64,000 nucleotides of DNA from Methanobacteriota archaeon. GTDB lineage: Archaea; Halobacteriota; Methanomicrobia; Methanomicrobiales; Methanospirillaceae. The notes below the pieces were generated by a model, which was given only the letters and a program-made list of their open reading frames with translations, was not told where the DNA came from and searched no databases. The translations under genes were made by a program, and so were the position numbers. Location of the stretch: assembly GCA_029547605.1 (NCBI GenBank), contig JAKPPB010000028.1:1-64000 (forward strand). The letters run 5' to 3'. This document shows, one piece after another, positions 1 through 64,000 of this stretch (position 1 is its first letter; the number at the start of each line of letters is the position of its first letter).

Positions 1-2
1 CT

Positions 3-131
3 GACTGGTTCTGCAGGGTCAGGGGATATATCTCAACCGTGAAGAAGAATCAACTGCCTGTTCTGGCAGCTCTTGTGGATGCTTTCGAGGATAACCCCTT
101 CATTCCTTCTGTCGCTCACAGATCACACTGA
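3..131 (+). CDS. C-terminal tail of a transposase (IS66-like), cut by the window start
   Basis: An open frame enters from the left edge and stops with TGA at 129-131, giving about 42 residues. The segment RGYISTVKKNQLPVLAALV followed by NPFIPS resembles the C-terminus of IS66-type transposases, which end in a similar R-G/S-Y-I-S-T-x-K/R-K pattern. No terminal inverted repeat can be tested because most of the element lies outside the window. A hairpin follows directly. The family call is from memory of the motif and is tentative. Confidence 0.45.
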   Translation, partial: DWFCRVRGYISTVKKNQLPVLAALVDAFEDNPFIPSVAHRSH

Positions 132-142
132 ACAGTTACAAA

Positions 143-188
143 AAAATAAAAATCACGAAGTGATTTTCATTCGAAAAAATGTGTGATA
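143..188. terminator. Hairpin with flanking A/T tracts
   Basis: AAAATCAC (149-156) and GTGATTTT (160-167) form a perfect 8-bp stem with a GAA loop, flanked by A-rich sequence. It lies between the transposase tail (+) and the 3' end of the radical SAM gene (-), so it could end transcription from either side. A near copy with compensating stem changes occurs at 50938-50985, so this may be a repeated element rather than a simple terminator. Confidence 0.55.
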
Positions 189-193
189 GTCCT

Positions 194-1669
194 CTAACGG
201 GGGGGGAGAGGGGAGCTCCACCTCTTCCATACGGTCTCCCTGTATACGGGCCCGCTGTTGTAGGTGCAGAAGGGAATGAGAGTGCCATCAGGCGTTGCGT
301 AGTGTATGCAGCAACGCTGCACGCGCGAGAGGTCGTAGTTGTACCTGTCCATGAAATGCATCGTCCCAATAAAGAGGGCGTTCCAGTGGAAATCACGTAG
401 GGCTTCGAAGTTCTGGAACAGAAGAGTCTTTCCAAAGAGTTTCCAGAACTCAGAGCTGCTCCCATGCTCGCTCTTCTTGAAAGAGTCGTTCATCTCTCCG
501 ATTGCCTCAATAAGTGCCTTATATTTGTTGAAGGTCCCGCCTCTCCGAAGCTTTCCCGCAGTCTCGCTGAGCGCATGCATGAGGCTCTCGACGTCTACCA
601 TCCGGTTCACAGGCGTCAGCCCGTCGTTATTCACAAAAACGTAGGTTGCCGCACCGCAGTGCTGGTGGGCAGTGAAACGGATCTGCGGTTTGCCGGTGTA
701 GGCCTCAACAAAATCTGAGAAAGGCACCACGCAGGGCACAGGGTAGAAATCTGCCTTCTTGATCACACCGTTTGTCTGGTCTTCAATGTCGCCGAGGAGT
801 TCAGGGATGGTGATCCGTTCGCGCTGCACGTCCTCTTCGCACGCGGCCCCGGTAAAGGCAATGGGCTGGAAATTGACACCCCTGACAGCGCGGATATGGT
901 CTGCGGCAAACCTTATGATTGCGCCGACCTCGTGGTCGTTCCTGCCCTTGATTACCGTGGGGACAAGGACGATCCCGACCTTTTTCTCCTCGCTGTATTT
1001 CACCACTTTCGAATCGCTGGCAAGCTTCGGGTTCGTCTCCCTGCTCACCCCGTCGAAGTGGAGGTACAGGGTCGAGAGGCCCGCTTCGCGGAGTTCTTCA
1101 AGATAAGATGGGTCCTGCGCTATCTTGATGCCGTTTGTAGCCACCTGGACCTGGGGAAACCCCAGTTCCTTTGCGGTCCGGATGATCAGAGGGAGGTCCT
1201 CCCGCATCGTGGGCTCCCCTCCCGAGAACTGGACGGCGGGTGCAGGAACAGGCATCTCATTCCTGAGCAGTTTCATCATCTCGACAATCTGCTCGAACGT
1301 GGGTTCATATATATAGCCGCAGGCCCGTGCGTTGGCAAAACAGAAGTCGCAATTCAGGTTGCAGCGATTGGTGAGATCAATATTTGCAAGGAGGGTGCTT
1401 GACTTGTGGTTGCTGCAAATCCCGCAATAATGGGGACAACCATCGGATGGTGCGAGCCGTTGGGGGTTCTCTATTCCCCTCCCCAGTGATTCATACTGCT
1501 CGAACTTCTTCCATAACTCTGCATCAGACCAGTATAAATCCCGGAAATGACCATGTTCCGGGCAGGAGCGCTCCAGCCAGACCTTTCCATCCTCCTCAAC
1601 GACGGTTGCATCGAGGACCGCGTTGCAGATCGGGCATAAACTCCTGGTTCTCTTCAAGATCACGGCCAT
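194..1669 (-). CDS. Radical SAM enzyme, tetraether lipid synthase (Tes/Mj0619) family
   Basis: The 491-residue protein has the radical SAM signature CX3CX2C at C103, C107 and C110 (NRCNLNCDFC). A CxxC plus a further Cys at C12, C15 and C36 suggests a rubredoxin-like metal site, and another cluster of cysteines sits at C78, C82 and C85. This multi-cluster layout and a length near 500 residues match the family of M. jannaschii Mj0619, which joins archaeol chains tail to tail to make macrocyclic archaeol and GDGT lipids. Older annotations call the family a pterin methylase. The gene is divergent from carS, an archaeal lipid gene, which fits a lipid role. A closely related paralogous radical SAM activity cannot be excluded. 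Confidence 0.78.
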   Translation of the reverse strand: MAVILKRTRSLCPICNAVLDATVVEEDGKVWLERSCPEHGHFRDLYWSDAELWKKFEQYESLGRGIENPQRLAPSDGCPHYCGICSNHKSSTLLANIDLTNRCNLNCDFCFANARACGYIYEPTFEQIVEMMKLLRNEMPVPAPAVQFSGGEPTMREDLPLIIRTAKELGFPQVQVATNGIKIAQDPSYLEELREAGLSTLYLHFDGVSRETNPKLASDSKVVKYSEEKKVGIVLVPTVIKGRNDHEVGAIIRFAADHIRAVRGVNFQPIAFTGAACEEDVQRERITIPELLGDIEDQTNGVIKKADFYPVPCVVPFSDFVEAYTGKPQIRFTAHQHCGAATYVFVNNDGLTPVNRMVDVESLMHALSETAGKLRRGGTFNKYKALIEAIGEMNDSFKKSEHGSSSEFWKLFGKTLLFQNFEALRDFHWNALFIGTMHFMDRYNYDLSRVQRCCIHYATPDGTLIPFCTYNSGPVYRETVWKRWSSPLPPR

Positions 1670-1699
1670 GTCACCAATCCACCCAAGAATTGATATCTT

Positions 1700-2305
1700 T
1701 TGGGATATCTTAATGTTTATAATTACTCTTTATTACAGTTGTCTGGAGAGCATATTATTAGTCCTGATTCCCTCATAATAGCATTGGTAGCCGCGTTATG
1801 GTTTATGCTGCCGGCATATGTGCCCAACTCGGTGGCAGCAGCCCTTGGCGGTGGCCATCCAATCGACGGCGGCAGGAATTTTTCGGATGGGAGGAGGCTC
1901 TTTGGGGACGGAAAGACGTATCGTGGATTCTTCGCAGGTGTGGCGGGAGGAATCCTCGTGGGAGGGGTTCAGATATGGCTCCAGGGAATGTTCTCACTCT
2001 CCATGCTCCCTGTCCAGACCCTGCTCTCCATCACCCTCCTCGCAACAGGGGCCCTTGTCGGCGACCTTGCCAAGAGCTTCTTCAAGCGGAGGCTTGGAAA
2101 AGCAAGTGGAGAGCGCTGGCCTGTCGCCGACCAGTATGACCTGGTGGCGGGTGCGTTCCTGATGCTCACCGTCTTTGATCTCCCCTGGCTCATGGAGGCA
2201 GTCACACTCCCGGTGCTTTTCTGGATTCTCGTCCTTACCCCCATTCTTCATAAAACCGCAAACATGATTGGCTATCTTGCCGGAGTGAAAGATGTACCAT
2301 GGTAA
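1700..2305 (+). CDS. carS: CDP-archaeol synthase
   Basis: CarS is an integral membrane enzyme that transfers CMP from CTP to unsaturated archaeol, giving CDP-archaeol for polar lipid head-group synthesis. The 201-residue frame has several hydrophobic segments. It carries the family signature with PIDGG and DGRRLFGDGKTYRGFF around residues 54-78, and a second conserved block GDLAKSFFKRR near 121-131 followed by DQYDLVAGA. The family is usually about 170-180 residues, so the first 20-30 residues are probably not translated. The best TATA box lies inside this extension, and a TTG at 1739 is an in-frame alternative. The gene overlaps pyrE by seven bases. Confidence 0.88.
   Translation: MGYLNVYNYSLLQLSGEHIISPDSLIIALVAALWFMLPAYVPNSVAAALGGGHPIDGGRNFSDGRRLFGDGKTYRGFFAGVAGGILVGGVQIWLQGMFSLSMLPVQTLLSITLLATGALVGDLAKSFFKRRLGKASGERWPVADQYDLVAGAFLMLTVFDLPWLMEAVTLPVLFWILVLTPILHKTANMIGYLAGVKDVPW
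1710..1727. promoter_or_regulatory. Shared divergent TATA region of the radical SAM gene and carS
   Basis: The sequence TTAATGTTTATAATTA is AT-rich and reads as a TATA box on both strands (TTTATAATT on +, AATTATAAAC on -). It lies about 45 bases from the radical SAM start. On the + strand it would place transcription start near 1745, downstream of the first ATG of carS at 1700, which questions that start. Confidence 0.5.
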
Positions 2306-2853
2306 AAAGAATCGCACACCTGCTGGAGGAGCACGGAGCCCTGGAATTTGGGGATTTTGTCCTGGCATCGGGTACCCGGAGCAGTTATTATCTCGATATC
2401 AAGAGGGTGGTGACGGAGCCAGGGGCTCTCCGGGAGATTGCAGAGACCATCAATCGGGGCCACACTTTTGACATGGTTGCGGGGGTCGCAGTGGGAGGTG
2501 TCCCCCTCGCGGTCGCAGTCTCCCTTGCAAGCGGCAAGCCCTTTGCAATCATCCGCAGCCAGGAGAAAGGTCATGGTAAATCGGGAAGGATAATCGGCGA
2601 TGTCAGGGGCAAAAAAGTCCTCCTCGTGGAGGACGTGACCACCTCGGGGGGATCTGCCCTGTTTGGCATCCGAGTGCTCAGGGATGAAGGAGCGACTGTT
2701 GACACTGTCGTGACTGTCGTTGACAGGGAATCGGGTGCTGATGCCCTCCTCCGTGAGAACGGGGTAGCACTGGACGCACTTGTCAGGGCGTCAGATATTG
2801 TGGGCATAAAGACGAGGACAGCAACGGTGAAGACCACCGGTTCAGATACATGA
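2299..2853 (+). CDS. pyrE: Orotate phosphoribosyltransferase
   Basis: PyrE joins orotate and PRPP to give OMP in pyrimidine synthesis. The protein is 184 residues, normal for the short archaeal form. The PRPP-binding motif [13 protein letters not shown] lies at residues 107-119, and KGHGKSG near residue 90 is the flexible catalytic loop. It overlaps the end of carS and shares an ATGA overlap with purD, so the four genes carS-pyrE-purD-argF are probably translated from one message. The HTH-PRTase regulator at 47811 is a separate branch of this fold. Confidence 0.93.
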
Positions 2854-4142
2854 CTATGAAGATCCTGGTTGTGGGAGGGGGAGGAAGGGAGCATGCCATC
2901 GCCCAGGCACTCTCCCGCAACAAAGAGACAGAACTCTATGCCGTAATGGCCCGGCAAAACCCTGGGATCGCGAGGCTTTGCAGCCACTATCTCCTGGAAA
3001 GAGAGACCAGGGTTGATTCAGTCGCTGCATTTGCATTGAAGGAATCGATTGACTACGCGATCATCGGGCCCGAGGCACCCCTCGAGGCAGGTGTAGTAGA
3101 CAGGCTTGAGGCAGATGGCATTCCCTGCATGGGCCCATCGAGGGCAGCTGCCCGACTCGAGACCGACAAGGCATTCTGCAGAGAGATGATGGAGCAGCAT
3201 GGCATTGCGGGGTGTCCCCGTTACCGTATCTTCCGCGAGGCGGAGGATGCAGTCCGGTTCCTGGAAACCCATGACGGGGACATGGCTGTCAAGCCTGCAG
3301 GCCTCACCGGCGGAAAGGGCGTCCGCATCATGGGTGAACACCTGGACAGGAAAGGTGCGATCGAGTATATCAGGAGTCTTCGGTCAGATATTGTGCTCGA
3401 AGAGAGGCTTATTGGTGAGGAGTTCACCCTCCAGGCATTCACCGATGGCGTCCATATCGTGCCAATGCCCCTCGTGCAGGACCACAAGAGGGCATACGAA
3501 GGTGACGAAGGCCCGAACACCGGGGGGATGGGGTCATACTCCATGCCGGATCACGGACTCCCCTTCGTGACAGAGTCGGATCGGCGCAGGGCGCTTGGTA
3601 TCATGCAGTCAGCGGTTGCGGCAATGGGGGAGGCGGGAACTCCATACCGTGGGATCCTTTACGGGCAATTCATGAATACCCGCGACGGTCCGATGGTGAT
3701 TGAGTTCAACGCAAGGTTCGGGGATCCGGAAGCGATGAATGTCCTCTCGCTCCTCGAGACCGACCTCGTGGATGTCATCGAAAGGGCTGTCGAGGGAACA
3801 CTCTCCCGGGGCATGGTCCGCTTCTCGGCACAGGCAACGGTCTGCAAGTACCTCGTGCCTGAAGGATACCCCGAGTCCCCTGTCACAGGCCAGCCAGTTT
3901 CTCCCGGGGCATACGATCCGGCACTCCTGTATTATGCCAACGTCGAAGAGAAGGACGGCGTCCTCTTCACACTGTCCTCACGGACCATGGCGTTCGTGGG
4001 GGTGGCTGCCACCCTCGCGGAAGCAGAAGAGATCGCGGAGCGTGCCGCATCGGGAGTGCAGGGGAGAGTGCGCCACCGCAGGGACATAGGTTCCGCATCC
4101 CTGCTGAAGAGGCGGGTGGACCACATGAGGGAACTTCGATGA
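2850..4142 (+). CDS. purD: Phosphoribosylamine--glycine ligase
   Basis: PurD makes glycinamide ribonucleotide from phosphoribosylamine, glycine and ATP in purine synthesis. The 430-residue protein opens with the family motif [17 protein letters not shown]. It has ATP-grasp features: the LTGGKGV loop near residue 150, [11 protein letters not shown] near 225, and the metal-binding stretch [13 protein letters not shown] near 285. Length matches the family. It overlaps pyrE and argF by four bases at either end. PRPP-linked pyrimidine, purine and carbamoyl-phosphate pathways are thus grouped in one operon. Confidence 0.93.
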
Positions 4143-5056
4143 AACGTGATATTCTTTCCATTCTGGACCTGACAGAGGGGGAACTCCGGAATCTGCTTGA
4201 CGAAGCGGAGCGGCTGAAGCGAATGCGGAAGTCGGCGATACCCCATCCACTCCTTCCAGGGAAGACCCTGGCAATGATCTTCGAGAAGTCATCTACCCGC
4301 ACCCGGATCTCCTTCGAAGTGGGAATGGCGGACCTTGGAGGATGCGCCCTCTTTCTCAATGCACAGGACATGCAGATCGGGAGGGGAGAGGAGATCCGCG
4401 ATACTGCGAGGGTGGCATCAAGATACGTGTCGGGGGTGATGATCCGGGCCTATCGGCACGATACCATCACCGAATTCTCCCGGTATTCATCAGTCCCCGT
4501 GATCAACGGTCTCTCCGATCTCGAACACCCATGCCAGATACTCGCCGATATCATGACCATCAGGGAGCACTTCCCACGACTGGAGGAAGTGCGCCTCGGA
4601 TGGGCTGGGGACGGGAACAACGTATGCAACTCGCTGATACTCTCGACTGTCCTCACTGGTATGGAGATCACCGTGGCCACCCCCAAGGGTTTTGAGCCCC
4701 CCGCAAAGGTTGTTGAAATGGCCAAAAAAAGGGGGGGTAAAGTCACCCTTGTCCGGGACCCTGAATCTGCGGTCTGGGATGCCCACGTCGTGGCGACCGA
4801 CACATGGGTCTCGATGGGCACCGAGAAGGAGCGGGAGGCGAGGCTTAAGGCATTCAAGGGATTTACCATCGACAAAAAACTCATGGGAATGGCCTCGCCG
4901 GATGCGATCTTCATGCACTGCCTTCCTGCCCACCGCGGCCAGGAGGTCACCGACGATGTGATCGAGGGGCCGGGAAGCGTGGTCTTTGACGAAGCGGAGA
5001 ACCGGCTCCATGCCCAGAAAGCCCTGCTCGTGTTTTTGATGAAGGACGGGGAATAA
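4139..5056 (+). CDS. argF: Ornithine carbamoyltransferase
   Basis: ArgF transfers the carbamoyl group to ornithine, giving citrulline in arginine synthesis. The 305-residue protein has the carbamoyl-phosphate motif SSTRTR at 51-56, HPCQ at 130-133, the ornithine loop DTWVSMG at 221-227 and the catalytic HCLPAHRG at 260-267. The SMG loop separates it from aspartate carbamoyltransferase. It is the last gene of the carS-pyrE-purD-argF run. A short hairpin and T-rich tract follow at 5092-5122. Confidence 0.95.
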
Positions 5057-5091
5057 CGAGGAGCCGAATGAAAACTGGACTTCTTCATTCG

Positions 5092-5122
5092 AATGGAAAC
5101 TGGGTTTCTATTTTTATTTTGG
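5092..5122 (+). terminator. Short hairpin plus T-rich tract after argF
   Basis: GAAAC-TGG-GTTTC is followed by TATTTTTATTTTGG, typical of archaeal T-tract termination after the carS-argF operon. Just upstream GAATGAA and TTCATTC form another small inverted repeat. Confidence 0.5.
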
Positions 5123-5896
5123 ACGCCTGTATCTCGAAAGGGAATCATGTGGTTTTATTATTTCTTACTACCCCATCCTGGCACCTTTCACCTTCCTCAA
5201 CGTAGAATTTACATTGCGGTTGTAAGGGCTGGGCTTTGAAAATTTCCTCATTCAGACTGTTCCTGAACTCTACCCGTCCATCCCCGGTGATCTGCACCTT
5301 CGTCCGCACCTGCCGCGAGGAGATCATCGACTCTCTTTTCCCGGTTGAAACAGGAGCAGCTTTCCTTTTACCACGTATCTGCCGATTTACCTCAGATGAA
5401 GCCGGACAAGCCCTGCGAGAACCCCGATTACTCCATCAACGCTTCCGTGAGGACCAACCAGGACAGTTTCCAGCCCATTGGTGGATAGTCCGGGCGTAAC
5501 CTCCCAGTTTCCCGGCAACCCCTTGTGTCAGTGTCATCGACGGTAATAGGTATGGGAATGGAGTAACATGGGAGATTAAGTAACTGTATTGAATTACCCA
5601 GAAGAGGTAATAAGATTGTATTTAAGACGGTTCTTTTTTCAGGGAAATACCTTGTCGCCATTTTTTTAAGTTGACCGAATGCTGATATCTCTTCCGAGTC
5701 TGAGTGATATCACACGTGTGATTCCACGCGCATAAGCTTTATAAGTGAGTGATCTGAGTATGATGTAACGCCAGGAGTACCGCGTTCGGTACTTCTCCAG
5801 CTGGGGGGTTGGGGGTGTCGGTTCATTTACTAATGGATTTGGTATGACCTTCAAACACGGCGTTCTTTGGTTCATTATTAAAGGAGCGGTAAAAAA
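5123..5896. other. 774-base intergenic region with promoter elements near its right end
   Basis: No convincing gene is seen. Short open frames on both strands lack ribosome sites and family motifs. From 5709 on the region holds a palindrome, a TATA box and a leader hairpin that belong to the downstream protease operon; these are listed separately. The left two thirds could be a decayed gene. Confidence 0.5.
5709..5796 (+). promoter_or_regulatory. Palindromic operator candidate, TATA box and leader hairpin of the calpain operon
   Basis: ATCACACGTGTGAT at 5709-5722 is a perfect 14-bp palindrome, directly upstream of a TATA box TTTATAAG at 5738-5745. Transcription would start near 5770, leaving a leader of about 125 bases. 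A hairpin sits at the start of that leader, at 5773-5796, with core stem GTACCG/CGGTAC and loop CGTT. The placement suggests regulation at the promoter and perhaps in the leader (inference). Confidence 0.5.
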
Positions 5897-6655
5897 ATGG
5901 CATATACCTGTAAACTCTATCCAAATGCGAGCCTCTTTCTGAATGACGTCAAAGATGAGTTCGATGATCCCGTCCAGGGAAATACGGACAATTGTTGTCT
6001 TATCGCATCATTATCTGCAGTGGATTGGACAATGGGTCGGAATAAAATTAAAATTATGGTGGTGAGGGGATCATACCAAGTGTATCTTAATTCAAAATAC
6101 CTGTCTGTATCGGGAACATTGTGTCTCGATGATGATTATAAATTCAAATATGCACACTCACGAATTTTATCTGAAATCTGGCCAGGATTATATGAAAAGG
6201 CTGTTGCTTTGCATATTCATAATTCTACGGCAGATTGTGATTTTTCAAATGTGTCGTGGGATGGTAATCCCGATCGATACCTCGTAGCCCTGACTGGATG
6301 CACACTTCGTAAAAAAACTAGTAATTTACCCGCAGAAGTCTCCAGCCGGTGTTTAAGTGGAAAAGTGAAATATCCCATGGTCATATGGAACGAAAATCAT
6401 TGTTATACGGTCCTTGGCCAAAGGGCCGATGGAACATTTCTTCTCCGGGATCCATCAGGAAAGAACCCTGGACTGGATGGGGCAATCATATCAGGATATT
6501 GTAGTTTCAACAATCATTTCACCTGGGATTGCTCATCGGACTATCAATTAGGATCTTACGGCAGTTATTCAAGGAATCTTGGGGATGGTCTCTTTGCAGT
6601 GTCTGGAGATGTCTTGAAGAAATTTACCAATTTATCATATGTAGGAAAAGTATGA
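5897..6655 (+). CDS. Calpain-like (family C2) cysteine protease
   Basis: This 252-residue protein appears to be a minimal calpain protease core. The segment QGNTDNCCLIASL at 27-39 aligns with calpain Q-x5-C: Q27 would be the oxyanion glutamine and C33 the nucleophile, with the same spacing of six. EIWPGLYEKAVA at 93-104 matches the conserved calpain W-x-x-L-x-E-K-A helix. NHCYTVLG at 167-174 supplies the histidine (H168). LLRDPSG at 182-188 matches calpain LRNPWG, with D185 replacing the usual Asn. There is no signal peptide or EF-hand, so it is probably cytoplasmic. AAAGGAGCGG upstream is a good ribosome site. The gene is clearly AT-richer than its neighbours, suggesting transfer. Its stop overlaps the next start. 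Confidence 0.72.
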   Translation: MAYTCKLYPNASLFLNDVKDEFDDPVQGNTDNCCLIASLSAVDWTMGRNKIKIMVVRGSYQVYLNSKYLSVSGTLCLDDDYKFKYAHSRILSEIWPGLYEKAVALHIHNSTADCDFSNVSWDGNPDRYLVALTGCTLRKKTSNLPAEVSSRCLSGKVKYPMVIWNENHCYTVLGQRADGTFLLRDPSGKNPGLDGAIISGYCSFNNHFTWDCSSDYQLGSYGSYSRNLGDGLFAVSGDVLKKFTNLSYVGKV

Positions 6656-9516
6656 GTAAAGACTGTTCTGAATTGAGGGATAATACAGCCCCTGAAAGCA
6701 ATAGTCTTTCTAAATTCAATAAAAAAAGGATTTTTTACAATATTTTTTTGTTCGGTTTTATCGCATTTTTATTTATCCCATATCCAGTCAATGGGAGCAT
6801 TTATGAAACTGAGCAGACTTCTACGCTCCTGACAGTGATCACCTCACAATCGAATCAACAGTACCCTGGCATTTATGGGGAGAAGGTTTTCTGGGTGGAT
6901 TCATCTCTTGATAAGACGGTGCATTGTTATGATATATTCTCGGGGGAGGAAACACTCCTCAACCATAGTTATACTCCAGCAGATAGTTTTATTCCATCCA
7001 TTTTTCAAAATTACCTCTCTTTTGTCAATATGACGGATAATGGTTGCCAAGTGATTCTGCATGATTTATCTACTGATGAGGAGTTCTGGGTTGGTGGTGG
7101 AAACGAGACAAATGCATGGGATCAGGATCTCGGAGAAGGGACAATCGTATGGTCCGATAACAGGAATGGCAGTTTTGATATCTATTTATTTTACATTTCC
7201 AACCACACAGAGATTCTCCTCTCATCTGACACTGCTGATACCGATGAATCAAATCCGAAAATATCAGGCAATTATGTTGTGTGGCAGAGCGTCAACCCTG
7301 AAACATACATGAATGATATATACCTGTATTCCCTGCTCTCTGGAACTACCACCCTGATAACCCCTGGAACGGAATACCTTGAAGAAAAAAATCCAGCAAT
7401 AGATGGTGATTACATAGTATTCCAGGGTATGAATCCTGAAACCTGGTTCTATGATATTTTTATCTATAATATTTCATCCGGAGATACCCTTTTACTGACA
7501 CCGGGTACTGACGAATGTGATGAAGAGGAACCGGCTATAAACGATGGAAAGGTTGTCTGGATTGGCCAGGATCCTGATGATTTTTCCTATGCTCTCTATC
7601 TTTATGATATCAATACTGGAATCACGAGAATTCTTAAAAGAGAAAATGGTGAGACGAAACCGAGTCTCCCTGCAATTTTTCAAGAAAGGATCGTATGGCA
7701 GCAGCCGGATCCGGACACCGGATATTTCGATATATACATGTCAACGCTGGGTATCGATGCACCACCTCTTATCGCAAATTTTACCAATGACCTCTTCATT
7801 GGGGGAGTTCCCCTGCAGGTGAATTTTACTGACCTCTCACAGGGGGAACCATCAGGATGGCACTGGGATTTCGGAGATGGCACTACATCCCGGGAGCAGA
7901 ACCCTTCGCACATCTACACCATGCCCGGTGTATACGATGTCTCACTGATTGTCCATACTCCATACCAGAGGTCGGGTGTTCGAAACCCCGCATGCATCTA
8001 CGCCGGGACTCCCCCGACACCGGATTTTTCATTCGACAGGGCAGATGGACTTGCTCCTCTGACGGTCCACTTTACTGATGAGTCGACGGGCTCGCCGGAA
8101 ACTTACCTCTGGGACTTTGGTGATGGTTCCACATCTGATGAGAAAGACCCTTCACATACCTATCTGTTCCCTGGCACCTACCGGGTCTCCCTTACTACCG
8201 GCAACGAATTCGGGAATGCTACCAGTTCGGTCGAGGGCTGCATCGTGGTCCCATTCGGCGTCAGGAATGACCTTCTGCTGAATATCCCGGGCATCACATG
8301 TCGGGATGGTTTATTTCCCTGTGAATTGACCCTGAATTCGAGCCTTGTTGAGATCAATGTTATCAACAACACTTCCATCGAGGTGTTACCCGATCAGGGA
8401 ACTGGAATTGGGAAGATACTATTCATCGCCGATGAGGGTTTCTCTTTGAGAGATCAGTTCTCGATCATGGGCACTCTCAGCCGGGTGGATATTTCAAGTA
8501 TTCCGCTCTTCTACGGGGATGACAACTCGACCCTCACCTACCTGTTGAGGATGGAAGACTACCGTGTAAACGGGTCATTCCATGCGGAGGTATGGGAGAA
8601 TGCGACACCCCTTGATTACGAGAAGTTCAAAGCAATCTCGAATCTCGAATACTATTCGGGTATTTGTGGGGTTGCGTTGACTGCACGGTTCACGCAGTGC
8701 AATCTCTCGTCATGCCAAAATGGCACCCTCATATTCGGGCTCAACCCGGAATGGATTGAAATGTATGGATGGAGAAGGCCAGTACCGGTTACCACTGATC
8801 CTGACGGGGCCCAGGTATATATCGATGGGGAGTTTGTGGGGGTAACGCCACTGTTCCTTCCAGATAACCTTCCCGCGGGAAACCACACTTTGACGATATA
8901 CAGGTCTGGTTACCAGGAAGAACTGCGGAACGTCACGTTGGAGGAGAAGAGAGAGAGTATCCGGGTAATCCGGATTGCAGACGACGGGTCATATGAAATA
9001 CTCCCCGTATCATTCCTCTTCCATGATGAGATCCGGAACCTTGATTATTTCAGCACTGAATCTCCCCACGGATTCTCTACATTCGGTGTGGTGTCAGCCA
9101 GCCATGCAGGAAGCCCGATCCAGATCTTCTACCTCATTCTCAGCAAGTTATTTTCAAGCGCAGGTACTAGTAGCAGCACAAGTAGCAGCCAAGCGATCAA
9201 AACATCCGACTCCATCGGTTCCCCTGCCCCTGCCCCTATGGTAATCCCTCCAGAGAGGAGTCCATCCGAGCAGATTCCTACAGTTATCGAAACACCTCCC
9301 TATGGCACCCCCCCCACGGTTACCACCCTTCCCACATCTCCTCTTTCTTCGCCGACAGAGACTCCTGGAGCAGATCAAATACCTAAAAACCCTGAAGCGG
9401 TCTTCCCTTCAGTCATAGGCTATTCCTTTGTCAGGAATGTAGCCATCGTCTTTGGTATAGTCCTGGTTGCAGCAATTCTTGTGCTAAGATGGAGAAAGGG
9501 AGGGACCGGGCCTTGA
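6652..9516 (+). CDS. Membrane-anchored surface protein with beta-propeller, two PKD domains and a PEGA domain
   Basis: The start chosen at 6652 overlaps the protease stop (ATGA), giving 954 residues. An N-terminal hydrophobic segment at about 24-47 is a signal or anchor. TolB/WD40-like repeats follow at about 60-365, with recurring patterns such as NPAIDGDYIVF and YDIFIYN. Two PKD domains at about 371-455 and 455-540 each carry WDFGDG. A less clear region comes next, then a PEGA domain at about 707-770 (VTTDPDGAQVYIDGEFVG). A Ser/Thr/Pro-rich linker and a C-terminal membrane helix with basic tail at about 920-950 complete it. Most of the chain would be outside the cell. Coupling to the protease gene suggests a joint function, which is unknown. 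Confidence 0.8.
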   Translation: MSKDCSELRDNTAPESNSLSKFNKKRIFYNIFLFGFIAFLFIPYPVNGSIYETEQTSTLLTVITSQSNQQYPGIYGEKVFWVDSSLDKTVHCYDIFSGEETLLNHSYTPADSFIPSIFQNYLSFVNMTDNGCQVILHDLSTDEEFWVGGGNETNAWDQDLGEGTIVWSDNRNGSFDIYLFYISNHTEILLSSDTADTDESNPKISGNYVVWQSVNPETYMNDIYLYSLLSGTTTLITPGTEYLEEKNPAIDGDYIVFQGMNPETWFYDIFIYNISSGDTLLLTPGTDECDEEEPAINDGKVVWIGQDPDDFSYALYLYDINTGITRILKRENGETKPSLPAIFQERIVWQQPDPDTGYFDIYMSTLGIDAPPLIANFTNDLFIGGVPLQVNFTDLSQGEPSGWHWDFGDGTTSREQNPSHIYTMPGVYDVSLIVHTPYQRSGVRNPACIYAGTPPTPDFSFDRADGLAPLTVHFTDESTGSPETYLWDFGDGSTSDEKDPSHTYLFPGTYRVSLTTGNEFGNATSSVEGCIVVPFGVRNDLLLNIPGITCRDGLFPCELTLNSSLVEINVINNTSIEVLPDQGTGIGKILFIADEGFSLRDQFSIMGTLSRVDISSIPLFYGDDNSTLTYLLRMEDYRVNGSFHAEVWENATPLDYEKFKAISNLEYYSGICGVALTARFTQCNLSSCQNGTLIFGLNPEWIEMYGWRRPVPVTTDPDGAQVYIDGEFVGVTPLFLPDNLPAGNHTLTIYRSGYQEELRNVTLEEKRESIRVIRIADDGSYEILPVSFLFHDEIRNLDYFSTESPHGFSTFGVVSASHAGSPIQIFYLILSKLFSSAGTSSSTSSSQAIKTSDSIGSPAPAPMVIPPERSPSEQIPTVIETPPYGTPPTVTTLPTSPLSSPTETPGADQIPKNPEAVFPSVIGYSFVRNVAIVFGIVLVAAILVLRWRKGGTGP

Positions 9517-9544
9517 TCCTGACATGGGAACGGGATGAACCCAG

Positions 9545-10510
9545 ATGAACCTGGCGGAGCTGATTCGCCAGACAACCGCCCCTGATGTCTGTTTCCTCGA
9601 ATCGCGGGGAAACGTCAGGGGCCTTGTGGCTCTCCTCACAACCAAAGACTATAAGACAAGGAATGCGGCCGCCGATGCTCTGGGAAGGCTCGGAAACCCT
9701 GCGCTCACGACACTCCATATCCGTGCAGGCCTGGGCAGCGCTCCCGAACGGATAGGGATCCTTGAAGCACTGGCAAGGATTCGAAACCCGGCCAGTGTAC
9801 CCTATCTTTCGAAGGTCCTCACCGGCGATCCGGCCAGCGAGATCCGATGGATTGCAGCGATCGCGCTCGGCGAGATAGGGGGAGAAGAAGCCATCCAGGC
9901 GTTAAGGGCCGGACTGAGGGACCGTGACAAGTACGTGCGCTTCGGCTCCGCAAAGGCGCTTTATGGACTTGGCTGGATACCGCATGATCCCGAGGAAGAG
10001 GTGAGGCTCATGGTGGCCCGACAGGCCTGGAGCGCGATTCCAGGCTTTGGGGCTGTCCCGGCGCTTGTGCTTACAGAGTATCTTGATGACCCTGATCCGG
10101 GGATCAGGAGGGCAGTTGTCTCAGTGCTGGGAATGCTTGGAGACCCGGTTACGGAAAAATCATGTGACAAGGCGATGCGTGACCCTGATCCTTCGGTGCG
10201 GTGGGCAGCGAGCCTTGCATTTCCTCACTGCCAGGTCCCCAGGATGTACCTCCCGGGAGCCATGTCACGAAGGCCAAGAACGGGAAAGAGCCTGTACGTG
10301 GCAGTTTTTCTCAACTTCTTCTTCCTGGGGCTTGGCTACAATTACCTCGGCAAATGGTGGGGTTTCCTCCTTTTCCAGGTCAATCTCAACACCATCATGC
10401 TCCTCTCTCTGATCTACAAGACATTCCTTCCATACCCCATCTCCCTCGGAGTCTCGACAGTTGCTGCATTCCATACCTGGCATATCATGAGGGGGATGCC
10501 GGATATATGA
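9545..10510 (+). CDS. HEAT-repeat protein with C-terminal membrane domain (first paralogue)
   Basis: The first 240 or so of 321 residues are HEAT/PBS-lyase-type helical repeats (for example RNAAADALGRLGNPA and IRWIAAIALGEIGGEEAI), a fold used for protein binding. From about residue 250 there are hydrophobic segments with the pattern FLNFFFLGLGYNYLGKWWG, which resembles a TM2-type two-helix membrane domain. The repeats are probably cytoplasmic. It is followed 33 bases later by a paralogue with the same architecture. Location downstream of the surface protein suggests a shared unit, although the 28-base gap lacks a strong ribosome site. Confidence 0.75.
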   Translation: MNLAELIRQTTAPDVCFLESRGNVRGLVALLTTKDYKTRNAAADALGRLGNPALTTLHIRAGLGSAPERIGILEALARIRNPASVPYLSKVLTGDPASEIRWIAAIALGEIGGEEAIQALRAGLRDRDKYVRFGSAKALYGLGWIPHDPEEEVRLMVARQAWSAIPGFGAVPALVLTEYLDDPDPGIRRAVVSVLGMLGDPVTEKSCDKAMRDPDPSVRWAASLAFPHCQVPRMYLPGAMSRRPRTGKSLYVAVFLNFFFLGLGYNYLGKWWGFLLFQVNLNTIMLLSLIYKTFLPYPISLGVSTVAAFHTWHIMRGMPDI

Positions 10511-10543
10511 GCGAGGCGGAATTTATCAGGGGGGGAAAATGAG

Positions 10544-11506
10544 GTGATGCCGTCATGGATAACAGATTTTTCAAGGCCTGATGTGGAGGCCTTGAAAGAG
10601 AGCAGGGACTACCACGGACTCACGAAAGCCCTCAGCCACTCCGATTCAAGAATACAATGGAAGGCTGCCCGGGCACTAGGCGATCTTGGGGAAGAAAGCC
10701 TGGACTATCTTATCGGAGCCATTGATACTACCTGGAACAGGGAAGCACGAATTGGTATCATCGAAGCACTCGGGCTCATAGGTGGCCCGCGGGTGGTGAA
10801 GCCTCTCGTTGCCCAGATGGAGGACAGAAGCAACGAGGTCCGGTGGGAGGCGGTCATGGCCCTGGGGGAGACGGGTGAAAAGGCGGCCATTCCTCCATTG
10901 AGGAAGGCGCTTGAGGACGAGGATAAGTATGTCCGCTACGGGGCGGCGCTCTCTCTCCAGACCCTCTCATGGCAACCCGAGACAGAACGCGATGAAGCAT
11001 TCCTGCTGGTCGGGTTACAGGAATGGGATACGCTTAAGGGACTCGGTTCATGTGCCGTGGAAGCGCTTGCGAATGCCATGAGGGACCATGACAGGAACGT
11101 CAGAGTCGAGGCAGTGAAGGCGCTTGGCGCACTCCGTGCGAAAGAGGCAATCCCAATACTGTACCGTGCCATTCGCGACCCTGACGAGGAGGTCCGTTGG
11201 GAGGCAGTGCAGGCTGCGCCTGCATGCGGCCTGCCCATGCGGTTTCTTCCAAGAGCCCTCGCACGTCGCCCCCGTTCAAGAAAAAACCCGATTGTGGCTG
11301 GTTTCCTCAATTTCATGCTCCCGGGAATGGGATACATGTATATCGGCCTCTGGTGGGGGGTCCTCATCTTCCAGGTCGACGTATACGCGACACTATGGAC
11401 CTTCGCAGCCACGGGGGAATTCATCTCGCTCACACTCCTCTTTCCAGTCTATTTCCTCCTTGCGATCCATGCCTGGTTCATGGCACGGAAGATGCCTGAC
11501 CTCTAG
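10544..11506 (+). CDS. HEAT-repeat protein with C-terminal membrane domain (second paralogue)
   Basis: A 320-residue paralogue of the preceding gene: PDV.x.LKESRDYHGL at the N-terminus, repeats such as VRWEAVMALGETGEKAAI, and the membrane segment FLNFMLPGMGYMYIGLWWG near residue 250. Both proteins end in a basic MPD motif (RGMPDI, RKMPDL). The start is GTG 10544 or ATG 10547, after an AGGGGGGG stretch. The pair arose by tandem duplication and has diverged widely, more in the last helices than in the repeats. Function is unknown; a membrane-attached scaffold is a reasonable guess. Confidence 0.75.
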   Translation: MMPSWITDFSRPDVEALKESRDYHGLTKALSHSDSRIQWKAARALGDLGEESLDYLIGAIDTTWNREARIGIIEALGLIGGPRVVKPLVAQMEDRSNEVRWEAVMALGETGEKAAIPPLRKALEDEDKYVRYGAALSLQTLSWQPETERDEAFLLVGLQEWDTLKGLGSCAVEALANAMRDHDRNVRVEAVKALGALRAKEAIPILYRAIRDPDEEVRWEAVQAAPACGLPMRFLPRALARRPRSRKNPIVAGFLNFMLPGMGYMYIGLWWGVLIFQVDVYATLWTFAATGEFISLTLLFPVYFLLAIHAWFMARKMPDL

Positions 11507-11657
11507 CAATTGGAAAAGTGCCCCGTTACCGCTGGTATGCCCTGTACCCTCACTGACTTCTTGGCTGTAATGGCGGTTGATTTTCACCCTGCCTGACAGA
11601 TGAAAAATACAGGGGTATTCTCAGTGTCACTGGCGAGATAAAAGAGGGAAAGGGGGA

Positions 11658-11948
11658 TTATTCTCCCTCAATGAATTTTTTCAGTTCGCTGAAAAGGTGG
11701 TCCTGGACTTTCTCGACAACAGGGCGTCTCCCCCGGAATGCGAGGATTTCCCGCTCGTCTCCTTCCATGTTTGCGAAGTGGAGCCGCTGTTTTCGTTCCA
11801 CAAGCTCCACATCGAATTTCCGTATGATATCTGCGATGATCGAGCGCGGCACACCGGGGGGTACCAGGAGATCGAAGAGCTCCTCGTCTGGTTCTGTACT
11901 GTTCCCGGCCTTATTGGGTGCATTTTCATGCTTCTCTTCTTCTGCCAT
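11658..11948 (-). CDS. Small conserved protein downstream of mmp14, function unknown
   Basis: The 96-residue protein has an acidic, low-complexity N-terminus, then a compact region from about residue 24 (LFDLLVPPGVPRSIIADIIRKFDVEL) to the end with mixed helix and strand character. It lies 10 bases after mmp14 on the same strand and is probably co-transcribed. I do not recognise the family with confidence; it looks like one of the short methanogen-specific conserved proteins. It is not secreted and has no metal-binding motif. Confidence 0.7.
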   Translation of the reverse strand: MAEEEKHENAPNKAGNSTEPDEELFDLLVPPGVPRSIIADIIRKFDVELVERKQRLHFANMEGDEREILAFRGRRPVVEKVQDHLFSELKKFIEGE

Positions 11949-11958
11949 CCAAATCTCC

Positions 11959-13458
11959 TCATTTGCCGATCTTTATTCTTCTTGCCATGATGCAGGGACC
12001 ACCCCTTACCCCTCCAATAGGCGTCTTCGGCTTTCCCAGCGAGTTCATGCACCGTCCCATCAGCGCCGCACCTCTTGCGAGCCCGTCGTCGACAAAGACA
12101 AGGCGGTCGTTTGGGTTCTCGAAGTACTTCCTCTCGGCGATCCCTTCCAGGATATAATCTGGCTTCCTGCCGGAAATAGCTGCCCTTCCGGTGAACCCGA
12201 TGCTGGAGTTCGGCAATACATGGCCCTGTTCCGCTGCCACGTCGACGAGGCGGAGCGCCATGCGTGCACATACGCGGTCGATAACTTCATTGACGACGTT
12301 CAGACCGTGCTTCGTATAGATCTCCCTGCCGAGTTCCACCAGTGCAGGGAGGTTGCTGCCATTCTCCCCGGCATCGCAGCCGATAAGGGCTACACCCGAC
12401 TCTTTTGCCACGTCCGCATAGACCGGTACCCTGCCGAACCTGCGCCGCTCGGGGGGGACCAGGCGGATATCGATCAACTCATGGGCGCGATCAACATACC
12501 GTTTTACCACATCACTCTGGCCCTTCAGGGAGAAATCGCTGATGACGCTCCGATCCCCGAATACGTCAAGCGCGGTCCCGGTCTGGGGGTCCACAAGCCC
12601 TGTGCCTTTTACGATTGCATCAGGGATAGCCCCGGCAAGACCGCAAAAGTTGCCCACGGTCTTTGCAAAGGGGTTTTTCTCGTCGGGAGCCACGTCACTC
12701 GTGATTCGCCCGTCGAGGGTGGTCCCGAAGTCGATCGAGATGCAGGGGTTACGGAAATCGACCGGAGTCCACTTAGCTCCTTCTTTTATACCTGCCATGG
12801 CAAGCTCCCCCTCCATCTCGTTTGCCACCATCTCGACCCCCGTGCTCCCCACAGGGGGAATCACCCCTGCAACCGCCCCGATGAAGACCACCTTGTCAGC
12901 ATAACTGAATGGCTGGAGCTTCTGGGCCTGGTTTGCTTTTGACATCGGAGGGGTCATCTTTCTTGGCGGCACTCCGGCAAGCAGGCATCCATTTGCGAGG
13001 GCCAGCACGAACTCTCCCACCTGGTCCGGGGAGTCCATTGCCGCCACCACGCCCGTACTCCTCACGACAAAGTCAAGGTCCTTCTGGATGTCAAGGTGCA
13101 CATCCCTGTGGCATTCGACCAGGGTATCCCTCACGAGCTCGGTGACAGACTCCCTGGTCAGCTTGGTTCCATCGAGAGTCTCGCCGAACACCTCCTCTCC
13201 TGGCTTGGGCTTTCGTACATCCCTGCTCATCTTGACGGTCTTGTGGATGACATAACTCATCCCGGTCTCAAGGTTCACCCCTGTAAGGATGCATTTCGTC
13301 GTCGTATTTCCCATTTCCACCGAGGCAACAATAAAATAGGGTTTTATCTTGAACTCGGGAACATACACGCCAGGACCGTGCGCGATCGAGGGCGGAGGAG
13401 GGCTCTCCACGATATGTGGCCTTGGCTTGAAAAAGCGGTCAAAAAAACGCGCACACAT
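11959..13458 (-). CDS. Methanogenesis marker protein 14 (ASKHA-fold)
   Basis: This 499-residue protein matches methanogenesis marker 14, a protein restricted to methanogens and their relatives whose role is unproven. It has ASKHA nucleotide-binding signs: VEMGNTTTKCILTG near residue 46 (phosphate 1 loop), a second loop SIDFGTTLDGRIT near 248, and GFTGRAAISG near 430. The fold is shared with reductive activators of cobamide-dependent enzymes, so an ATP-linked activation role is plausible (inference). A TATA box GATATAAG lies about 30 bases upstream, so the mRNA would be almost leaderless. Confidence 0.82.
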   Translation of the reverse strand: MCARFFDRFFKPRPHIVESPPPPSIAHGPGVYVPEFKIKPYFIVASVEMGNTTTKCILTGVNLETGMSYVIHKTVKMSRDVRKPKPGEEVFGETLDGTKLTRESVTELVRDTLVECHRDVHLDIQKDLDFVVRSTGVVAAMDSPDQVGEFVLALANGCLLAGVPPRKMTPPMSKANQAQKLQPFSYADKVVFIGAVAGVIPPVGSTGVEMVANEMEGELAMAGIKEGAKWTPVDFRNPCISIDFGTTLDGRITSDVAPDEKNPFAKTVGNFCGLAGAIPDAIVKGTGLVDPQTGTALDVFGDRSVISDFSLKGQSDVVKRYVDRAHELIDIRLVPPERRRFGRVPVYADVAKESGVALIGCDAGENGSNLPALVELGREIYTKHGLNVVNEVIDRVCARMALRLVDVAAEQGHVLPNSSIGFTGRAAISGRKPDYILEGIAERKYFENPNDRLVFVDDGLARGAALMGRCMNSLGKPKTPIGGVRGGPCIMARRIKIGK

Positions 13459-13483
13459 AGTACCGAATGGGATGCTTGACCTG

Positions 13484-13496
13484 CTTATATCTTTCG
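13484..13496 (-). promoter_or_regulatory. TATA box of mmp14
   Basis: On the minus strand AAAGATATAAGCAG lies 27-38 bases before the mmp14 ATG at 13458, which places transcription start within a few bases of the start codon. Confidence 0.45.
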
Positions 13497-13602
13497 ATTT
13501 ACACCTTTTGCCATCAGTTTCCGGTTATTCCCCGCGTTCTGGAGCACTTTTTCTGGCGGGAAGTGATGGCATCCCACAACCCGCATTCGTCTCCCAATCC
13601 TC

Positions 13603-14604
13603 TCACCCGGAGGAGTTTGGTCGGCAGCTGGAGAGTCCAAAGATGAATGCCCCAAAGCCCAGGCAGACGGACACCGCGAGAAGTATCAGGCCGATATACG
13701 GGATCCTGAAGGCTATCTGCAGGAGGATAAATCCTATCAAGAACTGCTGCCAGGCTTTCGTGTGCCACCCGAGCCGCTCCACGATTATGTATCCAAGCGA
13801 GGAGGACACAAAGAGCGTGGAAAAAAGGAGGCCGGCTATCAACATCATGAGGATGCAGATTGCAATGGGAAGCCCAACGATTGTGAGAGCAAGGAGGACT
13901 CCAAGGACTATTCCACCCAGGATGCCACCAAGCCCGGCAAGGATATTCACCAGTGGTCGGGACCTTACCCGGGCTTCGACAGCCATGTAGGGCGCCGGTG
14001 CGATCCGGATTGCGAGGAGTCCCAAGACTGCCATACCGAGCGAGAAGAGGATCAGTCCAAGGGTAAGTATCCCGAGGAGACCTCTTCCGAGCGAAGTGTT
14101 TTCTCTCGTGTAGGCGAGATGCCGTTCCGTCCCGGCAGAAGTGAATTCCTCGCTTGAAACCGTGAGGTTTCCTTTCACCTCTCCTTGGTGGGAGACACGG
14201 CCTGCTGACACCAGGGCATCGGCGCCTACTGTTGCACTTCTGGAGATATTCACGTCGCCCGCGTGCACGAGGACGTTCCTGCCCACGCTGCTGTTCAGGG
14301 TGACTGCTCCGCCGGCGAGGAGGACTTTTCCTGATACCGGGGCATTGAGACTGATCATCCCCCCTGCCGCAATTACATCTCCCTTAACCGGTGCATTGAT
14401 CTCAATCTCGCCACCCGCGGCTATGAGGCTCTGCACCGGTGCATTCACTACCACCTTTCCGCCTGCTGCGATGACGTCATCGTCTATTGGTTGGTTCAGC
14501 ACGACCTGGTCTCCGCTCTGTGTGACGAGGGCATTAACGGCACATGGGAGCAGAAGTATGAGAAGTATGAGAATGATGCATGGTCTTGTCATGTAAAAGA
14601 GCAT
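13603..14604 (-). CDS. Membrane protein with bactofilin-like beta-helix ectodomain
   Basis: The 333-residue protein has a signal peptide (about residues 1-28, hydrophobic core ILILLILLLPCAVNA). About 130 residues of short repeats follow, such as DVIAAGGMISLNAPV and KVLLAGGAVTLNSSV, spaced every 17-18 residues; this pattern is typical of a right-handed beta-helix as in bactofilins. Several hydrophobic helices occupy about residues 175-325. The repeats would lie outside the cell with the helices anchoring them, unlike cytoplasmic bactofilins. An internal ATG at 14592 is an alternative start. Function is unknown; polymer formation at the cell surface is a guess. Confidence 0.72.
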   Translation of the reverse strand: MLFYMTRPCIILILLILLLPCAVNALVTQSGDQVVLNQPIDDDVIAAGGKVVVNAPVQSLIAAGGEIEINAPVKGDVIAAGGMISLNAPVSGKVLLAGGAVTLNSSVGRNVLVHAGDVNISRSATVGADALVSAGRVSHQGEVKGNLTVSSEEFTSAGTERHLAYTRENTSLGRGLLGILTLGLILFSLGMAVLGLLAIRIAPAPYMAVEARVRSRPLVNILAGLGGILGGIVLGVLLALTIVGLPIAICILMMLIAGLLFSTLFVSSSLGYIIVERLGWHTKAWQQFLIGFILLQIAFRIPYIGLILLAVSVCLGFGAFIFGLSSCRPNSSG

Positions 14605-14689
14605 CGGCGGTTCATATGAGAATAGTATCGGTGAAAAGATGGAGTAAAGCCATTTTTACCTGCTCCGCCTCCCTGACTCACAAATGGGA

Positions 14690-14699
14690 ATATTTAAAT
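14690..14699 (+). promoter_or_regulatory. TATA box of the small gene at 14724
   Basis: ATATTTAAAT lies about 30 bases before the ATG at 14724, indicating a near-leaderless transcript and supporting this start over more upstream codons. Confidence 0.55.
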
Positions 14700-14723
14700 G
14701 GAGGCTGGGAGAAATGGCGATAC

Positions 14724-14930
14724 ATGGAGATGCGCGACCCCAGGGGCTGGGTCTTTTATTACCTCATCTGTTTTGTGGCACTCCTGTGGGTTGGATTTCT
14801 CACTGCCCAGGGGGTCATGATTTTTGTCAGTCTCTTCCTTACACTTGTTGTGCTTGGATTCTCTGCAATCCTGTGCGTGATGCTGGTGCTTGAGCTGAGG
14901 AATAATAAAGAGACGCAAAACACTCGATGA
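14724..14930 (+). CDS. Small two-helix membrane protein, unknown
   Basis: Starting at 14724 the protein is 68 residues: a short N-terminus (MEMRDPRGW), two hydrophobic helices (FYYLICFVALLWVGFL and VMIFVSLFLTLVVLGF onward) and a polar C-terminal tail. The frame is open further upstream to 14580, but that part is hydrophilic, overlaps the divergent gene and lies before the TATA box, so I exclude it. Family not recognised. Confidence 0.6.
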   Translation: MEMRDPRGWVFYYLICFVALLWVGFLTAQGVMIFVSLFLTLVVLGFSAILCVMLVLELRNNKETQNTR

Positions 14931-14973
14931 AGTGATGGATTTCCCCTTGTACACCTGTGGAATGGAAATGTCA

Positions 14974-14985
14974 TTATTTAAATAG
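14974..14985 (+). promoter_or_regulatory. TATA box of the small gene at 15017
   Basis: TTATTTAAATAG lies about 35 bases before the ATG at 15017. It resembles the promoter of the preceding small gene at 14690-14699. Confidence 0.5.
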
Positions 14986-15016
14986 TCTGAAACACCACCT
15001 TCCCATTGAGGGGAGC

Positions 15017-15262
15017 ATGAGGACCAGTTCCTTCACGATTTTGCTGATTGTGCTCCTGATGGTCATCATCGTACTTGCACTTATCGTGATCATTGGCCTC
15101 ACCGCGATGCTCGGGACGGGGAACACTGCCGGAGAAGAGACGGGGCCCATCATGCAGTTCGTGACTCTTGCACAGGAGCAGATGCTCTCAGTCTTCGATT
15201 TCTTCCAGCAGTGGGTCAACTACCTCATTACCCAGATACAGAAACTCTCTGAAGTGATCTAG
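15017..15262 (+). CDS. Small single-helix membrane protein, unknown
   Basis: With the start at 15017 (preceded by GAGGGGAG) the protein has 81 residues: a strongly hydrophobic N-terminal helix (FTILLIVLLMVIIVLALIVIIGL) and a C-terminal amphipathic part rich in Q, F and L (QMLSVFDFFQQWVNYL). An upstream ATG at 14957 would precede the TATA box and is unlikely. The family is not recognised. It and its neighbour at 14724 are both tiny membrane proteins with their own similar promoters. Confidence 0.6.
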   Translation: MRTSSFTILLIVLLMVIIVLALIVIIGLTAMLGTGNTAGEETGPIMQFVTLAQEQMLSVFDFFQQWVNYLITQIQKLSEVI

Positions 15263-15373
15263 CGAATGCAATGCGCTGTTTGCGGGCTCTTTTAGATTTC
15301 CCCTGCTGATAGAGTTATATTCCGGGTGCGCCATCTCACTAATAAGGAGCCGGGTCTCCCCGAGTGTGGATAA

Positions 15374-15652
15374 ATGCAGATGGAACATGTGAAAGGCAGG
15401 CGGAGAGGCGAGATCATCCTGTATGCACTCTCGACCTGTGGGTGGTGCGCGAAGACAAAAAACCTCCTCGGCGAGCTTGGGGTCGAGTATTCCTATACGT
15501 ACGTCGACCGTCTCTCCCCGGCCGAGATGGAGGACGCGATCCGGGAAGTGGAAAAATACAACCCAAGTGGGTCATTTCCCACGCTGGTGATCGATGGTTC
15601 CAGGGTTATTGTCGGGTTCCGGGAAGCCGAGATCCGTGAGGCGCTGAAATGA
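15374..15652 (+). CDS. Glutaredoxin-like protein
   Basis: The 92-residue protein has a thioredoxin fold with the redox motif CGWC near residues 22-25 (YALSTCGWCAKTKNLL) and the cis-proline region SFPTLVIDG near 67-75, as in the small glutaredoxins of methanogens. It overlaps the next gene, a ferredoxin-dependent disulfide reductase, by four bases. That overlap suggests the two form an electron chain: ferredoxin, reductase, then this protein, then target disulfides. A TATA-like GTTATATTC lies at 15315-15323. Confidence 0.85.
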   Translation: MQMEHVKGRRRGEIILYALSTCGWCAKTKNLLGELGVEYSYTYVDRLSPAEMEDAIREVEKYNPSGSFPTLVIDGSRVIVGFREAEIREALK

Positions 15653-16158
15653 CAGGAGAGGGCATCCCCGATGAGATAATCGACGCGAGGGTCGAGAAGA
15701 TCCGAAAGGACGCGGAGGATGGAGGATATCTCCTGAACCCCGATCCGGACTTTGTCAGGGCACTGGTTGCCGGGATATGCATCAATGAACAGCGCTATGG
15801 GTATGCTGCCTGCCCCTGCCGACTTGCATCCGGGAACAGGGAAGAGGACCTTGACATTATCTGCCCATGCGACTACCGTGACTCTGACCTGAACGACTAC
15901 GGGGCATGCTACTGCGCGTTGTATGTATCGGCAGGAGTTGCTGCGGGAACCATCAAAGCCCCCTGCGTCCCTGAGCGGCGGCCTGGACGCCAGGAGAGAA
16001 AGAAGATGTCAGAAAATAATAGCGCCAATGTTTCCAGGAAGGAATTAATACCTGTCTGGAGGTGCAGAGTGTGCGGGTACCTGTGCGCACGTGAGAACCC
16101 CCCCCTCATCTGCCCCATCTGCAAGGCATCCCAGGATAGGTTCGTCCGTTTCATGTGA
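15649..16158 (+). CDS. Ferredoxin:thioredoxin reductase catalytic subunit fused to a rubredoxin-like domain
   Basis: The 169-residue protein carries the FTR catalytic signature: CPC at 55-57, CPC at 72-74 and CYC at 87-89, which bind a [4Fe-4S] cluster next to a redox disulfide. After a polar linker (about 105-130) a rubredoxin-like domain has CRVC at 139-142 and CPIC at 155-158. The enzyme reduces disulfides with ferredoxin electrons; the added rubredoxin may relay electrons, as in related methanogen ferredoxin:disulfide reductases. The glutaredoxin encoded just upstream is its likely partner. No separate variable (alpha) subunit is seen nearby. Confidence 0.88.
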   Translation: MTGEGIPDEIIDARVEKIRKDAEDGGYLLNPDPDFVRALVAGICINEQRYGYAACPCRLASGNREEDLDIICPCDYRDSDLNDYGACYCALYVSAGVAAGTIKAPCVPERRPGRQERKKMSENNSANVSRKELIPVWRCRVCGYLCARENPPLICPICKASQDRFVRFM

Positions 16159-16267
16159 TATCGTCCGAGGGACGGGTGCGAATGCGGGAGTATTGAAAAG
16201 TGGAAACTTATGCTCACCATATCCCATTACACATACTAATGTAGGATACTTCACCAACCTGTATATC

Positions 16268-16615
16268 ATGGCAGAGACCATCTTGATCGAAGTAGTGGGC
16301 CTCAAAGATTCGGACTGCTCGCCGTTTCCATGCGATATGACAAGGACATGCGGGCTCTATGACTGCCATCCCACAGGAAAGCTGGTGCCTGCATTTGAGG
16401 CATTGAAAAAAGAACTCCTGGAGCAGTATGGTTCCGAAATTCGGATGGATCTTATTCTGATAGACGAAGAAATTCCCGTGCATATCAGGGAGATCATCGC
16501 CACCCAGTATCCGCCCATTCCATTCATTGTCATGAACGGGGCGCTGATCCCCATGGGACGGATCTCACTGCCTTTGATGCAAAAAGAGGTAGATAAGCGA
16601 CTCGCAATCAGGTGA
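16268..16615 (+). CDS. Cys-rich thioredoxin-fold-like protein, unknown
   Basis: I place the start at ATG 16268, giving 115 residues; the open frame further upstream has no supporting signal. The N-terminus is ILIEVVGLKDSDC and has four closely spaced cysteines (C17, C22, C28, C32). A later segment, QYPPIPFIVMNGALIPMG, resembles the cis-Pro region of thioredoxin folds. The protein is probably cytoplasmic. Placement after the glutaredoxin/FTR pair hints at a redox role. Its last eight bases overlap the convergent carbonic anhydrase gene. Confidence 0.68.
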   Translation: MAETILIEVVGLKDSDCSPFPCDMTRTCGLYDCHPTGKLVPAFEALKKELLEQYGSEIRMDLILIDEEIPVHIREIIATQYPPIPFIVMNGALIPMGRISLPLMQKEVDKRLAIR

Positions 16616-17189
16616 CCCGCGATAGTTCCCCGTTCTCGAGATCGTAGTAAAGCCCGTGAATCTGGATTTTCTTCTCTTCCAGGGCTTTTTTTACCACCGG
16701 GTACCGTGCGAGGTGTTCGATCTGAAGCCTTATGTTCTCCTGCTCGATCATCCGGGACCGTTTCTTTGCCTCATCAGGGTTCTTTGGCGGGGTAATCTTT
16801 GCATCAACCCGTTTCTTTGCCTCAACTGCATTGTTCAGCCAGAGGGGTATGTATACGTCATCGGTTTCCTTGTCAAGTGCTTTTATGGCTCCGCAGTCCG
16901 AATGCCCACAGATCACGATGTCCTTGATCTTCAGGTGGCGTATGGCATATTCGAGCACAGTTGCGAAGTTCCAGTCATGGAGTGGGGCAATATTCCCGAT
17001 GTTTCTGTGCATGAAGAGGGTTCCTGGCATCGCCTGAGTGATGTGACCGGTCTGGAGCCGCGAGTCCGAACACCCTATCCAGAGGACCTTTGGGCTCTGG
17101 CCCCTTGTGAGTTCCTCGTAGTGAGCCTTGTTCTCTTTGAAGAAACCTTCCCTGAACTTTCTGTTCCCTTCGAGCAGTTCGTCAATCAT
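16608..17189 (-). CDS. Beta-class carbonic anhydrase
   Basis: The 193-residue enzyme interconverts CO2 and bicarbonate. Zinc ligands are C40, H96 and C99 in the motifs CSDSR (40-44) and HSDCGA (96-101). D42 and R44 form the conserved catalytic dyad, and HRNIGN near 61-66 is also typical. Length fits the plant-type or Cab-type enzymes of methanogens. In a CO2-reducing methanogen it would help supply or retain CO2. Confidence 0.93.
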   Translation of the reverse strand: MIDELLEGNRKFREGFFKENKAHYEELTRGQSPKVLWIGCSDSRLQTGHITQAMPGTLFMHRNIGNIAPLHDWNFATVLEYAIRHLKIKDIVICGHSDCGAIKALDKETDDVYIPLWLNNAVEAKKRVDAKITPPKNPDEAKKRSRMIEQENIRLQIEHLARYPVVKKALEEKKIQIHGLYYDLENGELSRVT

Positions 17190-17338
17190 GGTAAATGCAC
17201 CTCTGGTTCTTAAACGTCGTACCCGCGTACCTTTTCCTCGCAGAAGGTATCGCTTATTGGCGTATAGTATTCCAGGAGAATTAAAGATTGATATTTTGCT
17301 CTTGACTGTCCTAGTGTAAAGAAGAGGATGTGTATTGA

Positions 17339-18121
17339 GTGAATCATCTCCCAGGCATGTGTGAGCGCCGCGGTTCCTCGACGCCGCGGTTCTGGGAGAT
17401 AGATTACGTCCGGGGGGTTGCGGTGGTGATGATGGTCATCTTCCATGCCGCATTCGACATGGCGTATTTTGGAATTGTGGACCTTGGCGTCCACGCAGGC
17501 CTCTGGAGGGCCCTGGCAGTCTGCACGGCATCGCTCTTCCTTCTCCTTGTCGGTATCTCTCTCACTCTCAGCGGAGCAAGGGCGCAAAAAACCTTAAACC
17601 GGAGAGATTTTGTTCTCAAATACCTTCGCAGAGGTGCGGGGATCATGGGACTGGGATTTCTCCTGACGCTCCTGACACTTATCATGGTCCCAAAAGAGCC
17701 GATACTCTTTGGGATACTCCATCTCATTGGGCTCTCGGTGATCCTCTCTCCACTCTACATACGGTATACATGGGTGAACATCTTTGCCGGACTTGCGGCG
17801 ATTGTCACAGGGTGGGGGATTGGAGGAATCCCTGGCCCCTCATGCCTGCTATGGCTCGGTGTCCACCCGCCGGGTTTTGCGAGCCTCGATTATACCCCGG
17901 TATTTCCCTGGTTCGGCGCAGTTCTTCTTGGGGTCTGGCTTGGCCATCTGCTCTATCCCGGGGGCCAGCAAAGGTCCGGACTCTCAGTCCCTCACCTTCC
18001 GGGCAGGGATGTCCTCTGTTATGCCGGCAGGCACTCGCTGGTAATCTACCTGCTCCACCAGCCGGTCATCATCCTTATCATCACACTGCTATGGTCTCCG
18101 GCTGGAATTTTTCCCCTGTAG
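17339..18121 (+). CDS. Multi-pass membrane protein, DUF1624 / acyltransferase-like
   Basis: The start is GTG 17339 or ATG 17357. The 260-residue protein begins its conserved part with RFWEIDYVRGVAVVMMVIFHAAFDM, the pattern of the DUF1624 / heparan-alpha-glucosaminide N-acetyltransferase group: an N-terminal helix with a conserved Asp-x-x-Arg-Gly and a His in the membrane. About seven hydrophobic helices follow. A later His-rich spot (SLVIYLLHQPVII) near the C-terminus is also typical. It may acylate a cell-surface sugar (inference). It is divergent from the carbonic anhydrase. Confidence 0.75.
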   Translation: MNHLPGMCERRGSSTPRFWEIDYVRGVAVVMMVIFHAAFDMAYFGIVDLGVHAGLWRALAVCTASLFLLLVGISLTLSGARAQKTLNRRDFVLKYLRRGAGIMGLGFLLTLLTLIMVPKEPILFGILHLIGLSVILSPLYIRYTWVNIFAGLAAIVTGWGIGGIPGPSCLLWLGVHPPGFASLDYTPVFPWFGAVLLGVWLGHLLYPGGQQRSGLSVPHLPGRDVLCYAGRHSLVIYLLHQPVIILIITLLWSPAGIFPL

Positions 18122-18135
18122 TAGGTCACGTTTCG

Positions 18136-19998
18136 TTATGGTGCCTTGCGAAACGTCATCCGGAACGAAACGCCCTGCGTATGGTCGCCAGGGACGCGGT
18201 CGGTGACCGATATCGTGCCACCGTATCGTTCAAGGAGGGTCTTGACGATATAGAGGCCGAGCCCTTTACCGGCATTCTGCCGGTCAGCATGTGAAAAACG
18301 CCTGAATATTACGGATTTGAGGTCATCAGGAATTCCAGGGCCCGTGTCTGAGACCTCGACCAGCACCGTTTCGGGGTCGGGCGTCGCAGACGCGATGAAA
18401 ATCTTGACTCCCCGGCCCCCGAACTTAGCACTGTTTCCAAGGAGGTTGCTAAAGATCTCGCCAATGAGGTCGTCACCCCAGACCCTTGCAGCGCTCTCCC
18501 GAAATTCGATGTGTGCTTCTGGGAAGAGACGTATCTCTTTCCGTATTGCATCATCGAGGCTGACGGCCTTGAGTTCGTTCTTTCGCACCTGTATCTTCCT
18601 GATGGTCTCCAGGTTTCGGATGATGTCCCTGCTTTTCTTGATCCCATCGATCATCTTTCCGGCAATCTCTCTCGATTCACCGGAGAGCATGTCCTGGAGG
18701 AGATCTCCATACCAGAGGGAGGCAAGATTCGCATTATTGATATCATGCATGAGAATGTCCAGGTAGAGGTTCGCCTGCTGGTTGGTCTCGGAGACCCTCT
18801 GGGAAAGGAGGAGCCTGGTCACCGTGGTTGCAATCTCCCTTGAGAGGGATTCGAGGGTCTGCTGCTGGTCTTCTGACGATGGCCTGCAGGTACATGAAAG
18901 GAAGTACATGACCCCAATCGTTTCGTCGCCGCTCTGCAGCGGGACAACAATACCAGTTTCGGGTGACCTGCACTTGAGTGGAGATCCTCTTTTCCATACG
19001 AGGAACTTACCCTCAGATATTGCCTCTTTCAAGCGTGTGAGGGACTCGTCATCAGATTCCATGAGGCTTTGATAGAGAGAACCGTCACCGTGATCAACCT
19101 TTACGGCAGCGCGGGACGACCCTTCTGTAAACAGCGTGATGCCCCCGTATTCACAGCCCAGGTACCCGATGAGGTTAGCGAGCACCCCCTGTCCCATATC
19201 TTCCACACTTGTCGCGGCAGAAGCCTGCGCGATGACCCTGTTGATGGTGGAGAGTTGTTGGTTCCTGGCTACCATTTCCTGCTCGTGTGCTTTCCTTGCA
19301 GAGATGTCTATCATGGTGAGAACCATCATACGCCCGGGGAGAAGTGAGCCCGAGATGAGCACCGGCACGCTTGCCCCGTTCTCCCTGGTCATTGTGCTCT
19401 CAAGTTGTGAGACAGAGCCGTTTTCTTTCAGGGATTCAAAGAGGGTTTTTCTTGCGAGATCGTCTCTCCAGAAGCGTGCGAGGCTCTCCCCCTTCAAATC
19501 GGCAGGATGGCACCCAAGGAGGGTCCCGCCTCCCGGGTTGACCTCTTCAATCCTCATTTCAGAATCGCCATTCTGGACAAGAAAGATTGCAGCCTCGGAA
19601 CTGGAAAAAATCCCCCTGTAACGTGCTTCCCTGTCTTTTAATCCGCTGGAAAGGGAAGAGATTACGACGGCGATCGCGACAAGCACATAAAAACTGGCGG
19701 TGGTAACGGCAAAGGTGATATCCGGGAGGCTTGGAAAATGGTACAGGTATACAAAGAAGACCTCGGCAATCCCGATTCCCACCGCAAAGAGCACTCCCTG
19801 CCGTGGAAACCAGTATGCAGCGAGGATTATGGGGAAATAAAAGAGGAGCGGGGTGATTGTCGAGAGGCCAAGAACGGTCCCCGTGACATAGCCGATCCCA
19901 ACGAGGAGGGTTGCGATAATGACGAGGAATACCTGTATTCTTGGACTCAGGACGACTTCTGATCTGCTCATCAAAGGCATGGCAGGCCTCGTGTTCAC
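18136..19998 (-). CDS. Membrane sensor histidine kinase with PAS and GAF domains
   Basis: 620 residues: several N-terminal membrane helices (about 15-120), a PAS domain (about 125-240, sensing a small molecule or redox state), a GAF domain (about 250-400), a dimerisation helix with the candidate phospho-acceptor H418 (LMHDINNAN), and an ATPase domain with N-box NLLGNSAKFGG, DTGPGIP and GKGLGLYIV. The start is GTG 19998. A TATA box at 20017-20030 would start transcription almost at this codon, so the mRNA may be leaderless; ATG codons at 19980 and 19971 are alternatives. No receiver gene is fused, but the next gene on this strand, upstream, has one. Confidence 0.88.
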   Translation of the reverse strand: MNTRPAMPLMSRSEVVLSPRIQVFLVIIATLLVGIGYVTGTVLGLSTITPLLFYFPIILAAYWFPRQGVLFAVGIGIAEVFFVYLYHFPSLPDITFAVTTASFYVLVAIAVVISSLSSGLKDREARYRGIFSSSEAAIFLVQNGDSEMRIEEVNPGGGTLLGCHPADLKGESLARFWRDDLARKTLFESLKENGSVSQLESTMTRENGASVPVLISGSLLPGRMMVLTMIDISARKAHEQEMVARNQQLSTINRVIAQASAATSVEDMGQGVLANLIGYLGCEYGGITLFTEGSSRAAVKVDHGDGSLYQSLMESDDESLTRLKEAISEGKFLVWKRGSPLKCRSPETGIVVPLQSGDETIGVMYFLSCTCRPSSEDQQQTLESLSREIATTVTRLLLSQRVSETNQQANLYLDILMHDINNANLASLWYGDLLQDMLSGESREIAGKMIDGIKKSRDIIRNLETIRKIQVRKNELKAVSLDDAIRKEIRLFPEAHIEFRESAARVWGDDLIGEIFSNLLGNSAKFGGRGVKIFIASATPDPETVLVEVSDTGPGIPDDLKSVIFRRFSHADRQNAGKGLGLYIVKTLLERYGGTISVTDRVPGDHTQGVSFRMTFRKAP

Positions 19999-20016
19999 AA
20001 CATTATTGTCGTTTTC

Positions 20017-20030
20017 CTTTTTAAATATGA
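20017..20030 (-). promoter_or_regulatory. TATA box of the histidine kinase gene
   Basis: Minus-strand TCATATTTAAAAAG lies 20-32 bases before GTG 19998. Confidence 0.5.
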
Positions 20031-20077
20031 AGGGGCAAAGAATGAGGCGTTATTGAAAAAACTGCAATCCGTCCCGA

Positions 20078-21406
20078 TCACCGGTGGGCCTTGTCTGGAC
20101 TGACTCTCAATATCATCTGTGCTTTGTCAAAAGACCTCCTGGCCTCCTCGAACTTGCCCAGTTCTTTCAGGCAGACGCCCCGGTAATTCCAGGCATTGAC
20201 ATTGTCGGGTTCCATCTCCAGCACCCTGTCAAAACAGGCAACAGCCTTTTCAAATAGGGAGATATCGCCAGTTTCCTTGCCTAGTTTCTCCATCGTCTCA
20301 CCCAGTGCATAGTATGTTGAAGGGGTCCTCCCGTTCAGTTCCAGGGCGCGGTTGAAACACTGGACTGCCTCATCGTAACGGCCGAGCTCCTTGAGGCATA
20401 TCCCTTTCTCGGTCCAGGCGTTTACATGGGTGGGGTCCATCTCGATCACCCGGTCAAAACAGCTGACTGCCTCCAGGAACTTCCCCTGCTTGTAGTACAG
20501 GTCTACCCCTTTTTTGTACCAGCTGGCAGTGGACTTCCCGAAGATACGGTCGAACATCCCGGTCTGCTTCTCACGGGCTGCCTCTGCCTTTTGCTCACGC
20601 TCTGCCTTCCGAATATCAGTGATGTCACGTATGGACTCGATCGCTCCGATCACATTCCCCTTCCGGTCGGTGATCAGGGTTGCCCTTGACCAGAAGACTG
20701 CAGGTTTTCCGTTCCGCATCCCGGAAGGATTCTCAGCAACGAGGGAATTTCCGTCCCTCCGAATATTCTGGTAGGAAAGCGCCCGTATCTCCTCTTCAGG
20801 CCTGCCGATCAGGTCGACAAGAAGAGGTCTCCTTGTACCATAAAATGGGATTGAATACTCGTAATTCCCCTTCCCGATCACATCTGCAGCGGGGATGCCC
20901 GTCAGGTCTTCCATGGCCTTATTCCATGATATGACCGTCCCCTCCCTGTCGATGGCAAACGTCGCGTCGGGAAGGTGGTTGATAATATCGACCATCCTGC
21001 GGTCGGCGACTCGCAGGGATTCCTCTGCAATCCTTCGATTGATGGCCTGCCGGATCATCCTGTCCAGCTCCGAAAACTGTGCCTTGGGGTCCTGTCCCTT
21101 GGAGAGGTAGAAGTCTGCACGATTGTTGAGGGCGTCCACGACGACGTGCTCCCTGCCCTTCCCAGTGAATATGATGAATGGAGTATTGTCTCCCTCTGCC
21201 CGGAGTATCTTGAGGAGGACGATCCCGTCCATCATCGGCATCTCGTAATCAGAGACAATCGCATCAAATGACCGTGATTTCAGGATTTCAAGGGCGTCCA
21301 GTGCAGACCTGCAGGTCTCTACCTTGAGTTCACCTGACCGCTCCAGGAAAAGGCGCGTAATCTCCAGGAGGGCCGGTTCGTCGTCAATAAAAAGAACAGA
21401 TATCAT
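20078..21406 (-). CDS. Response regulator with PAS domain and TPR repeats
   Basis: From the start at 21406 (MISVLFIDDEP; the frame extends to 21445) the protein has 442 residues. The receiver domain (about 1-120) has the acidic pair D8/D9 and phospho-acceptor D53 (AIVSDYEMP). A PAS domain with PAC segment follows (about 130-260), then at least three TPR repeats (about 290-430), such as AVSCFDRVIEMDPTHVNAWTEKGICL. There is no DNA-binding or kinase domain, so the output is probably protein-protein contact through the TPRs. It is likely served by the kinase encoded 79 bases downstream. Confidence 0.88.
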   Translation of the reverse strand: MISVLFIDDEPALLEITRLFLERSGELKVETCRSALDALEILKSRSFDAIVSDYEMPMMDGIVLLKILRAEGDNTPFIIFTGKGREHVVVDALNNRADFYLSKGQDPKAQFSELDRMIRQAINRRIAEESLRVADRRMVDIINHLPDATFAIDREGTVISWNKAMEDLTGIPAADVIGKGNYEYSIPFYGTRRPLLVDLIGRPEEEIRALSYQNIRRDGNSLVAENPSGMRNGKPAVFWSRATLITDRKGNVIGAIESIRDITDIRKAEREQKAEAAREKQTGMFDRIFGKSTASWYKKGVDLYYKQGKFLEAVSCFDRVIEMDPTHVNAWTEKGICLKELGRYDEAVQCFNRALELNGRTPSTYYALGETMEKLGKETGDISLFEKAVACFDRVLEMEPDNVNAWNYRGVCLKELGKFEEARRSFDKAQMILRVSPDKAHR

Positions 21407-21561
21407 GCCATCCCCCGTGATTGATCTCCCCACTTCAAACTCCATTCCACTTCTATTTACTTAATTCTTTCATTTATCCCCCTTCTCTTGGCCTTTCTTA
21501 GGACGTGCCCAAAAAAATTCAGGGTTTCGATTGAATCTGCGAAAGGAAGACGGTCTTTCCC

Positions 21562-23232
21562 TCACGCGAAGAGGGGGATGTCCCGGAACGCATCTGCGTC
21601 GAACATGCCCCTGTCAGTCACTCGTAAATGCGGGATGACTGTGAGCGAGAGGAATGAGAGGTACATAAAGGAACCCCGAATGGCTCCGAGTGCCTCAGCC
21701 CTCTCATTCAGTCTTTTTACTCTCCCTGCCACCTCCTCTGCCGGAAGTGATGACATCAGTCCTGCGCATTCGAGGGGGAGGAGATCGAGGCCGCCGGGTC
21801 CTGCAACTGCCATTCCTCCTCCGCTCCTGATTACTTCGCCAAGTACATCGCGAATGGCCTGGTCATCGGCCCCCACGGCTACCAGGTTATGGGCGTCATG
21901 TGCGATGCTCCCTCCGATCGCCCCCTGCACCAGGCCGAATCCATGCACAAGCCCAAGGCCAACCATTTCTTCGCGGTATCTGCTGCAGACCACCACTTTC
22001 AGGATATCTCTCTCCAGATCCGGGATCTCGGCGCCGTCAAGTTCGATTGCCAGGGATTCTGTCAATATCTGATGGGGCACAATCCCGATCACCCTCGCCG
22101 TTCCTTTCCCGCTGACTGCCATATCTTCAGGCATGGGGATACGAGCCCTCATTGGGGAGGGGATAATCCGGGGATTATTCCGGATCAGAGGGTTGAGTAT
22201 CGTTCCCGCCTTGCATGTTTTTTCAACGGTGAAGGCTTCGCCCTTTGCGAGGATGCAGAAGTCTGCGCATCTGCCCGGGGCGAGCGCTCCGCGATCGAAC
22301 AGGCCAAACCTTTCTGCAGGAGACAGGGTGGCCATTCTGAGCGCAGTCTCAAGGTCAAGACCATAATCGAGTGATTTCCTGATGCAGTCGTCGATGTGCC
22401 CATCTTCAACCAGCATATCGGCATGCCGGTCATCGGTGGCAAACGCCATGCGGGACGCGGTGCAGGGGGATGCGAGAGGGATAATCTCGCGAAGGTTCTT
22501 TTCGGTTGATCCTTCCCTGGCGAAGATGTACATGCCGCGGCTTAATTTTTCCGCGGCTTCATCTTTCCCTGTACATTCGTGGTCGCTCTGCAACCCTGCA
22601 AGGATGTAGGCATTGAGTGAATTGCCGGAGAGGAGCGGCGCATGCCCGTCTCGTAAGGAAAAGAGCGAAAGTTTCTCGAACACACCAGGGTCACGATTCA
22701 GGACTCCCGGCACATTCATCACCTCTCCAAGGCCGAGCACGCCATCATAGCCAATGAATTCCGCGAGGTCATTTGCGTTCAGTTCCGCCCCGCCCAGATC
22801 AAGCGGGGTCGCTGGGACGCACGAGGGGAGCATGATGAAGATGTCGATCGGAAGACCTTTCCGCTCACGGAGGATGTACTCGATTCCGGCCTTCCCGCAT
22901 ACATTTGCGATCTCGTGGGGATCTGCCACCACAGTAGTGGTGCCATGCATCGCTACCACTCTTGCATACTCGGAAGGGACAAGAAGGGAACTCTCGATAT
23001 GTACATGGGCATCGATAAGGCCGGGGACCACCCTTCGTCCCTTCAGGTCTATGGTCTCCCTTGCCCTGTAGTGACTTCCCAGGCCTACAACTGATCCGGA
23101 TGCCACTGCGATGTCAGTCTCGATCCAGCAAAAGGTGAATGGGTCGTATACGCATGCGTGTGAAAACAGTATGTCGGACGGTTCAATCCCAAGGGCCTGT
23201 TTCATCAGCACTTCCGCGGGGGGATATTTCAT
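21562..23232 (-). CDS. ade: Adenine deaminase
   Basis: The enzyme deaminates adenine to hypoxanthine in purine salvage. It is a member of the metal-dependent amidohydrolase superfamily, with the metal motif DAHVHIES near residues 74-81 (numbered from ATG 23232), GTTTVVADPHEIANV near 103, and GLGEVMNVPGV near 160. The start at 23232 gives 556 residues, typical for the family; the frame is open to 23298 but lacks conservation there. It is a single gene with no obvious operon partner. Confidence 0.9.
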   Translation of the reverse strand: MKYPPAEVLMKQALGIEPSDILFSHACVYDPFTFCWIETDIAVASGSVVGLGSHYRARETIDLKGRRVVPGLIDAHVHIESSLLVPSEYARVVAMHGTTTVVADPHEIANVCGKAGIEYILRERKGLPIDIFIMLPSCVPATPLDLGGAELNANDLAEFIGYDGVLGLGEVMNVPGVLNRDPGVFEKLSLFSLRDGHAPLLSGNSLNAYILAGLQSDHECTGKDEAAEKLSRGMYIFAREGSTEKNLREIIPLASPCTASRMAFATDDRHADMLVEDGHIDDCIRKSLDYGLDLETALRMATLSPAERFGLFDRGALAPGRCADFCILAKGEAFTVEKTCKAGTILNPLIRNNPRIIPSPMRARIPMPEDMAVSGKGTARVIGIVPHQILTESLAIELDGAEIPDLERDILKVVVCSRYREEMVGLGLVHGFGLVQGAIGGSIAHDAHNLVAVGADDQAIRDVLGEVIRSGGGMAVAGPGGLDLLPLECAGLMSSLPAEEVAGRVKRLNERAEALGAIRGSFMYLSFLSLTVIPHLRVTDRGMFDADAFRDIPLFA

Positions 23233-23412
23233 GAGATATGGTGTGGTCCGGAATGGAACAAGAATATTTTCTCGCCTGGAAGTGATCGCAGAACACATTA
23301 TGCAATGGCTGACGGGAGGAACCAGAAATTATTCTTCGGGGAGAATGGATGGAAAATGAGACAGAATGAGTGATTGGCGGGACGTGGGGGTTCTAATTGA
23401 AATCTTTAGGTA

Positions 23413-23721
23413 TTACCTTCGTTCCTCAGCAGCGATCTTCTGCTGGGCAGTCAGCACATCCACCAGGAGATCTTTCATGATCTTCTTCATGAAATCCCTC
23501 CCTTCCTCGGACGCGAGGTACTCATGGAGGTTCTCTTTGAACTGTCCCACATCGTTCTGATTGTCGACGAAATATATTAATGCTTGGGTGATGCAGTCAG
23601 AGACAGTTGAAAACTTTTTCTCATCGTATACCAGTTTATTCACTTTTTCGTAGATATTTGGGGGCATTTTGTAGGAAATTGCCACCCGCTCTCCCCTTTT
23701 GTTGTTACCCCTATCCACCAT
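23413..23721 (-). CDS. Ribbon-helix-helix transcriptional regulator
   Basis: The 102-residue protein starts with a CopG/Arc-type DNA-binding domain: a strand (RVAISYKMPPNIYEKVNKLV) followed by two helices (FSTVSDCITQALIYFVDN). The C-terminal half is helical and charged, perhaps for oligomerisation. A TATA box (TTTTATACG on the minus strand, about 23745-23754) lies about 27 bases before the ATG, so the mRNA should be leaderless. A palindrome TACATATGTA at 23804-23813 lies in the divergent intergenic region and may be its operator. Confidence 0.82.
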   Translation of the reverse strand: MVDRGNNKRGERVAISYKMPPNIYEKVNKLVYDEKKFSTVSDCITQALIYFVDNQNDVGQFKENLHEYLASEEGRDFMKKIMKDLLVDVLTAQQKIAAEERR

Positions 23722-23803
23722 TCTTAATGAAATGGAGTTCCTTCGTATAAAAAAGCTGCGAAAATTAATGAATTACCTATGAAATACCAAATCACGCTTG
23801 TTT

Positions 23804-23838
23804 TACATATGTATTACATAAAGAATACTTTATATAGG
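23804..23838 (+). promoter_or_regulatory. Operator candidate and TATA box of the gene at 23876
   Basis: TACATATGTA (23804-23813) is a 10-bp palindrome followed by a half-site TTACATA, just upstream of the TATA box CTTTATATAGG (23828-23838). A ribbon-helix-helix repressor gene starts 83 bases to the left on the other strand, so this may be its binding site (inference). Confidence 0.45.
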
Positions 23839-23875
23839 AACGCCTGCCATGGAAATGTAGTGGAGGCAGACAATC

Positions 23876-24349
23876 ATGAATGAGATACTGTTCTTTGGAG
23901 TGATATTCGGGGGAATCTTTTCCCTTTTCTCCAGTCTCGTACTGGTGCACATGGGATTGCTCATCGACAGGTTTCCCGACGGAAACGAGCAGGCGAGGGA
24001 GCGGTCTATATGGAGTCCGAGAGAGTTCACGCGGTATGCGGTGATGATATACTGGCCAATGTATATCGCCGGTGCCGCAATGCTCGTCCCCGGAACCCGT
24101 GTCTTGACCGTTGCAGGAATTGCCACCCTTTTCGGGCTTATCCTATTCATGATCACCGCACTGGTATTTTCAGGCGCAACCTACAACCTGATGAGAGCCC
24201 AGCGGAAGGGAAGTGGGAGCCCGTTGGTCATCGGTTCCGTCATGAAGCCGCAAAGTATCCTGCGCGCCTTCCGCCTACCTGTCCAGAGCAGGAAGACCCC
24301 TTCCACCCGGTCGTCACAGGTCTCCAGGCCCGCCCCAATTGAGGAATAG
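23876..24349 (+). CDS. Small membrane protein, unknown
   Basis: The 157-residue protein has three hydrophobic helices (about 3-27, 55-75 and 80-105), a basic segment RAQRKGSG and a polar, basic C-terminal tail (RPVQSRKTPSTRSSQ). GGAGG at 23862-23866 is a good ribosome site and a TATA box lies at 23828-23838. Divergent to a ribbon-helix-helix regulator, which may control it. I do not recognise the family. Confidence 0.7.
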   Translation: MNEILFFGVIFGGIFSLFSSLVLVHMGLLIDRFPDGNEQARERSIWSPREFTRYAVMIYWPMYIAGAAMLVPGTRVLTVAGIATLFGLILFMITALVFSGATYNLMRAQRKGSGSPLVIGSVMKPQSILRAFRLPVQSRKTPSTRSSQVSRPAPIEE

Positions 24350-24479
24350 TTCTCTCTCCGATATCCATTTTTTCCGATTTTTCCGCAGGAGGGCTAGGGT
24401 TTTAGCGTCCTCGCTGTTTTGTGTGGGGAGACTGAATCTAGGGTGTTATCTGCATATCTATCCAGTCACTGAACCGCCG

Positions 24480-24602
24480 CCGGCGCGTCCTTCGGGGGCG
24501 GCAGCGTCTATCGCATATGGGGATGTGGGGGCAGATAGCCCCACAAAATGCGTCCGGTTCACCAACCCTACTCACACCAAACAGCGAAGAGCCGGTTTTT
24601 TT
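24480..24602 (+). ncRNA. Candidate structured RNA with terminator-like end
   Basis: CGCAT (24512-24516) pairs with ATGCG (24548-24552) around an inner stem TGTGGGG (24524-24530)/CCCCACA (24539-24545). Next, CCGGTTC (24554-24560) can pair with GAGCCGG (24589-24595), and seven T residues follow at 24596-24602, like an intrinsic terminator. A GC-rich segment with a TTCG loop lies just upstream. No clear promoter is seen and no known RNA family is recognised. Confidence 0.35.
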
Positions 24603-24705
24603 CACTCTATCGAAGACGAGGATCGCTTAACTGGAGGAGTGCTGGCAGTTGCTTCATTTCAGACCCCCCTGGCTCTCACACTTGTGAAATATACATCATT
24701 AGACA

Positions 24706-24726
24706 GGAGGGGGAGAAATCCCCTCC
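24706..24726. repeat. 7-bp perfect hairpin
   Basis: GGAGGGG (24706-24712) and CCCCTCC (24720-24726) form a perfect stem with loop GAGAAAT. It lies downstream of the candidate RNA and may be a separate structure. Confidence 0.5.
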
Positions 24727-24862
24727 GGATCTCTCCCCAATGCGCCATAAACTGCGGGCAGAGTTGTATAAGGTGAGAGCAATTCTGATCTCTGCACATC
24801 ACTGCCCTTATCGCTTTATGGATTGTTGCATGAAAACAAATAGATTGAAGAAAAATACCTCT

Positions 24863-26080
24863 TCATTTCCCGAACAGCTCTCGGGACCTTTCCAGCGCCT
24901 GCACTGCAGGGAGCTTCTTTCCGGTCAGAAACTCGATGCATGCCCCGCCGCCGGTGGAGATATGGGTGAAACTCCTGTCAATTCCCATCTTCTCAACAAC
25001 CGCGGCGGTATGGCCGCCTCCGATGATGGAGAACTCGACCTTTGAAGCTGCCCGCAGGAGCTCGTATGTTCCTGTGGCAAAGTCCGGCTCCTCGAAGACC
25101 CCTGCGGGGCCATTGAAGACAACCGTCCCGCATTTCCGGATGGCTCCGGAGAGCTGCGCGACCGAATCGATCCCCGCGTCCATGACCGGGGCATCCCCGG
25201 GGATTTTGCTTACGGGATACTCGGCCCTCTTTCCGTTCTCCTTGACCGCCACATGTTCAGGGAACAGGATCTTCTCTTTATAGGATGAGAAGAGGGCCCG
25301 TGCCCTCGCGATCTCGCCCTCGTACTTGAGCTGCTGAATCAGCTGGGTGGAGGGCCTGCCGATATCGAAACCTGCTGCCGAGAGGAAGATGTTTGCCACC
25401 ACGCCGGTCACGATGATGAAGTCGGCGGTATTTCCTTTCAGCATGTGCTCCGCGACCGAGATAGAGTCGTCCACTTTTGTCCCGCCGAGCACCAGGCATA
25501 CCGGACGCGGGGCGTTCTGAAAGACCCTCGTGAGAGTGGAGACTTCCTTCTCCATCAGGAGTCCTGCAACCGACCGCATGACCATCGGGAGGCCTACCAT
25601 CGTGGGTTGTGAGCGATGAGCGGTGCCGAAGGCATCGTTCACAAAATAGTCCCCCATCTGGGCAAGCTTCTTCACGAGGTATAACTTCTGCGCATCCTCG
25701 GCCCTGACTGTCAGGTTCTCCTCGGCGTTGAACCTGACGTTTTCGAGGACGAGGACATCGCCATTCTTCATGCTGCGGACCGCGTCGCGGGCGCACTGCC
25801 CGAAGATGTCGTCGACGTAGCGGACTTTCCGCTGGAGGAGAACCTCCAGCCTCTCTGCATGGCTCTCGAGAGTGGTAAAGTCCTTCTTTCCCGGCCGGCT
25901 CTGGTGCGTAACGATTACCACGCGGCTTTGCGAAAGGGCCTGGATGGTGGGAAGGTGCTCCCGGAAACGCTTGTCGTCAAGAATATGCTTCGTGGCAGGA
26001 TCGATTGGGGAGTTGAGGTCCAGCCTGAGGAGTATAGTCTTCCCCTCAGGCCTTATCTCTTTCAAGGTCCCGATGGGCAC
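24863..26080 (-). CDS. pgk: Phosphoglycerate kinase
   Basis: The 405-residue enzyme converts 1,3-bisphosphoglycerate and ADP to 3-phosphoglycerate and ATP. It has the N-terminal motif LLRLDLNSP near residue 17, the HQSRPG region at about 58-64, GTKVDDSISV in the C-domain near 195, and the nucleotide-binding GGGHTAA and STGGGACIEFL near 355-388. Length is normal. It lies 16 bases after the ATP synthase D gene on the same strand, so it may be transcribed with the ATP synthase, an unusual grouping. Here it probably works in gluconeogenesis. Confidence 0.95.
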   Translation of the reverse strand: MPIGTLKEIRPEGKTILLRLDLNSPIDPATKHILDDKRFREHLPTIQALSQSRVVIVTHQSRPGKKDFTTLESHAERLEVLLQRKVRYVDDIFGQCARDAVRSMKNGDVLVLENVRFNAEENLTVRAEDAQKLYLVKKLAQMGDYFVNDAFGTAHRSQPTMVGLPMVMRSVAGLLMEKEVSTLTRVFQNAPRPVCLVLGGTKVDDSISVAEHMLKGNTADFIIVTGVVANIFLSAAGFDIGRPSTQLIQQLKYEGEIARARALFSSYKEKILFPEHVAVKENGKRAEYPVSKIPGDAPVMDAGIDSVAQLSGAIRKCGTVVFNGPAGVFEEPDFATGTYELLRAASKVEFSIIGGGHTAAVVEKMGIDRSFTHISTGGGACIEFLTGKKLPAVQALERSRELFGK

Positions 26081-26096
26081 CTCCTCTCCCTCCCCT

Positions 26097-26723
26097 CTAG
26101 ACGTTCCTTGCCTTGATCTTCTTCAAGCGGAAGAGTTCTTCACGCTCCATCTCGTCAAGACGCATCTTGATGAAATCCCTGGCCTCGGTGAGCTCGGGGA
26201 TCACTTTGAACTCGAGGGCATTGACCCTCCGTTTCGTTGACTCGATCTCGTCGAGGAGCTTCTTCATCGTGGTCTCGATCTCCGCGCTGCGAATAATCGC
26301 TTCCACCAGCTCTTCAAATGAGAGTGCCGTCTCGTCAATGACAGAAGTGGTCCCAAGTACCCCATATCCCCGCTCGTTTAAACCTTTCCTGACCTTCGAG
26401 GACTCGATCTCGGGGACCACAACACCCATGATGTTCTTGCTGGCCACTTTGATGTCAGGCTCCTGCTGGACAGAAAATGCCGCCGCCTTGACGCCGATTG
26501 CTCCTTCCACGGTATTTGCGACTGCCATCATGGCCTGGGCGCTCTCGTACCGTTCATTGAGGTCTCCCCGCGTGTCCTTTGCCTGTTCGAGCACTTTGAA
26601 GAACTCCAGGATAAGCCCGTCACGTTTCATCTTGAGGATTTTATACCCTCTCTCGGAGAGGGCAATCCTCTTTTTCAGGTTGATCAATTCAGACCTGGTG
26701 GGCTTGATGTCTCGGAGTGCCAT
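26097..26723 (-). CDS. ahaD: A-type ATP synthase subunit D
   Basis: Subunit D is the long coiled-coil central rotor stalk of the A1 domain. The 208-residue protein begins MALRDIKPTRSELINLKKR, typical of the family, and has helical N- and C-terminal segments with heptad character that form the coiled coil. It is the last ATP synthase gene of the operon, seven bases after ahaB. Confidence 0.93.
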   Translation of the reverse strand: MALRDIKPTRSELINLKKRIALSERGYKILKMKRDGLILEFFKVLEQAKDTRGDLNERYESAQAMMAVANTVEGAIGVKAAAFSVQQEPDIKVASKNIMGVVVPEIESSKVRKGLNERGYGVLGTTSVIDETALSFEELVEAIIRSAEIETTMKKLLDEIESTKRRVNALEFKVIPELTEARDFIKMRLDEMEREELFRLKKIKARNV

Positions 26724-26729
26724 AGACCT

Positions 26730-28121
26730 TTACCCCTCAGCCTTTCCGGCTTTCGTGAACTTGGGGTGGTACTTGTTGATCAGGTCGCGGTCGATACGCA
26801 CCAGCTGTTCCACTGGCAGCGTCGCGAGGAGGTTCCAGCCAAGGTTGAGTGTGTCCTCAATCGTGCGGTCCTCGTTGTACCCCTGCCTCACGAACCGGTT
26901 CTCGAAGATGTCGGCAAATTCGAGGAACATCCGGTCACGTTCGGAGAGGGCGTCCTTTCCGACGATTGCCACCAGGCCGCGAAGGTCGTTGCCTTCAGCA
27001 TAGGCGGCGTACATCTGGTCAGAGACTTTTTTATGGTCCTCCCGGGTGTGCCCTGTTCCGATACCAAGGTTCATGAGGCGTGAAAGGGATGGCAGGACGT
27101 TGATGGGTGGATAGATGCCCTTCCTGTGCAGTTCCCTGCTCACCACGATCTGGCCCTCGGTGATGTATCCCGTAAGGTCGGGAATCGGGTGAGTGATATC
27201 ATCCCCTGGCATCGTGAGGATTGGGAACTGCGTGATGGAGCCTTTCTTGCCTTTCACAATACCCGCCCGCTCGTATATGCCGGCAAGGTCGGTATACATG
27301 TATCCGGGATAGCCACGGCGGCCCGGCACCTCTTCACGGGCTGCACCTATCTGCCTGAGCGCCTCGCAGTAGTTGGTCATGTCAGTCAGGATGACCAGTA
27401 CGTGCATGCCAAGGTCGAATGCGAGGTACTCGGCGGTCGTCAGTGCAAGCCTCGGAGTGATGATACGCTCTACAGCAGGGTCATCTGCAAGATTGAGGAA
27501 GACGACGGCACGCTCGAGTGCTCCCGTCCTCTCGAAGTCCTGCATGAAGTAGTTGGCCTCCTCCTTGGTGATCCCCATAGCGGCAAAGACGACGGCGAAG
27601 GCCTCCTTTGAGCCGGGGACTTTGGACTGTCTGGCAATCTGCAGAGCGATCTGGTTGTGCGGGAGTCCTGCACCAGAGAAGATTGGAAGTTTCTGACCCC
27701 TGACAAGGGTATTTGTCCCATCGATTGTGGAGATACCGGTCTGGATAAAGTCGTTCGGGGATCCCCTGGCGTAGGGGTTGATGGCGGCCCCGGTGATGTC
27801 GAGGCGCTTCTCGGGCACGATCTCGGGTCCGCCATCGATCGGTTTCCCTCCGCCGGAGAGGATCCGGCCCAGCATGTCCCGGCCAACCGGCATCTTGATC
27901 GTCTCACCCGTGAAGCGGATCCCACTGTCTTTCCCGATCCCTGCAGTGGTCTCGAATACCTGAACAACCACGAGCTCATCGCTGGTATCGAGCACCTGGC
28001 CCCGCTTTGTGGAGCCGTCAAAGAGCACGATGTTGACCAGCTCGCCGTACCCTACCGGTTCTGTCTTCTCTACGAAGACAAGGGGACCGGCGATCTGGGT
28101 GATGGTTCTGTATTCTTTCAT
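26730..28121 (-). CDS. ahaB: A-type ATP synthase subunit B (non-catalytic)
   Basis: Subunit B alternates with A in the A1 hexamer and carries no catalysis. The 463-residue protein has the family opening [16 protein letters not shown]. Where a catalytic subunit would have a P-loop it has [13 protein letters not shown]. Other family marks are [15 protein letters not shown] and [15 protein letters not shown]. The start ATG overlaps the ahaA stop (ATGA), giving equal A:B translation. Confidence 0.95.
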
Positions 28122-29884
28122 GCTGCCGACCTCAGTGCATTGAATTCTGCGTCCATTTCGGCCTGGATCTTGTCCAGTGCGGGCTTGTAGTCCTTGATGA
28201 ACTTGATCTGGGGCAGATCGTTCTTCGACTTGACAGAGATGATCTGCTGCGGGGTCACCCCTGCGCTCTGGGCCGCATACGCGAGGTCAGAGTACTGGCG
28301 GATGGCCTTCATCATGTCGTACTGCTTCTTCATGTCGCAGAAGGTATCTACCGCGTCGTAGGCATTCTGCTGGAGGAAGATCTCGCGTATCATCCTGGCC
28401 ACCTCGATCGTGATCTGCTCTGCTTCGGGAAGTGCGTCCGATCCCACAAGTTGCACGATCTCCTGGAGTTCAGCCTCCTTCTGGAGGATCTCCATGGCCC
28501 ATGAACGTATGGCATTCCACTCCGGGGACACTTCTTTGTCATACCAGTCGTGCAGACTGTCAAGGTACAGCGAGTAGGAGTTGAGCCAGTTGATTGCCGG
28601 GAAGTGCCTCCGCTGAGAGAGCTTTGCATCGAGGGCCCAGAAGACCTTCACGATACGGAGCGTGTTCTGTGTGACAGGCTCGGAGAAGTCGCCACCGGGA
28701 GGCGAAACCGCACCGATAACCGATACCGATCCCATGCTTCCGGCAAGGGTCTTTACTCTCCCGGCCCTCTCGTAGAACTCTGAGAGGCGGGCTGCCAGGT
28801 ATGCAGGGTATCCTTCTTCTCCAGGCATTTCTTCGAGACGGGAGGAGATCTCACGCATGGCTTCCGCCCAGCGTGAGGTGGAGTCAGCCATGAGCGAGAC
28901 ATCGTACCCCATGTCCCTGAAATACTCGGCGATGGTGATCCCGGTATACACGGACGCTTCACGGGCAGCCACCGGCATGTTGCTGGTGTTGGCAATGAGC
29001 ACGGTCCGCTCCATCAGGGGCTTTCCTGACTTCGGGTCCTCGAGTTCAGGGAACTCCGTCAGCACCTCAGTCATCTCGTTGCCGCGTTCGCCGCACCCGA
29101 TGTAGACGACGATCTCGGCGTCACTCCACTTTGCGAGCTGCTGCTGGGTGACCGTCTTCCCGCTGCCGAAGGGGCCGGGGATTGCCGCGGTCCCACCCTT
29201 CGCGATGGGAAAGAGCCCGTCAAGGATCCTCTGCCCGGTGATCAGGGGAACTGTCGGGTTCATCTTCTCGTTCACAGGCCGCGGGACACGGACGGGCCAT
29301 TTCTGCATGAGTGAGATCTGGGCGCCATTGTCGAGGGTGCACACCACTTCGTCGACAGTGTAGGATCCGGCCCTGATGCTCTTTACCACCCCTCCCTTCA
29401 CATTGGGAGGGACCATGATCCGATGGACGATATTCGTCTCCTGCACTTCACCTATGATGCTTCCCGGCCCGACGCTTGCGCCTTCTTTCACCAGCGGTTT
29501 GAACTCCCACTTCTTCGCATGGTCAAGACCCGGGGCGGAGACCCCGCGTTGGATGAAATCGCCCATCTTGTCCACCAGGACCGAAAGCGGCCTCTGGATT
29601 CCATCGTAGATACTGGTCAGCAGCCCGGGCCCGAGTTCCACCGCGAGGGAGAGGCCGGTGTTGATGACCGGCTCCCCGGGCCTGATACCTGATGTATCCT
29701 CGTATACCTGGATGATGATGTTCTCACCCTGGATCTTGATCACTTCTCCCATGAGCTCTTCGTTGCCGACCTTCACCACGTCGTACATGTGGGCGTCAAT
29801 TCCCACGGCGGTGACCACAGGACCGGCGATTCTCTTGAGAACTCCTGTTGCATCACTTTTTGGTTTCTCTGTCTTCACTTCCAC
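28118..29884 (-). CDS. ahaA: A-type ATP synthase subunit A (catalytic)
   Basis: The catalytic subunit couples rotation to ATP synthesis. The 588-residue protein has the P-loop GPFGSGKT at 237-244, [13 protein letters not shown] near 269, and the conserved [23 protein letters not shown] segment. The non-homologous insert typical of A/V-type A subunits lies before the P-loop. No intein is present; that site is a common intein position in archaea. It overlaps ahaF by 10 bases and ahaB by four. Confidence 0.97.
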
Positions 29885-30177
29885 AGGTCAACACCCACTG
29901 AACGCTTTATTCTCTCCCTCATGGAGAGTCCCCCTTCCTCTGCACCAATGGTGATCACCGTCGGCTTCACCGATTCCTCGAGTGTCATCTGGAGGCGGCG
30001 TGGTATCTTCTTCAGGTCCCCGCTCTGGAGTACCAGGATCCCTACTGCCGGGTCATCGAGCACGCGGTTGATATGCGCAACGAGTGTCTCGTCGCTCTCA
30101 ACTGGATATGTCTTCCGGATCCCGGCAAGCCTGAAGCCGAGGATGAACTCCTGGTTCCCAATGACTGCGATCTCCAT
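29875..30177 (-). CDS. ahaF: A-type ATP synthase subunit F
   Basis: Subunit F is a small stalk protein bound to subunit D, with a CheY-like alpha/beta fold. The 100-residue protein starts [20 protein letters not shown], the characteristic glycine-containing first strand and turn. Length is normal. It sits between ahaC and ahaA in the usual order, its start codon sharing one base with the ahaC stop. Confidence 0.93.
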
Positions 30178-31232
30178 TATATCACCAGGTATCCCCTGAT
30201 CCGATCAGGAGGCAGGTTCGACTCCTTCCCGCGTGCCAGGGCTCTGAGGTTGAAGATCTCGTACTTCTTCATCTCCAGGTAGGCGAGTATGGGATGAATG
30301 GAGAACGGATGCAGCTTGGACATGGTCTCCATCTCGGCTATCTGGACTTTGATTAAGTCGATCTCGATCTCACGGATGGACTTCTCCTCCCGGAGGGTCT
30401 CCAGCAGTTCGCGCAGGACCCTGGTCTTCATCAATGGGACCAGCGCGTCGATGAATTCGTTCCGGTCCCTTATCTGGAGTAACCGTTGCATCATCTGGGG
30501 AGAGATCGTGCCCCCGGGGATGGCGACATTCATGATATCATCACCGGATTGATCGGCCCTGTACCTGAACATGTTCCGGATGTTTGTGATGTCGATATCA
30601 AGCGTGAGGTAGTCCAGAAACTGCCGGCCTCCTTTGATTCCACTCCTTGCCATCGCGATGAGATCGGCATAAAACTGCTTGTAGAGCTCGTTCTCTGCCT
30701 TTGGAAGGAGCTCCTCCCTGACGCCGCCTTCGAACAGCCTCGAGAGGAGTGGGTACTCAGCCTTCCCTTTCAGGCTCTCAATTATCCGCTCGGGCGAAGG
30801 CTCCTCTATCATGCGGTCAAGGAATGCCTTGTCAAGCTCTCCAGCGGGAACCAGAACCTCCTTTATTTTCCCGGGTCGCTCACCATGGAGTTTCCCCCTG
30901 ATGATCGTGAGGATGTTCTGGATATCCCACCGGCGCAGGTAAGCCCTGGTAAGATCTTTCAGGGTCCCCGGAGTGATCTTCTGGATACTCTGGTACTCCT
31001 TTGCCAGGTTCCAGCTGAGCGCAATCTCGATCAGGTCAATGCCATGGAAGGCAGTGGCAAGTTCGTCAATCTCCTTCTTGTACTGTGTCTCCTCCACGAA
31101 CCGGGTGATCTCCGAAAGCCCCATGTTAAGCATCCTCAGGTACTCCTCGCGGGGGATAAGTTTGGACTTACGCACACGCATCCTGGTACAGACATAGATG
31201 TAGGGAACCGGGCCAGCTTTCACTTCTGTCAT
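30177..31232 (-). CDS. ahaC: A-type ATP synthase subunit C
   Basis: Subunit C (V-type d homologue) links the membrane c-ring to the central stalk. The 351-residue helical protein shows the family pattern of three related helical bundles with motifs such as [16 protein letters not shown] and [21 protein letters not shown]. The start codon follows good spacing after ahaE (12 bases). Confidence 0.93.
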
Positions 31233-31244
31233 GGGAACCCTCCC

Positions 31245-31823
31245 TCATCCAAAGAGCAAGTCTGACGCATCTTTGAGTCCTGATTCCCAGATCATGTCCA
31301 GGAATGTGCGGTAGCTGAGATCAAGCTGCAGGGTCCCATCCCTGCTCTCGACGATTATACCCCCCTCGATATCCACATCTTTGCCCAGAGAGAATGCTTT
31401 GAACTCGGGATTGGCCGATATGACCTGTTCAAGTGTCTTCCGGTCACGCGTGTTGACATGGACGATCCCTTCGGGGACCTGTTTCTTCGCCTCAGCGAGG
31501 AGTGTAGTGATGGCCTGTCGGTGGGAACTCTCCGGCATCCCGGCACAGGCCTTGAGGGCATTCTGGTATACCTGGTCAAGGAGTTCTTTTTGAGCATTCA
31601 GCTGTTCCCTCTTGACCAGGAGGTTGGCAGCAGAGCTCATCTGGCCCATGATATTCGCTGCCTGGCGGTCGGCATCTTCGCTGGCCGCCTGTTTGATCTT
31701 TCCCGCACGCTCCTGCGCAGCAGTGAGAATCGCATTGATCTCCTGCTGGCTCTCGCTCCGGATCCGGTTCACTTCCTGCTGCCCTTTCTTGCGGATCTCC
31801 TCGAGGACTGCATCCAATCCCAT
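31245..31823 (-). CDS. ahaE: A-type ATP synthase subunit E
   Basis: Subunit E is the peripheral stalk partner of subunit H. The 192-residue protein has a long N-terminal charged helix (LEEIRKKGQQEVNRIRSESQQEI) likely forming the right-handed coiled coil with H, and a globular C-terminal part with GGIIVESRDGTLQLDLSYRT. It sits between ahaK and ahaC. Confidence 0.93.
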   Translation of the reverse strand: MGLDAVLEEIRKKGQQEVNRIRSESQQEINAILTAAQERAGKIKQAASEDADRQAANIMGQMSSAANLLVKREQLNAQKELLDQVYQNALKACAGMPESSHRQAITTLLAEAKKQVPEGIVHVNTRDRKTLEQVISANPEFKAFSLGKDVDIEGGIIVESRDGTLQLDLSYRTFLDMIWESGLKDASDLLFG

Positions 31824-31835
31824 GATCCGCTCCTC

Positions 31836-32105
31836 TTAGAATAACAGCAGCAGGCTCACCACGAGACCGAATATCACGATAGTTTCAGGGATCACAGTAA
31901 GCAGAAGGACCAGACCGAAGACATCCTTATTCTCAGCCGTTGCTCCAACTGCCGCAGAACCAATGGCCATCTCTGCAATACCCGTGGCTATCCCGGTGAG
32001 ACCGACGGCAAGGCCCGCGCCAAGCGCCTTCATTCCCAGCTGCGATGCTTTGATCATTTCTACTGTCATTTCAGTTGCTGCGACTGCTGTTGCTGCGTCT
32101 GCCAT
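31836..32105 (-). CDS. ahaK: A-type ATP synthase subunit K (membrane rotor c subunit)
   Basis: This 89-residue proteolipid forms the rotor ring. It has two hydrophobic helices (about 24-54 and 62-88), a single hairpin rather than the multiplied forms of some methanogens. The ion-binding glutamate is E74 in PETIVIFG of helix 2. Helix 1 also holds E45 (GIAEMAIGS), so both helices offer ligands. Whether H+ or Na+ is used cannot be settled from sequence alone. The N-terminal 20 residues are polar-alanine rich. Confidence 0.95.
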   Translation of the reverse strand: MADAATAVAATEMTVEMIKASQLGMKALGAGLAVGLTGIATGIAEMAIGSAAVGATAENKDVFGLVLLLTVIPETIVIFGLVVSLLLLF

Positions 32106-32108
32106 ATC

Positions 32109-34079
32109 TTAATCCTCCATAAATCTCTTTTTCATCCCGAAGGGGGTGTATTTTTTGCCTCCACCTTTATAGAACTTGGTGAAGAATTCGACATACTGTA
32201 ACCTGAGGGACTGGAGCCCTCCACCGAGCATCCCGAGAATGGTGTTCAGGAGATGCCCGATGACAAAAACCAGCGCACCCATGATGACGATGATCACACC
32301 GAACGCCGTCAGGGATTCCAGTTGGGGTTCGATGATTAGTCCGATAGCGATGAAATTCACCACCATCGCAATTGCCACAGATGAGAGTCCTACGCCTACT
32401 AGACGGGCATAGGAGAGTACATGGCTCAGGATGGTGGGCAACTCGACGATCTCAAGGGCGGAGTCCCGGACGATGAAGACGACGCCGAGGAGTATCAGCA
32501 CGAGCCCAAGGATGGAGCCCATATTCAGTCCCATTACGACGGGGGGCAACCCTGTGAGGTCAGGCATGAACGGCATGGGGAAGGCCGCCCAAAGCATCGC
32601 CAGTATTCCCCAGAGGACCATGATCCACCCAAGGTTTGCCATGACTGCCTTGATGCGGTGCGAACCATGGTCCTGCCGTGCATGGTTGACCATGCCGAGT
32701 ACTCTCCCGAGCGTGATCTGCAACACGCCTATCCAGATGGCCATGATCATCAGCGAGGTCACATCAGGTCCGTGACCACCCGCATGACCGCCAATGTTCA
32801 GGTGCCTTGAGAACAGAATAGGTTTCCACGGAAGAGAAAACCCAAAGAATTCGCTGAAAAGGATACCGAAGATGATGCTCGAGATACTCGCATTCCGAAG
32901 GACCTTGAGGAGCTTCTGCCCCTCGTCACCCTTGAGAAACCGCTGGAGCCCGAGGCTGAGTACCAGCAATATTGCCCCGTATCCCACATCACCAAGAATT
33001 ATCCCGAAGAATATGGGAAAGATGATCGAGATCAGCAGGGTCGGGTCAATCTCGGTATAACGGGGCCGGGAATACACATCCATCAGCATCTCGGTAGGCC
33101 TTGCAAAGCTGATATTGTGATATTCCGTGGGGGCCACGTCCTCCACTTCTGACTGGTCGAGCTCATAGACGTAGACCTTGCCGCCAGTGGCGTAGTGGAT
33201 ACCCTGCCTGAAAGTCTCGAGGCGCTCGGTAGGGACCCAACCCTCCACGATGAAAGATTCGCCAGTGGTTGCAAACCTGAGCGGTGCTTCGGCCATCTCA
33301 ACGTCGGCGGTGAGAAGTTCGTTGCATGCAAGGAAAAAGTCCTTATGCCGCTTCTTGATCTCGTCAAGCCTGCGGTTAATCTCCTCGAGTTCACCCTTGA
33401 CTGCAAGGACCTGACCTTCGTAATACCCAATCCTGCTTGCCGCTGTGCCGGTCTCTTCGGGGACGGGAACAGCCTGGAACTGGGCGTTCTGGAGAGCCTG
33501 CTCTGCAATGCTGCGGTCCTGGTTCGACACGACGAGGACGATGAACCTGTCCTTCTTTGACTCCGACACAATGATCTCGTGAGGAATGTCCAGGGAAATG
33601 TTCCGCGAAATGTATCCGCAGAAGACCGAGAACATCTGGAAGCCACGAAGGAGTTCAAGATCGATTGGGACACTGCTGAATGGTTTCAATGCGTCGATCT
33701 TCTGTTCGTACTCCTTGATCTGAGAATCCAGTTTGGCTCTCCTTGAGAGGAGGTCCTCGACCTCCTGCTCGATGGAAGGGAGTTCCCGTTCGACAAGTTC
33801 TTTGAGATGACCGTGTTTCTGTTTTCCCCCCGAATCAGCCTCGTCTTCGCGGATCATGAACGCATTGTTGATCCCACGGAGCCGGAGCAGTTGGCGGGAG
33901 GTCTCGTTTGCCGCAGGGAGCGGGGTGCCGATGCGGTACCCTTCATACTCTTTCTTGTCTTTCTCCACGAACTCTTCGATGTGGAACAGGTGCTGCCGGT
34001 ACATTTCCCGGATGACAGGTTCCATCTGTGATTTGGTGGCCGCGATCAGGACACGGGTCATTCCTTCAGGAGTGAACAT
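32109..34079 (-). CDS. ahaI: A-type ATP synthase subunit I (stator a subunit)
   Basis: Subunit I is the ion-channel stator. I chose the start at 34079 because AAGGAG lies eight bases upstream; the frame is open to 34142. The 656-residue protein has a cytoplasmic N-terminal half with coiled-coil segments (for example near 100-140 and 245-270), then about seven membrane helices. The essential arginine is probably in the conserved helix ILSHVLSYARLVGVGLSS. It overlaps ahaH by 14 bases in another frame. Confidence 0.93.
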   Translation of the reverse strand: MFTPEGMTRVLIAATKSQMEPVIREMYRQHLFHIEEFVEKDKKEYEGYRIGTPLPAANETSRQLLRLRGINNAFMIREDEADSGGKQKHGHLKELVERELPSIEQEVEDLLSRRAKLDSQIKEYEQKIDALKPFSSVPIDLELLRGFQMFSVFCGYISRNISLDIPHEIIVSESKKDRFIVLVVSNQDRSIAEQALQNAQFQAVPVPEETGTAASRIGYYEGQVLAVKGELEEINRRLDEIKKRHKDFFLACNELLTADVEMAEAPLRFATTGESFIVEGWVPTERLETFRQGIHYATGGKVYVYELDQSEVEDVAPTEYHNISFARPTEMLMDVYSRPRYTEIDPTLLISIIFPIFFGIILGDVGYGAILLVLSLGLQRFLKGDEGQKLLKVLRNASISSIIFGILFSEFFGFSLPWKPILFSRHLNIGGHAGGHGPDVTSLMIMAIWIGVLQITLGRVLGMVNHARQDHGSHRIKAVMANLGWIMVLWGILAMLWAAFPMPFMPDLTGLPPVVMGLNMGSILGLVLILLGVVFIVRDSALEIVELPTILSHVLSYARLVGVGLSSVAIAMVVNFIAIGLIIEPQLESLTAFGVIIVIMGALVFVIGHLLNTILGMLGGGLQSLRLQYVEFFTKFYKGGGKKYTPFGMKKRFMED

Positions 34080-34395
34080 TGAGCCGCTCCTTGAACCGCG
34101 ACACCAGGAGATCGACCGCCTTGCCGAGATTTCGTGCTCCACGCTCCTTCAATTCGGCTGCGCGTCGTTTCCCTTCCATGAGGATCTCTTCATGTCTCTT
34201 CTCGGCACTCACCCGTGCCTCAGCCATCCTGGCTTTCTTGTACTCCTCGGCATCGTGAGTTGCCTTCATGATCAGGTTGTCAGCCTCCATTTCTGCGTTT
34301 GCACTGTTCCGTTTCTTCTCGGCCAGGGCATCACTGATCATTTTCTGGTACTCTGATTCTGTCGCTTTGATGTTCTTCAAAACCTCAGTCTTCAT
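34066..34395 (-). CDS. ahaH: A-type ATP synthase subunit H
   Basis: Subunit H is the peripheral-stalk helix that pairs with E. The 109-residue protein is almost entirely a charged helix (NIKATESEYQKMISDALAEKK and so on) with the undecad/heptad character of the right-handed coiled coil. It is the first gene of the ahaHIKECFABD operon. A TATA box lies at 34477-34485, leaving a leader of about 60 bases. Confidence 0.93.
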   Translation of the reverse strand: MKTEVLKNIKATESEYQKMISDALAEKKRNSANAEMEADNLIMKATHDAEEYKKARMAEARVSAEKRHEEILMEGKRRAAELKERGARNLGKAVDLLVSRFKERLNVHS

Positions 34396-34474
34396 CCAAC
34401 CCTCCTCTCACGGCACTGAAATGTTAGACCGGAATTGTTCTTATATCTGTTGATATTTTTTCGGGAAAACAGAA

Positions 34475-34487
34475 GTGATATAAAAGG
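34475..34487 (-). promoter_or_regulatory. TATA box of the ATP synthase operon
   Basis: Minus-strand CCTTTTATATCAC lies about 85 bases before the ahaH start, so transcription would begin near 34455. Confidence 0.55.
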
Positions 34488-34555
34488 ATTGGGGGGAATC
34501 CGGGTTCAATAGGCAGATATATTGGTAAATATTGTCTCCCCAGGGGAGAGCATTA

Positions 34556-35053
34556 TTACAGGAATGACCATTCCTGAAGGTGCAGGGACGGCGTCGGGAC
34601 AACTCTGATATCCACTTCATCCGGAACACCACTGACCAGTATTCCGGAGGCGTTGCCGAGCAGGCGAATGCCCCCCATCTCTTCAGATGAGCAGAGCAGG
34701 TGCTGCTCCGGATGTGTCCCCCTCTCGATCGTGCAGGAGAGGAGGATCTCTTCTCCCGCCGACACGACGTAGCGGAGCCGGCGGGACCCGGGATGGTTGC
34801 GGGGTATCACCACGAGGGGCAGCCGGTGCGTCCTGACCAGTTCAATCAGCATCCAGGCAGCATCAGGCGATCCTCCTTCCGGCGCAGACACAGCGACCAC
34901 GTGGGTGGGCTCCAGTGTCTGGCAATATTCTTCATCATATGTCTCGATGCATAGCGGAAAGCGGGAGCTGGCCTGCCCGGCGAGAAGGAACGACGAATTT
35001 CCTTTGATCAGGAGGAGTGTGTCATCCCGGACCTGAATGATTCTCTCTTGCAG
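34556..35053 (-). CDS. Hypothetical protein after the FlaJ-like gene, probably with a non-standard start
   Basis: The conserved-looking part starts near ILQERIIQVRDDTLLLIKG and runs 165 residues, with alternating strands and helices (THVVAVSAPEGGSPDAAWMLIELV, RLPLVVIPRNHPGSRRL) but no recognised family. A perfect AGGAGG ribosome site lies at 35064-35069, right after the stop of the FlaJ-like gene. No ATG, GTG or TTG follows in frame at normal distance; the nearest candidate is CTG at 35053-35051, 10 bases away. A frame with ATG at 35116 exists but overlaps the upstream gene by 49 bases. The start is therefore uncertain. Confidence 0.55.
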   Translation of the reverse strand: MQERIIQVRDDTLLLIKGNSSFLLAGQASSRFPLCIETYDEEYCQTLEPTHVVAVSAPEGGSPDAAWMLIELVRTHRLPLVVIPRNHPGSRRLRYVVSAGEEILLSCTIERGTHPEQHLLCSSEEMGGIRLLGNASGILVSGVPDEVDIRVVPTPSLHLQEWSFL

Positions 35054-35067
35054 TATACGGATTCCTC

Positions 35068-37002
35068 CTATATGAACAGGTTGAAGATAACCAGTGCGAT
35101 GACCATCATGATGCACGAGTGCTTGATCCCGGCTTTGATGGAACCCTCTCCCATCTGCCCGGCGATGAGGCCGGACAGGAGTGCCTGCAGGACCACAGAG
35201 TGGAACATCAGCCGCAGGATTGCCTTGATGGAAGCTGCGCTTACGTTTGAGATCGCGGTTCCCTGGGGTATTCCGCCCGCATCGACGCTTCCGAGGATGG
35301 GGAGGAAGTTATTCGAGATAACCGCGACGACGAAGACGAACACCACAAATGCAAGGTAGATAATTGCCGTATAGATGAACATCTCGGAGAGACGTTCCCT
35401 TTTCAGGAGATCTGACATCTTGGCATCGCTCGCTGCGATGGCAAGAACGTCCCCGATCGATCCGCTCATCTGGCTGGCCTTGGTGATGAGGGTCACTGTC
35501 CGGGCGATCAGTGGCGTCCTGATCCGGTCTTCGAAGCGGATAAGCGCGTCAGAGAAACTTGCCCCCCAGTCGATGTCCCGCTTGATCCGCTTGATCTCGT
35601 AGGAGAGGAGCCCGAGATTGGTGTTGACCATGATTCCGATGGCCTGGGCAATAGTCAGTCCGACCTGGTTGATACCGGCCATCCTGTCCAGGAACTCGGG
35701 TATCAGGGACTCCATGCCCTGGACATTCCGGCGCCACATCTCGTAGAAGAATGCGTAAGGCACAAGGACGATAAGCAGTGCGATCATGACGTGATCGTCT
35801 ACCACGTCGATATAGATCTCGATGTCCTGATATTGGGGGACTACCAGGAAGACGGCGATGATGTAGATAAGGGCTATTGGAACAGTGATGAAGAGCGTGA
35901 GGTTGTAGTTCTTCTGGAACGCATCGAACGGGTGACGGAGGAACTCGCGTGCGTTCCTTACCCGGTCATAATGAACGAGTCGCGCAAAAAAGGGCTCCTC
36001 GCCCTCCTTGTGATAGACATTGACGTCACTGTACTCGTGCAGCCATTTCACGCGGACAAAACGCTCAACGGTCTCTCCCTTGAGAGAGATGATGTCGATG
36101 AGCAATATGAAGACCGCGGAACCGATGGGAAAGACGAGGTAGATCACCGCCGTCAGCTGGAGGATTGCAACCCCGCCCATCATCCCCATCACGACCATGA
36201 TGATAATGAGGAAGAGCGGTCCTGCAACAAAAAGAGTCACGTAGGACTCGGCGACGAGGGAAAGGAAGCTCAAAAACTGTTTCTGTTCGAACCGTGCCTC
36301 TTCCTGGTAAAGCCTGACGCGGCCGGAGAGGAAGCTCACAAGGTCGCCGCCGCTCTCGATCACCGAGACCATGTCTTCAAGGAACTGTTTCAGTTTCTCG
36401 GAAGGAGTGGTCTCCATCAGGTGGCGGATGGCAGAGACCACGTCATATCCGAAGAAGTCCGCGTCCCTGACGACCTGCCTGAACTCGAGGGCCACCTCCC
36501 CGTAAATTTTTGAGTTCTCGGAGAGGGAACGAAAGATTGTCATCAATTGTGCTCCACCCTTGCGCATTGCATACATGTAAGCCACGGCATTGTGGAGAGT
36601 GAGGTTGATCTTGGTGGCCCTGTTGCCTTTCTGCATGCCAGGGTATTTCAGTGCGATGAAATAGATGAGAAGGGACCCGATGAAGAACGCGATGACCGCC
36701 ACTGCGACCTTTGCAACCAGCATACCTGGAGAGAGGGGGTCCAGCTCCTGCGATATGGGAAAGTTGAACACGTTGTAAATGTGGATATAGCCACCCGTGT
36801 GTGCAGATGCCAGGAGTGACTGCGTCAGCCAGTACCCAAGCACCGCAAACCCTGCACCTGCCAGGACCGCGACCTCGATCGACCGGATAAGATAGCGCTC
36901 AAGCGTCACTCCCGCCCTTGAGGAGATGAGGTTTGCCTGAAGGTCCTGGTAGCGCAGGGGATTGCGTTCAATCCTCCTCCTGATCAGGGCATTGAAGATC
37001 AT
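35068..37002 (-). CDS. FlaJ/TadC-like secretion-system membrane protein (double T2SSF)
   Basis: The 644-residue protein has about nine hydrophobic segments in two groups, each preceded by a cytoplasmic region with T2SSF-like helices (for example LEFRQVVRDADFFGYDVVSAIRHLM, and LIRFEDRIRTPLIARTVTLITKASQ). This is the duplicated membrane platform of archaeal type IV pilus and related motors. It shares an ATGA overlap with the ATPase gene upstream. No pilin or prepilin peptidase gene is seen nearby, so the secreted or assembled substrate is unknown. Confidence 0.87.
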   Translation of the reverse strand: MIFNALIRRRIERNPLRYQDLQANLISSRAGVTLERYLIRSIEVAVLAGAGFAVLGYWLTQSLLASAHTGGYIHIYNVFNFPISQELDPLSPGMLVAKVAVAVIAFFIGSLLIYFIALKYPGMQKGNRATKINLTLHNAVAYMYAMRKGGAQLMTIFRSLSENSKIYGEVALEFRQVVRDADFFGYDVVSAIRHLMETTPSEKLKQFLEDMVSVIESGGDLVSFLSGRVRLYQEEARFEQKQFLSFLSLVAESYVTLFVAGPLFLIIIMVVMGMMGGVAILQLTAVIYLVFPIGSAVFILLIDIISLKGETVERFVRVKWLHEYSDVNVYHKEGEEPFFARLVHYDRVRNAREFLRHPFDAFQKNYNLTLFITVPIALIYIIAVFLVVPQYQDIEIYIDVVDDHVMIALLIVLVPYAFFYEMWRRNVQGMESLIPEFLDRMAGINQVGLTIAQAIGIMVNTNLGLLSYEIKRIKRDIDWGASFSDALIRFEDRIRTPLIARTVTLITKASQMSGSIGDVLAIAASDAKMSDLLKRERLSEMFIYTAIIYLAFVVFVFVVAVISNNFLPILGSVDAGGIPQGTAISNVSAASIKAILRLMFHSVVLQALLSGLIAGQMGEGSIKAGIKHSCIMMVIALVIFNLFI

Positions 37003-38663
37003 TCCAGTACCAAGGCGAGGTTCCCGAGGTTCTCAGTCACGCGGGCCGGGTTGATGCTGTATGCCTGGAAGATACGGGATACCCGGATGTAGTCGATGAT
37101 CTCCTGTTGCTGCATCGCTTCGAGGATCTTCTTGCGGGTCTCTATCTCCTGGTCGAGCCGCTCCCTGCTCCACCCGCGCCGCTCCGCGATATCGGCATAA
37201 ATTTGCGACCTGCCCTTATAATTGAAGATGTCCCTGACAGGATCATAGGTAAAGACCGTGTTTACCCTGAGATTTCCCGTGCTGGGGTCTATCCCCGCGA
37301 TCTCCACAATCTCGAGGCAGCGTCGGACCCGTTCCGTGCCACGGTATACCAGTGCCTGCACGCTGACAATGTTGAGGGCAGTGACCATGTTCCTCGGGAC
37401 ATTCAGGGGCTCATTCTCGAGCCGGTGGATGGCTGCATCCACGCTTCCGGCGTGCATGGTGGAGAAGGTGGTATGCCCGGTGTTCATCGCCTGGAAGAGG
37501 GTCTGTGCCTCGACACCCCTGACCTCCCCTACGAGGATATATTCGGGCCTCTGTCGCATCGCTGCACGAAGAAGGTCGAACATGGAGATGATGTTGGACC
37601 CTTCTGAAACCGTCTCCCTCGTCACACTCGCGATCCAGTTCTCATGGAACAGGGTGATCTCACGGGTATCCTCAATACTCACCACCTTGGCCATCGGGGG
37701 GATGAAGAGCGAGACGGCGTTCAGTGAAGAGGTCTTCCCAGATGCAGTCCCACCGATAAAGAGGAGGCTCTTGTTGTTCTCGATTGCCATCCAGAAGTAC
37801 GCAAGTTCATCGGCGCTGAAGGTTCCGTATTCCATCAGTTCGACGGGAGAGAAGGGGTCCTCGCGGAACTTTCGTATGGTAAAGGAGGTCCCTCTTGTTG
37901 TAACCTCTGTCCCAAGGGTCAGCTGGAGTCTCGAGCCGTCAGGCAGGGTTGCGTCGAGCATGGGTGTACCCGTTGAGATGTGCTTCCCTGACCGCTGTGC
38001 AAGGGTGATTGCGAGCGAATTGAGTACATCCGCCTCGAACCTGATGTTCGTTTTGACATTCCGGTACTTTCGGTGATAGAGGAATATCGGGATCCGGTGG
38101 CCATCGCAGGAGATGTCCTCGAGGTAGGGGTCTCGCATCAGGGCATCGATCCGCCCCCAGCCGAGGAAGTTGCGGATGAGGTAGTACTGGAGTCGGAAGA
38201 GGCCCCCCTCCTCGAGAGTAATGCCGTATTCATGCAGAAGATCATGCATCTTCTCCATCAGCAGGGCTTTTCGGTCTTTTCCAAGCTCGTCATCGGTGAG
38301 GATAAGAGCGGAACGCATGTCTTCGTGGGTCCTTTCAAGGAGTTCATATTCAAACTCCGAGAGCCTTGGCTCGTAAAGGAGGTATTCGTACTGGTTGGTG
38401 TTCTCGTTCAATGCGATGTCCACGAGCGACCTGCCCTCGTCTACCCAGTAGCGTTCGACTTCACGGTATCCGGGCGGCAGGTCCGCATCCACAAGGGGAC
38501 CATGTACCTTGAAGTCATATTCCGGGAGGACTGATGTGGATTTTTTCCGTCTGATGATATGCGAAATGGAAAAGTCGGGCGGCGTGGTGTCTACCTCGTC
38601 GCTGCCCTTCACCGGCCTGAGCCGGTTGGCAATCCCCTTCAGGTCCGGAACTTTGAGTGGCAC
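36999..38663 (-). CDS. FlaI/GspE-like secretion ATPase
   Basis: This hexameric motor ATPase would power assembly with the FlaJ-like platform. I chose GTG 38663, which follows AGGAGAGGGAG, giving 554 residues; the frame is open to 38732. The Walker A motif GGTASGKT lies at 314-321, with the Asp box IEDTREITL and the Walker B/His box region EYILVGEVRG and NTGHTTFSTMHAG after it. An N-terminal extension of about 100 residues precedes the family core. The TATA box at 38733-38743 is about 70 bases upstream of the GTG, which supports the start chosen. Confidence 0.9.
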   Translation of the reverse strand: MPLKVPDLKGIANRLRPVKGSDEVDTTPPDFSISHIIRRKKSTSVLPEYDFKVHGPLVDADLPPGYREVERYWVDEGRSLVDIALNENTNQYEYLLYEPRLSEFEYELLERTHEDMRSALILTDDELGKDRKALLMEKMHDLLHEYGITLEEGGLFRLQYYLIRNFLGWGRIDALMRDPYLEDISCDGHRIPIFLYHRKYRNVKTNIRFEADVLNSLAITLAQRSGKHISTGTPMLDATLPDGSRLQLTLGTEVTTRGTSFTIRKFREDPFSPVELMEYGTFSADELAYFWMAIENNKSLLFIGGTASGKTSSLNAVSLFIPPMAKVVSIEDTREITLFHENWIASVTRETVSEGSNIISMFDLLRAAMRQRPEYILVGEVRGVEAQTLFQAMNTGHTTFSTMHAGSVDAAIHRLENEPLNVPRNMVTALNIVSVQALVYRGTERVRRCLEIVEIAGIDPSTGNLRVNTVFTYDPVRDIFNYKGRSQIYADIAERRGWSRERLDQEIETRKKILEAMQQQEIIDYIRVSRIFQAYSINPARVTENLGNLALVLE

Positions 38664-38732
38664 GAAATCTCCCTCTCCTGAGACCAGGCGCTGGGCGCGT
38701 CCTCTGTTGTAGTGATTGGTTTCCCTGCACAC

Positions 38733-38743
38733 CTATATAAATG
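38733..38743. promoter_or_regulatory. TATA box upstream of the secretion ATPase gene
   Basis: CTATATAAATG reads TTTATATAG on the minus strand, about 70 bases before GTG 38663. The intergenic region also serves the KaiC-like operon on the + strand. Confidence 0.5.
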
Positions 38744-38866
38744 CATGATTGAGGAACTGATCCCACGTGGCCGCAAATCGTGCATGAAGCCATAATCTCT
38801 CATGTATGACAGAAATCTACATGTATTTTAGACCCCTCACTCTTCATGAAATGAGTGAGGTTCTGC

Positions 38867-39691
38867 ATGCATGATACGGCGCGCCGGATAATGCCTACCG
38901 GTATTTCATCACTTGACCCGGTGATAGAGGGGGGAGTGCCTCCCGGCTCTCTCATTCTCCTTCTCGGCGACATTGGAGCCGGGAACAACGAATTCGTCTA
39001 CAGTTCCGTCATGCTCCTTTCCAGGATGAAGCAAAAACCTGCGGGTGATGGACTCGTGCTTCCGGCTGAAATCGACTATATCACGTTCACCAAGGGCAGT
39101 GCCGATATCAGGGAAGAGATGCAGAGATCGTTCCATCCGGATCTGACCCGGGCACTGGGAGACGTCAAGTTCAAGGACCTCTCGCATATCTATTTTGATT
39201 CAAGCATTATCCCACTGGACTGGTACTCTGAAAAAGACATCATTTCCCGCCTCCAGTCAAGGGGAGAGCATGACCAGATCCTCGGCAACCTTGCGTCCGA
39301 GCTGAACAGGATACCGAAGAACAGCGTCGTCGTGCTTGACTCCATCACTGACCTTGCCACGCAGTTCAACAAGATAGGCAAATGGAATGATTTTTCAGCA
39401 TTCCTGCGGGGTTTGCAGCGGGTGGCGAAGGAATGGAGCACCACTGTGTATCTTCTCCTCACCAAGGGCATCCTTGATACCCCCCGCGAGCTGGAAGTCG
39501 CGGACGCAGCGGATGCAGTCCTCTTCTTCAGGTGGGAGGAGACACCAGGAGCAAGGCGGCAGCGCGTAATGTATATCGAGAAGTTCCGCGGTCTGATGCC
39601 TTATCTCGAAGATAAGGACCTGGTGAAATTTGCCGTCCGGATCACCTCTACGGAAGGGTTCGATGTGAGCAACATCAGGGTGGTCATATGA
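38867..39691 (+). CDS. KaiC/RecA-like protein with degenerate Walker A
   Basis: The start is ATG 38867, six bases after GTGAGG. The 274-residue protein has the KaiC-type opening MPTGISSLDPVIEGGVPPGSLILLLG. Its Walker A position reads GDIGAGNN (34-41) instead of GxxGxGK(S/T): the essential lysine is N40 and the Ser/Thr is N41, so ATP binding or hydrolysis is probably lost. The Walker B-like SVVVLDSITDL is kept. An ATGA overlap couples it to an intact paralogue. A regulatory or structural partner in a heteromer is likely (inference). Confidence 0.82.
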   Translation: MHDTARRIMPTGISSLDPVIEGGVPPGSLILLLGDIGAGNNEFVYSSVMLLSRMKQKPAGDGLVLPAEIDYITFTKGSADIREEMQRSFHPDLTRALGDVKFKDLSHIYFDSSIIPLDWYSEKDIISRLQSRGEHDQILGNLASELNRIPKNSVVVLDSITDLATQFNKIGKWNDFSAFLRGLQRVAKEWSTTVYLLLTKGILDTPRELEVADAADAVLFFRWEETPGARRQRVMYIEKFRGLMPYLEDKDLVKFAVRITSTEGFDVSNIRVVI

Positions 39692-40386
39692 GCGAGGAGA
39701 GGGTCAAGATCGGGATCGAAGGCCTTGATCAGATGATGGGCGGGGGACTCATCCCCGGGAACATCTGCGCCATTATCGGTACCTATGGGACAGGAAAGAC
39801 CACGTTTGCCCTGGAATTCATATGGGAAGGGCTCAAGAAGGGGGAGAATGTCATCTACATCAGCCTCGAGGAACGTGAAGACCGCATCCTCCGTTACATG
39901 AATGATAAGGGCTGGGATACCACTCCCTACCGGGGAAGGGCGCTTTCCGTTCTGAAACTTGATCCCTCCGACTTCAACCTGGCCATCAACAGCATCAAGA
40001 ACGAGCTCCCTGCCCTTGTCAGCCAGCTGGGTGCGCAGCGGGTGGTGATCGACCCGGTCTCCCTTTTTGAGGATCTCTTTGACCGTGATTCCGACCGCAG
40101 AAGAGAGATGTTCAGGTTTGTCGACACCCTGCGGGACCAGCGCTGCACAATCGTCCTGACGAGTGAGACCGACAAGGACAATCCCTTTGCCAGCCGGCAT
40201 AACCTCATCGAGTACCTCGCTGACACGGTGATCCTCCTGCGCTACGTGAGGCCTTCTGATCTGACAGACGTACACCTTGCGCTCGAGGTAGTCAAGATGC
40301 GGCTCTCTGCACATTCACGGGAGATAAAGCCGTACGAGATCCAGCAGGGCCAGGTGCTGGTGTATACGGAAGCGAACGTGTTTTAG
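39688..40386 (+). CDS. KaiC-like RecA-superfamily ATPase
   Basis: The 232-residue single-domain KaiC homologue has a complete Walker A (GTYGTGKTT, 31-39), the catalytic EE pair in ISLEER near 58, and Walker B RVVIDPVSLF near 115. It overlaps the degenerate paralogue. The pair is divergent from FlaI/FlaJ-like genes. In the archaellum, FlaH is also a KaiC-fold protein acting with FlaI and FlaJ, so a similar role here is possible but unproven; it could instead be an independent signalling ATPase. Confidence 0.87.
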   Translation: MSEERVKIGIEGLDQMMGGGLIPGNICAIIGTYGTGKTTFALEFIWEGLKKGENVIYISLEEREDRILRYMNDKGWDTTPYRGRALSVLKLDPSDFNLAINSIKNELPALVSQLGAQRVVIDPVSLFEDLFDRDSDRRREMFRFVDTLRDQRCTIVLTSETDKDNPFASRHNLIEYLADTVILLRYVRPSDLTDVHLALEVVKMRLSAHSREIKPYEIQQGQVLVYTEANVF

Positions 40387-40394
40387 AGCATCAG

Positions 40395-40590
40395 CGGGCG
40401 GAAAACGGCTGCTGCGGGGGTATATGCAGGAACAGCCCCGAAATAGCCAAATGTTTTGTTGATGCGAGAATGAGTTGGGTGGGACGCATCCGTGGGAGTT
40501 ACCGGGTGAAAGCGCGCTGCAGGAGGCATATCAAAAACAGCCGCAAAATCGTCAACCGATCGGTTTATGCGAGGGATGTCCTGCAGCGCT
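40395..40590. repeat. Diverged tandem repeat with long inverted repeat
   Basis: Two related units, about 40397-40470 and 40508-40577, share GCTGC-rich, ATAT-, ACAGCC- and TTGATGCGAG/TTTATGCGAG-like blocks in the same order. The second unit is bounded by an 11-bp perfect inverted repeat, GCGCTGCAGGA (40514-40524) and TCCTGCAGCGC (40579-40589), with a 12-bp palindrome AACCGATCGGTT (40554-40565) inside. No gene is supported in this region. Confidence 0.5.
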
Positions 40591-40604
40591 AAAAAATAAA
40601 AAAA
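40591..40604 (-). terminator. T-tract terminator of the bofA-like gene
   Basis: On the minus strand TTTTATTTTTTT-like sequence lies 30-43 bases after the stop codon, a typical archaeal terminator for the lonB-tldD-tldE-bofA run. Confidence 0.5.
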
Positions 40605-40633
40605 TGGCAGGGTCATAGGGAGTTTTCTCCTCG

Positions 40634-40900
40634 CTAGAACCCCTCAATTCCGAGCAGGTGGAGCACGATCACGATGAGGGCTCCGGGAATGCCACCCAGG
40701 ATGCAGAGGAGGACGTTCACAAGGGAGTAAGGGACATCAGGCCTGCCGAGGCTTCCCATGATGTTGAACAGGTTCACGAAGAAGAGGATAAGGAGACCGA
40801 GGATGGAGTTGATGATCAGTTTTGTGATGTCCTTGATCAGGAAGAAGAGCGCCACTGCGATGATGATTCCGGCAATCAGGACTGCGAAATCTATATTCAT
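40634..40900 (-). CDS. BofA-like small membrane protein
   Basis: The 88-residue protein has two or three hydrophobic helices and the family-like segments LIINSILGLLILFFVNL and CILGGIPGALIVIVLHLLG, matching the pro-sigma-K processing inhibitor BofA family found in many methanogens. In Bacillus BofA restrains an intramembrane metalloprotease; no such target is known here. It is separated by only two bases from tldE, so it is probably in the lonB-tldD-tldE transcript. Confidence 0.8.
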   Translation of the reverse strand: MNIDFAVLIAGIIIAVALFFLIKDITKLIINSILGLLILFFVNLFNIMGSLGRPDVPYSLVNVLLCILGGIPGALIVIVLHLLGIEGF

Positions 40901-40902
40901 GC

Positions 40903-42186
40903 CTAATTACCAATGAGCGCCAGGTTTTTTAATCTTATCTCAGGCAGGACCATCGATCCGACAACTCTCTCTTCAGGGCTGATTCCCCCGGTCTCTTTGA
41001 GCATCTCAAATACATTCCCGGAGAGCATCGCTTTCCTGATGGGAAATTCGATATTTCCGTCGCACATGAAGAAGGCGTTTGAGAGTTCCACCGAGAAATC
41101 CCCTGACAGCGGGTTTGCGGTGTGCGCCCCGACCACGTCGTGGACGTGCACGACCTCATCCTCCACGACGTTGCCCCTCGGCCCGTCAAATGAGAGGACG
41201 TGGACTCCAATCGATGGCGAACCCCCGTGACCCCCACGCACCGCGCTTCCCGTGCTCTCTCTCTCGTACCGGTACGCAGTCTTCAGGTCATAGGCGAATT
41301 CACTGAGGATACCTCGTTCTACAAAATTGATCTTCCTTGCAGGACTGCCCTCCCCGTCCCACCGGCAACGCGAGAGGCCCTTGGGGTGGAACGGGTCATC
41401 AATGAGAGAGAGGGATGGGTCCATGACCTCCTGCGTAAGTAGTCCTGCGAGCCTCGATCGGCCAGCGTGCACGTTCTTCCCGCTCAGTGCCGGGACAAAG
41501 ACGCTGCCAAGGATCTGTGAGAGTGCTACGGGGGAGAGAACCACGTCATACGTGCCAGTCTTGATATCCTTTCCTCCCTGCGACGCGTATGCCAGATAGG
41601 CTGCCTTCTCCCCCACCTTCTGCGGATCAATATCCATTCTGCAGGATGCATCGAACTCGTATCCTGTGGACTGGCCGATGATCGCCTCGATACCTATGCT
41701 CACCATGCTCTCCTGCTCGAGGTATCTGACCCCGTTACTGTTTGCGAGCACAGAATTCGACTGCGAGACCTCGGCGGTCCCCGAAGTGATCTCCACGGGG
41801 TAGGCATCAGCCCCCTCGATCAGCCCCTGCAGGAGCTCACGGGTGGTCTCGTGGTTGGGAACGACTGCCGGATCGAAGTTCAGCGGGGCAGGATCGAGGG
41901 GGCAGGGCGCCGGCAGTCCCTTCCAGTTCTGTGGTGTTGCAAGGAGAGCGCTGGAAATCGCAGCGTCCAGGCAGTCTTCCCAGCGCTCCGGGTTGGTGGT
42001 CGCAGACGTTCCGATCCTTCCTTCATGGATTACCCGAAGGGAGAGTCCCTGGTGTTTAGAACCAGACGCATAATGGATCTCCCTTTTCCGAAGCCGGCCC
42101 GTCACCGTATCACCCGAGAATAGGTAGACCTCGAGCTCCGAGACTCTCCTCTCCCCCTCTTTTATAATTCGTTCAATGAGATCCAC
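40903..42186 (-). CDS. TldE/PmbA-family protein
   Basis: TldE (PmbA) is the inactive partner of the TldD metalloprotease and together they trim peptides. The 427-residue protein has the family features YASGSKHQGLSLRVIHEGRIG near residue 40 and the C-terminal EVVHVHDVVGAHTANPLSGDFSVELSNAFF region. It has no HExxxH motif. The start overlaps the tldD end by 14 bases. Confidence 0.9.
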   Translation of the reverse strand: MDLIERIIKEGERRVSELEVYLFSGDTVTGRLRKREIHYASGSKHQGLSLRVIHEGRIGTSATTNPERWEDCLDAAISSALLATPQNWKGLPAPCPLDPAPLNFDPAVVPNHETTRELLQGLIEGADAYPVEITSGTAEVSQSNSVLANSNGVRYLEQESMVSIGIEAIIGQSTGYEFDASCRMDIDPQKVGEKAAYLAYASQGGKDIKTGTYDVVLSPVALSQILGSVFVPALSGKNVHAGRSRLAGLLTQEVMDPSLSLIDDPFHPKGLSRCRWDGEGSPARKINFVERGILSEFAYDLKTAYRYERESTGSAVRGGHGGSPSIGVHVLSFDGPRGNVVEDEVVHVHDVVGAHTANPLSGDFSVELSNAFFMCDGNIEFPIRKAMLSGNVFEMLKETGGISPEERVVGSMVLPEIRLKNLALIGN

Positions 42187-43504
42187 TGCCGCCCACCACC
42201 GCGTTCAGAAGGAGCACGTGCGGTGCACCATCGCTCACCGGGACGCTCTGCCCGCCCTTGCCGCAGTATCCCTGGTGCATCGTCCGGTCTTTTGCGCAGA
42301 GCGAGATGGAGTGCAGTGTCCGGAGAATCTCACCAGAGAGTGAAACATCCCTTACCATCTCTCCCACCTCCCCGTCTTCAACCAGGTAACCGTACTCGGC
42401 ATTGAACTGGAATACCCCCCTCCCCGGGTCCACCTGTCCCCCCCGGGTTCCCTTGAGGAGGATCCCAGACCCGCACTCCCGGATCAGTTCTTCGAGAGAG
42501 CTGTCCCCGTCTTCTATGTAGGTGTTGCTCATCCGGACCTGGGGAGGCTCCCCTGGCATGGCCCGGGCGTTCCCGGCGTGCCCGTGGCCTACCGTGGCAA
42601 GGGTCTCTCTGCTGTGGAGGAATGCATTCATCACGCCGTGCCTGATGATCTCGGTCCTGCCAACCCTGCTTCCTTCCGCATCGAACGGCTCGAACCCGAA
42701 CTCGGGAAGGGAGGGGTCGTCAACGATGGTGATAACGGGACTCCCGATCCGTTCGCCTATCTTCCCGCCTAGCACCGAACTCCCTTCCTGAACGAGGTCC
42801 CCCTCGCTTGCGTGGCCTACCGCCTCATGCGCGAAGACCCCTGCAAGCTCGGGGTCAAGGACAGCGTTCATCGTTCCTCCCCTGGGAGTCCTTGCATCAA
42901 GAAGGGCGATTGCCCTTGCTGCCGCCTCCTTTCCATCCTCCTGGCGGTGGCGCAGGTTGAAATCCTGCAGAACGTGCCTGCGCACGTATCCCATCTGCAT
43001 GTCCCCCCCTCGCTCTGCGACGGCAAGGATGGAAAACCCCGACCTGGAGATGGAAAAGGAGAACTCGTTTCCGCTGCTGTCCTCGAAATGAACTTCCTCA
43101 AAACGCTCGATATAATTTGCCCGGGTGCTCTTTATCCCCTCAATTCGTGCACTTCTCTCAATCTCTGCCAGGAGTTGCTGCTTCTCCTGAAGGTCCACTT
43201 CTGCAGGGTCCTCCTTCATGCGAGGTACCGCGATGCTTCCTGCTGGGACATCTGCGAGGTGTACCTCTTGGCCGGTGAGTGAAGCAAGAACTGCTGCCTT
43301 TTCGACAAGTTCCTCGAACAGCTTTCCTCGCGGTCGCGTGTAGTGGTCGATCTCGAGAATTCCCCAGCCCCTTGGGCCAAGCACCCGGAGAATGGCACGA
43401 TCCAAAAACACAGTCCCCGCTGATTCCACGCGTGCATTGTCCATGTCCACGTGGGTGACGGTGCCCGTCACGTGGCGGATATCAAAATATCGGGCATCTG
43501 CCAT
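42173..43504 (-). CDS. tldD: TldD-family metalloprotease
   Basis: TldD is the catalytic subunit of a TldD-TldE peptidase. The 443-residue protein has the zinc motif HEAVGH (216-221), followed by ASEGD, and NTYIEDGDSSLEELI and RGGQVDPGRGVFQFNAEYG in the C-terminal half. It lies four bases after lonB, and overlaps tldE, so the three proteolytic genes form one unit. Confidence 0.92.
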   Translation of the reverse strand: MADARYFDIRHVTGTVTHVDMDNARVESAGTVFLDRAILRVLGPRGWGILEIDHYTRPRGKLFEELVEKAAVLASLTGQEVHLADVPAGSIAVPRMKEDPAEVDLQEKQQLLAEIERSARIEGIKSTRANYIERFEEVHFEDSSGNEFSFSISRSGFSILAVAERGGDMQMGYVRRHVLQDFNLRHRQEDGKEAAARAIALLDARTPRGGTMNAVLDPELAGVFAHEAVGHASEGDLVQEGSSVLGGKIGERIGSPVITIVDDPSLPEFGFEPFDAEGSRVGRTEIIRHGVMNAFLHSRETLATVGHGHAGNARAMPGEPPQVRMSNTYIEDGDSSLEELIRECGSGILLKGTRGGQVDPGRGVFQFNAEYGYLVEDGEVGEMVRDVSLSGEILRTLHSISLCAKDRTMHQGYCGKGGQSVPVSDGAPHVLLLNAVVGGSGSH

Positions 43505-43508
43505 GGCT

Positions 43509-45425
43509 TCACGCGGGGGTTGTGGAGATCCCCGTGGTGTCCAGGAACGGCCCTGTTGGGGTTGACGCCATCTTGCGGAGCTTGTTCAGGAACCCCTCGC
43601 GGTTCTCGGGCACAAGTGCGATTTTAAGGACATCCTCGATATGGTCGACGGGGATGATAGTGACCATTGACTGGTAGCGCTCCTCGATAAGGACATCCTC
43701 AATATTTGCCCTTGGGATTAGGACGGTCTTGATACCGGCCTTTGCCGCGGCCTCGATCTTGTAGGTCACTCCACCGACAGGGAGGACGTCGCCCCTGACC
43801 GAGAGGGAACCGGTCATGCCGATATCCTGGCGCACGGGAATACTCTCGATAGCACTGATAACCGCGGTGGCAACGCTGATCGAGGCCGAATCGCCTTCCA
43901 CGCCACCATATGTTCCAATGAACTGGATATGGACGTCCATGTTCTTGATGTCTTTTCCGGTGAATTTCTTCAGGATCGCGCTCACGTTCTTGATGGACTC
44001 CTGGGCGATCTCCTTGAGCATCCCTGTAGCGATTACCGTCCCGCTCGCACCCTGTGCGGGGGTCACCTCGGCCATAATGGGGAGGACCGATCCAGAGTCG
44101 CTTCCCATCACTGCGAGTCCGTTCACGCGGCCGACTCTGGTCCCTTCCACCACGGTCAGTTCGTATTCCCTGCTCCGGTGGATGTATTCGTCCGAGACCT
44201 GGTCCTCGATCGACCTCGCGGTCTTCTTGGCGGCGATGACGTGCTCGGCGGTCGTCACATCAGCCCCCTGTTGTCGTGCCAGGTCTCCGGCTACCCGGAT
44301 AAGCCCCCCCATATCCCTGAGCTTGAGCGTAAGGTGACCCTTCCTGTTGGATCGCCTGCGGGCTTCCCGGATGATCTCCTCCATTGCGCCCTTGTCGAAG
44401 TGGGGGATCTTTCCATCGTTCTTGACTTCCTGGGCAATGAAACGGATGAACTTCTCGCGGTTCTCGGGCGTGTCGAGCATACTCTCACTCATATAGACCT
44501 CGTAGCCGTAGCCACGGATACGCGAGCGGAGTGCCGGGTGCATTCCCTGGATGGCGTCGAGGTTGCCTGCAGCGATCATGATGAATTTGCACGGGACAGG
44601 CTCGGTCCTGACCATTGCGCCGCTCGACCGCTCACTCTGCCCTGTGATGGGAAACTCTCCCTCCTGGAGGGCGGTGAGGAGGTTCTGCTGGGAGTGAGGT
44701 GTGAGGGTGTTAATCTCGTCGATGAAGAGCACACCTTTGTGGGAGCGGTGGATTGCCCCCGCTTCAACCCGATCGTGGCTTGGGGTCTCGAGGCCACCGC
44801 TCTGGAACGGGTCGTGCCTGACATCCCCGAGCAGCGCACCCGCATGCGAACCCGTTGCGTCGATGAAGGGGGCGGTGGTGGTGGAATCGTTGGATACGAG
44901 GAGTTTCGGGACCATTGACTCCTCGCGGGGAGTGGCGTACCTCAGTGCCATGAAGATGAACGCTGCAGCAATGATCCCCATCAGCCACTGGTAGGTGATA
45001 AACGCATATCCGATGATCCCGATGAGGAGAAGGAGAAAGAGAGTGTTCCGAAGCTGGATCTTCTTTCGCGCCTCTGCCTTGTGGGCAGCAACGATCTGCT
45101 TTCCGCGGCCTGCAGGAACCGTCCGCACAATGGGGTTGTTCGAGTCATCAGAGTTTGGGTATACGAGGATATCCTGCATCTCCTCCTTTGGCAGAAGCTC
45201 CGCCATGGCCTTTGCGAGCATCGACTTCCCGGTGCCGGGACTGCCGATCATCATGACGTGGCGTCTCTGGGTTGCAGCCTTCCTGATGACCTCTACCGCG
45301 TGCTCCTGGCCGATCACCTGGTCGATCAGAGACGGAGGGACTTCGACCTGTGCAGAATTCACCATGGAAACCTCCACAGGCACCTCCTCTTCATGGGTCT
45401 CTTCGGCAACCTGCTCCTGTTCCAT
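43509..45425 (-). CDS. lonB: Archaeal Lon protease (LonB), membrane-bound
   Basis: LonB is an ATP-dependent protease anchored to the inner face of the membrane. The start at 45425 gives 638 residues, the normal size; the frame continues upstream but overlaps the divergent prs gene. Walker A GSPGTGKS is at 61-68, two membrane helices lie at about 118-163 inside the AAA+ domain, and the protease domain has S513 (GDSASIS) and K556 (VTYKIEAA), 43 residues apart as in other Lon dyads. It heads a lonB-tldD-tldE-bofA-like operon. Confidence 0.95.
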
Positions 45426-45509
45426 AGGAAAATTGACCTCTTCTGTCAATGAGATAGTGATATAATTTATTCCTGCTCGTTTAAGTACTTTCAGCCTGAG
45501 GTAGCGGAA

Positions 45510-46361
45510 ATGTTGGTTGTAAGCACAGAATATTCCCAGATCCTGGCTGCAAACGTGGCGAAAGGCCTGGATTGCCCCCTGGGCGGGGTAAAGTTCAGCC
45601 GGTTTCCAGACGGAGAGCAGTATCTCCGTCTCTCGGCTACGGACCGGCATATGGTCATCGTGGGGAGTATCCCTGAAGCAGATGCACTTATACAGATCCT
45701 CCTTCTCGTTGATGCCTGCGAAGGCGCCGAGATAACCCTCGTGGTCCCGTACATGGGATATGCGAGGCAGGACAAGCGTTTCCATGAAGGTGAGCCGCTC
45801 AGTGCGCGAGTAATCGCAAGGGTGCTCTCGACAGGTGTGTCGCGTGTCCTTACTGTCAATATCCATGACCGGGCAGTACTCTCCCATTTTCATGTTCCTG
45901 TGCGTGACGCCAGCCTGGCGGGGGAGATCGGACGCTACCTCGAAAAGAGCGAATTCAGCAGCCCGCTCGTCCTTGCACCCGATGAAGGCGCGGCTGCGTT
46001 TGCCGGCCAGGTCGCGGCGGTATGCGGATGGGAGACAGACCACCTCGAGAAGACCCGGATCTCCGGGAACGAGGTGAGAATGGCGCCGAGGAACCTGGAG
46101 GCGAAAGGACGTGATGTAGTGATCGTCGACGACATCATCTCGACAGGAGGTACCCTTGCGACCGCAGTGGCCATGCTGAAGGAGCAGGGAGCAAGAAGCG
46201 TCTCATCGGTCTGCGTCCACGGCGTGCTCGCAGAAGGGGCGTATGCAAGGCTGCTTTCAGGCGGTGTCCGCGAGGTGGCCTGCAGCGACACACTTGAGAG
46301 GGCATGCAGCCGCTATTCCGCTGCGGGTGCTGTCGTAGATGGAATCGAGGGATGCTGGTAA
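45510..46361 (+). CDS. prs: Ribose-phosphate pyrophosphokinase
   Basis: Prs makes PRPP from ribose 5-phosphate and ATP. The 283-residue protein has [11 protein letters not shown] near 30, the ATP/metal region [15 protein letters not shown] near 90 and the PRPP loop [14 protein letters not shown] at about 205-218. It is the archaeal short form. The ribosome site GAGGT precedes the ATG. It overlaps rtcA by 10 bases and supplies the substrate for the PRTases in this window. Confidence 0.95.
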
Positions 46362-47350
46362 TTGATGGCTCCCACCTTGAAGGCGGCGGGCAGATCGTCC
46401 GCTCGGCTGTTGCCCTCTCGGCTCTGACCTGCACACCCGTAAGGATTGAACATATCAGGGCAGGGAGGCAACAGCCCGGCCTCCGGCCGCAGCACCTAGC
46501 TGCAATCCTCGCAGTCGCGACGGCCTGCAACGCAGAGCTTACCGGGTGCGCGGTGGGGAGTCAGGAGATAGAATTTTTTCCGGGCCGCATCTCTTCACGC
46601 GAGATTTCCCTCGACGTGGGAACCGCGGGGAGCATACCCCTGGTGATACAGGCCTGGCTCCCTGTCGCGGTCCAAGCGGGCGGTATGCTGACCCTGACGG
46701 GCGGGACAGAGGTTGAAAGAAGTCCCAGCATCGACTATTTCACCAATGTCCTCGTCCCCTTCCTCGAGATGCATGGCGCCCGGATCTCTGTCAAGATTGC
46801 CAGGCGGGGATATTACCCCAAGGGTGGAGGATTGGTGAAGGTGGAGGTAAAGCCTTCAGTCCTGAACCGGCTCTCCCCCGACTGCAACCGGCCTGGGGGA
46901 GACCGCGGTATATGCTCCTGCAGCGCAGGACTCCCTGCGCATGTGGCGAAGCGGCAGGCGGATGCGGCAGCATTCCACCTCTTCCAGCGCATGGGGCTTG
47001 AATTCCCCGTGACCATGGATGTAAGGCCGGGTCCCAGTACAGGAAGTTCCTGCACTGTCTGGAGGGGATGGATGGGGGGAACAGGCCTTGGAAAAAGGGG
47101 GTATCCTGCAGAGAGAGTGGGAAAGGATGCAGCGCTCGCACTCGTCAGGGAGTGGGAATGCGATGGACACGTCGATTCATTTTTCGCAGACCAGCTCCTG
47201 ATATACCTAGGTATAGCCGGAGGCTCGTACACAAGCCATACCTGCACGATGCATGCCCGGACCATGTGCTGGCTGCTGGCGGAGTTTGGCATCCACATCA
47301 GAGTCAGCGGAGAAAGGATCGTGAGGTTTGAACGTGCGGCGGGTGCTTGA
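46352..47350 (+). CDS. rtcA: RNA 3'-terminal phosphate cyclase
   Basis: RtcA converts a 3'-phosphate at RNA ends to a 2',3'-cyclic phosphate using ATP. The start at 46352 gives 332 residues, family length; an earlier start would overlap prs further. Typical motifs are [21 protein letters not shown] at the N-terminus, RAGRQQPGLRPQH near 33, KGGGLVKVEV near 155 and the nucleotide-linked region with HTCTMHARTMCWLL near 295, the latter holding the catalytic His. The small downstream gene encodes a ribonuclease, so RNA processing genes are paired. Confidence 0.92.
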   Translation: MLVIDGSHLEGGGQIVRSAVALSALTCTPVRIEHIRAGRQQPGLRPQHLAAILAVATACNAELTGCAVGSQEIEFFPGRISSREISLDVGTAGSIPLVIQAWLPVAVQAGGMLTLTGGTEVERSPSIDYFTNVLVPFLEMHGARISVKIARRGYYPKGGGLVKVEVKPSVLNRLSPDCNRPGGDRGICSCSAGLPAHVAKRQADAAAFHLFQRMGLEFPVTMDVRPGPSTGSSCTVWRGWMGGTGLGKRGYPAERVGKDAALALVREWECDGHVDSFFADQLLIYLGIAGGSYTSHTCTMHARTMCWLLAEFGIHIRVSGERIVRFERAAGA

Positions 47351-47789
47351 CGCTACGGCATTCTTCGTAGAGATGCCACTTGAAGGTGAACTCTACACCT
47401 CACCACTGGTGGTAGATGAACTCGCCGATGCAAGGTCACGGTGTCGGTTGGAGGCGCTCTCCGCAGTCGGCCTGCAGGTTGTCTCTCCAGGCCGGGACTT
47501 TATCCGGAGAGTTGAGCAGGTCTCCGGGACGAGTGGTGACGCGGGGGTGCTCTCACCTGCCGACCGCGAGATCCTGGCGCTTGCACTTGAGTTGTCCGCG
47601 GAAGTGGTCTCCGATGACTTTGCCGTCCAGAACGTCGCCCATCACCTTAAAATCCCTGCGTGTCCGCTCCAGCAGAGAAGGGCGAGAAAGAGGAAATGGA
47701 GGTTCCGATGTCCGGGGTGCGGCAGAATCCTGGATGGCCCGGGTGAGTGTCCTGTCTGCGGGGCCATCCCAAAAAGAACCATTAAGTAG
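47334..47789 (+). CDS. nob1: rRNA maturation endonuclease Nob1
   Basis: Nob1 cleaves the 3' end of 16S rRNA precursor. The GTG start at 47334 follows GAGG by seven bases; TTG at 47328 is too close to that site. The 151-residue protein has a PIN nuclease domain (VLDATAFF with metal-binding D6; ADREILALALEL; SDDFAVQNVA) and a C-terminal zinc ribbon (CPGCG, CPVCG). It overlaps the rtcA stop, suggesting translation coupling. Confidence 0.9.
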   Translation: MRRVLDATAFFVEMPLEGELYTSPLVVDELADARSRCRLEALSAVGLQVVSPGRDFIRRVEQVSGTSGDAGVLSPADREILALALELSAEVVSDDFAVQNVAHHLKIPACPLQQRRARKRKWRFRCPGCGRILDGPGECPVCGAIPKRTIK

Positions 47790-47810
47790 GAGACAGAATA
47801 CTGTTTCACC

Positions 47811-48431
47811 ATGTCGTCGCTCGACGAGCTGATCCAGAAAGCAAGGATGCTCCTCTCCGAGGGTCACAGCCCCGGGCAGATCGCTGATGAACTCTCGCTC
47901 TCAATGGAGACCGTGACCTGGCTGCTCACACAGCAGAAGGGGGCGGCCATCCCGAAGGACGTGCATATCGACTGGACCGCGGTCAGCGGCCAGGGCGCAC
48001 TCATTGACGGGGTGGCGATGATGCTCCTGAAGCGTTATTATTCTGCCCTCGACGAGGGTGAGAAGGAAGAGGGATATTCCGAGCGCTTCCCCACCCTCGC
48101 AGTAGGAATCGCCATCTCAGGAATACCCCTTGCGACCCTTATTGCGGTTGAGGAGGATATCAAGCTCGCCATCTACCACCCCGCAAAGCACAGCACGCAG
48201 GATCCCCCTGTAGGCTCGATCAGTGGAAATTTCTCATCGGTTACCGGGGAGCGGTGCATCATCATCGATGACGTCATCACTTCAGGCAATACGATGCAGG
48301 ACGTCGTGAAGTACCTGCGGCGCCACGGAGCAACGCCCGTTGCCATATGGGTGATATTTGACAAGCGCGGACTCAGGGACGTGGACGGCGTTCCCGTATA
48401 CTCTCTCTTTAAAATATCCCGGATCGATTAA
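47811..48431 (+). CDS. gfcR: HTH plus phosphoribosyltransferase-like regulator (GfcR family)
   Basis: The 206-residue protein has an N-terminal helix-turn-helix (about 1-45, [21 protein letters not shown]) and a PRTase domain with the PRPP motif [13 protein letters not shown] at about 149-161. In haloarchaea the family (GfcR) controls sugar metabolism genes; some annotations call it an orotate phosphoribosyltransferase-like protein. It probably responds to PRPP or a nucleotide. It follows nob1 by 21 bases. Confidence 0.9.
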
Positions 48432-48464
48432 TCACCTCCCATTTTTCCACTCAAGAATAGGTTG

Positions 48465-48506
48465 TTTTATATAGAAGTTTAATTCCATCTTTTACAGCAT
48501 CGGAGG
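48465..48506 (+). promoter_or_regulatory. TATA box and ribosome site of the thermosome gene
   Basis: TTTTATATAG (48465-48474) lies about 40 bases before the start; GGAGG (48502-48506) is seven bases before ATG 48514. Confidence 0.6.
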
Positions 48507-48513
48507 AATTGCT

Positions 48514-50130
48514 ATGCTTGGAGGACAACCTATCATCATTCTCAAGGAGAACGTGGAGCGCAACCGCGGCCTCGAAGCCCAGCGCTCGAACATCGCGGCT
48601 GCGAAGGCCATTGCCAGCGCGGTCCGGACCACGCTCGGACCCCGCGGCATGGACAAGATGCTCGTGGAGGGGACAGGCGATGTGACCATCACCAACGATG
48701 GTGCAACCATCCTCCAGGACATCTCGGTCGTGCACCCTGGAGCCAAGATGGTCATCGAAGTGGCCAGGGCACAGGACGAAGAAGTAGGGGATGGCACCAC
48801 GACTGCCGTGGTCCTAGTTGGATCCCTGATGGAGAAAGCAGAGCAGCTGATCGAGAGAAAGATCCACCCCACTGTGATCGCCGAAGGATACCGCCTGGGC
48901 ATGAAGAAATCGCTCGAGATCCTTGATGAACTCTCCCTGACCATCGATCCCTACGACAGGGAGAAGTTGATCAGGATCGCGGACACTGCCATGACCGGCA
49001 AATCGATCGAGTCGGTCAAGGACAAGCTGAACGGGATCGCAGTCGATGCGGTGATGGCAATTGCTGAGAAAGAGGGGAATAAGATCACCGCAGATGAAGA
49101 CAACGTCCTGATCAAGAAACAGGCAGGGGACACGATGGATGATGCCGAGCTTGTCCGAGGCGTGGTCATTGACAAGAAGAGGATAAGCGAGGACATGCCC
49201 CGCAAGGTTAAGGATGCAAAAATAGCGCTCGTCGCAAGCCCCATGGAGATAAAGAAAACCCAGGTCAAGGCAAAGATCCATATCAGCTCAAGCGAGATGG
49301 TCAGTGCATTCTCTGCTCAGGAGAGGGAGGCATTGAAGAGATTTGCCGACAAGGTCATCGAGAGCGGGGCAAATGTGTTGCTCTGCCAGAAAGGCCTCGC
49401 GGACGCGGTCGCATTTTATCTCGCCAAGGGGGGAGTGCTGGCTGTCGAGGATGTTCCCGAGAAGGACATCAAGTTCGCGGCAAGGGCGCTCAATGCCCAG
49501 ATCGCCAACAAGGTTGATGAATTGTCCCCCGACATGCTTGGCCGCGCCGATCTTGTGGAGCAGCTGGAAGACGGCGAGTTTATCAAGATCTCGGGCTGTA
49601 AGAACCCGAAGACCGTCACCATTCTCCTCCGTGGGTCGTCCCAGTATCTCCTCGACGAGCTCGAGAGGGCTGTTGTGGACGGGACCCGCGTCGTGATGGA
49701 CGCAATGGAGGACGGGAAACTGGTCGTTGGCGGTGGATCGGTCGAGACAGAGATCCTGATGAAGGTCAGGGACTATGCAGCCAACGTCGGTGGCCGCGTG
49801 CAGCTTGCGATTGAGGCGTTTGCAAACGCGTTCGAGGTCATCCCCGTCACCCTTGCCGAGAACTCGGGTTATAACCCGGTGGACAAGCTGGTGGACTTGA
49901 AGAATGCCCATGCCAAGGGACAGAAGTATGCGGGCCTGAACGTGTACAACGGCAAAATCATCGACATGCTGAAAGAGGGCGTGATCGAGCCCCAGCGCTC
50001 CAAGCGGCAGGCCATCCAGAGCGCGACTGAGGCCGCGATCCTCCTCCTCAGAGTGGATGATATGATGGTAACCCGTGAGTCCAAGGGCCCGGAAAGTGCC
50101 CCTGGCGGTGGCATGCCCCAGATGGGCTGA
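48514..50130 (+). CDS. thsA: Thermosome subunit (group II chaperonin)
   Basis: The 538-residue protein folds other proteins in a double-ring cage. It has the typical [19 protein letters not shown] opening, [10 protein letters not shown] near 45 and the ATPase motif [10 protein letters not shown] near 91, and ends in the flexible G/M-rich tail GGGMPQMG. It has its own promoter and ribosome site. Two T-tracts follow (50142-50149, 50181-50189). Confidence 0.96.
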
Positions 50131-50141
50131 TATTCCATACC

Positions 50142-50189
50142 TTTTTTTTACATTTTTCGAGGGGCATTTCCGGGCAGGCATTTTTTTTT
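50142..50189 (+). terminator. Two T-tracts after the thermosome gene
   Basis: Runs of eight T (50142-50149) and nine T (50181-50189) follow the stop codon within 60 bases, typical of archaeal termination in two steps. Confidence 0.6.
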
Positions 50190-50505
50190 ACATGGTCATA
50201 TGGTATGTACAGGATAAACGGACCGCATACATTTCGTCAGGCGCCATCTGCCCATATACCAACGGCAACGATCCACGCTCCCGGCCCCGGAATTACCGCA
50301 AAGGCTTACCAATCGGTTCCGAAGGATGCAATTCGACCGCTAAAGCTTCCTTCAACGAGGCAGGATTAAATGCGGAACAAATGATCCGGATCGGGGAAAC
50401 GGAGACAGTTCAGTGATTGATTTGGTATCCAGATACCAACATCGGTCCAGTCTCCGCACAAAAAAATCGCGAGGAGAAAATTTTTGTCACTGCCTTCGTT
50501 AAGGG
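50190..50505. other. Intergenic region with a nested hairpin, no gene seen
   Basis: Open frames here are short and lack ribosome sites. The left part shows nothing I can assign; the right part contains the strong nested hairpin at 50401-50455. Confidence 0.5.
50401..50455. ncRNA. Candidate structured RNA: three stacked stems
   Basis: Three stems are nested. The outer is GGAGAC (50401-50406)/GTCTCC (50450-50455). The middle is GATTGAT (50415-50421)/ATCGGTC (50441-50447), with two G-U pairs. The inner is TTGGTATC (50422-50429)/GATACCAA (50432-50439). Wobble pairs in the middle stem favour an RNA transcribed from the + strand. No T-tract follows on +; on - an ATTTTTTTG precedes it. Function unknown: it could be the end structure of the thermosome region, a leader or a small RNA. 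Confidence 0.4.
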
Positions 50506-50715
50506 TCATCCCCTCGATCCGGTGGAGACAATCTCCACTTCCTCTGCTTCGATCTGCATGTCCTGCGGGAGGCTCTGTCCCTTGAAGAGAATGAGCACCG
50601 TATCAGGTATGATCCCTATGGAAAGGAGGGCCTCCTCGTAAGTCGCACCATCCATTCCCTCATATTCAATACATTCCCCCCCCGGGACCAGGAGAAGACG
50701 GCACTTCATTCCCAT
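50506..50715 (-). CDS. MoaD/ThiS-like beta-grasp protein with unusual C-terminus
   Basis: The 69-residue protein fits the ubiquitin-like sulfur-carrier fold: beta strands MKCRLLLVPGG and EIVSTGSRG, and the typical stretch PDTVLILFKGQSLPQDMQIEAEEVEIV. Normal carriers end in Gly-Gly for adenylation; this one ends GSRG, so activation by a MoeB/UbaA-type enzyme would need processing or does not happen. A second start at 50709 is possible. Nearby there is only a tRNA gene, so its pathway is unclear. Confidence 0.7.
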   Translation of the reverse strand: MGMKCRLLLVPGGECIEYEGMDGATYEEALLSIGIIPDTVLILFKGQSLPQDMQIEAEEVEIVSTGSRG

Positions 50716-50758
50716 TCGATAGCATTATACGAATGCGAAAGCAAAATAGCTACCCCGT

Positions 50759-50843
50759 GCCGAGGTAGTCTAGCCCGGGAAGGCGGTAGCCTCGAAAGCT
50801 ACTGGCGCTCGCCGCCTCGGGAGTTCAAATCTCCCCCTCGGCG
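50759..50843 (+). tRNA. tRNA-Ser (anticodon CGA)
   Basis: A class II tRNA of 85 bases. The acceptor stem is GCCGAGG/CCTCGGC with discriminator G. The anticodon stem GTAGC/GCTAC holds loop CTCGAAA (anticodon CGA, codon UCG). The variable arm is long, and the T arm is GGGAG-TTCAAAT-CTCCC. No intron and no encoded CCA. A T-tract follows at 50855-50860. Confidence 0.95.
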
Positions 50844-50854
50844 TCAAAGATAAT

Positions 50855-50862
50855 CGCGTTTT
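50855..50862 (+). terminator. T-tract after tRNA-Ser
   Basis: GTTTTTCG lies 12 bases after the tRNA 3' end and probably ends its transcription. Confidence 0.45.
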
Positions 50863-50937
50863 TCGTATGAAAAAGGTCCAAGGGAGCCTCCAGGCCCCAT
50901 AAAAATCACATGATTCACTTCGAGACATACGCATACA

Positions 50938-50985
50938 GAATGAAAATCGCGGAAACGATTTTCATAGAAAAAAGTGTGGTGTTCA
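50938..50985. repeat. Hairpin element, second copy of the one at 143-188
   Basis: ATGAAAATCG (50940-50949) and CGATTTTCAT (50956-50965) form a perfect 10-bp stem, followed by AGAAAAAAGTGTGG. Aligned to 143-188 the stem bases differ in matching pairs while the flanking GATTTTCAT and GAAAAAA..TGTG blocks are kept. Confidence 0.5.
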
Positions 50986-51115
50986 CTCACTCGCTGTCAG
51001 TTCCCGCACCGGAATGAGAAAGAGACAGGGACCCGGACTTCTGCCAGGACCAGTTTTTTATTATTCATGAGGAGTGATGGTGGTTGCAGGGAGGGGGGCT
51101 TTGCCCTGTATGCCG

Positions 51116-51586
51116 TTATTCTGCCTTTTCCCCATGTCCGCTCAGGTACATCATCTTCCTGACCTCCCGCATGCAGGGGTTCATGGAATCGAGATAAATC
51201 CTTGCGGATTCGACAAATGCATCTGCCTCAACCGGATCGATTGCCCGGATCGGCATTGAAACGGAGAGGACATAACCAATGAACAGGTTGTCCAACTCCC
51301 ACATGTCGAGGATCGGGACGTAGCGTTCATATGACCCGGAGGCGGTCACACGGAAGAGAATCCCTGGATGAGATCCTGCAATGAAGAATGTTGGTTCGCC
51401 TGATATTTTCCGAAACGCTATCCCTCGGTCATCAGGAAAAGGACAGACATGGCGCCATCCTGCAAGAATCTCCTCCGGAATTTCTTCCGGGAATGCATCG
51501 CATGTGGGGGAGCTCAGATTGCGGTGGAGGTGAGTGCACATCATGCAGAGAGGTGAAACCGTGGTGGCATCCGGTTTGTCATTCAT
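51116..51586 (-). CDS. Hypothetical protein with N-terminal Cys cluster
   Basis: From the second ATG at 51586 the protein has 156 residues. The N-terminus has CMMCTHLH and CDAFPEEIPEEILAGWRHVCPFPDDRGIAF; this C-x-A-F-P, I-P, G-x-x-x-H, P-x-x-D-x-G-I pattern recurs in many uncharacterised bacterial and archaeal small proteins and suggests metal binding. The rest is helical with no recognised domain. The frame extends to 51622. Confidence 0.65.
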   Translation of the reverse strand: MNDKPDATTVSPLCMMCTHLHRNLSSPTCDAFPEEIPEEILAGWRHVCPFPDDRGIAFRKISGEPTFFIAGSHPGILFRVTASGSYERYVPILDMWELDNLFIGYVLSVSMPIRAIDPVEADAFVESARIYLDSMNPCMREVRKMMYLSGHGEKAE

Positions 51587-51664
51587 GGCAGTACGAGCAG
51601 TGATATGCATTACAATGGGCAAAAAGGTTGGCGTGGAGGGTCGTTTTCTCCATTCTGCTCTCCT

Positions 51665-52636
51665 TCAGGCCCGCAGGATGAACTGCCCCAGCTCTACATA
51701 CCTTCCCGCACCGAGCATCCAGGTTCCGTCGACGTCAGTCACGTAACTGATTTTAAGGTCCGTCCTGTTGGTAAAGGGGTTCACAGAATAGTAATCGACC
51801 AATCCCCCGCCGCTCTTTGCCACGTCAATGAACTCCTTTACGTGATGATTGCCGACCGGGTCGGTCGCGTTGAGACGGTTTACGCCGACCTGCTCGGGCT
51901 GGTAGGGCCAGCAGAGCACCGTCCCGTTGTAATCGTAGGCGAAGATGTAGAGGTCTCCGCGTATGAATGGGCCACTCTGGTTGTTGAACGCCGCAGTGGC
52001 CCTGTCGCGGCCCTGCTCCAGTGCATAGGCCCTTGCCTCTGCGACGAACTGGCGAAGTTCGTTGTCGATGAGGAGATCCTCACGGGTGTAAACTCCCGCC
52101 CCTACCCAGTAGGTATCTTCGACGGCACGTACATAACTAATCTTGAGAGTGCTCTGCTGTTCGCCTGAAGGATACGGGTAATGGTAAAGTATATACCCCC
52201 CACCTCCCTTTGCCAGCTGTATCTCAGTTTCGGTGTACGGTTTTCCGGCTGCGTCCTTCAGCGGGCGGAAATCGGTGCCGACCATGCCGGGCTGGAAGGG
52301 GAGGGCAAGCGCGATACCCGAATAATCGAGGGCATACACATAGACATCGCCATTGACGAAGGGGCCGGAAGCATTGTGAAAGGCGGCAATGGCGGCTTCT
52401 TTTCCGACCTCCTTTGCCCATGACGCAGCGTTGTCCACGTATTCCTTAATCTCGAGCGATGTTGCGGGATAATGATGACCGGTTGACGCTGTAGTATTGG
52501 AGGAAACAATGTGTTCTGCCGTTGTATGGGTTGGTAAGGGGGTCGAAGTGCCGGCGGGAGGGGAGGTCTGTATGCACCCTGCTGCAAGAGCGAGGGCAGC
52601 AAGGATCACCAGTATGGAAGAAAGACCATGCCTCAT
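51665..52636 (-). CDS. Lipoprotein with two Cache-type sensor domains
   Basis: With the start at 52636 the protein has 323 residues. The signal peptide ends in a lipobox LAAGC, so it is a lipid-anchored surface protein. A Ser/Thr-rich spacer is followed by two related Cache-like domains (about 60-190 and 195-320), each with a long helix, FVNGDVYVYALDYSG/FIRGDLYIFAYDYNG and a final YWVGAGVY/WMLGAGRY strand. Such domains bind small ligands. It follows a Cache histidine kinase gene on the same strand and may bind the same or a related ligand. Confidence 0.85.
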   Translation of the reverse strand: MRHGLSSILVILAALALAAGCIQTSPPAGTSTPLPTHTTAEHIVSSNTTASTGHHYPATSLEIKEYVDNAASWAKEVGKEAAIAAFHNASGPFVNGDVYVYALDYSGIALALPFQPGMVGTDFRPLKDAAGKPYTETEIQLAKGGGGYILYHYPYPSGEQQSTLKISYVRAVEDTYWVGAGVYTREDLLIDNELRQFVAEARAYALEQGRDRATAAFNNQSGPFIRGDLYIFAYDYNGTVLCWPYQPEQVGVNRLNATDPVGNHHVKEFIDVAKSGGGLVDYYSVNPFTNRTDLKISYVTDVDGTWMLGAGRYVELGQFILRA

Positions 52637-52681
52637 AAACAACGGGTAATCCCCTATTCCTATTAAACAGGTCACTTTCAA

Positions 52682-52978
52682 TTTTTGGAAGTTTTAATGG
52701 CAGAATCCCGGGGCCATCAAGTAGTCCATATTCTGTTCGGATGGGGATTTGTCTGTCCTCTCTGTTTTTCGGGAGGACATCGGTTCTTGACAAGAATTAC
52801 TCCTGGCATTCAACCGGGTCTCATGGATCCAGGGTTCAAATTCGTGCATTCATCCTTCTGCGCGGGATTTCCTGCGGAATAGAGAATCCAGAAATCCCTC
52901 CGCGTCCTCTTGTCTAGGCGGGATTTTTCAACCATTTTCAGGGCGAGCGAGATCCTGCAGATGCACTATCAGGGGTGG
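52682..52978. other. Intergenic region between the lipoprotein and kinase genes
   Basis: About 300 bases with no supported gene; it probably holds the lipoprotein promoter (TTTAATAGG on the minus strand near 52660-52670) and the kinase terminator. Confidence 0.45.
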
Positions 52979-55246
52979 TCAGCCCTCCACACCAAACGAG
53001 AAATAGAATGTCGCTCCCTGCCCCGGCTCACTCTCCGCCCAGATCTCTCCGCCATGCCGCCTTATGATGCGCTCAACGATTGCAAGGCCGATACCCGACC
53101 CTTCATATTCCTCCTGACTGTGCAGTCGTTGGAATTCCATGAAGAGTTTATTCGCATACTTCATATCAAAACCGGCACCGTTGTCCCTGACATAGTAGAC
53201 TGCCTTTTCATCCCTGAAGAGAGATCCTATCTCGATCCGTGCATTTTCAGTCTTACTTGTGAATTTCACCGCGTTGCCTATGAGGTTCGTGAATACCTGC
53301 CTCAGCATCGAAGGGTCGGCGTAGCACTCCGGCAATGAACCAATCCTGACATCGATCTTTCTGCCCGGTGCCTGGTTCAGGAATTCGGATATTACTTCAC
53401 GCACCATTGGTTCGGGAGATATCCATTCGCGCTTCAGTTCCTGCCGGCCCATCCGCGAGAGTGCAAGCAGACCGTCAATGAGGTTGTCCATAAGTTCGAC
53501 GTTATGCCTGATCACATCGATGAAGTGCTGTTGTTTCTCATCAAGGCAGGGACCAGCTGACTCGGAGAGGAGGTGGGAGAACCCGTCAATAGCCCGAAGC
53601 GGGCTGCGTAGATCATGCGAAACCGAATAGGTGAACGCCTCCATCTCTCGGGTCGCAAATTCGAGTTCGGAAGTCCGCTGGGCAACCCGGGCTTCCAGTT
53701 CGGCATTCAGTTCTCTTATCTCTTCCTCGACCTTTTTCAAGTGGGTGATATCAACAATTGTTCCCCGTGTCCCGGTGACGGTCCCCTCCTCTTTCCGTGC
53801 CGCGATATATACCATGATCGGAAATGTGCTGCCGTCTTTCCGTATCCCTGTATATTCAGAACCATGGGACTTTTTCCCTGCCAGGATCTCCCCGAATCGT
53901 GCGCTCGCCAGCGTCCGTTCTTTGGTTGTCAGAAAGTCAAATATATTGATCCTTTTATCGAGATCTTCTGGGTCGTACCCGAATACCTCGAAGGCGATGG
54001 GGTTGGCAAATGTGATATTGCCGTTGAGATCGGTCTCAAAGACTCCCTGGGGAAGGAGCCGGACGAGATCCATGAAGCGCTCCTCGCTCGCCTCGCACTG
54101 CCGGATTTGTGCTTTCAGCCTGTCGACCATGACCTGGATGCTGCCGGAAAGGTTTGAGAGCTCGAGACTTGGGAAAGGCCTGACCGCATGATCCAGGTCT
54201 CCTTCGGCAATAATATTGACATCCTCCACAAGTCTCTCGATAGGCCTTGAGAGTTTTCGGGATACCATCATGGCGATAAGCCCCCCTGAAAGAATGACGA
54301 GGAATGCGGCAAAGCCATTCAGGATTCCAATGTGGTCAAGCTCTCTTTTGAGCATCGCGTCGTCGTAGGTAAGTTTTGCAAAGATACTCATGTCAGCAGC
54401 ATAATCCGGGTCACGAAGGTCGATGACCCGCCAGACAACTGTCTTTCCTGTATTTTCGTCTGTCACTATCTGTGAGGACCGGTTCTCCCACAGGATGTAG
54501 TCGAGCATCTCCGATTCTTCAGGTGAGGGAATATAGCTGGTGTTGTAGATTAGCCTCTTCTGCTTCTGAAACAGGAGCACCTCTTTAAGATAGGGATTGA
54601 ATGCCTGCACCTCCCTTACTACGTCGCTGTACTGGAGATCCATCCTCTCCCCTGCAAATGATTCCGAACGAAGCGCGAGCTCAATGATGTAGCGGTGATC
54701 AGGTGAAGGCATATACCCGTATTTTGTGAGTGCCCCGGTATACCATTCCATCACGACCCTGTCAGGATAATATCCCGACGAATTCCATATCTTGTGGAGA
54801 TATTGACAGAAATCAGGATAAATGACTGAAAAATCGAGGCCAACCTCCCGGGGTGACGATGAATGCTCGACGACACACTGATCATTGATCAGATGGATAT
54901 CCATCCCGCCGATCCTGTCTTTAAGCGCAGGAAGGTCCATAAGGGAGGGATCTTCGCCAGAAAGGACATATTCTGCCATGACGATTTCGAACGCATCCTG
55001 CATCTTCTGGTTGTAGGTGTTGTCGTACAGTTTCAACCCGGTATCAATCATCCTGAAGGAATTATCCATGTGCGATTCCGTCATTGCCCGGAGCCGTTCT
55101 GCATTCTCGACAGTATGGCTCTTCGCACTCTCATAATTCATCCATATCCCGGCGATTAGTGCAGTGACGATGATGAGAAAAAGAATTCCCATTAGAAGAT
55201 AGGAGTAAGGCAGTTTCCCATCGTTCTGTCTCTTCGTCATCCCCAC
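52979..55246 (-). CDS. Membrane sensor histidine kinase with extracellular Cache domain, HAMP and PAS
   Basis: 755 residues: helix 1 at about 17-37; an extracellular double-Cache sensor about 45-300; helix 2 at about 305-325 followed by HAMP (RKLSRPIERLVEDVNIIAEGDLD); PAS with PAC about 400-515; HisKA with phospho-acceptor H544 (SVSHDLRSP); and an ATPase domain with NLIGNAVKFTS, DNGAGFDMKYANKL and GSGIGLAIVERI. It has no receiver domain. The Cache lipoprotein gene lies 342 bases downstream. About 300 bases between them show nothing else. Confidence 0.9.
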   Translation of the reverse strand: MGMTKRQNDGKLPYSYLLMGILFLIIVTALIAGIWMNYESAKSHTVENAERLRAMTESHMDNSFRMIDTGLKLYDNTYNQKMQDAFEIVMAEYVLSGEDPSLMDLPALKDRIGGMDIHLINDQCVVEHSSSPREVGLDFSVIYPDFCQYLHKIWNSSGYYPDRVVMEWYTGALTKYGYMPSPDHRYIIELALRSESFAGERMDLQYSDVVREVQAFNPYLKEVLLFQKQKRLIYNTSYIPSPEESEMLDYILWENRSSQIVTDENTGKTVVWRVIDLRDPDYAADMSIFAKLTYDDAMLKRELDHIGILNGFAAFLVILSGGLIAMMVSRKLSRPIERLVEDVNIIAEGDLDHAVRPFPSLELSNLSGSIQVMVDRLKAQIRQCEASEERFMDLVRLLPQGVFETDLNGNITFANPIAFEVFGYDPEDLDKRINIFDFLTTKERTLASARFGEILAGKKSHGSEYTGIRKDGSTFPIMVYIAARKEEGTVTGTRGTIVDITHLKKVEEEIRELNAELEARVAQRTSELEFATREMEAFTYSVSHDLRSPLRAIDGFSHLLSESAGPCLDEKQQHFIDVIRHNVELMDNLIDGLLALSRMGRQELKREWISPEPMVREVISEFLNQAPGRKIDVRIGSLPECYADPSMLRQVFTNLIGNAVKFTSKTENARIEIGSLFRDEKAVYYVRDNGAGFDMKYANKLFMEFQRLHSQEEYEGSGIGLAIVERIIRRHGGEIWAESEPGQGATFYFSFGVEG

Positions 55247-55995
<749 letters not shown>

Positions 55996-56487
55996 ATGAA
56001 GGCAATCGTCTTTGTGGTGCTCTGTGCGTTTGCAGGACTCCTTGTCCTTGGCGCCGGCTGCACCCAGCCGTCCACTGTGCCGGCCACGCAGGTCCAGACA
56101 CCTGTTCCCACCACGGCACAACCTACCGCCACTCCGACAGTTGCGACCCCAGCCGCGACACCTACCCTCGGATACCTTGAGGGCCCGATGCCTGCGCAAT
56201 ACATGGTTGATGTCCAGGTCGACCGGAATACCGTCGCAATCACCCCTAGCATTATTGCGACCTACAGGGGTGGCAGAGGCACCAATTTCGTCCACTCTAT
56301 GGATGTCACGGTGACACGATCCGATGGCCAGGTAATCACCCAGAGCATCGAGCGGCCCCAGGTGAACTCAAAGATCGAGATCGAAGGGACGCGGGGGACC
56401 GACAGGGTAGAGGTGTTCATCAACCTGGTCAACGGCGAACGGTACAGGATCTACGACCAGTCCCTCCCGTTCAGGACATATAACTGA
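55996..56487 (+). CDS. Secreted lipoprotein, unknown function
   Basis: The 163-residue protein has a signal peptide with lipobox LGAGC (residues 18-22), then a Thr/Pro/Ala-rich spacer (about 24-60), probably glycosylated in archaea, and a compact beta-rich domain of about 100 residues. There is no recognised family. The domain has the pattern VTRSDGQVITQSIERPQVNSKIEIEG, like small Ig-type folds. Confidence 0.75.
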   Translation: MKAIVFVVLCAFAGLLVLGAGCTQPSTVPATQVQTPVPTTAQPTATPTVATPAATPTLGYLEGPMPAQYMVDVQVDRNTVAITPSIIATYRGGRGTNFVHSMDVTVTRSDGQVITQSIERPQVNSKIEIEGTRGTDRVEVFINLVNGERYRIYDQSLPFRTYN

Positions 56488-56677
56488 TTATTCTCATTTT
56501 TTCGCACACAAACCCGCCTCCACTGACCCGTATTACCGGAGATTGCAATGTCACCCGTGCTGAATCTGGCGTTCATTTCGCAATCGGAGAATATGCCGGG
56601 TTTTCAGAAGAAAATTCAGTATGATACCAGGGAACGATGATTCGGGTCAACAGATCCAGGAGAAAGTGGACTGCCTT

Positions 56678-57106
56678 TCATCCTCTGTGCTGCTTTTTTC
56701 CCTGCCCTTCGAAGGTCGCCACGAGCATATTGTCCCGAAAGACCTGTACAGTGTAGCTTGAATACTGTGCGGTCTCACCATTGCATTCGGCAATTGCAGT
56801 GAGAGTTCCCATTGCAGGGGCAAGGTAGAATATTTGCGCGGAGAGCGCTACTTCATCGACATCCCCCAGGTTTGCTGCGATGCCGAAGGCCTGGTCGGCG
56901 AGTGCGAATATGGCTCCCCCATGGGCAAACCCCCGCAGGTTCCGCTTCCCTTCGGTATCCATCCTCACCCGTGCGTACCCGGGACGCGCCTCGAGTATCT
57001 CCATCCCCAGCAGGCGGGCGAACTCTGACTGGTTGAAATGCCGGACCTTCTCAAGCACATCTGAAGGGGTGAAGTGATTCGGATCTACAGGATGATGAGG
57101 GGACAT
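56678..57106 (-). CDS. PaaI-type hotdog thioesterase
   Basis: The 142-residue protein belongs to the hotdog-fold acyl-CoA thioesterases. The key motif HGGAIFALADQAFGIAAN near residues 62-79 contains the usual HGG..F.L.D, with D71 the likely catalytic acid. It is the last gene of the glycosylation run on this strand (45 bases after the family 2 glycosyltransferase), but a functional link is unclear. Confidence 0.87.
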   Translation of the reverse strand: MSPHHPVDPNHFTPSDVLEKVRHFNQSEFARLLGMEILEARPGYARVRMDTEGKRNLRGFAHGGAIFALADQAFGIAANLGDVDEVALSAQIFYLAPAMGTLTAIAECNGETAQYSSYTVQVFRDNMLVATFEGQGKKQHRG

Positions 57107-57151
57107 TTCAAATCGGGTCCTCTTTGGGATAGCAAGGGTCTCAATATGCCT

Positions 57152-57856
57152 CTATTTGTATTCCCTGCGGGTATACTGGTGCTTGTCGGAGGAACCCCCG
57201 TGTGCCACGATATAGAGCCATTCATAAAGGGACTTGAGAGTCCCGAACTGCTCGTACCTGCGCATGGAGAACCCTACCCTCATCCTGTTGTCAAACTTCA
57301 CTTCCCCTAGCTTCCTCATCCGCCTGGCAATCTCCAGGTCGTCGCCGGCATCGACGACGTGGTACATTCCTGCCTGGAAAAATGCGTCTTTCCGGAATGC
57401 CGTGTTGCATCCGAGCGTGTAATACAGTGTATGGGTGTAATAGCCAAACCTTGCAAAATTGTTCGCAAAGGCAAGGGAGAGGTGGTTCTTGAGGGTCTTT
57501 TCGATGGGGTCGACAGGCCCATAGAGCTGCACTATATCGGGATACCGCGCAAAGTCATCGAGGATGACCTCGAGCCAGTTGCCCGGGATGATGCAATCGG
57601 CATCGGTAGTCGCCAGAATCGGGCCTCTTGCCTTCATCGCGCCATCGTTTCGCGCCCCACCAACTTTCCTGCTGGTCTGGATGAAGACAAGATCAGCGAG
57701 GGGCTCGGCAAGATCCCTCGTGGAATCCTTGGAGCCGCCATCCACGACGATGATCTCGTAGTCTTCCCTCGGAATGGTCTGGCGGTTCAATGATTCGAGA
57801 CACGCAACAATATTCGCAGACTCGTTAAACGAGGGGATTACTACTGAGATCTTCAT
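57152..57856 (-). CDS. Family 2 glycosyltransferase
   Basis: From ATG 57856 (after GGAG) the protein has 234 residues: the GT-A fold start MKISVVIPSFNESANI, the nucleotide-sugar motif VVDGGSKDSTRD near 40, and TTDADCIIPG (DXD) near 90-99. The C-terminal third is conserved within the family and no membrane helix is evident. It shares an ATGA overlap with the family 4 glycosyltransferase gene upstream. Substrate unknown. Confidence 0.88.
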   Translation of the reverse strand: MKISVVIPSFNESANIVACLESLNRQTIPREDYEIIVVDGGSKDSTRDLAEPLADLVFIQTSRKVGGARNDGAMKARGPILATTDADCIIPGNWLEVILDDFARYPDIVQLYGPVDPIEKTLKNHLSLAFANNFARFGYYTHTLYYTLGCNTAFRKDAFFQAGMYHVVDAGDDLEIARRMRKLGEVKFDNRMRVGFSMRRYEQFGTLKSLYEWLYIVAHGGSSDKHQYTRREYK

Positions 57857-58827
57857 TCCAAGAGCTCCCTGTACAGCCTGACATGCCGTGCGGCGATATC
57901 CTTTAAATCGAACTGCGATGTGAAATCCCTTGCGGCCGCCGCACATTGGTTCAGCGCAACTCGGTCCTCAAGCAGGGCCCTGGCGTCTTCGCGGTCCGAG
58001 AAATAAAGGATGTTCTTGCCATAAATGTCATGGAATTCGGGGATATCCCTCGCAATCACAGGAAGACCGCAGGAGAGCGCTTCCAGGATGACCAGGCCGA
58101 ATGTCTCGGCAAATGATGGCATGAAGAAGACGTCGGCCGCGCTGTAGGGCTTGATAATATCGTTTACGTTGCCCGGGAAGAGCACATTCTCCCCGCATCG
58201 CAACTTCAGGTGCTTGATCTTCCCATAGTCCTTCGAGAGGGCTCCGTACGGAAACCCTCCGATCCAGACGAATTTCCTGTCCGGAAATTTTCGGGAGAGC
58301 GCCAGGAAGTCGTAGAGCCCTTTCCTTGGGGTCAGCTGGGCCACTGTGAGCACGACCTGCTGATCGTCAGGTATGCCGTAATACTCCCTGAACGCTGCCC
58401 TCTTCTCTTTGTCCCTCCTGAAGAACTCCCGGTTAATGCCGTTTGGGATCATCGTCACCGGCATCTCTGGGATCATGGCAGTGACCTCCTCATGGCAGGG
58501 CCGGGAGATGGTGATGATGTGATCGAACCTCCGGTAGATCTTTGGATACCTCTTGTTGATGGCCCGCGCGAGGGCGATATTTCCCATGTTGATTCGGGGA
58601 GTGGAATGCGCGGTCAGGATCTTCTTTCCCCTGGACATCCGGCGATTGAGCCCTGCAATGGGGCCGAAAGTGTGGTAATGGACGATGTCTGCGTGGTTTG
58701 AAAAACTCTTCCATGAGACTTCTATCCCCGGCTCGTTCTGGAGCTGGAGGTAGAGTGTCTTTGCAACCGTCGCGCATCCAATGAATCGGAAGAAGAGCAT
58801 GTCTTCCACAAAGAAATTGACTTTCAC
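57853..58827 (-). CDS. Family 4 glycosyltransferase
   Basis: The GTG start at 58827 overlaps the stop of the upstream gene and gives 324 residues. It has the GT-B fold with typical features: an N-terminal domain with FFVEDMLFFRFIGCATVAKTL, HSTPRINMGN, and a C-terminal domain with TVAQLTPRKGLYDFL and the donor-binding PSFAETFGLVILEALSCGLPV (E-x7-E). It probably transfers a hexose to a lipid or glycan. Part of the operon with the flavoprotein upstream and the GT2 downstream. Confidence 0.9.
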   Translation of the reverse strand: MKVNFFVEDMLFFRFIGCATVAKTLYLQLQNEPGIEVSWKSFSNHADIVHYHTFGPIAGLNRRMSRGKKILTAHSTPRINMGNIALARAINKRYPKIYRRFDHIITISRPCHEEVTAMIPEMPVTMIPNGINREFFRRDKEKRAAFREYYGIPDDQQVVLTVAQLTPRKGLYDFLALSRKFPDRKFVWIGGFPYGALSKDYGKIKHLKLRCGENVLFPGNVNDIIKPYSAADVFFMPSFAETFGLVILEALSCGLPVIARDIPEFHDIYGKNILYFSDREDARALLEDRVALNQCAAAARDFTSQFDLKDIAARHVRLYRELLE

Positions 58828-60140
58828 GACCAGTTCCTCACGCACTCCATGGCCTGGCGTATGCAGCCGTCCATGTTCAGGTACTCAAACTTTGAGAACC
58901 TCCCGACCAGGGTGATTCCCTGCGCCTCGAAAAATTCCCTGATGATCCTGATATTCTCAAGGTATGCGAGGTCGTATACTACGTAGGCAAACTTCTGACG
59001 GTCCACTGCGGTGTGGACCACCTGTTCCTGGGTGAGGAATCCCATCTGCTCGAGGGACTTTATCACGTGAGTGACGAGTTCGCTATCGGTCATGCGGGAG
59101 ACTTCGTCGCCTTCGTTGTAGGTGATCTCAGCCAGGATGCCCGCATGACCCGCAGGGGCCACATGGCTGCTGAAATTGGAAGGAAACGAGATCCGGTTCG
59201 CGAGACTCTGTTCCCTGTCAGGGATATAGAGCCATGAAATATCGGGGACCGTCCCCCTGATCCCCACCTGGACGCAGCAGACAGAGTTGTAGCGCAGGGC
59301 ACGTATCGCGTCCTGCACGCTCACCGGGACATTATCGAGGCATGGCATGAGGTGCTGGAGGGGGATTGTACTGATCACCCTGTCTCCCCGGTGCGTCCGT
59401 TTCCCGTCACTGGCCTCCCAGGCGCCGTCCCTGAATGTAAGCGATCGAACGGGAAAACCGGTCACGATGCAGTCCTCGATTCCCCTTGCAATGGATGTGA
59501 CCAGGGCCTCGATCCCGCCTTCAGCCGGGTATGTAAAGACCGACTGGTGTGTGTATCCCTCTGTTTCTATTCCTATGGCAGATTTTATGACGTCTTCGAC
59601 CGGGGGCCTCGGCACTCTCCCCTCGACCCAGTGAGCAGACATTGAAGCCGGGGGATAGTTCCAGATCTTCTCGTTGTATGGAATCATGTAGAGATCGGCG
59701 ATTCCCTTCCCGAAGGTGGCGTATATCCATTCCGCGAAATTGGCAGGCGGCGGGATCTCCCCTTTCTCTGACTTTACGTAGGTCTTGATGAATTCATTGA
59801 TGCAGAAGAAGAGATCGTCCTTTGGAAGGGCGGCCAGCCCGTTCTCGAACGGATATTTCACCAGGATATTCCTGTACATAATCCTGGTGTTCCTCGTCCG
59901 CTTCTCCCGGTTTGAGGAAAGGACGTTCTGCATGAATTCGAGGACCTCGGTGTCCCTTGAGAAGATGATATGCGACCCGCCAGTATCGAACGTGAACCCG
60001 TTGTCTGTCCTGGAACGGCAGAGGCCACCGATCCGCTCATCAGCCTCGAGGACAGTCACCTGCTGTCCGCGGCTGTGGAGCAGGTGTGCGAGGGTGATGC
60101 CGGAAAGACCCCCTCCCAGGATGAGTGTGCGCACGAGCAT
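58824..60140 (-). CDS. FAD-dependent oxidoreductase, UDP-galactopyranose-mutase / protoporphyrinogen-oxidase-like
   Basis: The 438-residue protein has an N-terminal Rossmann FAD motif LILGGGLSGITLAHLL, then EADERIGGLCRS (NAD(P)/FAD amine-oxidase superfamily). The region FTFDTGGSHIIFSRD and the central MIPYNEKIWNYPP resemble the UGM / protoporphyrinogen-oxidase-like enzymes often found in glycan clusters. In context with two glycosyltransferases it is probably a sugar-nucleotide mutase or oxidase. Exact activity cannot be assigned. Confidence 0.85.
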   Translation of the reverse strand: MLVRTLILGGGLSGITLAHLLHSRGQQVTVLEADERIGGLCRSRTDNGFTFDTGGSHIIFSRDTEVLEFMQNVLSSNREKRTRNTRIMYRNILVKYPFENGLAALPKDDLFFCINEFIKTYVKSEKGEIPPPANFAEWIYATFGKGIADLYMIPYNEKIWNYPPASMSAHWVEGRVPRPPVEDVIKSAIGIETEGYTHQSVFTYPAEGGIEALVTSIARGIEDCIVTGFPVRSLTFRDGAWEASDGKRTHRGDRVISTIPLQHLMPCLDNVPVSVQDAIRALRYNSVCCVQVGIRGTVPDISWLYIPDREQSLANRISFPSNFSSHVAPAGHAGILAEITYNEGDEVSRMTDSELVTHVIKSLEQMGFLTQEQVVHTAVDRQKFAYVVYDLAYLENIRIIREFFEAQGITLVGRFSKFEYLNMDGCIRQAMECVRNWS

Positions 60141-60309
60141 AGTATTTTACCGGAGGGATTATATGATTGACCATTCACGGGTGTATCCTCCTGTCTCACG
60201 TTTTCACTGTGAAAATGGCCTCACCGTTTTCATTATTCATACTTGTATCAAAAAGTGAATTACATGGTTTTTAAAATGGATAGGATTGCCGGATCAAAGA
60301 GTTGAACGC

Positions 60310-60762
60310 ATGACCCTGCATGAATACTCAGACAAGAGGGATTTCACAAAAACACCCGAACCACCGGGAACCATCGAAAGAGGGACGGGCGTCGCAATCT
60401 TCGTTGTCCAGGAACACCATTCACGCCACCGCCATTTTGACTTTCGCCTGGAACACGAGGGGGTGCTTGTCTCGTGGGCAGTGCCAAAAGGCATCCCCGA
60501 GTTGCCGGGAAAAAAGCACCTGGCGGTCCGGACCGAAGATCATCCGCTCGCGTATGCGGATTTCAAGGGAAGCATTCCAGAGGGGGAGTATGGTGCGGGA
60601 GAAGTCGAGATATGGGACAAAGGCACCTTCAATCCCATGACCTGGGAAGAGGACCGGATTGAGGTGGTCCTGCAGGGAAACCGGCTCAAAGGGAGGTACA
60701 TCCTCATCAGGTTCAAACGGGCGGGAGAGAACGACTGGCTGTTATTCAGGGCAGAGGAGTAA
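60310..60762 (+). CDS. Stand-alone DNA ligase D 3'-phosphoesterase domain
   Basis: The 150-residue protein matches the PE domain of bacterial LigD, which trims 3'-phosphates and ribonucleotides at DNA breaks. The metal-binding motif HSRHRHFDFRLE lies near residues 38-49, followed by SWAVPKGIPELPG, HPLAYADFKGSIPEGEYGAG and EIWDKGTF, all characteristic. It lacks ligase and polymerase domains; stand-alone archaeal forms are known. The start at 60310 is preferred over TTG 60286. Confidence 0.92.
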   Translation: MTLHEYSDKRDFTKTPEPPGTIERGTGVAIFVVQEHHSRHRHFDFRLEHEGVLVSWAVPKGIPELPGKKHLAVRTEDHPLAYADFKGSIPEGEYGAGEVEIWDKGTFNPMTWEEDRIEVVLQGNRLKGRYILIRFKRAGENDWLLFRAEE

Positions 60763-60782
60763 ACGGCTGATTCACTGCATGA

Positions 60783-60811
60783 ATTTGAAAAAAGGCAAAA
60801 AAGAATCTCTT
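60783..60811. terminator. T/A-rich terminator between the phosphoesterase gene and ilvN
   Basis: Two A6 runs on + (T6 on -) and a CTTTTTATTTC stretch lie between the convergent stop codons at 60762 and 60813, so both strands may use it. Confidence 0.5.
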
Positions 60812-60812
60812 T

Positions 60813-61316
60813 TTATTTCGCGCTCTTCACTGTTTTTGTGCCGCGGAGTATGGCGATCTTTCCTGTCCGGACCAGCTCTTTGACTCCATACTGGCGCAAC
60901 AGCTTCTCAAGGGCATCTATCTTTTCAGTATCCCCCGTCACAGAGAGGACAACGGTCCTGCTGCCCACATCAATGATCTGTGCCCGGAAGATGCTTGCGA
61001 TCTGCATTATCTCCGCCCGGCTGCTCCCTGGCTCGGCGGTGACCTTGATGAGCGCGAGTTCGCGTTCCACGCGGTCGTTTTCGGTGATGTCGGAGACCTT
61101 GATCACGTCGATGAGTTTGTTCAACTGCTTCATCACCTGCTCGATCTGGGCATCGTCTCCGATGCAGACGATGGTGATCCTGCTCATTTCCGGCTCCTCG
61201 CATGTGCCGACCGCGAGGCTCTCGATATTGAAGCCGCGCCGCGAGAAGAGCCCGGTAACCCTGGAGAGGACACCCGGCTTATTCTCCACCAGCACGCTCA
61301 GGGTATGCGGCTTCAT
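60813..61316 (-). CDS. ilvN: Acetolactate synthase small (regulatory) subunit
   Basis: The small subunit gives end-product (valine) control to acetolactate synthase. The 167-residue protein has an N-terminal ACT domain ([29 protein letters not shown]) and a C-terminal domain ending in KTVKSAK. It overlaps ilvB by four bases. A T-rich region follows at its end. Confidence 0.95.
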
Positions 61317-62989
61317 TCGTTTAAACCCCCGATCATCTCGTTTATGGCGGCTCCTGCCGGCACCATGGGGAAGACGTTCTCCTCACGCTCGACCCGGAAG
61401 TCCAGGATGAACGGGCCATCGGTCTCGATCGCCGCCTGGAGGGCAGGTCTCACATCGTTTGTGTCCTCGACCCTCATGCCGTCGATGCCATACGCATTCG
61501 CGATCTTCACGAAGTCGACAGCCGGAAGCTCAGTGTAGGAGTAACGGCGATCGTAGAAGAGCTCCTGCCACTGCCGGACCATCCCGAGGAACCGGTTGTT
61601 CAGGATGGCAACCTTGACAGGGATCTGATAGTGGGAGACCGTCCCCAGCTCCTGGATGTTCATCTGGAAGCTCCCGTCGCCGGCAATATCGAAGACCACC
61701 TGATCGGGACGGGCAAAGTGTGCACCCATCGCCGCGGGGAAGCCGTATCCCATTGTACCGAGGCCCCCTGAGGTGATCCAGGTCCGCGGGTGCCGGAAAC
61801 AGTAATACTGGGCAGTCCACATCTGGTTCTGCCCGACCTCGCTGACGATGATGCCCTCGCCCGCCAGGAGTTCCGAGAGCTGCTCGATCACGAACTGCGG
61901 CCGCAGCACCCCGTCCCTTGGATATTTCATCGGAAATTTCTCCTTCCATGTGCGGATGCGGGAGAGCCACCGTTCGTATTCCTTCCTCTTCTGGATGCGC
62001 TCCCGCATCTCCTGGAGAACTGCTTTTGAATCCCCGACGATAGGCACGTCTACCCGCTTGTTCTTTCCAATCTCGGCGGGATCGATATCGACATGGATGA
62101 TTCGGGCCTGGGACGCGAAAGTGTCAAGCTTGCCTGTCACCCGGTCATCGAACCTCACCCCGATGGCGATGAGGAGGTCGGACTCGGTAACCGCATAGTT
62201 TGCGTACCTGGTCCCATGCATGCCGAGCATCCCCAGGTTGAGGGGGTGGTCGCAAGGGATAGCCCCGATGCCCATCAGAGTGGTGGTCACCGGGATCCCC
62301 ATCATCTCGGCAAGACTGACGAGTTCCGCCGATGCGTTCGAGCTGATCACACCGCCTCCCACGTAGAGAAGGGGCCGCTCGGCCTCCATCATCATCTCGA
62401 TTGCCTTGTCGATCTGCCTGGTGTGCCCTCTGTAGGTCGGCTGGTATCCCCGGAGGTTCACCTGCTCCGACTCGGGATATTCGTATTCGATCTCCTTTGT
62501 GCTGACATCCTTCGGGAGGTCGATCAGGACTGGTCCCGGCCTTCCTGTGCGCGAGATGTAAAACGCCTCCCTGATGACATGCCCCAGTTCCTCTGTCCTC
62601 TTGACGAGATAGTTATGCTTGGTGATCGGCAGCGTGATGCCGGTGATGTCAGACTCCTGGAAGGCATCGTTTCCAAGGAGGCTCGTCGGGACCTGTCCGG
62701 TCAGCGCCACGATGGAAACTGAGTCCATGTAGGCAGTTGCAATCCCGGTCACCAGGTTGCATGCCCCCGGACCGGAGGTGGCCAGGCATACGCCAACCCT
62801 GCCGCTGGCGCGGGCGAACCCGTCAGCGGCATGGGCGGCTGCCTGTTCATGCCGTACAAGGATGTGCCGCAATGACGAATTGTAGAGTTCATCATAGATC
62901 GGCAACACTACACCGCCGGGGTAGCCGAATATTGTCTCCACCCCTTCGCGTTGCAGCCCTTCAATGAGTATTTTTGCTCCGGTCTTCAT
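61313..62989 (-). CDS. ilvB: Acetolactate synthase large subunit
   Basis: The catalytic subunit is a ThDP, FAD enzyme for valine, leucine and isoleucine synthesis. The 558-residue protein has [23 protein letters not shown] with the catalytic Glu in [17 protein letters not shown]-linked segments, and the ThDP motif [21 protein letters not shown] near residue 437. Its start overlaps the end of the upstream gene by 29 bases. Confidence 0.96.
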
Positions 62990-64000
62990 TCTCTTCCCTC
63001 AGTAGTCTGTTCATGCCGGCGATCACCGCTTCGACGCTTGCCATGATGATGTCCGTGCGGGCGCCGCGAGACGTAATTATCTTTCCGTCCTTACTTAATC
63101 TTACCGTCACATCCACGAGCGCGTCGGTTCCCCCGTGGATTGCGTCGACGTGGTACTCCTCGAGCCGAATGTCGGCCACGGCGGCAACCGATCTCCGGAG
63201 GGCTTCCATGGCCGCATCGACAGGTCCCGCACCTGTAGAGGCTCCCGTCACCTCTTCTCCCTTCACGTCCATTGTCACCGATGCGGTGGGAATGACATTG
63301 CTCCCGCTTACTACGGTGAACTGCTTCATCTTCAGCACCGGCCGGCATTCGATGGCCATTACCGCTTCGGCCACGGCGATGAGATCCGTATCGGTGATCC
63401 TTGTCCCCTTGTCCCCAAGTGCCTTGATCCTTTTCAGGATCTCTTTCAACTGGTTCTCATCGGGATGATAGTGCATCTCTGCGAGGGCCGCCTCGACCGA
63501 GGCTGAGCCCGAGTGCTTCCCGAGCATGATGCGCCGCTTCCTCCCGACACGTTCGGGTGGCACAGGCTCGTAGGTGCTCGGCTCCCGGAGGACGCCGTGG
63601 GCATGGATGCCACTCTCGTGGGTGAATGCCATCTCACCCACGATGGCCTTGTTGGTGGGGAGCGGGACTCCCGTCATCCTTGAGACAAGGGAGGAGAGGT
63701 GGTAGATCTCCCCTGTCTTGATCCCGGTAGGATACTGATAGAGGAGTTCGAGTGCCATCACCAGTTCTTCAAGAGGGGTATTTCCCGCGCGCTCCCCTAT
63801 ACCGTTCACTGTGACATGTGCACACGTTGCGCCGGCTTTCAACGCAGCAATCGTGTTTGCCATTGCCATCCCCAGGTCGTCGTGGCAGTGGATGCTCAGG
63901 GGTGCAAGGCAGAGGTTCGGGATCACCTCGGCTACGCGCTCGGGTGTCAGAAGTCCAACCGTGTCGCAGAAGCAGAGGCGTTCTGCTCCGCGCTCCAGGC
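62961..64000 (-). CDS. 2-isopropylmalate / citramalate synthase-family protein, N-terminus cut by the window end
   Basis: The frame is open to the right edge, and at least 346 C-terminal residues are present, including [24 protein letters not shown] and the metal motif [11 protein letters not shown] (HxH region). Further C-terminal parts are the catalytic-domain end [20 protein letters not shown], a linker with [15 protein letters not shown] and an alpha-isopropylmalate-synthase-type allosteric domain. This matches archaeal LeuA/CimA enzymes. Substrate (leucine or isoleucine branch) cannot be decided without the N-terminus. It leads the ilvB-ilvN genes in one operon. Confidence 0.92.

Follow-up and report, generated by a model that had tools for sequence, protein, structure and literature searches.

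A calpain-family protease core encoded beside a propeller/PKD surface protein and a HEAT-repeat membrane protein pair in archaea

The window (the whole stretch of archaeal DNA analysed here, 64,000 nucleotides) encodes a 252-residue protein that belongs, almost certainly, to calpain family C2 (MEROPS C2/Pfam PF00648), followed by a large exported surface protein and by two HEAT-repeat membrane proteins (Table 1). Calpains were stated to be absent from archaea in papers of 2015 and 2022 (PMC4631099, PMC9380684), and no report of archaeal calpains was found in our searches of open-licence papers. The window protein and its relatives add a new archaeal branch to a known protease family; the archaeal calpains, their gene set and the leader preceding it seem to be undescribed, those relatives scoring above the Pfam cut-off being probably already tagged in databases.

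Table 1 Features of the calpain locus (nucleotide positions of the window, or residues of the surface protein where indicated).
Feature	Position	Strand	Basis
TATA-box-like element CTTTATAAG	5737..5745	+	consensus match only; 12 bases before the leader
Conserved 5' leader, possible structured RNA	5757..5872	+	six orthologues aligned
Putative leader closing helix AACGCC/GGCGTT	5767-5772 with 5859-5864	+	
Putative leader hairpins (two)	5777-5792; 5793-5815	+	
Shine-Dalgarno-like AAAGGAG	5880..5886	+	sequence; 10 bases upstream of the start codon at 5897
Calpain-family (C2) cysteine protease core, 252 aa	5897..6655	+	ORF, Pfam, fold, profile, alignment
ATGA stop/start overlap, calpain/surface gene	6652..6655	+	sequence; ATG at 6652
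Exported single-pass surface protein, 954 aa	6652..9516	+	Pfam, NCBIfam, structure model
Signal helix	surface protein residues 22-40		structure model
Seven-bladed propeller	surface protein residues about 55-366		model, NCBIfam beta-propeller repeats (TIGR04275)
PKD 1 and PKD 2	surface protein		Pfam
Uncharacterised beta domain between PKD 2 and PEGA	surface protein residues 536-710 (window 8257-8781)		confident fold
PEGA	surface protein residues 713-768		Pfam
Conserved domain after PEGA	surface protein residues 770-835		
Pro/Thr-rich linker, disordered, then TM 922-949 and short basic tail	surface protein C-terminus		
HEAT-A: HEAT repeats + C-terminal hydrophobic domain, motif LNFFFLGLGYNYLGKWWGF	9545..10510	+	Pfam
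HEAT-B: HEAT repeats + C-terminal hydrophobic domain, motif LNFMLPGMGYMYIGLWWGVLIFQ	10544..11506	+	Pfam

Taken alone, the window protein matches Pfam Peptidase_C2 with 11.4 bits (cut-off 23.8; E 0.16), and since single-sequence evidence of this kind is weak, relatives were needed. In an alignment of the window protein with 14 relatives from other genomes, 14 of the 15 members matched Peptidase_C2 at E<=0.1 (best 2.9e-20), and the AlphaFold2 model built on this alignment (pLDDT 89.5, pTM 0.91) has a calpain-core fold. All 33 PDB matches found by Foldseek with E<=0.001 are calpain cores, at global TM-scores of 0.5-0.7 and with a large rmsd, which we interpret as the two core halves standing at another angle in the model than in the PDB calpains. 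The archaeal family profile recovers human calpains from sequence only (CAPN5, 6.2e-16; CAPN9, 4.5e-15), the alignment covering about positions 24-274 of 278, that is, both core halves. A chance Peptidase_C2 match was rejected, since relatives, fold and profile are concordant; the protease identity of the protein is thus well supported by model and sequence. The calpain-like C2 protease proposed in the first-pass annotation is borne out by the fold, the structural matches and the profile, its W-x-x-L-x-E-K-A motif is present (W at W95), and the non-calpain fold that it had named as grounds for rejection was not obtained. None of the rejection tests it had proposed, among those that were run, overturned the calpain interpretation. 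A comparison of three close orthologues gave pN of 0.07-0.10 and pS of 0.65-0.72 (synonymous sites near saturation), indicating that strong purifying selection acts on the gene. With no apparent signal peptide, the 252-residue protein is presumed to be cytosolic. At L029, L030, L033, L066, L075 and L079-L081 the calpains are longer (380-585 aa) and extended at the N-terminus; a Pfam scan of those submitted to it found Peptidase_C2 and no further family.

The putative catalytic residues Q27, C33, H168 and D185 are all present in the window ORF, as first described, and by profile-to-sequence alignment the catalytic Cys, His and Asn of the human calpains fall on those of the archaeal family. Among the 45 family sequences, counting those with data, Q27 and C33 are conserved in 44/44 and H168 in 45/45, with 35 Asn and nine Asp at position 185 (44/44 N or D; Asp185 in the window). 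This conservation stands despite a median end branch of 0.71 changes per site in the calpain tree, which forces at least four switches between Asn and Asp at position 185. The Asp had been noted as unusual; it is no special mark of the window protein, Asp being a minority state (9/44) of several origins with a precedent in the PalB peptidase, where Asp in the Asn position is compatible with activity (PMC4631099). The protein might instead be a non-catalytic homologue acting as a binding subunit of a membrane complex, since there are eukaryotic calpain homologues that are not peptidases (PMC4631099) and Asp replaces Asn in the window. We consider this very improbable: no member has lost the Gln, Cys or His, position 185 varies between Asn and Asp only, and, as PalB shows, Asp need not preclude activity. 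A pseudoprotease postulated from Asp185 is likewise unlikely, because Asp is a recurrent state in the family tree.

Compared with human and animal calpains (CAPN1, 2, 3, 5, 9; MEROPS C2), the archaeal protein shares the core fold in both halves, the Q-x5-C, H-x-Y/F and [N/D]-P motifs and, in the alignment to human calpains, the calcium site 1 acidic residues D24 and E93 (D in 35/45 and E in 32/45 of the family). It differs in being only about 15% identical, in its archaeal operon setting and, in the window, in its third catalytic residue, Asp; in addition, the site 2 residues are not kept in the same alignment, and neither C2-like nor penta-EF-hand domains were found with Pfam, the 252 residues being core only. 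By the two calcium sites and these accessory domains, the protein would not be placed in the classical calcium-dependent calpain class. Some bacterial calpain homologues have site 1 only, as reported by Rawlings (PMC4631099).

Profile searches found the calpain family in 45 of the 232 genomes of the window's class, all of them in the window's order and in three families; among 393 genomes drawn evenly from the phylum, PF00648 was found only in that order (11 genomes). A viral origin was rejected, as no viral relatives were detected in a search that used one peptide pattern only; a plasmid origin was also rejected, the only plasmid record being a weak match in Streptomyces (NZ_CP081497; 24.7% identity to the archaeal calpain, E 4e-4). 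The surface gene lies directly 3' of the calpain gene and on the same strand at 42/42 testable loci (41 fetched plus the window; three further loci, which end at a contig edge, were left out), with a spacing of -77 to 162 bases. Co-occurrence of the surface protein was assessed by synteny; a full-length surface profile is uninformative alone because propeller and PKD paralogues abound. The pairing recurs in dozens of genomes other than that of the window, far more often than chance would give, as the neighbourhood search suggested in the first-pass annotation was meant to establish. A four-base calpain/surface overlap is also seen at three other loci (L027, L029, L065), and the overlap may reflect translational coupling. 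In one genome (G170, locus L078) two calpain and surface gene pairs stand in tandem.

The 954-residue neighbour with a propeller, two PKD domains, a PEGA domain and the stop/start overlap was confirmed in every part. The model of the surface protein (pLDDT 79.9) has as its best PDB match 1l0q (E 7e-16), an archaeal surface-layer protein with a tandem YVTN propeller and PKD; unlike 1l0q, the window protein has two PKD domains, the additional beta domain (for which Pfam gave no match), PEGA and a TM anchor, and it is paired with a protease. The number of blades was taken from the seven conserved blade prolines, and TM topology was judged by hydropathy and charge. The surface gene at L020:10450-13287 (G011) is interrupted in its propeller region by a single TAG in frame, and that of G026 likewise shows one TAG; these may be either pseudogenes or assembly errors.

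The two HEAT-repeat membrane proteins reported downstream of the surface gene are present, and basic residues ahead of the first hydrophobic segment suggest that their HEAT domains face the cytosol. The HEAT pair was found in 43/45 calpain genomes (including a separate contig in G172) compared with 17/187 others (Fisher p 2e-30 at genome level, not corrected for shared ancestry); as for the two calpain genomes lacking it, one contig ends inside the calpain gene and the other genome is 64% complete. Its position varies: downstream of the surface gene as in the window, upstream of the calpain gene, or elsewhere. The idea that the calpain, surface and HEAT genes form one unit was thus upheld for the tight calpain and surface gene pair and not for a fixed downstream HEAT pair, which is a movable partner. 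Among the 17 genomes with the HEAT pair only, five have a contig break at the expected calpain site and about 12 seem truly calpain-free, so that the HEAT pair must have some function of its own. In G027 (L108) argF is followed directly by HEAT-A, the calpain and surface genes both being missing; in G001 (L104) the HEAT pair is present at the argF locus, with no calpain gene and only a truncated surface gene. Judging from the HEAT-only genomes and these two loci, the calpain comes with the surface protein and the HEAT pair, but not conversely.

The reading we favour, at an evenly balanced confidence, is that an active cytosolic C2 protease forms one module with the surface propeller/PKD protein and, usually, the HEAT pair. 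It draws on the confidently predicted calpain fold, the conserved residues, purifying selection, the constant pairing with the surface gene, the co-occurrence of the HEAT pair and the co-exchange of the calpain with the first propeller part; the HEAT pairs in calpain-free genomes and the window protein's score below the Pfam cut-off count against it. The propeller would sense or bind an extracellular ligand; a membrane platform would be made up of the HEAT-TM proteins together with the single TM helix; and recruitment to, or activation at, this platform would let the calpain cut a few cytosolic or membrane targets by limited proteolysis. As the cytosolic tail of the surface protein is only a few residues long, the signal would pass via the HEAT proteins or the membrane. 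We infer the signalling role of the module along with its elements: that the calpain is catalytically active, that the parts make physical contact, that the HEAT domains face the cytosol, which way the signal runs, what the calpain cleaves and whether calcium exerts control. Alternatively, the calpain might have no signalling role and be dedicated to the maturation or quality control of the surface protein, acting in the cytosol to trim or remove it (or its tail) when nascent or mis-inserted; this would account for the strict surface-gene pairing and the translational overlap. We hold it to be unlikely, since the surface protein has its folded parts on the outer side of the membrane and no signal peptide is apparent in the calpain, and it leaves the HEAT pair unexplained.

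Comparison of the window with its close relative G011 (locus L020) points to exchange of part of the locus. The flanking radical-SAM, purD, argF and 499-aa proteins are 94-99% identical between the two, compared with 53% for the calpain, and the L020 calpain is 87% identical to that of L021 and 81% to that of L022, although the radical-SAM, purD and argF flanks of L020 and L022 are only 82-87% identical; the calpain tree groups L020 with L021 and L022 (support 100/98). The first propeller part is 47% identical between the window and L020, and the PKD part and HEAT proteins 68-82%. GC content is 0.41 in the calpain gene, 0.40 in the N-terminal and 0.51 in the C-terminal part of the surface gene, and 0.53-0.60 in the flanking genes. 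An AT-rich stretch at 5897-7750 (GC about 0.40; window 0.55) corresponds to the calpain gene plus the first surface-gene part. These comparisons of sequence point to replacement of the calpain and first propeller part as a cassette by allelic exchange; indirectly, this suggests that the two must match. The co-exchange also fits a protease-substrate pair, as expected of a maturation protease.

Replacement of alleles against near-identical flanks, together with the patchy presence, the AT-rich composition and a fixed locus from which calpain and surface gene are both absent (G027), would also suit a recognition or conflict module (kin recognition, anti-virus), in which a polymorphic, exposed propeller would detect a virus or a neighbour and set the calpain loose within the cell as a suicide or disabling effector. 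We regard such a function as distinctly unlikely, given that PADLOC gave no match for the calpain or the surface protein, that the HEAT proteins match generic HEAT models only, that the flanking genes are housekeeping genes (argF, purD) and that the viral search with its one peptide pattern was negative.

Upstream of the calpain gene, most Methanolinea orthologues carry an equivalent TATA-like element in the same place, followed by the leader. In the consensus fold of the leader 88.5% of cells are paired, compared with 40-50% when slid, and four pairs show compensatory change; 21-93 of 500 shuffle controls reached the observed value, there is little variation in the closing helix and the covariation energy term counts slightly against the fold. 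An RNA structure is thus suggested only. The covariance model matches once per genome in 7/7 calpain-bearing Methanolinea genomes: strong matches (E of at most 4e-13) are confined to the six genomes used as seed, and the non-seed G010 has a weak match (E 0.17) exactly before its calpain gene. The other six weak matches look like noise; the model found the leader in 0/6 Methanolinea genomes without a detected calpain and gave nothing convincing outside Methanolinea. AACGCC-like elements occur near the presumed transcript start in some distant genera. A known riboswitch was rejected, Rfam having no match at E<=0.5, and the leader is a candidate new regulatory RNA. The more elaborate proposal, that an allelically variable propeller receptor controls the cytosolic calpain via HEAT adaptors while a leader of a new RNA family governs expression, is possible but doubtful.

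The archaeal calpains resemble the bacterial homologues (PMC4631099, PMC9380684) in their minimal core, prokaryotic host, patchy distribution and, at most, calcium site 1; they seem to differ in their partners, no report of a propeller/PKD surface protein plus HEAT-TM pair being found in the available parts of the literature on the bacterial proteins. Many cyanobacterial calpains carry PPC domains (PMC9380684).

Plant DEK1 is a membrane-tethered eukaryotic calpain. The archaeal module might work in a like manner, by analogy, linking a calpain core with a membrane component, although here the parts are separate proteins.

The absence of calpains from archaea underlies part of the argument on calpain evolution in both papers (PMC4631099, PMC9380684), and 45/232 genomes of the class with a calpain alter the distribution used in such arguments. 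That the family is restricted, within the part searched, to one order is easier to reconcile with acquisition from bacteria than with ancestry to eukaryotes. The fixed set of receptor, protease and scaffold genes provides a testable hypothesis for how prokaryotes, where little is known of calpain use, may employ these proteases; if the proposed module is true, archaea would have a hitherto undescribed system for proteolytic signalling across the membrane.
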